From Actinomycetota bacterium (lineage in GTDB: Bacteria > Actinomycetota > Acidimicrobiia > Acidimicrobiales > Ilumatobacteraceae), in the NCBI GenBank assembly GCA_009726095.1, contig WLMZ01000026.1, forward strand, positions 1 to 34,370: a stretch of DNA of 34,370 nt, read 5' to 3'. The notes under the pieces are model-generated. The model ran no database searches. It saw nothing but the letters and a program-made list of their open reading frames with translations, and was not told where the DNA came from. The position numbers were made by a program, and so were the translations under genes. Shown piece by piece: positions 1 to 34,370 of the stretch. Each line of letters opens with the position of its first letter. Position 1 is the stretch's first letter.

Positions 1-156
1 ACCCGACCGTTGGCTCACACCGGTTTCGAAGCATCCACCGGGATGCTCGCGATGGTGATGATGGCAGCGATCGGTGTGTTGCTGGTCCTGGTTACCCGTC
101 GCCGAGCAGCGACTCGATGGTCGCCAACCGGGACGCGACTGCCCTCGCAGCACTGA
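1..156 (+). CDS. C-terminal end of a wall-anchored (LPXTG-like) surface protein, partial
   Basis: The first 51 codons are open in frame 1 and stop at TGA 154-156; the 5' part lies outside the window. The translated tail has the three-part layout of a sortase substrate: an LAHTG pentapeptide (LPXTG-like, with Ala for Pro), a hydrophobic stretch rich in Met, Ala, Val and Leu, and then a TRRR basic stop-transfer cluster. About 14 further residues follow the arginines, longer than usual. Its last 65 bases overlap the 3' end of ilvA on the other strand, so the two genes converge with overlapping ends. The ectodomain is not visible, so no function can be given. The anchoring assignment is inference from the tripartite pattern. 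No sortase gene is in the window. Confidence 0.6.
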   Translation, partial: TRPLAHTGFEASTGMLAMVMMAAIGVLLVLVTRRRAATRWSPTGTRLPSQH

Positions 157-1354
157 TCTCATCGACCTCGTAGCCGGCTGCCTTGGCGGCTGCCAGCACG
201 TCGGCCGCGTGATCTCGACCCTTGACCTCGAGCACGGCCTGGACGCCCGTCTCGCGTACGTGCAGGTCGACGCCCTCGCGCACGTGCTCGACCTCGATGA
301 GGTTCGCTCCGCGTTCGGCGAACAGGGTCAGGAGGCGGGCGAGCCCGCCGGGGCGATCGCTGATGCGCGCAAACAGGATGAGGCGCCGGCCGACGCGGGT
401 CTCGTGACGGCGCACCAGGCCGGCAAGCACGCCCAAATCCACGTTGCCGCCGGACAGGATGACGCAGGTGGTTCCTGTGGCAGATGGCGTGATCCGGCCG
501 GTCATGAGCGCCGAGACGCCGACAGCGCCAGCGCCCTCAACCAAGAGCTTGGCCCGCTCGAGCAGCAGCACCATTGCGTCGGCCACGGAGTTCTCGTCGA
601 CCACCACGATGTCGTCGAGCCAATGCTCGATGAGTGGTCGGGTGATCTCGCCGGGGCGCTTCACGGCAATGCCATCAGCCAGCGTGACGATCGCACCCGA
701 GGGAACTGGAACGTCGGCGTACGGGGCGCATACCTCTACCTGCACGCCGATGACGCGGACATCGGGGAGGTGTTGCTTCAGCGCGATGGCCACACCTGCC
801 GCCAACCCACCCCCACCCAATGGAATGATCACCTGTCGCAGATCTCGAAAGTCCTCGAGTAACTCCAGACCGAGGGTCGCCTGGCCGGTGACCACTGCTA
901 CGTCATCGAAGGGGTGGCAGAACGCCATGTTCGCCTCGTCGGCCCGGGCGCGGGCCGTGGCCACCGCGTCGTCGAGCGAGTCGCCGCCCTCGATGACCGT
1001 TGCCCCGTAGCCGCGGCAGGCTGCCACCTTTGCGATGGATGCTCCGGTCGGCACGAAGATCTCGCACGGCACACCGTGCGTACGCGCCGCAAACGCCAGT
1101 GCTTGGGCATGGTTGCCTGCGCTCCCTGCCGTGACGCCGTTGCGGGCGTCGTCGCCGAGGGTCGTCAACTTGTTCAGGGCCCCACGGATCTTGAAGGCAC
1201 CGGTGCGTTGCAGGTTCTCGGCCTTCAACGCGATGTGCCCACCACACAGTTCGCCGAGCGCTGCAGAGGTGGTGATGGGAGTGTGCTTGACGACCCGGCT
1301 CGCGTCGAAACGTGCCTGCAGAATTGAGTCGGCTGAGATCTGCACACGGTCCAT
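92..1354 (-). CDS. ilvA: Threonine dehydratase (threonine ammonia-lyase) with C-terminal ACT domain
   Basis: PLP-dependent fold-type II lyase that deaminates threonine to 2-oxobutanoate, the entry step to isoleucine. The protein has 420 aa from ATG 1354. The PLP Schiff-base lysine is K55 in the GAFKIRGA motif, the glycine-rich phosphate loop GGGG lies near 180-183, and a late SGGN motif near 301-304 fits the family. Residues about 323-415 form an ACT domain, which usually gives allosteric feedback. The length and single ACT domain match the short actinobacterial form rather than the 514-aa biosynthetic E. coli IlvA. The frame stays open upstream to 1471, but ATG 1354 is preferred because the family N-terminus begins there and a -10-like TACCGT sits just upstream. 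It is divergent from the glutamine amidotransferase. A catabolic TdcB-like role cannot be excluded. Confidence 0.88.
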   Translation of the reverse strand: MDRVQISADSILQARFDASRVVKHTPITTSAALGELCGGHIALKAENLQRTGAFKIRGALNKLTTLGDDARNGVTAGSAGNHAQALAFAARTHGVPCEIFVPTGASIAKVAACRGYGATVIEGGDSLDDAVATARARADEANMAFCHPFDDVAVVTGQATLGLELLEDFRDLRQVIIPLGGGGLAAGVAIALKQHLPDVRVIGVQVEVCAPYADVPVPSGAIVTLADGIAVKRPGEITRPLIEHWLDDIVVVDENSVADAMVLLLERAKLLVEGAGAVGVSALMTGRITPSATGTTCVILSGGNVDLGVLAGLVRRHETRVGRRLILFARISDRPGGLARLLTLFAERGANLIEVEHVREGVDLHVRETGVQAVLEVKGRDHAADVLAAAKAAGYEVDEISAARAVASRLATIESLLGDG

Positions 1355-1363
1355 GACGTGGCC

Positions 1364-1370
1364 TACGGTA
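1364..1370. promoter_or_regulatory. Overlapping back-to-back -10 boxes between ilvA and the amidotransferase gene
   Basis: On the plus strand TACGGT (1364-1369) is followed by 6 nt and GTG 1376, the geometry of a leaderless actinobacterial promoter. On the minus strand TACCGT (1370-1365) is followed by 10 nt and the ilvA ATG at 1354. The two hexamers occupy almost the same bases, so polymerase could serve only one direction at a time. No convincing -35 box is seen on either side. This geometry decided both start codons. Confidence 0.5.
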
Positions 1371-1375
1371 CAACC

Positions 1376-2053
1376 GTGCGTGCTCTGCTTCTGGCCAACT
1401 CCGATGATTGCGATGCAGGCTTTTGCGGTGAGCGGTTCCGCTCTCACGGTTACTCGTTCGTCGAGTGCCATCGCGAGCGGCCGGCTGAGTGGGCATCACT
1501 CGATGGTGCAGATCTCGTGCTGCTTCTGGGTTCGGAGTGGTCGGTGTATTGGCCACACCTTGCTGCCGAGGTCGCCGCTGAGGCGGCGCTCATCCAGGCG
1601 GCGCACCTGCGGGGGGTCCCGGTGTTCGGGATCTGTTACGGCGCCCAATCGATTGCTCAGGCGTTCGGAGGGTCAGTGGCTCGCGGTAGCGAACCCGAGG
1701 TCGGCTGGTACGACAACATCGACAGCGACCTCCCCGATGTCATTGCGCATGGTCCGTGGTTGCAGTGGCACTACGACGTGGTCACCGTGCCTCCCGGCGC
1801 ACGAGAACTCGCCCGTTCGCCACTCGCCCCCCAGGCATTTCAGTTGCGCCGCACCTTTGCAACGCAGTTCCACCCCGAGGCCACCGAGGCGATGATCACG
1901 CGGTGGTCGAGCGGTGGAGGCGTCGCCGAACTGCACGCGCGGGGCTCATCGAGCGAGGCGATCCGGGCCGAGACTTCACGCAACGTGTTGGTCAGTCGGC
2001 CCAATGCCGAGCGCCTCATCGACTGGTACCTGGAGACCGTGGCGGGGAGCTGA
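1376..2053 (+). CDS. Class I glutamine amidotransferase (GMP synthase-type GATase domain)
   Basis: Stand-alone class I glutamine amidotransferase that would hydrolyse glutamine and supply ammonia for transfer, or cleave a gamma-glutamyl compound. With GTG 1376 as start the protein has 225 aa. The nucleophile is C87 in the GICYGAQ elbow, and the partner residues H166 and E168 lie in QFHPE, so the catalytic triad is complete. There is no synthetase domain, as in the COG0518 stand-alone group. ATG 1358 in the same frame is an alternative start, but the -10-like TACGGT at 1364-1369 would lie inside that version. The acceptor substrate is unknown. The permease and methylamine-type dehydrogenase nearby suggest a role in amine or amino-acid nitrogen handling, which is inference only. 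Confidence 0.82.
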   Translation: MRALLLANSDDCDAGFCGERFRSHGYSFVECHRERPAEWASLDGADLVLLLGSEWSVYWPHLAAEVAAEAALIQAAHLRGVPVFGICYGAQSIAQAFGGSVARGSEPEVGWYDNIDSDLPDVIAHGPWLQWHYDVVTVPPGARELARSPLAPQAFQLRRTFATQFHPEATEAMITRWSSGGGVAELHARGSSSEAIRAETSRNVLVSRPNAERLIDWYLETVAGS

Positions 2054-2072
2054 CCCGTAGCGAACGGAGTCG

Positions 2073-2090
2073 GCTGCTGATACGAGCAGC
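2073..2090 (+). terminator. Small hairpin after the amidotransferase gene
   Basis: GCTGCT (2073-2078) and AGCAGC (2085-2090) form a perfect 6-bp stem with a 6-nt loop, 20 nt after the stop codon. There is no T-run, so it is a weak terminator candidate at best. Confidence 0.25.
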
Positions 2091-2121
2091 TGACAATCCT
2101 GCGCATCATCTCTGGTACCCG

Positions 2122-2164
2122 TTGGCATCTGCTACAACTACGCCAGGTAGTTGCTCGGGGGAGC
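2122..2164 (+). promoter_or_regulatory. Palindrome and hairpins upstream of the permease gene
   Basis: CAACTAC (2135-2141) and GTAGTTG (2147-2153) are a perfect 7-bp inverted repeat around a 5-nt centre. They are followed directly by GCTC-GGGG-GAGC (2153-2164), a second small hairpin. A -35-like TTGGCA at 2122-2127 lies ahead, and a weak -10 (GGTAGT, 2146-2151) would sit in the right arm of the palindrome. This could be an operator for a local repressor or an mRNA leader structure. The Shine-Dalgarno AGGAGG (2173-2178) follows, 10 nt before ATG 2189. Confidence 0.35.
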
Positions 2165-2188
2165 AGCCACCAAGGAGGTTTGCATCCA

Positions 2189-3835
2189 ATGGCCGACATC
2201 GTCGATCATGACCGCGACCACTTGCATCATTTGGGCTACGCCCAGGAGCTACGGCGCGGACTCGGAGGCTTCAGTAACTTCGCGATCAGCTTTTCGATCA
2301 TCTCGATCCTTGCCGGGGGCATGACCAGCTACTGGCTGGGCATGGTCACCGGTGGGCCGAGAGTCATCATGGTGGGTTGGGTCGTCGTTGGCTTCTTTGC
2401 GCTCCTCGTTGGCATGTCGATGGGTGAAATCTGCTCGTCATATCCGACCGCGGGTGGCCTGTATTACTGGTCGGCCAAGCTTGCCCGCAACAACGGTGCG
2501 CGTTGGGCGTGGTTCACCGGGTGGTTCAACCTGCTCGGCCAGATTGGCGTGATCGCCAGCGTCGATTACGCCCTCGCAATCTTCATCGGTTACTTCGTGC
2601 GCATGTTCGACGATGGATTCAGGCTCACCGCGCTGACGATCTTCGGCATCTACATGCTCGTGCTTCTCTCGCATGCCGTGCTCAACATCTTCGGCGTGAA
2701 GTTGGTACGCATCCTCGGTGACGTGAGCGTGTGGTGGCACGTTGTCGGCGTGGCGATCATCTTCGGTGTGCTGATGTTCACCAGCCGGCCCGGCCAGCGC
2801 GGCCTCGGTCACCTCTTCGACTCAGCCCCTCCCGGACTCACCGGTTGGACCGGTGGCACGTTCGTGACCATCTACCTGTTCGGTCTCGGCCTACTTCTGG
2901 CCCAATACACCATCACCGGTTTCGATGCATCGGCGCACGTCAGCGAGGAAACGGTCGGCGCCCGCACCGAGGCCCCGAAGGCCATCGTGCGCGCGATCTA
3001 CGTGTCGGCCATTGCCGGCTTGTTACTCAACCTGGCCATGAACAAAGCGCTGCCCAAGGACAACGACGCCTACACCGCGATCGCCTTCGGAGGCGGCGGG
3101 GATACGTTCTTAGTCAATGCGGCGCCGCGACTGTTGTCGAGCGCGGTGGGTGATGCAACGGCGAAGTTGCTGGTGCTGATCTCCATCGTGGCGCAGTACT
3201 TCTGCGGCATGGCGTCGGTCACGGCGAACAGCCGCATGATCTACGCCTTCAGCCGCGACGGTGCACTGCCCTTTTCGAAGGTGTGGCACAAGATCAACCC
3301 GAAGACGCGCACACCAACGAACTCGATCTGGCTCGGCATGGGGCTGGCCACCATCGTCGGTGCTCTGTCGCTGTATCAGAAGGGCGGCTTCTCCACGGCG
3401 TTCTTCGCGATGACGGGTATCTGCGTGATCGGTCTGTACATCTCGTATGCCATTCCGATCTACCTCCGGCTGACGAACCCCGATTTCCAGGTCGGCCCCT
3501 GGAATCTCAAGGGCAAACACAAGATCGTCGGCTGGACATCGCTGGTGTGGATCGGCTTCATCACGATTCTGTTCTTCGCCCCGCTGTTCTATCCCTTCTG
3601 GCCGATCTGGGGCGAGAAGAATGCGCAGAACGCCGATGGATCGGTGACTGGCCTCTTCCGGCAGAACAACTTCAACTTCACGGCGGTGTTGATCATCGGC
3701 AGCTTCGTCGTGATTGCGTTGTACTGGGCATTGTCGGGTCGCAAGTGGTTCACCGGGCCGAAGGTGCAGGGCAGCCCCGAGGAATTGCGGGCGATCGAAC
3801 GCGAACTCGATGCTCTCGAGCACGGCACGCTGTAA
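2189..3835 (+). CDS. APC-superfamily amino acid / choline-GABA type permease
   Basis: Polytopic membrane transporter of 548 aa, expected to have about 12-14 helices, in the amino acid-polyamine-organocation superfamily. An N-terminal cytoplasmic segment with DHLHHLGYAQELRRGLGG leads into a first helix starting at FSNFAISFSIISI. Helix 2-3 segments carry GEICSSYPTAGGLYYW, the conserved signature of the amino acid/choline transporter (ACT) branch. A second landmark is ITGFDASAHVSEET in the middle of the protein, also typical of that branch. ATG 2189 was chosen over the in-frame TTG 2180 because AGGAGG lies 10 nt before it. Substrates in this branch include GABA, choline and other amines; the exact substrate cannot be read from sequence. 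The adjacent dehydrogenase and choline-kinase-like genes favour an amine or betaine substrate (inference). Confidence 0.85.
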   Translation: MADIVDHDRDHLHHLGYAQELRRGLGGFSNFAISFSIISILAGGMTSYWLGMVTGGPRVIMVGWVVVGFFALLVGMSMGEICSSYPTAGGLYYWSAKLARNNGARWAWFTGWFNLLGQIGVIASVDYALAIFIGYFVRMFDDGFRLTALTIFGIYMLVLLSHAVLNIFGVKLVRILGDVSVWWHVVGVAIIFGVLMFTSRPGQRGLGHLFDSAPPGLTGWTGGTFVTIYLFGLGLLLAQYTITGFDASAHVSEETVGARTEAPKAIVRAIYVSAIAGLLLNLAMNKALPKDNDAYTAIAFGGGGDTFLVNAAPRLLSSAVGDATAKLLVLISIVAQYFCGMASVTANSRMIYAFSRDGALPFSKVWHKINPKTRTPTNSIWLGMGLATIVGALSLYQKGGFSTAFFAMTGICVIGLYISYAIPIYLRLTNPDFQVGPWNLKGKHKIVGWTSLVWIGFITILFFAPLFYPFWPIWGEKNAQNADGSVTGLFRQNNFNFTAVLIIGSFVVIALYWALSGRKWFTGPKVQGSPEELRAIERELDALEHGTL

Positions 3836-3861
3836 ACACCGTCAGCTACCGAGCTCATGCG

Positions 3862-3891
3862 CAGCGGTCGGCCCTACGGGGCTGGCCGCTG
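3862..3891. terminator. Strong bidirectional hairpin between convergent genes
   Basis: A 13-bp stem (3862-3874 with 3879-3891) holds two G-T wobbles and closes on a TACG tetraloop. It lies 26 nt after the permease stop and 30 nt after the flavoprotein gene stop on the other strand. No T-run follows on either strand, so it would act as a structural or Rho-assisted terminator shared by the converging genes. Confidence 0.5.
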
Positions 3892-3921
3892 GGCCGGCTG
3901 AACGACATCAACCGGGCGACA

Positions 3922-6348
3922 TCAACCGCGCAGTCGGGCGCCGCTGGGATCGTAGAGCGGGTCAGCGCGTACTTCGGCGGGCACGCTGACACCGAACACT
4001 TCCACGGCAACGGCGGTGCCTGGAACGGCGACGGCCGCTGGCAACCACGCGTACGCAATGGAGACACCCAGCGAGTACCCCGACCCGCCGCTTGAGACCC
4101 GCCCAACAATGTCGCCGTTGGCGAGCGCAACGGGTTCGTTGCCCAGTGCAACCGAGTGCGAGTCGGCCAGCACCAGACAGCAAAGCCGTTGCGGGCCACC
4201 CTCGGCGGCGGGAAGCGCTTCACTGCCAAGGAACCGCTTGTCAGCGCGAACCGCGAAGCCCAGTCCCGACGAATACGGGTCGGTCTCGCCGGTGATGTCG
4301 CTGCCCCACGCGCGATAGCCCTTCTCGAGTCGCATCGCATCGATCGCTCGGTAGCCGCCTGGAACCAAACCGTGCGGCGCGCCGGCGGACATCAGCGTGT
4401 CCCACAGACGCAGTCCAAACTCGGCGGTCGGGTAGAACTCCCACCCGGTCTCGCCCACGTAGGTCACACGCAACGCCCAGCAGGGCACGTCGCCCACGGT
4501 CACGAAGCGGGCCTGCATGTAGGGGAACGAGAGATCGTCGGTGCAGACCGAGGCAAGGATGTCGCGCGCCTTCGGACCCCACATGCCCAGGCATGCCATC
4601 GAAGCCGTTACGTCACGAATCGTCACCGATCCGTCGGTCGGTGCATGCGACGAGATCCACGACAGGTCGTGGCGCCCGAATGCGGTGCCGGTGACGATGA
4701 GGAAGCGATCCTTTTCGAGACGGGTAACGGTGAAGTCGCACTCGATCCCGCCAGAACTGTTGAGCATCTGGGTGTAGACGATCGAGCCTGGTCGCTTGTC
4801 GATGTTGTTGGTGCACATGTGCTGCAGGAACGCTGCGGCACCCGTGCCTGACACCTCGATCTTCGCGAACGACGATTCGTCGAAGAGGCCGGCAGCGTTT
4901 CGCGTGGCCAGATGTTCGGTGACGATTGCAGTCGACCAGTGCTGACCCGCCCACCCACGTGGGCGAAGGTCGTCGTGCCTGGGGTCCTCGTTGGAGCGGT
5001 ACCAGTTGACGCGCTCCCAACCGCTCTTCTCGCCGAAGGCAGCGTCGAGGGCTACGTGGCGCGCGTAGGCGGGGGGCACGCGCAGTGGCCGGCCAGCCTG
5101 ACGTTCGTGGTGCGGATACACGATGTCGTAGTAGGTGCTGTACACCTCGTGGGTGCGCGCCAGGCTGAAGCTGCGCGATCGATACTGGTTGCCGAAGCGG
5201 CGAATGTCCATCTTCCACAGATCCATCGGCGGCTCGCCGCCAACGATCCACTCGGCCATCACCTTGCCGTTGCCGCCCGCGCCGGCGATGCCGTGCGCGC
5301 AGAATCCGGCGGCAACGAAGAAGCCAGCGACGTCGCTCTCGCCCAGGATGAACTCGCCGTCGGGGGTGAACGCCTCTGGTCCGTTGATGAGTTGATGCAC
5401 CTCGGCATCTTCCAGACACGGCACCAGCGTCTGCGCCGCTTCCGTCAGTGGCAAGAAGCGATCCCAGTCAGGAGTCAACAGTGTGTTGTTGAAGGTGGGC
5501 GGGATATTGCCATCGAGGCACCATGGATCTGGGTTGCGCTCGTAGCCACCCATGATCATGCCGCCTACCTCTTCGCGGAAGTACACCAACCGATCGGGGT
5601 CGCGCATCGTGGGCAGGTCGGAGGGAATCGTGATCTTGGGGCGGGTGATTGCGTACTGGTGGGCCATCGGCACCAACGGCACGTTGACCCCGGCCATGCG
5701 CCCGATCTCGTGCGCGTACATGCCGCCCGCATTCACCACGACCTGGCAGGTGATGCGCCCCTTGTCGGTCTCCACATGCGTCACCCGCTTGCGGCCATCC
5801 ACCTCGGCGACGCCGATGGACAGGACACGTGTCATCGTGGCGATCTCCGCGCCGCGGTTGCGTGCGCCGGCGGCGAGGGCCATGGTGAGGTCGCTCGGGT
5901 TCAACCAACCATCGGTGGGTAGCCACACCGCACCCAAGACATCAGTGGGATCGAACAGACCGTGGAAGCGCTCGAGAGCCTCCTGCGCGCTGATGAGGTC
6001 GAGCGGGAGTCCGAAGGTCTTCGCCCACCCCGCCTGGCGCCGTAACTCCTCCAGACGTTCGGGTGTGGAGGCCAGGCGCAGCGAACCGACCTCGTGCCAA
6101 CCCACGTCGTGACCGGTCTCCTCGGAGAGGTGGCGGTACAACTCGGCGCCGTACATCATCATCTTCGTCAGCGTGACGCTGCTGCGCAGTTGGCCGACGA
6201 GGCCCGCCGAGTGGAAGGTGGAGCCGCTGGTGAGCTGATCGCGCTCGACCAGCACGATGTCGTCCCAGCCGAGGAGTGTGAGGTGATAGGCGATGCTCGC
6301 GCCGCCCACTCCGCCGCCGATGATGACTGCCCGGGTATGAGTCCGCAT
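3922..6348 (-). CDS. FAD-dependent oxidoreductase with GcvT-like folate domain (dimethylglycine/sarcosine dehydrogenase family)
   Basis: An 808-aa two-part enzyme that would oxidatively demethylate an N-methyl amino acid and pass the one-carbon unit to tetrahydrofolate. The N-terminal DAO domain starts with the dinucleotide motif GGGVGGAS at 11-18. TSGSTFHSAG follows at 40-49, and H46 is where this group usually has its covalent-flavin histidine. A short FAO_M-type linker near 380-430 joins the GcvT N-domain, with YTQMLNSSGGIECD and the folate-site signature RLEKGYRAWGSDITGE. A GcvT C-terminal barrel closes the protein. ATG 6348 is preferred over upstream starts because the Rossmann strand begins right there. 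The kinase gene ends 11 nt upstream on the same strand, so the two probably form one transcript. Dimethylglycine, sarcosine and methylaminobutyrate are all possible substrates. Confidence 0.85.
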   Translation of the reverse strand: MRTHTRAVIIGGGVGGASIAYHLTLLGWDDIVLVERDQLTSGSTFHSAGLVGQLRSSVTLTKMMMYGAELYRHLSEETGHDVGWHEVGSLRLASTPERLEELRRQAGWAKTFGLPLDLISAQEALERFHGLFDPTDVLGAVWLPTDGWLNPSDLTMALAAGARNRGAEIATMTRVLSIGVAEVDGRKRVTHVETDKGRITCQVVVNAGGMYAHEIGRMAGVNVPLVPMAHQYAITRPKITIPSDLPTMRDPDRLVYFREEVGGMIMGGYERNPDPWCLDGNIPPTFNNTLLTPDWDRFLPLTEAAQTLVPCLEDAEVHQLINGPEAFTPDGEFILGESDVAGFFVAAGFCAHGIAGAGGNGKVMAEWIVGGEPPMDLWKMDIRRFGNQYRSRSFSLARTHEVYSTYYDIVYPHHERQAGRPLRVPPAYARHVALDAAFGEKSGWERVNWYRSNEDPRHDDLRPRGWAGQHWSTAIVTEHLATRNAAGLFDESSFAKIEVSGTGAAAFLQHMCTNNIDKRPGSIVYTQMLNSSGGIECDFTVTRLEKDRFLIVTGTAFGRHDLSWISSHAPTDGSVTIRDVTASMACLGMWGPKARDILASVCTDDLSFPYMQARFVTVGDVPCWALRVTYVGETGWEFYPTAEFGLRLWDTLMSAGAPHGLVPGGYRAIDAMRLEKGYRAWGSDITGETDPYSSGLGFAVRADKRFLGSEALPAAEGGPQRLCCLVLADSHSVALGNEPVALANGDIVGRVSSGGSGYSLGVSIAYAWLPAAVAVPGTAVAVEVFGVSVPAEVRADPLYDPSGARLRG

Positions 6349-6359
6349 GACAGCCGAAT

Positions 6360-7268
6360 CTAGACCCCCGGGTGGGACCGCGCGTCGGTCAACCACCGCC
6401 CGAAGTCTGCTGACGCGGCCAGCCGTTCACAATTGGTGAGACGTTCATTGGCGTAGGTGACGAAGTCGGTGTCGAGCGTGCTGATGGCCTGCTGCACCAC
6501 CGCCCACATTCCTTCGCGGAACTCGCTCATCACCTTCATCAACTGCAGGCGCGCCCAACGCGACGCGCTGATGCCTCCGAAGTAGCGCCTGAGGAGATAC
6601 TCGTCGGCCTCAGTGGTGAGCCCACAGTTGACGCTGAGGTTGGCAAGGTCGAAGAAGACATCGTTCATGCCCGCGTACTCGTAGTCCAACAGCCAGACGC
6701 GGTCTTCCGAGAAGAGCACGTTGCCTGGGAGCAGGTCGTTGTGACATGGCACGGGTACGGTGGGTGCTGCCGCGAACGCAGCCTCGATGTGGCGGCTTTG
6801 CTGGTGCAGCCGCTCGTATGCAGCGGGGGCCACCACGCCATGGCTGCTTGCATCGCGTGCGTGCCATTCGACCACGCGGTGAATCGGGAACGCACCGGAC
6901 AACGGACCGCTGCCGTGCAAGATGCGCAGTAACCCCACAACCGTGTCGAGCCGCTCGATGAAGGCTGTGTTGCCAAGGTGATGGCCGGGGACGAACTGCG
7001 TGATCTGTGTACCAACACCGGTCAATTCGCCGAAGACCGGCGGGCCGATGCCCAGATCTGCGGCTCGCTTCGACGCCTCCGCCTCGCGGCGCCTGTCGAT
7101 ACCCAGTAGTTCGGTTCGCTCGCCGGGCACGCGCAGGACGAACTCGTTGCCCGCAACGGTGACCACATAATTGAGATTGGTGATGCCGCCGCTGAGCGGG
7201 CGAACGCTGAATTCGGCTGCTGCCCAGGCCGGCACCCGGCGGACGATGGTTCCAATCTCGGTGACCAT
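6360..7268 (-). CDS. Choline/ethanolamine kinase-like phosphotransferase (APH superfamily)
   Basis: A 302-aa small-molecule kinase of the protein-kinase-like APH fold. The catalytic loop CHNDLLPGN has H176, N177, D178 and N183. It is followed by LLDYEYAGMND, where the Asp is the metal ligand (DFG equivalent) and DYEYAG is characteristic of choline/ethanolamine kinases. The N-terminal SGGITNLNY is the glycine-rich nucleotide loop. GTG and ATG codons occur farther upstream up to 7361, but ATG 7268 fits the family start and avoids overlap with the divergent phosphatase gene at 7305. It is first in a two-gene minus-strand unit with the dimethylglycine-dehydrogenase-like gene. Choline is a plausible substrate; aminoglycoside resistance or homoserine kinase activity is less likely but not excluded. 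Confidence 0.78.
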   Translation of the reverse strand: MVTEIGTIVRRVPAWAAAEFSVRPLSGGITNLNYVVTVAGNEFVLRVPGERTELLGIDRRREAEASKRAADLGIGPPVFGELTGVGTQITQFVPGHHLGNTAFIERLDTVVGLLRILHGSGPLSGAFPIHRVVEWHARDASSHGVVAPAAYERLHQQSRHIEAAFAAAPTVPVPCHNDLLPGNVLFSEDRVWLLDYEYAGMNDVFFDLANLSVNCGLTTEADEYLLRRYFGGISASRWARLQLMKVMSEFREGMWAVVQQAISTLDTDFVTYANERLTNCERLAASADFGRWLTDARSHPGV

Positions 7269-7292
7269 CCGCACAGGCTTAGCACGTGCCGC

Positions 7293-7298
7293 TACCTT
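7293..7298 (+). promoter_or_regulatory. Leaderless -10 box of the histidine phosphatase gene
   Basis: TACCTT is followed by 6 nt and then GTG 7305. This TANNNT-N6-start layout places transcription start at or next to the first codon, and it supports the GTG as the true start. There is no Shine-Dalgarno sequence. Confidence 0.55.
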
Positions 7299-7304
7299 GG
7301 CGTC

Positions 7305-7883
7305 GTGAAGTTTGTATTGGTGCGTCATGGGGCAACAGAGTGGAGCCTCAGCGGACGGCACACCGGCCGCACCGATCTGCCGCTCTTGGCACAGGGGCGT
7401 TCCCAGGCCGAATCCGCTCGACCCCTTGTGCAGGCCATCACGGCCGGCTGCGATGCCGTCGCACTGTCGTCAAGCCCGTTGATCCGCGCCCAGGAGACGG
7501 CCAGCATCATCGTCGGAGCTGGCAAGTTCGATGTCGACGACCGCCTGCGCGAGTTCGACTACGGAGCCTATGAGGGCCTCACGACGCCCGAGATCAAGGC
7601 GATGGTCCCCGACTGGACCCTGTGGGACGGATGCCCTGGCGGAGAATCGATGCACCACGTCGTAGCCCGCGTCGATGCGTTCCTGCGCGATGCGCGTGCC
7701 CGCGATGTCCAGGTCACTGTGGTGTTCGCCCATGGCCACCTGCTCAGGATTCTGGCCGCTCGAGCGCTGGACCAACCGGGTTCGTTGGGTCGACATCTCG
7801 CGCTTGACACCGGGTCGGTCAGCGAGATCGAGGACCTGCGTGATGGTCCTGCGATCACTCGCTGGAACAACTGCGGTCGATAG
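7305..7883 (+). CDS. Histidine phosphatase family protein (phosphoglycerate-mutase-like phosphatase)
   Basis: A 192-aa branch-2-like histidine phosphatase. The phosphorylated histidine is H8 in VRHG, followed by GRHTGRTDLPL, a phrase shared with the mycobacterial acid phosphatase/GpmB group. The second catalytic histidine is H143 in FAHGHLLRILA, and SSPLIRAQETA carries the substrate arginine. The active site is complete, so hydrolysis of a phosphomonoester is expected. The physiological substrate is not deducible; metal-independent mutase activity is less likely given the short length. The downstream arfB starts 2 nt after the stop, so they form one transcript. The leaderless promoter at 7293-7298 fixes the GTG start. 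Confidence 0.85.
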   Translation: MKFVLVRHGATEWSLSGRHTGRTDLPLLAQGRSQAESARPLVQAITAGCDAVALSSSPLIRAQETASIIVGAGKFDVDDRLREFDYGAYEGLTTPEIKAMVPDWTLWDGCPGGESMHHVVARVDAFLRDARARDVQVTVVFAHGHLLRILAARALDQPGSLGRHLALDTGSVSEIEDLRDGPAITRWNNCGR

Positions 7884-7885
7884 CG

Positions 7886-8296
7886 ATGGACGAGAACGAT
7901 CCCGTCACGCCCGCCGGGTGGAGGCTCAGCCCGGCGGCATTCTCATGGCGGTTCTCGCGTTCGTCGGGTCCGGGTGGCCAACACGTCAACACCACCGATT
8001 CGAAAGCTGAGCTGATCTGCGAGCTCGCAGTGGCCGGTCTTCCTGAAGCAGTGGCGGCTCGAGTCATCGCCAAACTCGGCGAGCAGGTGCGGGTGGTGGC
8101 ATCTACCGAACGGTCGCAACGACGGAACCGGGCCGAGGCGCTGACGCGTTTGGCCAACATGATTGATGCCGCAGCGGTCGTGCCGCGCACCCGGCGCGCC
8201 ACGCGGCCCGGAAAGGGAGCGGTAGAGCGGCGCATCACCGCCAAAAAGCACACGTCCGAACGCAAGGCCGATCGGCGCTGGCGCGCCGACGAATAG
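7886..8296 (+). CDS. arfB: Alternative ribosome-rescue factor ArfB (YaeJ-type peptidyl-tRNA hydrolase)
   Basis: A 136-aa codon-independent release factor that frees ribosomes stalled at mRNA ends by hydrolysing peptidyl-tRNA. The GGQ catalytic motif is at residues 30-32, within SSGPGGQHVNTTDSKAEL, the family signature. The C-terminal third is rich in Lys and Arg (KKHTSERKADRRW), corresponding to the tail that enters the mRNA channel. Length and GGQ position match E. coli ArfB (about 140 aa) and not a full release factor, which would have codon-recognition domains. It lies 2 nt after the phosphatase gene. On the 3' side the converging gene ends only 1 nt away, with no terminator between. Confidence 0.88.
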   Translation: MDENDPVTPAGWRLSPAAFSWRFSRSSGPGGQHVNTTDSKAELICELAVAGLPEAVAARVIAKLGEQVRVVASTERSQRRNRAEALTRLANMIDAAAVVPRTRRATRPGKGAVERRITAKKHTSERKADRRWRADE

Positions 8297-8297
8297 C

Positions 8298-8909
8298 TCA
8301 GGAAACGGCTGACTCGCTGCCCGACGGCGGCCCGGCGACGCGTTCGGCTCGGACCTTCGCCTTGCCGCGGGCCACCAGGATGCGACCGATCGCCGCAAGG
8401 ATGATGCCGCCCGTGACGGCGCCCACTGCGGCGATGTAGGCGGTGTTGCCGCGGTCGGTACCGGCAAGGGCGCCGTGCACCGTTGCCATTGCAAAGGCGA
8501 CATAGGAGAACAGATGGATGCTGTGCCAGAGCTTGCGCGGGAGTTTGCGCATCATCAGCGATGACAGCTCGACGACGACCACGATGTACATCGCGATCAC
8601 GCCCCACGTCACCGCAGCGGTCTTCGACGCGTGGGGCCAACAGTTCCCGACACAACCGTTGGGAACCAGGATCTCTTTCCAGCCGAAATGGGCGTAATTG
8701 TCGGCAACCAGCGCGCCGAGGTGGATACCGGTCGTCAGAATCGCCAAGGCGCCCAACCAACGGTGCAGGTCGAGCAACCAGGCCGGGCGGTCGACCGCAC
8801 GGAGCATGCGCGTGACCAGCAGGATGCCCCAAAGGTTGGTCGCAGCGAGCATCACCCACGCAACGACGCCGCTTCCTCTCGAGAGGTACCACCATGTCTG
8901 CGGGTTCAT
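8298..8909 (-). CDS. Ferric-reductase-like transmembrane haem protein
   Basis: A 203-aa integral membrane protein with about five to six helices that resembles the ferric reductase-like transmembrane domain (YedZ/MsrQ and NOX-type cytochrome b fold). Candidate haem-ligand histidines occur as LHRWLG and IHLGAL in one pair of helices and as HSIHLFSY and VHGALAG in the next. A loop contains NGCVGNC, two cysteines four residues apart, which is unusual for the fold. The cytosolic FAD/NAD-binding domain of full ferric reductases is absent. The start overlaps the apbE stop by 4 nt (ATGA), so the two are co-translated. Expected role: passing electrons across the membrane, possibly to a flavinylated partner; the donor and acceptor are unknown. 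Confidence 0.75.
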   Translation of the reverse strand: MNPQTWWYLSRGSGVVAWVMLAATNLWGILLVTRMLRAVDRPAWLLDLHRWLGALAILTTGIHLGALVADNYAHFGWKEILVPNGCVGNCWPHASKTAAVTWGVIAMYIVVVVELSSLMMRKLPRKLWHSIHLFSYVAFAMATVHGALAGTDRGNTAYIAAVGAVTGGIILAAIGRILVARGKAKVRAERVAGPPSGSESAVS

Positions 8910-9841
8910 GGGATGAATGCTCCCAGATTCTTGGTTCGGTAGACGGTTCCATCGGTACCGACCATCAACCCCGACAGCCCTACCCGGTCGAGCAGGACCA
9001 CCGCAGCAGGCCCATCGCTCATCATCGCAGCTGTGGCGAACACCTCGGCGGTGGCGGTATCGCCAGCAATGACGGTGGCGGTGAGCAGGGTGGTGGTCGC
9101 CGGTAGCGCCGTGTTGGGGTCGATGAGATGGTGGGCCTGTTGGCCCGAGGCCGTGTTCCAATGCCGAATGGTGGTTCCTGAGGTGGCCACACCACCGCAG
9201 GTCAGCGCGACCCGTGCGATGTGGGTAGGTACGGCGGTGGGGTCCTCGATGCCGAGGACCCATGACGTGTCACCAGGTATGTGGGGGACGCCCAGCACGC
9301 TGATGTCTCCACCGATATTGACGAGAGCGCCGAGTGCGCCCGCTTCGATGAGTTCCTCTGCAACGATGTCAGCAGCGAAGCCCTTTCCGATGCCGCCCAG
9401 GTCGATTGCTCCTCCGGCTGGAACGCAGATTGTTGCATGTGCAAGATCTACCTCGACCGCTCCGCTGACTCCGATGATCTGCTGGCTGACACGTGGCGCG
9501 GCGGCTGACGTGACCGCGCTGTGCGTATAACCATGGTGCACCAGTGCAGGGAGGACCGTGATGTCAAAGAGGCCGCGTGTCTGTTTCCACGCCTCGATCG
9601 AGCGCAGGATCACAGCGAGCGTGTCCTCGTGGACGCGTACGGGAGTGCCTGCGGCCTGATTGGCCCGGGTGATGTCGCTGTCGGGCAGGAACCTGCTCCA
9701 GAGTGACTCGAGTTCGCGCAGTCGAGCCTCGGCCCGATCGAGCAGCGCGTCCGTGCCTGCCGTGATGATCACGTGCGATTCGCACCCCATCACCCTGAAG
9801 CTTCGTTGTGCCACGACGCGGGTTCCCGCCGACATCAGCAC
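8906..9841 (-). CDS. apbE: FAD:protein FMN transferase (ApbE)
   Basis: A 311-aa ApbE-family flavin transferase that attaches FMN through a phosphoester bond to a Thr or Ser in exported electron-transfer proteins. Visible landmarks are FRVMGCESHVII at the N-terminus, RELESLWSRFLPDSDITRAN, the core DLGGIGKGFAADIV, NIGGDISVLG, and HHLIDPNTALPA near the C-terminus. There is no lipobox or clear signal peptide, so it is probably cytoplasmic or only loosely membrane-bound, as in some actinobacterial forms. GTG 9841 overlaps the preceding stop codon by one base (TAGTG); ATG 9835 is an alternative start. The next gene encodes a ferric-reductase-like protein, a common partner. No FMN-binding-domain target is visible in this operon. 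Confidence 0.9.
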   Translation of the reverse strand: MLMSAGTRVVAQRSFRVMGCESHVIITAGTDALLDRAEARLRELESLWSRFLPDSDITRANQAAGTPVRVHEDTLAVILRSIEAWKQTRGLFDITVLPALVHHGYTHSAVTSAAAPRVSQQIIGVSGAVEVDLAHATICVPAGGAIDLGGIGKGFAADIVAEELIEAGALGALVNIGGDISVLGVPHIPGDTSWVLGIEDPTAVPTHIARVALTCGGVATSGTTIRHWNTASGQQAHHLIDPNTALPATTTLLTATVIAGDTATAEVFATAAMMSDGPAAVVLLDRVGLSGLMVGTDGTVYRTKNLGAFIP

Positions 9842-10779
9842 TACGGCGCGCTGGGTTTGGTGGTGGTTGGCGGCGGTGGTGGCGGTGGGGCAGGAGCCAC
9901 CGTGGTGGGTGGTGGCGCAGGGGCTGCGGTGGTGGCCGGAGCAGCAGTGGTGGCGGGGGCGCCGGCAGGTGCCGGAGTGGGGGCGGGCGTTGCCGCTGGT
10001 GCCGCCGCTGGTGCCGCCGTTGCTACCGGTGTCGTTGCTGCGACGGTGGTCTTGGGCGTGGCTGACCCGGACGTCTTCGACGGGGCCGCAGCTGATGCAC
10101 CCACTGCGGGGACGGGCACCGCAACGACGGCTGCGGGCGCTGCGGCACCCGCAGCCGATGCTGGTGGGATGGCCAGGTTCACGGTTTCCGTGGGTGCTGG
10201 GACCACCGAGTCGGCAACGCTGGGAAGCGTGTCGGCGGACGTGCCGGGTGTCGTGCCGGGTGTCGTGACGGTCGTGCTCGACGTCGGGGCCTCGCTCGCA
10301 GCCGTTGGTTCGGGCCGGTTCGCGCTGGCGATGATGCCGGTGAGACCCAGCACGGCACTGGCTGCGAGCCCTGTTGCCGCAATGCGACCTCCGGCTGCAA
10401 CGTGGGGTCGTTTCACCGGGCGAGCCTTCGTTGCGCGAGCGCTTGGTGCTCGACCGGTGGTTCCGGCGGTCGGTGAAGAGGTCACCGGCGTGCGGGTTGA
10501 CGCGGCAACCGTCTGCGCCGGCGGCGCAGCAGCGGCAGCGAACGAAGCCGGATTCAGTTGCGGTACGAGGATCGATGTCGACACCAGCTCGGCGGCGCTC
10601 GGCGGGGCGAACGGGCCGGAGACAACACGGTTCGCCGCGTTGGGTGCCGGCGTCACGCGTGCCGGGGCGCTGCGTGCCACCTCGGGTGCCGTGGTGCCGC
10701 TTGTCGGCACAGCACCTTGCTGGCCCCGCTTGGCGCGTAGCGATGCGATGCGGGCGGCCTGATCGTCATCAGTCGTCAT
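9841..10779 (-). CDS. Single-pass membrane protein with Ala/Pro/Thr-rich extracellular tail
   Basis: A 312-aa protein of unknown function. Residues 1 to about 140 are a low-complexity, probably cytoplasmic region that begins with MTTDDDQAARIASLRAKRG and carries Arg/Lys clusters (RATKARPVKRP). A single hydrophobic segment follows near 145-165 (AATGLAASAVLGLTGIIASA). The rest is an extracytoplasmic stalk of Ala, Pro and Thr runs that ends in polyproline and TTTKPSAP. Starting at ATG 10779, it overlaps the end of the upstream gene by 11 nt; its TAG stop overlaps the apbE GTG. No FMN-attachment motif of the S/T-G-A-T/S type is present. It may be a wall-spanning stalk or anchor for the redox operon (inference). 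Confidence 0.65.
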   Translation of the reverse strand: MTTDDDQAARIASLRAKRGQQGAVPTSGTTAPEVARSAPARVTPAPNAANRVVSGPFAPPSAAELVSTSILVPQLNPASFAAAAAPPAQTVAASTRTPVTSSPTAGTTGRAPSARATKARPVKRPHVAAGGRIAATGLAASAVLGLTGIIASANRPEPTAASEAPTSSTTVTTPGTTPGTSADTLPSVADSVVPAPTETVNLAIPPASAAGAAAPAAVVAVPVPAVGASAAAPSKTSGSATPKTTVAATTPVATAAPAAAPAATPAPTPAPAGAPATTAAPATTAAPAPPPTTVAPAPPPPPPPTTTKPSAP

Positions 10780-11479
10780 CGTGCTCGGCCCCATTGTCGG
10801 TGGACTCGGTCTGGTGACCGTCGTCCTCGTGCCAGGTCCCGGCGCTTGACGGAGCCGTGGTCGAAGAAGGCGGGATGATCTGCGGCGGCGTCGTGGTTAC
10901 TGCCGGCGATGTGGACGAGGGCCTTTCGGCGGCCTCTGTTGGCGTGCTGTGTGTCTGCGCCGGTGGCTGCGCCTGTGCAGGTGCAGGCGCCTCGGACTCG
11001 TTGTGGTTCCATGGTGCGGACACGGTCGGGCCGGTTGTGGCGTTGGTCTGCTCGATGAGTTCGGGTGTCGAGACCGTCGTGCCGTCACTGGTGGGCGTCA
11101 TGAAGGCAGCTGCCACCGAGGCATTGACCTGCTCGCCGTTCGACGTTGCGGTGAACGTGACCAGGCGCATGCCATCGGTGAGTTGCACGGTGACGGTCGG
11201 GCCGGCTTGCGATGTCGAGACCACGGACCAGCCGACGCTCGGCTCGGTGGAGATCACGCTCAGCACACCACCAGCGGAACTCAGTGTGATGTGAGCAGCG
11301 TCGCCGACCGAGTAGACGACCGTACGTGGGGCCGGCGTGTCGGCGCCGTTCTGGCCGGGCACGGGTGCTGTGTTGGGGCTGGTTGAGCCAGCGTTCATGA
11401 CGGCGCTTGCCATCATTGCGGCGGAACCGGTGCCGAGCACTCCGGCAACCGATACTGCGGTGAGCCATGTCTTCTTCAT
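10769..11479 (-). CDS. Secreted protein with small beta domain and acidic His/Asp tail
   Basis: A 236-aa exported protein of unknown function. ATG 11479 is preceded by GGAG with a 9-nt spacing. The N-terminus is a signal peptide (MKKTW followed by a hydrophobic run and ASAV near residue 27). Residues about 50-125 form a compact, probably beta-rich domain (VVYSVGDAAHITL ... GWSVVSTSQAG ... RLVTFTATSNGEQVNASV). The remainder is Pro/Thr/Ser-rich and ends in an acidic cluster with histidines (HEDDGHQTESTDNGAEHDDD). It heads the four-gene minus-strand operon with the anchored stalk protein, ApbE and the haem membrane protein. The acidic/His tail could bind metal ions, which would suit a metal-redox operon, but this is speculation. 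No FMN-binding-domain motif is seen. Confidence 0.68.
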   Translation of the reverse strand: MKKTWLTAVSVAGVLGTGSAAMMASAVMNAGSTSPNTAPVPGQNGADTPAPRTVVYSVGDAAHITLSSAGGVLSVISTEPSVGWSVVSTSQAGPTVTVQLTDGMRLVTFTATSNGEQVNASVAAAFMTPTSDGTTVSTPELIEQTNATTGPTVSAPWNHNESEAPAPAQAQPPAQTHSTPTEAAERPSSTSPAVTTTPPQIIPPSSTTAPSSAGTWHEDDGHQTESTDNGAEHDDD

Positions 11480-11663
11480 TGTGGTGCACTCCAAGTTCGT
11501 CGGGCCCGTAACAATCATTCAAGACTGATATCGACGTGGTGTCATCGCCGCTTGACCCAAGAAACGTTAAAGAACTGGCCGTTTCGCCTCGATCTCTGAG
11601 CTCGGTCGGGGCCCCCGCAGGTTGGCCCTGAGCAGATCCAGGGCAAGAGATGTCTCCAGAGTT

Positions 11664-11679
11664 TGTGAGCCGATTCACA
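11664..11679. promoter_or_regulatory. Perfect CRP/FNR-family (cAMP-receptor type) operator upstream of nuoA
   Basis: The 16-mer reads TGTGA, six bases (GCCGAT), then TCACA: both half-sites match the CRP/GlxR consensus exactly. Its centre (11671.5) is about 30 bp upstream of the inferred nuoA transcription start, so it covers the -35 region of the candidate promoter. That position fits repression by blocking polymerase better than classical activation near -41.5 or -61.5. The regulator itself is not in the window. Confidence 0.7.
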
Positions 11680-11687
11680 CTGCGTAG

Positions 11688-11693
11688 TAGCTT
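11688..11693 (+). promoter_or_regulatory. Candidate -10 box of the nuo operon
   Basis: TAGCTT (TANNNT) lies 8 nt before the nuoA ATG at 11702; an overlapping TAGTAG begins at 11685. The nuo mRNA would be leaderless or carry only one or two leader bases. No Shine-Dalgarno sequence precedes nuoA, which agrees with this. Confidence 0.5.
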
Positions 11694-11701
11694 CTCTTGC
11701 G

Positions 11702-12067
11702 ATGTCCGACTTTCTCAGGGATTACCTCACTGTCATCTGGTTCGGCGCAGCCGCCCTGCTGCTCGCCGCCTTGCTGCTGGCCATCTCTGCAGCCATTCGA
11801 CCGAACAAGCCGAACTACGAAAAGCTGTTGCCGTACGAGAGCGGCGTTGATCCCGTGGGCCACGGGTGGTCCCAGAGTCAGATTCGGTACTACGTGTTCG
11901 CTCTGCTGTTCGTCGTGTTCGACGTGGAAGCGGTCTTCATCTTCCCGTGGGCAACTCAGCTCGAGCGCTACGGCGGGTTCGGCCTGGTCGAGATGGGAGT
12001 GTTCGTGTTCGTGCTCCTGCTCGGACTCGTGTATGCATGGCGCAAAGGTGTGCTGCGATGGGTGTAG
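11702..12067 (+). CDS. nuoA: NADH-quinone oxidoreductase subunit A
   Basis: A 121-aa small membrane subunit of complex I with three predicted helices. The conserved loop between helices 1 and 2 is visible as KLLPYESGVDPVG, and the second helix region carries YYVFALLFVVFDVEAVFIFPW, with the acidic pair FDVE typical of NuoA. This loop lies at the quinone-cavity entrance in solved structures. It is the first gene of the nuoABCDHIJKLMN-midA unit, directly downstream of the CRP box and -10 element. A 54-nt gap separates it from nuoB, the largest gap in the operon up to nuoN. Confidence 0.93.
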   Translation: MSDFLRDYLTVIWFGAAALLLAALLLAISAAIRPNKPNYEKLLPYESGVDPVGHGWSQSQIRYYVFALLFVVFDVEAVFIFPWATQLERYGGFGLVEMGVFVFVLLLGLVYAWRKGVLRWV

Positions 12068-12121
12068 CTCACGTGCACGCCGTTCAGGCGCTGACCACAT
12101 CCCGGAAAGTGACGTGCTCGA

Positions 12122-12649
12122 ATGGGTCTCGTTGACCGCGGGCGGCTTCCAAAGCCGCTCACACAACTCTTCAACATGGGTCGTTCGTACAGCCTGTGGG
12201 TGTACCAGTGGGGCCTTGCCTGTTGTGCGATCGAAATGGGTGCAGCCTTCGGGTCGCCCCGTTACGACGTCATGCGCCTCGGTGTCATCCCGCTGCCCGC
12301 CAGCCCCCGTCAGGCCGACCTGGTGGTCATTTCCGGCACCGTCACCGACAAGATGGCGCCAGCCGTCAAGCGGCTCTACGAGCAGATGCCCGAACCCAAG
12401 TACGTCATCAGCATGGGCTCGTGCGCAAACTGCGGCGGCCCGTACTGGGACAGCTACTCGGTCACCAAGGGCGTCGACCAGATCATCCCGGTCGATGTCT
12501 ACGTGCCAGGCTGCCCGCCCCGTCCTGAGGCCCTGCTCGAGGGTGTGGTGCTGCTGCAGCAGCGCATCAAGAACGAGGACATGGGCGCTCGTTGGCGCGG
12601 CGAGGGCTACGTGCCGTTGAACCGAGGTGAGCCAATTGTCGTCAACTGA
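12122..12649 (+). CDS. nuoB: NADH-quinone oxidoreductase subunit B (cluster N2 subunit)
   Basis: A 175-aa peripheral subunit that binds the terminal 4Fe-4S cluster N2, which reduces quinone. The four ligands are present: the tandem pair C34-C35 ([10 protein letters not shown]), C101 (SCANCGGPY) and C131 ([11 protein letters not shown]). The length is close to other bacterial NuoB proteins. Its 3' end overlaps the annotated nuoC start by 23 nt, which suggests coupled translation. The complete ligand set shows that the quinone-reducing end of this complex is intact even though the NADH module genes are missing. Confidence 0.95.
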
Positions 12650-13304
12650 CACCCCGGTGGCCGAACTCCCAGGCGACACCCTGCGCGAGCGCGCCGTCGA
12701 TCAACTGCGTGCCGAACTCGGTGATGCCCTCATCGACAGCCTTGTCAAGCCCGGCGACGATGTCTGGGTGCGCGTTCGTGCCGACGCCTGGCGCGAAGCC
12801 GGCGTTGCCCTACGCGATGTCGTGGGCCTCGATTACTTCTGTTTCCTCTCCGCCATTGATTGGATGCCATCGCCCTACGGCCGTGGCGAGGACGATCCCA
12901 CCCAGCCCCAGGCCGAGCGCGACATGACCATCAAGCAGGGCTACACCGGTGGCGAGACCCGCTTCCAGTTGTTCGCCAGGGCCTGCAGCACCACGCTGCA
13001 TTTCGGTGTCACCATCAAAGCCGACATCGGCGATGACATGACCATGCCCACCTGGATCCCGTGCTATGCCGGTGCCAACTGGCACGAGCGCGAAGCGCAC
13101 GAGATGTTCGGTATCAACTTCGCCGGTCACCCCGACCTGCGCAACATGTACCTGCCCACCGGCTTCGAGGGACACCCGATGCGCAAGGACTTCCCGCTCT
13201 TGGCCCGTATGGTCAAGCCGTGGCCGGGCATCGTCGATGTCGAGCCCCTGCCCGGCGAGCCCGCCGATGACGCAGCATCTGATGGAGAGGGCGGCGAGTC
13301 ATGA
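12627..13304 (+). CDS. nuoC: NADH-quinone oxidoreductase subunit C
   Basis: A 225-aa peripheral subunit equivalent to the mitochondrial 30-kDa protein. The signature [20 protein letters not shown] and the C-terminal HPMRKDFPL are the standard NuoC motifs. It is a separate gene, not fused to nuoD as in enterobacteria. GTG 12627 lies inside nuoB; TTG 12636 is an alternative start that would have GAGGTG 6 nt upstream. About 20 extra acidic residues follow the core domain ([12 protein letters not shown]). The stop overlaps the nuoD start by 4 nt (ATGA). Confidence 0.93.
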
Positions 13305-14473
13305 CCATGCTCGGCGATCGTGAACGGCTGTCCTACATCGCGTCGCAGGCTGCCGACGCGCGCCTCAACGTAGAACTCGAGACCGAGGGCATGACCCTCA
13401 ACATCGGCCCGCAGCACCCGGCCACCCACGGCACCCTGCGCATCATCTGTCGTCTCGATGGCGAGCAGGTCGTGTGGGCCGAGCCGTCGGCCGGTTACAT
13501 GCACCGCGGCTACGAGAAGCTCACCGAGGTGCGTACGTTCCCGCAGGTCACGTCGCTCGTGAACCGCATCGACTGGCTGGGCAGCTTCGCCAACGAGGTG
13601 CCGTTCATCCTCGCAGCCGAGAAGCTGATGGACGTCGTGGCACCTCCTCGTGCCCAGCACATCCGCACCATCTTGTTCGAGCTCAGCCGAATCGCCAACG
13701 TGTCGTTGTTCCTCGGCGATCTCGGCGTGCAGCTCGGCGCCATCACGCCAGTGTTCATGGCCTTCCGCGACCGCGAATACGTGCTCAACCTCATCGAGGG
13801 TGCAACCGGCGGCCGTTTCCATCCAAACTTCGACCGCATCGGTGGCCTGAAGGACGATCTGCCCAAGGGTTGGATCGATGAAACCCGCAGCGTCATGAAG
13901 AAGCTGCGCACGTTCTGTGACGAGATGGAAGACCTGCTGTTCGGCAACGAGATCTTCCAGAGCCGCACACGCGGCATCGGCGTCATCCCCAAAGATGTCG
14001 CCCTGCAGTACGGGCTCTCCGGGCCCAACCTGCGTGCCAGCGGCGTGGATTACGACCTGCGCCGCGATCAGAAGATTGACATGGCCTGGGACAAGGTCGA
14101 CTTCAAGGTGTGGACGCACCCCGATGGCGACAGCTTCGCCCGCTGCTGGATCCGGTTGCAGGAAACCCGCGAGGCAACGCTCATCGTCGAGAAACTGCTC
14201 GACACCCTGCCGGCAGGACCCGTGATGGCCAAGGTGCCGCGCATCATCAAGGTGCCCGAGGGCGAAGCCTGGGTGAGCACGGAGAACCCGCTCGGCGAGA
14301 TGGGCTACTACGTCGTCAGTAAGGGCGACCTCGGACCCTTCCGCGTGAAGATCCGCTCCGCCAGCTTCAACAACATCTCCATCGTGCCGTGGCTGCTACG
14401 TGGCGTGTACGTGCCCGACGTCATCACCATCCTTGCGTCGCTGTACTTCATCCTCGGAGACATCGACCGCTGA
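13301..14473 (+). CDS. nuoD: NADH-quinone oxidoreductase subunit D (49-kDa homologue)
   Basis: A 390-aa subunit that forms the quinone site with NuoB. The N-terminal loop [12 protein letters not shown] carries H39 and H43 of the quinone-binding loop. [10 protein letters not shown] follows at 65-74, and R69 there aligns with the bovine arginine (Arg85 of mature NDUFS2) that NDUFAF7 dimethylates. The late segment [22 protein letters not shown] is the usual C-terminus. It starts within the nuoC stop (ATGA) and its TGA overlaps the nuoH ATG. nuoE, nuoF and nuoG, which normally follow in actinobacteria, are cleanly absent here. The methyltransferase gene at the end of this operon makes R69 of special interest. 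Confidence 0.95.
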
Positions 14474-15522
14474 TGATGATCGCTCTCACTTTCCCGTACT
14501 GGGCGCAGTCGTTGCTGCGCGTGCTCGGTGGCCTCGTCGCGGTGCTGCTGCCCGCCGGCACCATCGTGTACGTCTTTCTGTTCAAGATGATGAGCTTCAT
14601 GCAGAGCCGCCTCGGCCCCATGGAAGCCGGGCCGTACGGCTCGATGCAGCTGTTCGCCGAGGTCGGCAAATGGCTGCAGAAGGAAGACATCATGCCCGAG
14701 CGGGCAGATCACTCGATCTTCCGCATCGCCCCGCTCATCGTGCTTGCCAGCACCTTCTTGCTCGTGGCGGTGGTGCCGTTCGGACCCGATGCGTGGTTCA
14801 CCAACTTCGAGACGGGTGTGTTCTACGCCCTGGCGGTCAGCAGCATCAGCGTGCTCGGCATCCTCATCGCCGGCTGGTCCAGTGCCAACAAGTATTCGTT
14901 GCTGGGTGGCCTGCGTGCCGCCGGTCAGCTCATCGCCTACGAACTGCCCATGGTGCTCGCCGTCGTCGGTGTGGTCATCCAGGCCGGCACCATGAACATG
15001 CAGCAGATCGTGGTGGCGCAGAACGCCGGCGAGATCTTTGGCTGGAACGGCCTCGGTAACCCCTACATCCTCACCCAGTTCATCGGCTTCGCCGTGTTCA
15101 TGGTGGCCGTGCAGGCCGAGCTGACACAGGCCCCGTTCGACATGCCCATCGCCGAATCCGAGCTGGTGTCGGGCTACATGACCGAGTACTCGGGCTTCCG
15201 CTTCCTCATCTTCTTCATCGCCGAATTCGCCACGGCCGGCGTGTTCGCCCTCATTGCCTCGGTGCTCTTCCTTGGTGGGTGGGGCGTGCCGTTCAGCTGG
15301 TTCGGTTGGCACGGCATGGGTGATGTCTCCAACTGGATGAACATCGTCGGCCCGCTGATCATGTTCACCAAGATGATGGGCCTCGTGTTCCTCATCATGT
15401 GGATCCGCTTCAGCTACCCCCGTTTCCGTGAAGATCAACTGCAGCGGTTCGCGTGGAAGGTGCTCATCCCGGTGTCACTCGTCAACATCATGCTCACCGC
15501 TGTCCTGAAGGTGGTGTTCTGA
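14473..15522 (+). CDS. nuoH: NADH-quinone oxidoreductase subunit H
   Basis: A 349-aa membrane subunit with about eight helices that connects the quinone cavity to the antiporter-like chain. [14 protein letters not shown] near 45-60 corresponds to the conserved R-GP-GP loop; the later segment [27 protein letters not shown] carries the acidic loop facing the quinone tunnel. Two consecutive ATG codons (14473 and 14476) open the gene; the first overlaps the nuoD stop (TGATG), which implies translational coupling. It follows nuoD directly, in the place where nuoE-G would be expected in a 14-gene operon. Confidence 0.94.
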
Positions 15523-16022
15523 TGGGTCTCAAGCCAAAGGTCCCGGGTCTTGTCAAAGGCCTCGGCGTCACGTTCAACACGATGATGAACACGTTCAAGG
15601 ACGGCGCCAACACCGTGCAATACCCGCACGAGAAGGAAGCTCCGCCTGTTCGTGCCCGCGGTGTCATCGCCCTGCGCGAGGACAACTGCACGTCGTGCAT
15701 GCTCTGCGCCCGCAGCTGCCCCGACTGGTGCATCTACATCGAGGGTCACAAGGAACTCGCCCCACCGCGTCGCGCCGGTGGCGCACCACGCAAGGTCAAC
15801 AAGCTCGACCGTTTCGACATCGACTATGCGCTGTGCATGTACTGCGGCATCTGCGTCGAGGTCTGTCCGTTCGATGCGTTGTTCTGGAGTCCGGAATACG
15901 AATACAGCGAGCCCAAGATCGCCGACCTGTTGCACGACAAGACCAAGCTCGGCGAGTGGATGGAAACCGTGCCCGAGGCTCCCGAGCTGGAAGTCGGCGC
16001 TGACAAGAAGGGCAAGAAGTGA
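15522..16022 (+). CDS. nuoI: NADH-quinone oxidoreductase subunit I (2x 4Fe-4S, clusters N6a/N6b)
   Basis: A 166-aa ferredoxin-like subunit that relays electrons to N2. Both cysteine sets are complete: C56, C59, C62 and C66 ([12 protein letters not shown]), and C105, C108, C111 and C115 ([12 protein letters not shown]). The linker between them ([18 protein letters not shown]) is basic. The C-terminus is acidic, then lysine-rich (DKKGKK). ATG 15522 overlaps the nuoH stop by one base, and the stop overlaps the nuoJ start in the same TGATG manner. In a complex without NuoEFG this subunit would be the natural docking site for ferredoxin or another donor (inference from 11-subunit relatives). Confidence 0.95.
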
Positions 16023-16537
16023 TGCTTGCCGAAGCCCTTGTCGCCCAGAACATCGCGTTCGGCATCATCGCCACCGTGATGATCGTCGGTGCCTTCCGTG
16101 TGGTCACCAGCAAGAACGTGGTGCACGCAGCGCTGTGGTTGGTGTGTGTGCTTGCGGGTGCGGCGGCCCAGTACCTGCTGGTCTACGCCGAGTTCGTCGC
16201 CATCACCCAGATCTTGGTGTACGTCGGCGCCGTCATGGTGCTGTTCCTCTTCGGTGTCATGCTCACCCGTGCGCGCATCGGCAACGAGTCCGAGCTCAAC
16301 AACAAGAACTGGTCGCTCGGCATCCCGGTGGCCCTGGTGCTGTTCGCCGCGATGGCGATCGCACTGGTGGGTGGCTTCAAGGACGAGCAGCTGCCAGCGC
16401 CGTCGAAGGCCATCCGCATCGATACGCAGTCCATCAGCGACACCATCTTCACGCCCTATCTGTTGCCCTTCTGGGCGCTGTCGTTCGTGCTGCTCATCGC
16501 CGTCATCGGCGCCATCGTTCTGGCACGTAAGGATTGA
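16022..16537 (+). CDS. nuoJ: NADH-quinone oxidoreductase subunit J
   Basis: A 171-aa membrane subunit with five predicted helices. The motif YAEFVAITQILVYVGAVMVLFLFGVML is the conserved helix-3 region with the pi-bulge seen in complex I structures. ATG 16022 overlaps the nuoI stop (TGATG); a GTG at 16019 is also in frame. A soluble loop (FKDEQLPAPSKAIRIDTQSI) precedes the last helix. The gene is followed by nuoK after 6 nt. Confidence 0.93.
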   Translation: MLAEALVAQNIAFGIIATVMIVGAFRVVTSKNVVHAALWLVCVLAGAAAQYLLVYAEFVAITQILVYVGAVMVLFLFGVMLTRARIGNESELNNKNWSLGIPVALVLFAAMAIALVGGFKDEQLPAPSKAIRIDTQSISDTIFTPYLLPFWALSFVLLIAVIGAIVLARKD

Positions 16538-16543
16538 TGCACG

Positions 16544-16843
16544 ATGCTGATCAATGAGTTCCTCCTCCTCGGTGCCGTGTTGTTCTGCATCGGCGTCTAT
16601 GGGGTCATCGCCCGCAGGAATGCCGTGATGGTGTTGATGAGCATCGAGCTCATCCTCAACGCGGTCAACCTCAACCTGTTGGCGTTCGCGCTGCGCAACG
16701 GCAGCCCCGATGGGCACGTCTTCGCCCTGTACGTCATCGCCATCGCTGCCGCCGAGGTTGGTGTTGGGCTCGGCCTGGTGCTGCTCATCTTCCGCAACAA
16801 GCGCACCATCGCGCTCGACGAACTCTCTGAGATGAAGGGCTGA
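16544..16843 (+). CDS. nuoK: NADH-quinone oxidoreductase subunit K
   Basis: A 99-aa subunit with three helices (MrpC-like). The buried glutamates are visible in MSIELILNAVNLNL and in AIAAAEVGVGLGL; both take part in the charged axis of the membrane arm in solved complexes. The length of about 100 aa is normal. nuoL starts 3 nt after the stop with GTG. Confidence 0.94.
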   Translation: MLINEFLLLGAVLFCIGVYGVIARRNAVMVLMSIELILNAVNLNLLAFALRNGSPDGHVFALYVIAIAAAEVGVGLGLVLLIFRNKRTIALDELSEMKG

Positions 16844-16846
16844 GCT

Positions 16847-19063
16847 GTGCTCGCTGCTGAACATGCCGGCTGGTTCCTCGAACACGCCTTCCTCATCCCC
16901 ATCATTCCTGCCGTCGCGTTCGCGCTGATCATCTTCTTCGGCAAGCGTCTGCCGATGAAGGGCAGCGAGATCGGCCTGGCCTCGATGGCTGCATCGCTCG
17001 TGCTGGCCATCGGCACCACGTACCAGTGGATCCACCGCTCCGAGACCACGGTCGAGCCGGTCATCCGCAAGGTCGTCTGGTGGCAGAGCGGCGGCGTTCA
17101 GTTCAGCTTTGGCCAACACATCGACGGCCTGGCCGTCGTCATGCTGTTGCTCGTTGCGTTCATCTCCACGCTCGTCCAGATCTACTCGCTCGAGTACCTG
17201 CGCGGCGATCGGCGATACACCCACTTCTTCGCAGCGCTCACCCTGTTCAGCGCAGGCATGTTGATGATGGTGCTCGCAGAGAACATGGTGCAGCTCATCT
17301 TGGGCTGGGAGATCATGGGCCTGTGCTCGTTCATGCTCATCGGACATTGGTGGGAAGAGGAAGCCAACAGCCGTGCCGCCCTCAAGGCATTCTGGACGGT
17401 ACGAGTCGGCGACATTGGCCTGCTGGTCGGCACTGGCACCATCTTCTTCGGCGCCAACGCCTACGCCCAGGCCCACGGCAGCAACGGTTTCAGCATCTCG
17501 GCCATCAACGAGTGGGCGATGAAGGACACCGGTGCATCGCACACCCTGCTGCTCTGGGGCTGCGTTGCGTTGTTCATCGCCTGCATCGGTAAGAGCGGTC
17601 AGTTTCCTCTGCACACGTGGTTGCCCGATGCCATGGCCGGCCCCACCCCGGTCAGTTCGCTGCTGCACTCCAGCACGATGGTCGTGGCTGGTGTGTTCCT
17701 GGTTGCCCGTCTGTATCCGTTGTTCCACACGGGTCTCGACATCAATGTGGCCGGCCAGCACTTCAATCTCATTGCAGTGATCGGCGGTATCACCATCGTC
17801 ATCGCCGCTGCTCTTGCATTTGTGCAGACCGATATCAAAAAGGTGCTGGCGTATTCCACGGTCAGCCAGTTGGGCTACATGATGATGGGACTCGGCGTCG
17901 GAGCCTGGACACCCGCCGTGTTCCACATCTTCACTCACGCGTTCTTCAAGTGCTGCCTGTTCCTGTGTGCCGGTTCGGTTGCCCACAGCGGCAGCCACCA
18001 CAGCTTCGAGATGAAAAAGGACATGGGCGGCCTGGCCCGCAAGATGCCCATCACCGCAGCGTGCTGGATCCTGTCGACCCTTGCCCTGTGCGGGGTGCCG
18101 TTCTTCAGCGGATTCTTCTCCAAGGACGAGATCATCGACAATGCCCACCACAACGGGTACAAGGTCTTTTGGATCATCGGCCTCGTCGGCGCCTTCATGA
18201 CCACCGCCTACATGACCCGTGCCACCTACCTCACGTTCTTCGGTACTGCCCGGGGCGCCGCTGCGGGCGAGCATCACGACACGGCGCACGACACGGCCCA
18301 CGACACGGCACACGACACGGCACACGACACGGCACACGACACGGCACACGACACGGCACACGCTCCGGCCATGGCCCATGCCGACCACGATGGGCATGAC
18401 ACACACGCCGGTCCGCACGAATCCCCGGCGCTCATCACGGTGCCGCTCGTGATACTCGCCGTGTTCGCCGTGGTCGCCGGCTACCTCAACGCTGCGCCGT
18501 TCAAGATCGAGAAGTTCACCGAGTGGTTCGCCAGCGAGAAGCGCGAGCCTTTCCCCGAACTGGCCCACGCCCCGTTCGAGTGGGTCAATGCACTGCCGTC
18601 CATCGGCCTCGTGGCGGCCGGCTTCGCCATCAGCCTGTTCATCTGCCGGGGGCTCTACGGCAAGGGCGCCTTCGCTCTGAAGGGCCTCACCAAGCGGTCG
18701 CAGCCGATGCACGCCGGGTACACGTTCCTGGCCAACAAGTACTACCTCGACGCTCTGTACGAGAACGTCATCGTCCGGGGCGTGGCCTACCCCATCAGCA
18801 AGGCGGCCTACTGGGTAAACCAGAACGTCCTCGATCGCACCGTCAACGAAGTCGGCGCCGGTGCACGCAAGACAGGGCTCTGGGTGTACCGCAACATCGA
18901 CCAACGTGTCGTTGATGGTGCGGTCAATGGATCAGGCGCCGCGGCTCGCGGCACGGGCAGCGCGCTGCGGCCGATCCAGTCAGGCAAGGTCAACCAATAC
19001 GGGGCACTGCTCTTCGGAGCCGCCGCCATCGGCGCCCTCGTTCTCGTCATCGTCAATACCTGA
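16847..19063 (+). CDS. nuoL: NADH-quinone oxidoreductase subunit L with His-rich repeat insertion
   Basis: A 738-aa antiporter-like proton-pumping subunit at the distal end of complex I. Key elements are LGWEIMGLCSFMLIG (helix-5 Glu), GKSGQFPLHTWLPDAMAGPTPVSSLLHSSTMV (helix-7/8 Lys and broken helix) and DIKKVLAYSTVSQLGYMM. After the helix ending AYMTRATYLTFFG comes an insertion at about 476-525, made of seven HDTA units plus further His and Asp residues; the chain then resumes at ESPALITVPLVILAVF. By standard topology this loop lies on the outer face. The C-terminal part carries the long lateral helix region and a last helix (GALLFGAAAIGALVLVIV). The start is GTG 16847. The His-rich insert is encoded by a 12-bp tandem repeat. 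Confidence 0.94.
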   Translation: MLAAEHAGWFLEHAFLIPIIPAVAFALIIFFGKRLPMKGSEIGLASMAASLVLAIGTTYQWIHRSETTVEPVIRKVVWWQSGGVQFSFGQHIDGLAVVMLLLVAFISTLVQIYSLEYLRGDRRYTHFFAALTLFSAGMLMMVLAENMVQLILGWEIMGLCSFMLIGHWWEEEANSRAALKAFWTVRVGDIGLLVGTGTIFFGANAYAQAHGSNGFSISAINEWAMKDTGASHTLLLWGCVALFIACIGKSGQFPLHTWLPDAMAGPTPVSSLLHSSTMVVAGVFLVARLYPLFHTGLDINVAGQHFNLIAVIGGITIVIAAALAFVQTDIKKVLAYSTVSQLGYMMMGLGVGAWTPAVFHIFTHAFFKCCLFLCAGSVAHSGSHHSFEMKKDMGGLARKMPITAACWILSTLALCGVPFFSGFFSKDEIIDNAHHNGYKVFWIIGLVGAFMTTAYMTRATYLTFFGTARGAAAGEHHDTAHDTAHDTAHDTAHDTAHDTAHDTAHAPAMAHADHDGHDTHAGPHESPALITVPLVILAVFAVVAGYLNAAPFKIEKFTEWFASEKREPFPELAHAPFEWVNALPSIGLVAAGFAISLFICRGLYGKGAFALKGLTKRSQPMHAGYTFLANKYYLDALYENVIVRGVAYPISKAAYWVNQNVLDRTVNEVGAGARKTGLWVYRNIDQRVVDGAVNGSGAAARGTGSALRPIQSGKVNQYGALLFGAAAIGALVLVIVNT
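18275..18358 (+). repeat. 12-bp tandem repeat, 7 copies, inside nuoL
   Basis: Seven head-to-tail copies of CACGACACGGCN run without interruption: the first ends in G, the second in C, and the last five are identical and end in A. Each unit encodes His-Asp-Thr-Ala. As the unit is a multiple of three, copy-number change by slippage would alter loop length without breaking the frame. The five identical 3' copies suggest recent expansion. Confidence 0.95.
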
Positions 19064-19077
19064 GGAGCCTCACGGCA

Positions 19078-20718
19078 ATGGATGTACTCCGCACCAACAA
19101 CGCGCTACTCACGATCGGCACCTTCTTGCCGCTCGCCGGTGTGCTCGTCATGATGTTCATCCCCAAGGGGAAAGAACTGCTGCACAAGCAGATCGCACTG
19201 CTCACTGCCGTGGCCACACTCGCCGTGGGTGTGTTCACGCTGATGAAGTTCGACTACGGCAACTCCGGAAAGCTGCAGTTCTTCGCCGACACGTCGTGGA
19301 TCAAGGTCATCCACAGCAACTACACCGTCGGTCTGGATGGTCTCAGCCTGCCGCTGTACATCCTCGGTATGGCGGTCACCGTGTTGGTGATGGTCTATTC
19401 GTGGGATCACATCCCGTCGCCGGGCAACCCGAAGGCGTTTCTCATCCTGATGCTGCTGTTGCAGGTCGGCATGGCCGGTACCTTCATCGCCCAGGACCTC
19501 ATCTTGTTCTTCGTCTTCTTCGAGCTCGTGCTGTTGCCGATGTACTTCATGATCGGCGTCTGGGGCGGCGAGCAGCGCCAGTACGCATCGCTGAAGTTCT
19601 TCCTGTACACCATGTTCGGTTCTGCACTCATGCTCGTTGCGTTCCTGGCGCTGTACTTCCAGGTGTCGGGCAAGGTTCCGGCCGGCGAGGCCAGCTTCAG
19701 CATCCCCTACCTCGCTGCCCACGGCGGCATGTTGGGCAAGACCGTGCAGGTGTGGATCTTCGCCGGCATGTTCATCGGATTCGCCGTGAAGGTGCCGATG
19801 TTCCCCTTCCATACCTGGTTGCCCGACGCACACACCCAGGCGCCCACACAGGGTTCGGTCATCCTGGCGGCCATCCTGCTGAAGCTCGGCACGTACGGTT
19901 TCGTGCGCATCGCCATCCCCATCCTGCCCACCGCCGCCAAGGCATGGGCGCCCTGGATCGGCGGTCTCGCAGTCATCGGCATCATCTACGGCGCGCTCGG
20001 CTGTCTGGCCCAGACCGATATGAAGCGGCTCATCGCGTTCAGCTCGGTGGCGCACATGGGCTTCGTGATGCTCGGCATCTCCACGCTCACGCCGCTTGGC
20101 TTCAACGCAGCGATCTTTGGCATGGTTGCGCACGGCCTCATCACCGGCATGTTGTTCTTCGTTGCCGGCTCGGTGAAGGATCGCTACCACACGCTCGAGA
20201 TCAAGCGCCTCGGCGGCATGCTCATCTCGATGCCCAAGATGGGCTGGATCCTCGGCTTCTGCGCCATGGCTTCGTTGGGTCTGCCCGGTCTTGCCGGCTT
20301 CTGGGGTGAGTTCCCCGCCATCATCTCGTCGTACTCGCCGGCCGACGGCTTGAACCACAACGTGTTCCGCGTGTTCATGGTCGTTGCCGCGATTGGCACC
20401 GTGTTGGCTGCCGGCTACCTGCTGTGGCTGTTCCAGCGGGTGGCGTTCGGCGAGCCCAAGCCCGAATTTGCGGGCGCCGGCGGCGGCCATGGCGATACCC
20501 ACGGTCATGGTTCCGCCGGCCACGATGCGGCCGGCCACGGAGACGACCACGCCGCCGACGATCACTCAGGCGACATCCACGACGTCACGTTCTTCGAGTG
20601 GGTTGCCTGGGCGCCGTTCCTCCTCGCGATCGTCGTGTTCGGTGTGTACCCGCAGCTGATGTTCAAGGTCATCGATCCCGCAGTGCAGGTCACGCTCAAG
20701 GCATTCGGGAAGGGCTGA
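19078..20718 (+). CDS. nuoM: NADH-quinone oxidoreductase subunit M with His-rich loop
   Basis: A 546-aa antiporter-like subunit with about 14 helices. Landmarks are FFELVLLPMYFMIGVWGG (helix-5 Glu), KVPMFPFHTWLPDAHTQAPTQGSV and DMKRLIAFSSVAHMG. Residues about 467-503, between the helix ending LWLFQRVAFGE and the next one starting FEWVAWAPFLLAIVVFG, are Gly/His/Asp-rich with roughly nine histidines (HGDTHGHGSAGH and so on). This is the same position as the His-rich insertion of NuoL, but the sequence and codons differ, so it is not a copied repeat. ATG 19078 follows GAGGAG at 10-11 nt. nuoN begins 3 nt after the stop. Confidence 0.94.
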   Translation: MDVLRTNNALLTIGTFLPLAGVLVMMFIPKGKELLHKQIALLTAVATLAVGVFTLMKFDYGNSGKLQFFADTSWIKVIHSNYTVGLDGLSLPLYILGMAVTVLVMVYSWDHIPSPGNPKAFLILMLLLQVGMAGTFIAQDLILFFVFFELVLLPMYFMIGVWGGEQRQYASLKFFLYTMFGSALMLVAFLALYFQVSGKVPAGEASFSIPYLAAHGGMLGKTVQVWIFAGMFIGFAVKVPMFPFHTWLPDAHTQAPTQGSVILAAILLKLGTYGFVRIAIPILPTAAKAWAPWIGGLAVIGIIYGALGCLAQTDMKRLIAFSSVAHMGFVMLGISTLTPLGFNAAIFGMVAHGLITGMLFFVAGSVKDRYHTLEIKRLGGMLISMPKMGWILGFCAMASLGLPGLAGFWGEFPAIISSYSPADGLNHNVFRVFMVVAAIGTVLAAGYLLWLFQRVAFGEPKPEFAGAGGGHGDTHGHGSAGHDAAGHGDDHAADDHSGDIHDVTFFEWVAWAPFLLAIVVFGVYPQLMFKVIDPAVQVTLKAFGKG

Positions 20719-20721
20719 CCC

Positions 20722-22239
20722 GTGCTTGCCTCGTTCCTCGTCGCGGCGGGCGGGTTCACCCCGCCCAAGGTCGACTATCACGCGCTCGCTCCGGAGATCA
20801 TTCTCGCTGCGGGTATCTGCGTGGTGCTCATCGTCGACCTGTTCGTCAGCGAGAGCAAGAAATGGCTCACGGCCACGCTGGCTGGTTTCAGCCTCCTGGC
20901 AGCTCTCATTCCCGTCGTCACGCTGGCCGTCATCGGTAGCGACACGCGGTCGTTGTTCGGCGGACGATACGTCATCGACAACTTCAGTCTCATCATGAAG
21001 GCGATGTTCCTCATTGTCGGCTACGTGGTGGTGCTGTTGTCCACCAACGAGATCGAGGAGGGCGGCTATTACCAGGGCGAGTACTACGTGCTGCTCCTCA
21101 GCAGCGTGCTCGGCATGGTCATGATGGCCTCGGCTCGGGATCTCATCGGCGTGTTCGTTGCCTTCGAGTTCCTGTCCATCCCCACCTACATGCTCGCTGC
21201 ATGGCGCAAGCGTGACATCAAGAGCAACGAGGCGGGCGTCAAGTACTTCCTCCTCGGTGTGTTTGCGAGCGCGCTCATGCTCTACGGCATGAGCCTGCTG
21301 TACGGCGTTGCCAACAGCACGCTGCTCGTCGACATCGGCAAGGCAGTCACCATCACCGGTCAGTACCGCGGTGTCGAGGTGCTGGCCGTGGTGTTCGTCA
21401 TCGTCGGCTTCGCCTTCAAGGTCAGCGCAGTGCCGTTCCACTCGTGGGCGCCCGACACCTACGAGGGTGCGCCGACGCCGGTCACCGCCTTCTTGTCGGT
21501 CGCATCCAAAGCCGGCGGTTTTGTTGCGCTGGTCACCATGCTCTACCTCGCCTTCCCGCATGCAGAGAAGGTGTGGCAGCCGTTCGTGTTCGTGCTCGCC
21601 GCGCTCACCATGACCGTTGGCAACCTGATCGCGCTGAAGCAGACCAACCTGGTGCGCATGCTCGCCTACTCCTCGATCAGCCAAGGCGGTTTCATCCTGA
21701 TGCCGCTCGTGGTTGCCGGCACCAAGGCCACCGAGACATCGCTCAAGACGGTTGTCGTGTACCTGCTCGTCTATGCCGCCACCAACCTCGGCGTGTTCGC
21801 CGTTGTCATCGCGGTCAGTCGAAAGACCCGCAGCGGAGACATCTCCAGTTTCGGCGGCTTGATGAACTATGCGCCCGGACTGGCGGCGCTGATGACCTTC
21901 CTGCTTGCGTCGCTCGCTGGTATTCCGCCCTTTGGCGGATGGTTTGCCAAGCTCAACGCCTTCCGTGCGGTGCTTCAAGCCGGAACCGGCCTGGGCTACG
22001 CCATCGCCATCATTGGTGCGGTCAACACGGTCATCGCATTCGGCTACTACGGCAACATCATGCGCGAGATGTGGATGAAGCCGGTGCCGGATGGCGACAT
22101 CAGCCCCATCAAGACGCCGCCATCGCTGGTGGCTGCCATGGCCATCACCGCAAGCGCCACCCTGGTGCTCGGTATCCTGCCGGGCCTCGTGCTGCGCTTC
22201 GGCGACCTCAGTGCGCTCACCGGTGCGCTCGGCCGCTGA
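20722..22239 (+). CDS. nuoN: NADH-quinone oxidoreductase subunit N
   Basis: A 505-aa antiporter-like subunit with about 14 helices. VAFEFLSIPTYMLAAW carries the helix-5 Glu; KVSAVPFHSWAPDTYEGAPTPVTAFLSVASKAGGF gives the helix-7/8 core; QTNLVRMLAYSSISQGGF is the later conserved segment. GTG 20722 is the start. Unlike NuoL and NuoM it has no His-rich insertion: the loop before the last helices reads MKPVPDGDISPIKTPPS. The 3' end overlaps the start of the MidA-like gene, which ties that gene to the operon. Confidence 0.94.
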   Translation: MLASFLVAAGGFTPPKVDYHALAPEIILAAGICVVLIVDLFVSESKKWLTATLAGFSLLAALIPVVTLAVIGSDTRSLFGGRYVIDNFSLIMKAMFLIVGYVVVLLSTNEIEEGGYYQGEYYVLLLSSVLGMVMMASARDLIGVFVAFEFLSIPTYMLAAWRKRDIKSNEAGVKYFLLGVFASALMLYGMSLLYGVANSTLLVDIGKAVTITGQYRGVEVLAVVFVIVGFAFKVSAVPFHSWAPDTYEGAPTPVTAFLSVASKAGGFVALVTMLYLAFPHAEKVWQPFVFVLAALTMTVGNLIALKQTNLVRMLAYSSISQGGFILMPLVVAGTKATETSLKTVVVYLLVYAATNLGVFAVVIAVSRKTRSGDISSFGGLMNYAPGLAALMTFLLASLAGIPPFGGWFAKLNAFRAVLQAGTGLGYAIAIIGAVNTVIAFGYYGNIMREMWMKPVPDGDISPIKTPPSLVAAMAITASATLVLGILPGLVLRFGDLSALTGALGR

Positions 22240-23302
22240 TCAGATCCGCGCCGCCATCGCGGACGCGGGGGGTGCGATACCCTTCGAAACGTTCATGCAC
22301 TTCGCGCTGTACGGCGACGGCGGTTTCTACAGCGCAGGTGGTGCTGCGGGACGACGGGGTGATTTCATCACCAGCCCCGAGGTCGGGCCGCTGTTTGGCG
22401 CTGTGATCGCGCGCATGCTCGACGCCGTGTGGGCTGATCTCGGCCGGCCGGGCCTGTTCACGGTCATCGAGGCCGGTGCCGGCCCCGGCACGCTGGCGCG
22501 GACGATACGGGCCGCAGCGCCGGCGTGCTTGGGAGCGATCGACTATGTGGCCGTCGAGGTCTCGGGTGTGCAACGAGAGCGTCATCCCGACTGGGTGACG
22601 TCAACGGACGCCATGCCGACCGCGCCGGTGAACGGTGTGATCCTTGCCAATGAACTGCTCGACAACCTTGCCTTCCGGCTGTTCGTGATGGATGGTGGTT
22701 GGCGCGAGGCGTATGTGGCCGCCCGCCCCGATGGCTCGTTTGCCGAGGTCCTGCGACCAGCGAGCGATCTGGAGCAACTCCATCTCCCCGGCGGCGCCGC
22801 CCATGGCGCCCGGATCCCGGTGCAGCGACGAGCCGCGGCATGGGTGCAACAACAGCGTGCGCTCCTGCGTACGGGCCGCCTGGTGATCTTCGACTACGCG
22901 CAACCGACCACGGCCGGTCTCGCGCAGCGGCCATGGCGCGAGTGGCTGCGCACCTACCGCGGCCACGAACGTGGCGACCACTACCTACGCGAACCCGGGT
23001 CGCAGGACATCACGGTTGACGTGGCCATCGACCAGGTAGTGGCCGCAGCTGGCGAGCCGGCCAGCGTTCGAACACAGCGCCAGTTCCTGCAACGGTGGGG
23101 AATCGATGAACTCGTGGCAGAGGGGCAGAGGGTGTGGGCCGAGCACGCTGCCCGCCCGACGGTGGCGGCACTCGCGATGCGAAGCCGGGTGCGTGAGGCC
23201 GAGGCGCTCTGCGAGCCTTCGGGGTTGGGCGGCTTCACCGTGCTCGAATTCGATGCCGATGCAACGATATTTTCGAAAAATGCTGGTCCTGGCCACCAAT
23301 AG
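22223..23302 (+). CDS. MidA/NDUFAF7-family SAM-dependent methyltransferase (complex I assembly type)
   Basis: A 359-aa class I SAM-dependent methyltransferase of the COG1565/MidA family. GDFITSPEVGPLFG near the N-terminus and EAGAGPGTLARTI (SAM loop) are the family signatures, followed by ILANELLDNLAFRLF and LVIFDYAQPTT. The human member, NDUFAF7, dimethylates an arginine of the NuoD homologue NDUFS2 early in complex I assembly. Here the gene overlaps nuoN by 17 nt if GTG 22223 is the start (GTG 22211 also possible), so it is transcribed and probably co-translated with nuo. The simplest reading is that it methylates R69 of the NuoD in this operon. The C-terminus (TVLEFDADATIFSKNAGPGHQ) runs past the core domain. 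Confidence 0.85.
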   Translation: MRSAADQIRAAIADAGGAIPFETFMHFALYGDGGFYSAGGAAGRRGDFITSPEVGPLFGAVIARMLDAVWADLGRPGLFTVIEAGAGPGTLARTIRAAAPACLGAIDYVAVEVSGVQRERHPDWVTSTDAMPTAPVNGVILANELLDNLAFRLFVMDGGWREAYVAARPDGSFAEVLRPASDLEQLHLPGGAAHGARIPVQRRAAAWVQQQRALLRTGRLVIFDYAQPTTAGLAQRPWREWLRTYRGHERGDHYLREPGSQDITVDVAIDQVVAAAGEPASVRTQRQFLQRWGIDELVAEGQRVWAEHAARPTVAALAMRSRVREAEALCEPSGLGGFTVLEFDADATIFSKNAGPGHQ

Positions 23303-23339
23303 GCCGGGTGACCTATTCAGCTTCTGTCCGTGACTTGTG

Positions 23340-23345
23340 TAGATT
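23340..23345 (+). promoter_or_regulatory. -10 box of the LPTTG surface protein gene
   Basis: TAGATT lies 42 nt before ATG 23388. An ATG immediately after it (23346) is in frame but would fall upstream of the expected transcription start, so it is rejected as the start codon. GGAGG at 23375-23379 stands 8 nt before ATG 23388. No good -35 box is seen. Confidence 0.45.
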
Positions 23346-23387
23346 ATGGACAACTCTTCACAGGACAACGACATGGAGGCCAGAGAA

Positions 23388-24494
23388 ATGTTTGGACAAC
23401 ACTCACACGCACATGGGGCACGGCGGTTGCGCCAGGTCGCATCTCGCATCGGCGCCGGGGCACTGCTCATGGGCTCGCTCACGGTCGGTACCGTTGCCGT
23501 CACCTCGCAGCTCGCCGCAGCCGATTCGGCCTACCCCGTCACCGCCACCGGCAGCGCCGAGGTCAACCCCGACGGCAGCATCACCGTCACTGTTCAGGGC
23601 ACCTGGCAGTGGGACCGCAACGACCCGTGCAGCGAGAACCGCTGGGGCACCGGCTGGGCCATTGACTGGCACGACGCAAACCAGGCAGGAAACTTCCTCG
23701 GCAGCATCAACGACACCGATTACTCCGTGGGCGCCGCTGAGGGCAACGACCTGAACCCGGCCGACAACGCCGTTCACTACGGCGAGCAATGCGATGAGAC
23801 CAACGCCGGTACCTGGGGCCCAGAAAGCCACACCTATGCCGAGGGCACCGTCGACTTCGCCCCCTGTGCAGTCACCTACGACCTGCACAATGGCGATACC
23901 GAAAGCGGAATCAGGGATGGCGACCTCATCGCCACCGGTGAGGGCTACAACGATGACAACTCGGTCGAGCACAGCTCGGGCGCCGACATCTGCGCCCCCA
24001 TCGAACTGGCACCGCACCTCACCTTGAACAAGACCGTGATCAACGACGACACCGTGACCGGTACGGCCACGATTGCCAACTTCACGCTCACGGCCACCCC
24101 CAAGGAGGGCGGCGACGCCGTCATCAACGGTGCTGACCCCGACGAGAGCCCAGATGCCGGCATCGGTGCCGACGTCGAGAAGGACGTCACCTACGTGCTC
24201 AGCGAGAGCGGCCCCGAGGGCTACGACGCTTCTGAGTGGTCCTGCGTCGGCGGCACGCTGGAAGGCAACGAGGTCACCCTCGCTGCTGGCGAACTGGCCA
24301 ACTGCACCATCACCAACAACGACAATGGCGATCAGCAGCAGATTCCGCCGCCGCCCGCCACCACCACGACCACCTTGGTCGCCGAACTGCCCACCACGGG
24401 TAGCTCGTCGGGTTCGACCGTCCTCATCGCCGGCCTGGGAGTTCTCCTCGGCTTCGGTATGACGATGTTCGCCCGCCGTCGTCGCCCGGCCTGA
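23388..24494 (+). CDS. LPTTG-anchored secreted surface protein with prealbumin-like repeat domain
   Basis: A 368-aa exported wall protein. Residues 1 to about 45 are a signal peptide with an Arg-containing n-region and cleavage near AAA-DS. Residues about 50-210 form a first domain with several Cys and Trp, not recognised (TGSAEVNPDGSITVTVQGTW and so on). Residues about 215-315 (HLTLNKTVINDDTVTG ... SWSC-like CVGGTLEGNEVTLAAGELANCTITNND) look like the SpaA/prealbumin-like fold found in actinobacterial adhesins. A PPPPATTTTT spacer leads to LPTTG at 334-338, a hydrophobic helix and RRRR. ATG 23388 has a strong Shine-Dalgarno. It starts 85 nt after the methyltransferase gene but has its own promoter and terminator, so it is a separate unit. 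Function: surface structure or adhesion (inference). Confidence 0.82.
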   Translation: MFGQHSHAHGARRLRQVASRIGAGALLMGSLTVGTVAVTSQLAAADSAYPVTATGSAEVNPDGSITVTVQGTWQWDRNDPCSENRWGTGWAIDWHDANQAGNFLGSINDTDYSVGAAEGNDLNPADNAVHYGEQCDETNAGTWGPESHTYAEGTVDFAPCAVTYDLHNGDTESGIRDGDLIATGEGYNDDNSVEHSSGADICAPIELAPHLTLNKTVINDDTVTGTATIANFTLTATPKEGGDAVINGADPDESPDAGIGADVEKDVTYVLSESGPEGYDASEWSCVGGTLEGNEVTLAAGELANCTITNNDNGDQQQIPPPPATTTTTLVAELPTTGSSSGSTVLIAGLGVLLGFGMTMFARRRRPA

Positions 24495-24505
24495 TCGGCC
24501 AGCGA

Positions 24506-24541
24506 CACCGGTACCGGTGATCGGTAGCCACTTGGGCTACC
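24506..24541. repeat. Two adjacent inverted repeats after the LPTTG gene
   Basis: A perfect 14-bp palindrome built on CACCGGTACCGGTG (24506-24519) is followed by GGTAGCC-ACTTG-GGCTACC (24523-24541), a 7-bp stem with a 5-nt loop. Together with the terminator at 24555-24590 they make three consecutive hairpins in 85 nt. Confidence 0.7.
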
Positions 24542-24554
24542 AATGAACGAATGA

Positions 24555-24590
24555 CACAGAGGGCCCCCGCTTCGGCGGGGGCCCTTTGTG
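24555..24590 (+). terminator. Rho-independent terminator between the LPTTG gene and acs
   Basis: The stem pairs 24555-24570 with 24575-24590 around a TTCG tetraloop. The inner 10 bp are perfect G-C-rich pairs (GGGCCCCCGC / GCGGGGGCCC). The outer part (CACAGA / TTTGTG) adds six more pairs including one G-T. The T-run is short and lies inside the stem's 3' arm. It insulates acs from the surface protein gene. Confidence 0.85.
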
Positions 24591-24636
24591 CGTTCACGGC
24601 CGTTGCAGACCATGCGTCCGGCGCAGCAGGGATGGC

Positions 24637-24642
24637 TAGAGT
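24637..24642 (+). promoter_or_regulatory. Candidate -10 box for acs
   Basis: TAGAGT lies 33 nt before ATG 24676 and would give a leader of about 27 nt with the Shine-Dalgarno GAGGG 10 nt before the start. There is no recognisable -35 box at the right distance, so the call is weak. Confidence 0.35.
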
Positions 24643-24675
24643 TGGCTCGCAACGCGACCTGAGGGATACATCACC

Positions 24676-26625
24676 ATGACCGACGCTCAAGCCATCGACG
24701 CTCTCGGCTGGGAACGACGCACGTTCCCACCATCGGAGGCGTTCAAGCAGAACGCGCTCGTCAGCGACACGTCCATGTACGACGATGGTGCAGCGGACTA
24801 CGAGGGCTTCTGGGCGCGCCAGGCCGCTGACCTGCTCACCTGGTCAAAGGACTGGACCACCACGTGCGATTGGAAGCTTCCGGCTGCTCAGTGGTTCGTC
24901 GGCGGCGAGCTCAACGTGAGCTACAACTGCCTCGACCGGCACGTGCTCGCCGGCAGGGGCGACAAGGTCGCGTTCCACTTCGAAGGCGAGCCTGGCGACA
25001 CGCGCACCATCACCTACGCCGACTTGCTCGACGAGACGCAGCGTTTTGCCAACGTGCTGAAGAGCCTCGGCATCGTCAAGGGCGATCGTGTCAACATCTA
25101 CATGCCGATGATTCCCGAGGCGGCGATCGCGATGCTGGCCTGCGCGCGCATCGGCGCCGCCCACAGCGTCGTCTTCGGCGGCTTCAGCGCCTTGTCGCTG
25201 ACCGACCGAATCAACGACGCTGAGGCCAAGCTGCTCATCACCGCCGATGGCGGGTGGCGCCGGGGTGAGGTCTTCCCCCTGAAGCAAACCGCCGACGAGG
25301 CGCTGTTGCACACACCCACGATCACCGATGTCGTGGTGGTACGCCGGGGTGGCAATGAGGTGTCGATGCAGGACGGCCGCGACCACTGGTATCACGAGCT
25401 CATGGCTACGGCAGATCCGGTGTGCCCGGCAGAGCCGATGGATTCTGAGCAACTGCTGTTCTTGTTGTACACCAGCGGCACCACGGGCCGCCCCAAGGGC
25501 ATCATGCACACCAGCGGCGGCTACCTCACCCAGGTTGCCTTCACACACAAGTACGTCTTCGATCTGCACCCCGAAACCGATGTGTTCTGGTGCACCGCCG
25601 ACGTCGGCTGGATCACCGGGCACAGCTACATCGTCTATGGGCCCCTTGCCAATGGCGCCACCCAGGTGATGTACGAGGGCGTGCCCAACTTCCCGGGCAA
25701 CGATCGCATGTGGCAGATCATCGAGAAGTACGGCGTCACCATCTTCTACACCGCACCCACGGCCATCCGCACCTTCATGAAGTGGGGGGCCCAGGAGCCC
25801 GCCAAGCACGACCTGTCGTCGGTGCGTCTGCTCGGGTCGGTCGGCGAGCCGATCAACCCCGAGGCATGGATGTGGTACCAAGAACATATCGGTGGCGGCC
25901 GTTGCCCCGTGGTGGACACGTGGTGGCAGACCGAGACCGGCGCGATCATGATCAGCCCACTGCCCGGAGCCACGACCACCAAGCCCGGTTCGGCCACGTT
26001 CGCACTGCCGGGCATCGGCACCGAACTGGTCGACGAGAACGGTGAGCACGTTGAACATGGCGGCGGGTACCTGACGCTCACCCAGCCGTGGCCAGCGATG
26101 CTGCGTGGTATCTGGGGCGACCCCGAGCGCTATCACGAGACCTACTGGACCCGGTTCCCGGGTCGCTACTTCGCCGGCGATGGCGCCAAGCTCGATGACG
26201 ACGGGTATCTCTGGCTGCTCGGACGCGTCGACGACGTCATGAACGTGAGCGGACACCGCATCTCGACCACCGAGGTTGAATCTGCGCTGGTGTCGCACCC
26301 GGCGGTGGCCGAAGCAGCAGTGGTTGGCGCCAACGATCCCACCACCGGGCAAGCCATCATCGCCTATGTCACCCTGCGCGGTGGCGCCGAAGTCGACGAA
26401 CAGGTGCTGCGTAACCACGTGGGAACCGAGATCGGCAGCATCGCCAAACCGAAGGCCATCTACTTCACCCCTGATCTCCCCAAGACCCGCAGCGGCAAGA
26501 TCATGCGTCGACTGCTCCGCGATGTCGCCGAGGGCCGCAACCTGGGTGACACCACCACGCTCGCCGATGCCAGTGTCGTCAGCGAGCTCCAACGCCGCGC
26601 CAGCGAGGTCCCTCCAGAGGACTGA
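24676..26625 (+). CDS. acs: Acetyl-CoA synthetase (AMP-forming)
   Basis: A 649-aa acyl-adenylate-forming enzyme that makes acetyl-CoA from acetate, ATP and CoA via acetyl-AMP. Landmarks are the P-loop [27 protein letters not shown], and the hinge segment [37 protein letters not shown]. The C-terminal motif [14 protein letters not shown] follows; K608 there is the catalytic lysine and the usual site of inhibitory acetylation. Full length compared with the family (about 650 aa) and no missing motif. It is a single-gene unit between the strong terminator at 24555-24590 and the membrane-protein pair that follows after 96 nt. A GNAT gene is in the window but belongs to the PAT/bar type, not a protein acetylase of Pat type. 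Confidence 0.95.
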
Positions 26626-26721
26626 CACCGGGTGGAGCCCGCCCGTTTGCGCCGTTGTGCAAGGTGTGAGCAGCCGTAGTGATTTCCTCAACCTCGGGAA
26701 CCCGCGCGCCGATACAAGACT

Positions 26722-28734
26722 GTGGCACCCGATCTCAACAGTGAGCGCTTCCTCAGCACACTGAGTACTGAGACCCTCACGGACCCGCCCACGGTCGAGG
26801 AGGTAACCAACGCACTGCGCGACCGTCTGCGGCTGCGGTTGACCGTCCGCAACGTGGTTCCGGTCCAGCCGCTCTCGCCTGAGGCAGTTGTGCAGGAAGC
26901 ATCGCCACAGGTCGTGTGGAGCTCGGTGCTCGACTCGTTGTCCACGGGGCTGCAGATCGGCGATGGGTCCGACACCGAAGCTCTGCCAAAGGCGCCGATC
27001 GTGTCCTCGCCGTCGGTCGTTCCCGCCGCCGTCCCAGCGCCGCAGCCCTTCGTCCCGCAGCCCTTTGCCCCGCAGCCGTTCGGGCACCCCCAACCGCTGG
27101 CTCCACCGCCGGTGTCACCCACGCCGCAGGTCCAGCACCACACCGGGCAGATCTACGTCCCCGAGAATACCGATGACTATGCCAGCACCAACGGCAGCGC
27201 CAGCGCCAGCACCAACGGCAACGGCGACAGCCCGCGACTACCGACCTCGATGCCGACGCCACGTCTATCGACCCCGGTGGTTCCCTATCTGGGCCAGCCC
27301 GCCAGAACGGCCCCAACCCAGCGCGTCGTTCCCTCGCTGGTGGTGGCCAACGCGACCCGCACGCCACGCCCATTGCAGCGCCGCCGCCATCCCTTCAGGG
27401 CCTTCCTGTCGTTTCTCGTGGTGGCCTCGTTGCTCGGCGGCGCCAGCTTCACCGGCTGGTACTTCCTGATCAAGAACAAGGTCACCTGGAGTCAGGAATT
27501 GGACCCTTTGGCGGCCTTCGTGGAGAAGGTCGCGCATGCGGAGTTCGTTGACAATGTCAGCGTTGTCGCCCTGTCGGCGCCCGAGTACGAGGTGAAACTC
27601 GGCATCGACGTGTTGTCGCGTTCGTACATGGATCCCGACGGCAGCTTCGGCACGCTTCGCGCCGTTGGTCTGGTCAGTGGCACGCCGTCACCGAGTGAGA
27701 TCGGTCGTCAGGTGGCTGCGACGATCACCGCCTTCTACAGCCCGGCGGACCGCACCGTGTACCGCGTCGACGGCACCACGCCGGTGTTCGAAGTGTCCCT
27801 ACTGCGTGCCCTGACCGTGGCGCTGGCGGATCAGTCAACCGGCTGGAGCTCGAATGTGGACACGTTGAGCGATGCCCAGCGGGTCGGGGTCCGTGCGAGC
27901 GTCGATTTCGCCGGAGCCAACGTCGTGCTCGCCAAGTTTGCTGCCGATCCACAACTCCGTTCTCTGTGGAACGCCGAGACGCAGGCTCGGAGCACGGCAT
28001 TGGGTCTACCCGCCGATTCGCACCCGACGTATCTTGGGGCCGTGCTGGGGTCGTATGCGTTCGGCGCCACGACATCTCCTGCGCCAAGTCCCGAGAACCC
28101 ACTGGCCGGCATCACCGTGCCGCCGAGCGACGCTGCACTGTTCGATCCCGCCCGGGGCTCGCGTGCGGTACCCGTGAGCGCCTCTGTGTCGCCGTCAGCA
28201 GCGACGTCGCGGACGTTGGGGATGCAGTTCTGGTATCTGGTCCTGCTCCCAGCGCTCGGACCCACTGAGGCACGTGCCGCAGCGATGCTCTGGGCCGGAG
28301 ACGCCGTTGTCACCACCGTGAGCGCCGGTCGCGCCTGCGTGAACGCGCAGGTGGCCACAACGTCGCCCGAGGCCCAAGCGGCGCTCTTCGCACCATTGAG
28401 CCTCTGGGCGCAGACCCGGCCAGCCTCGAGCGCGGCCGCCGTCACGAATCAGGCGGGCAATGTGGTCGCCGTATCGGTGTGCGAACCGATCGAGGTGACC
28501 ACCCAGGTGGTCAGCGCCGACAGCGACACGATGCTGCCCTATACAGCGGCAGCGACCGAGGTGCAGTTCGGCGACGAACTGATCCGGATGGGGCTTCCCG
28601 TTGCCCAGGGAGCGTGGACGTGTGCGGTGCTCGCCTACCGCCAGGGCGTCCTCCCCGCCTTCGTTCGCGGTTCGAACGATCAGGCCCAGGCTGACGTGAT
28701 GCTCAACGTGTTGTCGTTCTGCCGAAGCTCCTGA
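26722..28734 (+). CDS. Single-pass membrane protein, degenerate metallopeptidase-like ectodomain (paralogue 1)
   Basis: A 670-aa protein, not previously named as far as I can tell. Residues 1-220 are cytoplasmic and Pro/Gln/Ser-rich with QPFVPQPFAPQPF repeats. A helix lies at about 226-250, followed by an ectodomain. The ectodomain follows the layout of secreted HExxH metallopeptidase-like proteins (FYDP...Y...HELTHALxDQ), here as AFYSPADRTVYRVD and then LLRALTVALADQ. The zinc motif is replaced by R362-A-L-T-V366, and the third-ligand site has D395. Later landmarks are PPSDAALFDPARG and a WAGD motif (W524-D527). Four cysteines (C539, C587, C634, C667) recur at matching spacing in paralogue 2. 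The GTG start is unsupported by a Shine-Dalgarno. A pseudo-enzyme or binding role is inferred. Confidence 0.72.
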   Translation: MAPDLNSERFLSTLSTETLTDPPTVEEVTNALRDRLRLRLTVRNVVPVQPLSPEAVVQEASPQVVWSSVLDSLSTGLQIGDGSDTEALPKAPIVSSPSVVPAAVPAPQPFVPQPFAPQPFGHPQPLAPPPVSPTPQVQHHTGQIYVPENTDDYASTNGSASASTNGNGDSPRLPTSMPTPRLSTPVVPYLGQPARTAPTQRVVPSLVVANATRTPRPLQRRRHPFRAFLSFLVVASLLGGASFTGWYFLIKNKVTWSQELDPLAAFVEKVAHAEFVDNVSVVALSAPEYEVKLGIDVLSRSYMDPDGSFGTLRAVGLVSGTPSPSEIGRQVAATITAFYSPADRTVYRVDGTTPVFEVSLLRALTVALADQSTGWSSNVDTLSDAQRVGVRASVDFAGANVVLAKFAADPQLRSLWNAETQARSTALGLPADSHPTYLGAVLGSYAFGATTSPAPSPENPLAGITVPPSDAALFDPARGSRAVPVSASVSPSAATSRTLGMQFWYLVLLPALGPTEARAAAMLWAGDAVVTTVSAGRACVNAQVATTSPEAQAALFAPLSLWAQTRPASSAAAVTNQAGNVVAVSVCEPIEVTTQVVSADSDTMLPYTAAATEVQFGDELIRMGLPVAQGAWTCAVLAYRQGVLPAFVRGSNDQAQADVMLNVLSFCRSS

Positions 28735-28793
28735 CCTGTTGCGGATTGTCTGATTCCGCTCAAGCTGCCCACTGCAACTGCCGACAAACAACC

Positions 28794-30689
28794 ATGAGTG
28801 ATCTGTCAGAGGCTTCGACCGAGCATGGTGATCGAGTCGATGGTCCAGTGACGACCGAGCTTGCTCCAACAGTCCGTGCGCCGTTTGATTTCACGCTCAG
28901 AATCGACCGCGGCCGCGCGCACCCGACCGAGCGCAGCAGCCAGGTGTGCGAGCCGGAGGTGGTTGCCGTGACTGGGGTTGCGTTCACGCCCGCGGTTGCC
29001 CCAGAACCGGCCTTGATCGAGCCGCCGGTGATTGCATGGGACCTTTCGTCAATCCCTGAACTCATCCAAGACGAAGCGGTCTTGCCCACATCCTTCGGCC
29101 AGCCATCGGCGCCGCTCCTTGTTCACGTCGATCAGGCGCCAGCCGTGTCAGCAGCGCCCGCCATGCCGACGCTGCCCAAACCGCCCGCACGTCCACCGGC
29201 TGCGGAGCCGATGGGAATGACGCGGTCCTTGGCGCCGGCCAGCGCCCTGGTGATCACCGATCGCCGGGTCACGGTGACATCTGGCCCCGGCAAGGGGGCC
29301 GCCACCAAAGCCCGCTTCAGGGGCCGGGCCATCGGCGCCATGATCGTGATCCTTGCCCTCATCGGGGCCGGCGGCTACGTGTTGGTCAGGCAACGCCAGG
29401 CCGCACAGAGCAGAGAGTGGCCGGCCCAGGTGCAGCCGCTGGCGACCTTCGTCGAGACGACCCTTGGGCATCCGTTCAAGAACGCTGTACCGCTGGTAAC
29501 GCTGCCGCGTGCCGAATACGAGGTCAAGTTGGGCATCTACGAGCTGGCTCGCGTCCCGCATGACGCCTCCGGGGGGTTCAGCGGATTGCGGGCACTCGGC
29601 CTCATCGACGCAGATCCCAGAGCAGCAGCAGTGGGCGAGTACGCAGCGCTCGAACGTAGCGTGTTCTACGACCCGGCGACGACCACCATCTATCAGGTGG
29701 ACGCGGCGGGCAGCCCCTTCCACGATGCCAAGGTCATCGCGGCACTCAGTGGAGCGTTGCTCGACCAATACAAGCACTGGGGCGCGGCCATGGGCGCGCT
29801 GTCGCCGAGCCAGCAGATCGGTTACGAGGCATTGCTCGAGGGAACCGGCACGTACGCGATCCGTGTCAGGAACAATGCTGACCCGACACTTGCTGAAGCG
29901 TTCCTGAAAGAGCAGACCGATCGCCGCGCTCAGCGTGATGCGCTGAAGAGCACCATCAGTCCATGGATCCTCGGGCTGCTCGATATGGGTGATGCCAGTT
30001 CGTGGGGCATCACGACCCGGGCCACCAGTGAGGACTTCTTCATGGCGCTGAACGCCCCCGCCAGCGACGCAGCGGTGCTCGATGCCGCTCGCGGTCTCGA
30101 GACCCCTCCCGGGGTGTCCACGTCTGACCCATCCACGATGGGCATGTATCTCTGGTACGGGGTGCTGGCCCCGGTGTTGGGGAGTGACGCAGCGTTCCAT
30201 CTGGCCACGGCATGGAGCGGCGATTCGGTCACCTATCGTCAGTCGGGCACACAGGACTGCATCCGTGCGTCGATTGCCGCCCGTGATGCTGCGAGCCTTG
30301 CAGCGCTCGTGGGCGGGCTGAACACCTGGGCCGCCACCCGGCCCGCCTCTGCCTCGGCCACGGTCGACGGCAAGGGCACGGTGGCCGTCGTCGAGGCGTG
30401 CGGGCCCACCGAGGGTGCGGCGTTGGCTCCACCCGTCGCGCCTTCGCCCGCTCAGTACCTGCAGGACCGGATGGTGAGAGAACAGGTGCTGTTACAACAG
30501 ATGGCCAAGCTCACCATGCCGCTCACCGCTGCGTCGGTGTCCTGCGCCGTGAACTCGTACCGTACCGATGGGGTGGTGGGGTTCGATGATGAGCTCCCCT
30601 CCCTCGTCGGCGATGCCAACGCCGTGGCCAGCGCAGCACTGGTGTCGAACCTGCAGGAACTTGCCACCTTCTGTAGCGCAGCGCGCTAG
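28794..30689 (+). CDS. Single-pass membrane protein, degenerate metallopeptidase-like ectodomain (paralogue 2)
   Basis: A 631-aa tandem paralogue of the preceding gene, 59 nt downstream. ATG 28794 is preferred to an upstream in-frame TTG (28746). The cytoplasmic N-terminal 175 residues are Pro/Ala-rich. The helix is at about 180-202 and the ectodomain follows. EYEVKLGI occurs at 241-248, as it does at 288-295 in paralogue 1. The signature VFYDPATTTIYQVD leads to VIAALSGALLDQ, where HExxH is replaced by A316-A-L-S-G320. The third-ligand segment ALLEGTGTY keeps its glutamate (E349). Cysteines C489, C536, C584 and C627 have spacings 47, 48 and 43, against 48, 47 and 33 in paralogue 1; W474-S-G-D477 matches the WAGD of paralogue 1. 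Catalysis by zinc is not expected. The function is unknown. Confidence 0.72.
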   Translation: MSDLSEASTEHGDRVDGPVTTELAPTVRAPFDFTLRIDRGRAHPTERSSQVCEPEVVAVTGVAFTPAVAPEPALIEPPVIAWDLSSIPELIQDEAVLPTSFGQPSAPLLVHVDQAPAVSAAPAMPTLPKPPARPPAAEPMGMTRSLAPASALVITDRRVTVTSGPGKGAATKARFRGRAIGAMIVILALIGAGGYVLVRQRQAAQSREWPAQVQPLATFVETTLGHPFKNAVPLVTLPRAEYEVKLGIYELARVPHDASGGFSGLRALGLIDADPRAAAVGEYAALERSVFYDPATTTIYQVDAAGSPFHDAKVIAALSGALLDQYKHWGAAMGALSPSQQIGYEALLEGTGTYAIRVRNNADPTLAEAFLKEQTDRRAQRDALKSTISPWILGLLDMGDASSWGITTRATSEDFFMALNAPASDAAVLDAARGLETPPGVSTSDPSTMGMYLWYGVLAPVLGSDAAFHLATAWSGDSVTYRQSGTQDCIRASIAARDAASLAALVGGLNTWAATRPASASATVDGKGTVAVVEACGPTEGAALAPPVAPSPAQYLQDRMVREQVLLQQMAKLTMPLTAASVSCAVNSYRTDGVVGFDDELPSLVGDANAVASAALVSNLQELATFCSAAR

Positions 30690-30697
30690 CGATGCAT

Positions 30698-30716
30698 GCG
30701 CCGGGATGTGCGGCGC
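30698..30716. terminator. Weak hairpin between paralogue 2 and yajQ (convergent)
   Basis: GCGCCG (30698-30703) and CGGCGC (30711-30716) form a 6-bp stem with a 7-nt loop in the 60-nt gap between two converging genes. There is no T-run on either strand, so the call is tentative. Confidence 0.25.
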
Positions 30717-30749
30717 TGCGGCCGGTGTCGTTGGGCGGAGTCTGGGGCG

Positions 30750-31238
30750 TCAGTCGCGGAAGTTGTTGAACTGCAGCGGGATCTCCAGGTCGGCACCCTT
30801 CAGCAGCGTCATCACTGCCTGCAGGTCGTCGCGCTTTTTGCCGGTGACCCGCACGGATTCGCCCTGGGTCTGGCTGCTCACGCCCTTGGGACCTTTTTCC
30901 TTGATGAGACGGTTGATCTCACGCGCCTTGTCGGAGGAGATGCCTACCTTGATGGTCAGGATCTGGCGCACGGTGTTCTGCGTGGCTTCCTCGACCTTGC
31001 CGTACTCGAGGCCCTTGAGCGACACCGAGCGCTTCACCAGCTTCTCCTCCACCAGCATGCGTAACGCCTGGAGCCGGTCCTCGCTCACGGTGCGGAACGT
31101 AATGGCCAGTTCGTTCTGCTCGATGGAGGAGTCGGTGTTCTTGAAGTCGAATCGGTTGGCAACCTCGCGCTGGGCCTGGTCGATGGCGTTGCGAACTTCT
31201 TGGCGGTCGACTTCGGAGACAATGTCAAAACTCGGCAT
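30750..31238 (-). CDS. yajQ: YajQ-family nucleotide-binding protein (cyclic-di-GMP effector type)
   Basis: A 162-aa cytoplasmic protein, full length for the YajQ family (two ferredoxin-like halves). The N-terminus MPSFDIVSEVDRQEVRNAIDQA and the motif NRFDFKNTDSSIE are family signatures. The end motif LKGADLEIPLQFNNFRD is equally typical. In Xanthomonas and Pseudomonas, members bind cyclic di-GMP and act on transcription; whether that holds in actinobacteria is not shown by sequence. The start ATG 31238 is fixed by a leaderless -10 box (31250-31245). It is a single-gene unit, convergent with the pseudo-peptidase pair and divergent from tRNA-Tyr. Confidence 0.92.
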   Translation of the reverse strand: MPSFDIVSEVDRQEVRNAIDQAQREVANRFDFKNTDSSIEQNELAITFRTVSEDRLQALRMLVEEKLVKRSVSLKGLEYGKVEEATQNTVRQILTIKVGISSDKAREINRLIKEKGPKGVSSQTQGESVRVTGKKRDDLQAVMTLLKGADLEIPLQFNNFRD

Positions 31239-31244
31239 GTGTAC

Positions 31245-31250
31245 AGGGTA
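31245..31250 (-). promoter_or_regulatory. Leaderless -10 box of yajQ
   Basis: Read on the minus strand, TACCCT is followed by GTACAC (6 nt) and then ATG 31238. The TANNNT-N6-ATG layout implies transcription starts at the A of the start codon. No Shine-Dalgarno is present. Confidence 0.55.
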
Positions 31251-31320
31251 GCGATTGCGGTTGACAGGTGCGTGCAGCCGGTGCGGGCGCTACGCTTCGG
31301 CGCGCAATTACAACACAGTG

Positions 31321-31402
31321 GGGTCGGTACCCAAGCGGCCAAAGGGAGCAGACTGTAAATCTGCCGGCACAGCCTTCGTAGGTTCGAATCCTTCCCGGCC
31401 CA
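31321..31402 (+). tRNA. tRNA-Tyr (GTA)
   Basis: An 82-nt class II tRNA. The acceptor arm pairs GGGTCGG (31321-31327) with CCGGCCC (31395-31401), with one T-G wobble, and the discriminator is A31402. The anticodon stem GCAGA/TCTGC encloses loop CTGTAAA, giving anticodon GTA. The long variable arm has a 3-bp GGC/GCC stem. The T-stem GTAGG/CCTTC has one T-T mismatch at positions 50-64. CCA is not encoded. The nearest promoter-like hexamer upstream is TACGCT at 31291-31296. Confidence 0.93.
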
Positions 31403-31419
31403 CTTCAAGCAATGCCGTC

Positions 31420-31465
31420 AACGGCCCCACGCGGCAACAGGCCGTGGCGGGGTCGTTGTCATTTT
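31420..31465 (+). terminator. Terminator of tRNA-Tyr
   Basis: AACGGCCCC (31420-31428) pairs with GGGGTCGTT (31449-31457), with one G-T; CACG and CGTG extend the stem inward past a 2-nt bulge. ATTTT follows at 31461-31465. It lies 17 nt after the tRNA and just ahead of the ABC-F promoter. Confidence 0.5.
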
Positions 31466-31472
31466 CGGCTCC

Positions 31473-31478
31473 TATCCT
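31473..31478 (+). promoter_or_regulatory. Leaderless -10 box of the ABC-F gene
   Basis: TATCCT is followed by 7 nt and GTG 31486, which marks the start codon and predicts an mRNA without a leader. It lies 8 nt after the T-run of the tRNA-Tyr terminator. Confidence 0.55.
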
Positions 31479-31485
31479 GAGCCCT

Positions 31486-33351
<1,866 letters not shown>

Positions 33352-33396
33352 CGCCTCAACGTGCGTCGCGAATGCTGAGCGCAGGGTTGTGATGCA

Positions 33397-33417
33397 CGGG
33401 GCGGTCACGAAGCCCCG
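33397..33417. terminator. Weak hairpin between the ABC-F and acetyltransferase genes
   Basis: CGGGGC (33397-33402) and GCCCCG (33412-33417) form a 6-bp stem with a 9-nt loop, in the 72-nt gap between converging genes. CCCC-GGC-GGGG is an alternative fold just downstream. There is no T-run. Confidence 0.3.
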
Positions 33418-33423
33418 GCGGGG

Positions 33424-33924
33424 TCAGTCAGTGAGCAAGATTTCCATCAGGGCGACATCGAGCCACCGGTTGAACTTTCGCCCGACCTCTCGTTCGATGC
33501 CCACCAACTCGAAGCCGCACGAGGTGTGCAGCGCCCGACTGGCCTCGCTGGCGGCGGTGATCCGGGCGAACACGGCGTGAAATCCCGAGATACGGGCCAC
33601 TGCGAGGAGCTCGTGGACGATCAACTTGCCGATACCGCGGCCCTGCTGGTCCTGGTGCACGTAGACCGAGTCTTCGACGCTTGTTCGGTAGCCCGGACGT
33701 TCTTTGTACGGCGACAGCGACCCGAAACCCACCACGATGTCGTGCTCGACGGCAACGATCGTGGCGAAGGCGCCCGAGCGAGCCTCGAGCCACTGCTGTT
33801 GATCGAGCAGGGATCTCGGCACCAGATCGAAGGTGGCGACGGTGTGAACGACTTCGTGGTTGTAGATGGAGCGCACGGCCTCAGCATCGTTGGCCGTTGC
33901 CAGTCGAATCGAGATCTCCTCCAC
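33424..33924 (-). CDS. GNAT acetyltransferase of the phosphinothricin-acetyltransferase (PAT/bar) type
   Basis: A 166-aa GCN5-related N-acetyltransferase. The acetyl-CoA pyrophosphate loop is VHQDQQGRGIGKLIVHELL (Q/R-x-x-G-x-G form). The N-terminal IRLATANDAEAVRSIYNHEV and the C-terminal EREVGRKFNRWLDVALME match the PAT/MddA branch, whose chromosomal members acetylate methionine sulfoximine, phosphinothricin or related amino acid analogues. The active glutamate region SVEDSVYVH is present. The start is GTG 33924 with TACATT 9 nt ahead; GGAGGAG lies inside the first codons, so a start a few codons downstream is not excluded. It is a single-gene unit under an 11-bp inverted repeat. The natural substrate is unknown. 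Confidence 0.85.
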   Translation of the reverse strand: MEEISIRLATANDAEAVRSIYNHEVVHTVATFDLVPRSLLDQQQWLEARSGAFATIVAVEHDIVVGFGSLSPYKERPGYRTSVEDSVYVHQDQQGRGIGKLIVHELLAVARISGFHAVFARITAASEASRALHTSCGFELVGIEREVGRKFNRWLDVALMEILLTD

Positions 33925-33933
33925 AGGACAGGC

Positions 33934-33961
33934 AATGTACCGCCCGAACCCGGGCGGTACA
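33934..33961 (-). promoter_or_regulatory. -10 box and 11-bp inverted repeat upstream of the acetyltransferase gene
   Basis: TGTACCGCCCG (33936-33946) and CGGGCGGTACA (33951-33961) are perfect inverted repeats around AACC. On the minus strand TACATT (33939-33934) is the likely -10 box and lies in one arm. With no T-run on either strand and no gene reading into it, an operator is more likely than a terminator. Confidence 0.5.
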
Positions 33962-34072
33962 GCATCGGCATTCTGGTCAAGATTCCCCGGGTTGCCGGCC
34001 CTGCCAGCGAAGGTCCACCACTTGTCCGACGAAATCGGGCAGAATCACGTGGTCGTCGGTCCGTCGAGGCGC

Positions 34073-34078
34073 TAGGAT
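34073..34078 (+). promoter_or_regulatory. -10 box for the tRNA-Thr/tRNA-Met unit
   Basis: TAGGAT lies 31 nt before tRNA-Thr; the hexamer 17 nt upstream is TGGTCG, a weak -35. Transcription would start near 34085, with a short 5' leader removed in processing. Confidence 0.45.
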
Positions 34079-34109
34079 CGCTCTCCGGTCTCGCTCTAGG
34101 TGCGCGCCC

Positions 34110-34182
34110 GCCCTCTTAGCTCAGTAGGTAGAGCAACGCCATGGTAAGGCGTAGGTCGTCGGTTCGACTCCGACAGAGGGCT
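34110..34182 (+). tRNA. tRNA-Thr (GGT)
   Basis: A 73-nt tRNA. Acceptor GCCCTCT (34110-34116) pairs with AGAGGGC (34175-34181), discriminator T34182. Anticodon stem ACGCC/GGCGT encloses loop ATGGTAA, giving GGT. T-arm GTCGG-TTCGACT-CCGAC is perfect. CCA is not encoded. Confidence 0.95.
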
Positions 34183-34222
34183 CGACCAGCCCGTCCCGTC
34201 TTTTCGGGCCGAGCAAAGCCCT

Positions 34223-34296
34223 GGCGGCGTAGCTCAGTTGGTCAGAGCATCCGGCTCATAATCGGAAGGTCACCGGTTCGAAACCGGTCGCCGCTA
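34223..34296 (+). tRNA. tRNA-Met (CAT)
   Basis: A 74-nt tRNA. Acceptor GGCGGCG (34223-34229) pairs with CGCCGCT (34289-34295; first pair G-T), discriminator A34296. Anticodon loop CTCATAA gives CAT. The first acceptor pair and the stem lack initiator features (no three G-C pairs below the anticodon), so it is the elongator Met, or possibly the lysidine-modified Ile isoacceptor. CCA is encoded at 34297-34299, unlike the other two tRNAs. It lies 40 nt after tRNA-Thr, and the two are probably co-transcribed. Confidence 0.93.
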
Positions 34297-34364
34297 CCAC
34301 GAAATCCCGCACCCCAAGTGCGACACCACCACTACCCAGTAACAACACAGGAGACACAGCTCCC

Positions 34365-34370
34365 ATGAGC
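34365..34370 (+). CDS. First two codons of a gene cut by the window end
   Basis: ATG AGC at the edge is preceded by AGGAGA (34349-34354) with a 10-nt spacing, a good ribosome-binding site. In many actinobacteria the gene after a tRNA-Thr/tRNA-Met pair is rpmG (ribosomal protein L33), so that is the likely identity, but nothing of the protein can be seen here. Confidence 0.45.

Follow-up and report, generated by a model that had tools for sequence, protein, structure and literature searches.

Two genes, termed A and B here, lie in the window (the whole stretch of 34,370 nucleotides that was analysed) between acs and yajQ, an interval referred to below as the acs-X-yajQ slot (Table 1). They were described in an earlier note as adjacent paralogues, each with a Pro-rich domain, one helix and an ectodomain, and this is confirmed by their similarity (BLASTP E 2e-54, 150/476 positions identical, 32%) and common layout of Pro-rich tail, single membrane helix and ectodomain. 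Gene B, which ends at 30689, could start at ATG 28794 or, less likely, at TTG 28746; starts align among same-genus orthologues, with ATG in B (MSDLSEA / MSNLPEA) and GTG in A (VAPDL / VASDH / VSPDP). The landmarks that the same note had taken as the frame of secreted HExxH proteins were found exactly: FYSP/FYDP, ALADQ/ALLDQ and ALLEG, the latter at 346 and in B only. Also present are the shared W-x-G-D motif (WAGD at 524 in A, WSGD at 474 in B) and four cysteines at 539, 587, 634 and 667 in A (spacings 48/47/33) and at 489, 536, 584 and 627 in B (47/48/43); a fifth cysteine of B, C52, is located in the tail. A scan for promoters and terminators was uninformative.

Table 1 Features of the locus; residues of B are counted from the ATG
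Feature	Position	Strand	Remark
acs	24676..26625	+	Acetyl-CoA synthetase; upstream marker of the slot
Gene A	26722..28734	+	Predicted membrane-anchored pseudopeptidase, 670 aa, GTG start
A, tail motif VVWSSVLDSL	26911..26940	+	Residues 64-73; W[DENSQ]x[LVI] of slot proteins
A, transmembrane helix	27400..27456	+	Residues 227-245; basic residues on N-terminal side
A, ectodomain	27475..28731	+	Residues 252-670
A, HExxH remnant RALTV	27805..27819	+	Residues 362-366; from alignment with HExxH relatives
A, Asp395	27904..27906	+	Where the third-ligand Glu would be
Gene B	28794..30689	+	Predicted membrane-anchored pseudopeptidase, 631 aa, ATG start
B, tail motif FDFTLRID	28884..28907	+	Residues 31-38; related to FDFKLRLG / DDFRLRLDSPLF of other slot tails
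B, transmembrane helix	29331..29387	+	Residues 180-198
B, ectodomain	29403..30686	+	Residues 204-631
B, HExxH remnant AALSG	29739..29753	+	Residues 316-320; from alignment with HExxH relatives
B, Glu349	29838..29840	+	Third-ligand Glu, kept
yajQ	30750..31238	-	DUF520; downstream marker of the slot

Other members of the family to which the ectodomain belongs have HELTHALQDQ and a downstream Glu. Profile-profile comparison of slot and HExxH proteins (hhalign, A1 against A2) gave a probability of 100 and E 2e-44 over 410 columns, that is, homology of the whole ectodomain, and in an outgroup-rooted tree the slot clade is nested among HExxH relatives; both results support the HExxH ancestry proposed before. 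The homologue set comprised 125 sequences, leaving out L004, L005, L007, L009, L010, L013, L031 (already within a longer locus), L019 and L027, and 14 of the 125 (short or near-copies) were dropped from the tree. Elsewhere in this family, HExxH has been lost at least three more times in Acidimicrobiia.

Among named families, the haloarchaeal Hvo_1808 family surface protein (NCBIfam NF038145) comes closest, with matches to 20/20 HExxH relatives (best 5.9e-39) and 8/17 slot ectodomains (best 2.3e-9). Its curated cut-off of 200 bits was missed even by HExxH member 1 (122), and for B of the window a match was absent at E 0.1. The Haloferax volcanii protein Hvo_1808 is reported as cell-associated and with a lipobox (PMC2945643), whereas A and B are devoid of HExxH and carry a membrane helix and a long tail in place of the lipobox. 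The putative metallopeptidase family DUF6782 (Pfam PF20573) is likewise matched by 19/20 HExxH relatives (E up to 1, best 2.6e-9), but only one of nine proteins scanned passed its cut-off of 27 (27.8), and none of the 17 slot ectodomains matched. Pfam assigned no family to A or B, PF20573 staying below its gathering cut-off of 27 bits; PDB sequence searches returned no significant match, and literature on DUF6782, PF20573 or Hvo_1808 was found only as the lipobox work. Ectodomain models were confident (pLDDT 85.3 and 82.3; structure alignments of 42 (A3) and 41 (A5) of 80 loci), and neither matched PDB entries in Foldseek at E 0.001 or better, with the A and B models as the only queries from the family; collagenase G appeared for B at E 0.47 (rank 29), and no peptidase was among the best 50 of 592 rows for A. 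No zincin was thus recovered, an outcome that speaks neither for nor against the zincin fold named as a check in the earlier note. A TY-Chap / YbjN chaperone relationship of the C-terminal domain had been considered, its source being one Pfam match at E 0.035 and insignificant Foldseek rows. It was rejected because the hhalign probability against TY-Chap3 was about 0.1, in a test that took in 6/10 TY-Chap3 matches (of the other four, two had been excised out of frame and two lacked an open frame).

HExxH is replaced in A and B, as the earlier note had stated, and neither protein has the motif elsewhere. In alignment with HExxH relatives, R/A/V of A and A/A/G of B stand where those proteins have the H/E/H triad, and the stretch EALLEGTG of B corresponds to RASVDFAG of A; the signature of an active HExxH metallopeptidase, the motif plus a downstream Glu, is absent from both, A having R/A/V with Asp and B A/A/G with Glu. 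That the catalytic residues were lost from both copies is supported; the third-ligand Glu is Asp in A and is kept in B. Of 47 aligned slot proteins, 45 have Ala and two have Ser where the catalytic Glu had been. An altered site, using other residues or a different chemistry, might draw on the third-ligand position, acidic in 33/47 (Asp 21, Glu 12), but is very unlikely, given this substitution by Ala, both former His positions without His among the slot rows listed, and no alignment column with His in more than 30% of the 47 proteins.

The slot holds homologues in 47 genomes from nine genera of the family of the window, Ilumatobacteraceae, and HExxH was found in none of their slot frames. The flanking acs and yajQ offer no clue to function. 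A tandem pair is seen only in the genus of the window, in 6/9 genomes, with one slot copy in other genera, so that the genes do not always occur in pairs, a point raised in the earlier note. For three single-copy genomes (G353, G375 and G386), tblastn of the A-to-yajQ gaps detected no remnant of B (best E 0.28). Close pairs of A or B have dN/dS values of 0.06-0.10 (NG86), compared with 0.12 in a pair of HExxH proteins and 0.05 in acs, and the ectodomains are under purifying selection. Tails evolve faster (0.19-0.57 in NG86 pairs), that of B fast enough to be near-neutral. That these are relict genes heading for loss, as the vanished HExxH and the low identity between genera might suggest, is hardly credible against dN/dS values of 0.06-0.13 in close pairs, the persistence of one slot through 47 genomes and the intact frames, with a single broken-looking exception (L229 of draft G435); decay to pseudogenes is rejected on dN/dS and frames. 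Nested in HExxH homologues, with catalytic residues lost and selection maintained, A and B are predicted from these comparisons to be pseudoenzymes, and the non-catalytic role put forward earlier is the best reading, since both copies are kept under purifying selection.

Most HExxH homologues also possess the four cysteines and W-x-G-D, which are ancestral features of the family; because they are ancestral, the cysteines do not mark a new role, and that part of the earlier argument is rejected. Mean pairwise identities of the peptidase half and the C-terminal domain are 44/34% in HExxH proteins, 38/39% in the slot core and 31/37% in deep slot genera, so constraint has moved toward the C-terminal domain in slot proteins. 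In the B ectodomain, Cys 286, Cys 333 and Trp 309 are residues shared by 100% of slot proteins, and so is the newly fixed Trp251, in whose place Leu prevails among HExxH proteins (55%). The shift, the two cysteines and Trp 309 would fit a passive scaffold: the four-cysteine domain alone would work, for instance by binding the envelope, with the peptidase half serving as a structural spacer. We consider this unlikely, as the peptidase half is not drifting freely: its mean identity is still 31-38%, and it has fixed residues, namely Gln122 in 47/47, Asp121 in 44 and Ala118 in 45.

The tails share a motif, W[DENSQ]x[LVI], defined after inspection of the sequences and then checked on held-out tails. 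It occurs in 27/43 slot tails (four of the 47, cut or short, were set aside) with 2.4 expected, and in 1/48 non-slot tails of at least 60 aa. All four held-out slot tails have it; these represent 4/6 new loci, L225 and L229 being incomplete or split. The motif is a new, slot-specific one. Absent from 16/43 slot tails, B among them, it is found within the genus of the window in 6/9 A copies and 0/6 B copies, and the third-ligand Glu is kept in 6/6 B copies. This division, in which A keeps the ancestral tail motif and B the Glu, suggests subfunctionalisation or a two-subunit complex.

An HExxH homologue, the subject of a check in the earlier note, was found elsewhere in the genome of the window (P0004; L042:6858-8198, minus strand). 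A and B might be regulators that bind an active protease and control it, be it this lipoprotein-like homologue or another envelope protease, regulation being a common role of pseudopeptidases according to PMC11266112. Such a regulator of a protease is nonetheless improbable. When at most eight candidates per genome were scored, drafts being incomplete, a non-slot homologue, with HExxH, was seen in only 1/9 genomes of the genus, and slot copies stood alone in the other eight and in three single-contig genomes (G002, G157 and G027); in genera g11 and g13, by contrast, HExxH copies are present and the slot copy is absent. Since the homologue occurs in 1/9 genus genomes, a same-family partner seems unnecessary, and regulating one, as suggested before, is not required for retention; a partner from another protease family is possible.

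The main reading, to which we give a probability of about 45%, is a transmembrane pseudopeptidase adaptor or receptor. On this reading A and B are inactive descendants of an Hvo_1808-like HExxH surface metallopeptidase, each held in the membrane by its single helix, the tail facing the cytoplasm and the ectodomain the exterior. The sequences themselves show the ancestry, the vanished catalytic residues, the constant place between acs and yajQ, open frames, purifying selection and the slot-specific tail motif; the functions that follow are proposals. The ectodomain may bind, without cleaving it, a polypeptide or envelope ligand outside the cytoplasm, perhaps for the most part via the C-terminal domain with its disulphides. 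The flexible tail may dock a cytoplasmic partner through W[DENSQ]x[LVI]; tandem duplication in the genus of the window would have split the role between A and B. A more specific version, doubtful at present, is an ancient, family-wide receptor fixed in the slot, whose dead ectodomain would sense an extracytoplasmic polypeptide and signal to a cytoplasmic partner via the conserved Trp motif, with A and B, through duplication, as two subunits in one genus.

Eukaryotic pseudo-metallopeptidases (ADAM22/23, FtsHi, Gone early) likewise keep the domain and replace the catalytic motif, e.g., REAAV in FtsHi4, WAAGR in FtsHi5 and EAxxD in Gone early (PMC11266112), but they belong to other peptidase families and the resemblance is one of working principle only. 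In bacteria, the pseudoprotease CspC of Clostridioides difficile is thought to be a signalling node (PMC6636752); it differs from A and B in being soluble and serine-type, with no family in common. Pseudopeptidases, in the account of PMC11266112, are described mostly in eukaryotes, with few prokaryotic cases named. The slot proteins would represent a bacterial pseudopeptidase clade fixed at one locus over nine genera and, together with the further HExxH losses in Acidimicrobiia, may form a natural series on how a protease turns into a binding protein.

Genes A and B had been read in the earlier note as tandem membrane-anchored pseudo-metallopeptidases, and every landmark reported for their products was found at its residue. 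The two proteins are paralogues (150 of 476 residues identical, E 2e-54), and 97 bases lie between acs and the pair, acs first. A Pfam scan found no match to either protein; the single NCBIfam match, to B, was weak and irrelevant. Upstream of acs, a gene (23346-24494) for a surface protein with a prealbumin-like domain (SpaA_2) adjoins a Methyltransf_28 gene and a nuo cluster.

Coordinates of the paralogous gene pair in the window
Feature	Position	Strand	Remarks
Gene A	26722-28734	same as gene B	open frame, adjoins gene B
Gene B	28794-30689	same as gene A	open frame, adjoins gene A

Flanking DNA places the long-tailed homologues of the window's family between acs and yajQ (the slot), with an ABC-F gene beyond wherever the contig extends that far. 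Homologues adjacent to acs, yajQ or both occur in 47 genomes (41 plus six more, the window counted) of nine genera, including one on a single contig of 4,830,181 bases (G027); none of these slot frames carries HExxH. The census was non-exhaustive and covered 200 family genomes, slots being inspected directly in the window's family only. Neither acs nor yajQ lies within the stretches fetched around the HExxH homologues of loci L042, L070-L071, L082-L085 and L098-L141.

A class-wide search matched homologues in 38 of 296 genomes. Most of those read out carry HELTHALQDQHFDL, EGDA further downstream, W-x-G-D and the four C-terminal cysteines found in A and B. Aligned profiles of 17 slot ectodomains and 20 HExxH ectodomains matched over 410 columns (probability 100, E 2e-44); in the 20, the two His and the Glu of HExxH and the Glu further downstream do not vary. 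NCBIfam Hvo_1808 was matched by all 20 HExxH proteins (best 5.9e-39; the cut-off is 200, and member 1 of the set lies below it at 122 bits) and by 8 of the 17 slot ectodomains (best 2.3e-9). Pfam DUF6782 was matched by 19 of the 20 (best 2.6e-9; where a cut-off was shown, mostly below it) and by none of the 17. In a scan of named genomes (80 loci kept out of 321 confirmed), HExxH-bearing relatives were found in Nocardioides, Aeromicrobium, Acidimicrobiales, Chloroflexota, haloarchaea and others. Two copies are present in several of the haloarchaeal loci; in Halogranum amylolyticum a copy without HExxH (L183:1410-2684) sits beside HExxH copies.

Two quick trees, both without bootstrap, were built. 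Among 111 homologues with the HExxH columns taken out, a single branch (SH-aLRT 100) separated the slot group from the rest, with five changes between HExxH and none. In the second tree, which had 74 rows and took relatives outside the phylum as its root, the slot group fell within the HExxH Actinomycetota set, with four changes; two outgroup-side rows were Acidimicrobiales, including the HExxH copy of the window's own genome. HExxH was also lost in a short group of genus g4 (about 480 residues, nine rows), in G227/G569, in G199 and in G212. The g4 loss is separate from that of the slot proteins: this second pseudopeptidase group of the family (L072-L080 and L101) occupies other loci, has ADLVxxLTxxxDDQ in place of HELTHALQDQ, and also carries WGND. 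Homologues from other families (L132:5310-7088 in G227, L137:5351-7345 in G569, L138:5708-7222 in G199, L020 in G212) show the variants RALTYALRDQ, VAALGMALSDQ and HELARADYDQ; the G212 remnant reads HELAR.

In 47 aligned slot proteins, the place of the catalytic Glu is held by Ala (45) or Ser (2), that of the first His mostly by Arg (25), and that of the third ligand by Asp (21), Glu (12) or other residues; His exceeds 30% in no column, and all 47 retain the Gln of ALxDQ. The four places read K/R, A, T/V, D in A copies (D in 9/9) and A/G, A, G/S/V, E in B copies (E in 6/6). We put the probability that A and B are pseudopeptidases at about 0.95.

Models of the ectodomains (A: pLDDT 82.3, pTM 0.81; B: 85.3, 0.85) have an identical order of helices and strands, with the remnant motif in a long helix that follows two strands and the Glu/Asp in the long helix after it, a layout which we take to be that expected of a zincin with a Glu ligand. 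Foldseek returned nothing at E 0.001 or better with either model, a failure that could be due to the fold itself, to the program or to the library.

Pairing of the genes is not universal. Tandem A and B are present in six of the nine genomes of the window's genus (G000, the window's own, and G161, G318, G330, G341, G364), and other genera have one slot copy each; within the sample, then, the duplication is restricted to this genus. The single copies of G353, G375 and G386 group with A, no trace of a B remnant was found there, and one branch of the genus has probably lost B. In G375 and G386 (L049:3896-5959, L050:679-2748), about 2 kb, holding by eye a sigma-factor-like and an acetyltransferase-like gene, separates A from yajQ.

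Ectodomain dN/dS for close pairs (NG86; YN00 failed for some pairs) was 0.06-0.09 for A, 0.09-0.10 for B, 0.14 for G375-G386 and 0.10-0.17 for other slot pairs, beside 0.12 for an HExxH pair (G310-G425), 0.05 for acs and 0.03 for yajQ. Values for the window and G161 (A 0.19, B 0.24) are unreliable, with dS >1.2. Tails gave 0.19-0.24 for A and, from one pair, 0.57 for B. Conservation in slot proteins is shifted towards the C-terminal domain, where identity is 39% and 37% in two slot sets against 34% in HExxH proteins, and away from the peptidase half (38% and 31% against 44%).

A hydrophobicity peak with a basic inner side directly precedes the ectodomain in 42 of 47 slot frames (exceptions: L049, L050, L052, L064, L097). 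The pattern W[DENSQ]x[LVI], set post hoc, occurs in 27 of 43 slot tails against 2.4 expected from shuffles; one of 48 non-slot tails has it (2.7 expected), as do all four slot tails fetched later (0.28 expected). A copies have it in 6/9 cases and B copies in 0/6. A second post hoc pattern, F-x-L-x-L like, was found in 23 of 47 (0.08 expected).

An HExxH homologue elsewhere in the genome, which the earlier note had suggested looking for, does exist (L042:6858-8198, minus strand; G000:C126); its N-terminus resembles a lipobox. With the HExxH profile and at most eight candidates scored per genome, a non-slot homologue was found in one of the genus's nine genomes, that of the window itself; the single-contig genomes G002, G157 and G027 yielded only the slot copy. 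Because of this scoring depth and the mostly draft genomes, the evidence that no same-family enzyme partner is needed is strong, not final.

Judged from sequence, the ancestry, HExxH loss, slot, selection and tail motif of the A/B family can be taken as established. An adaptor or receptor mechanism is tentative, at slightly under even odds: outside, the ectodomain would bind without cutting; inside, the tail may dock. Pseudopeptidases are already known, and we found no description of a slot-fixed bacterial clade of the Hvo_1808-like kind in the open-licence literature; what is new is such a clade, tail-bearing and family-wide.
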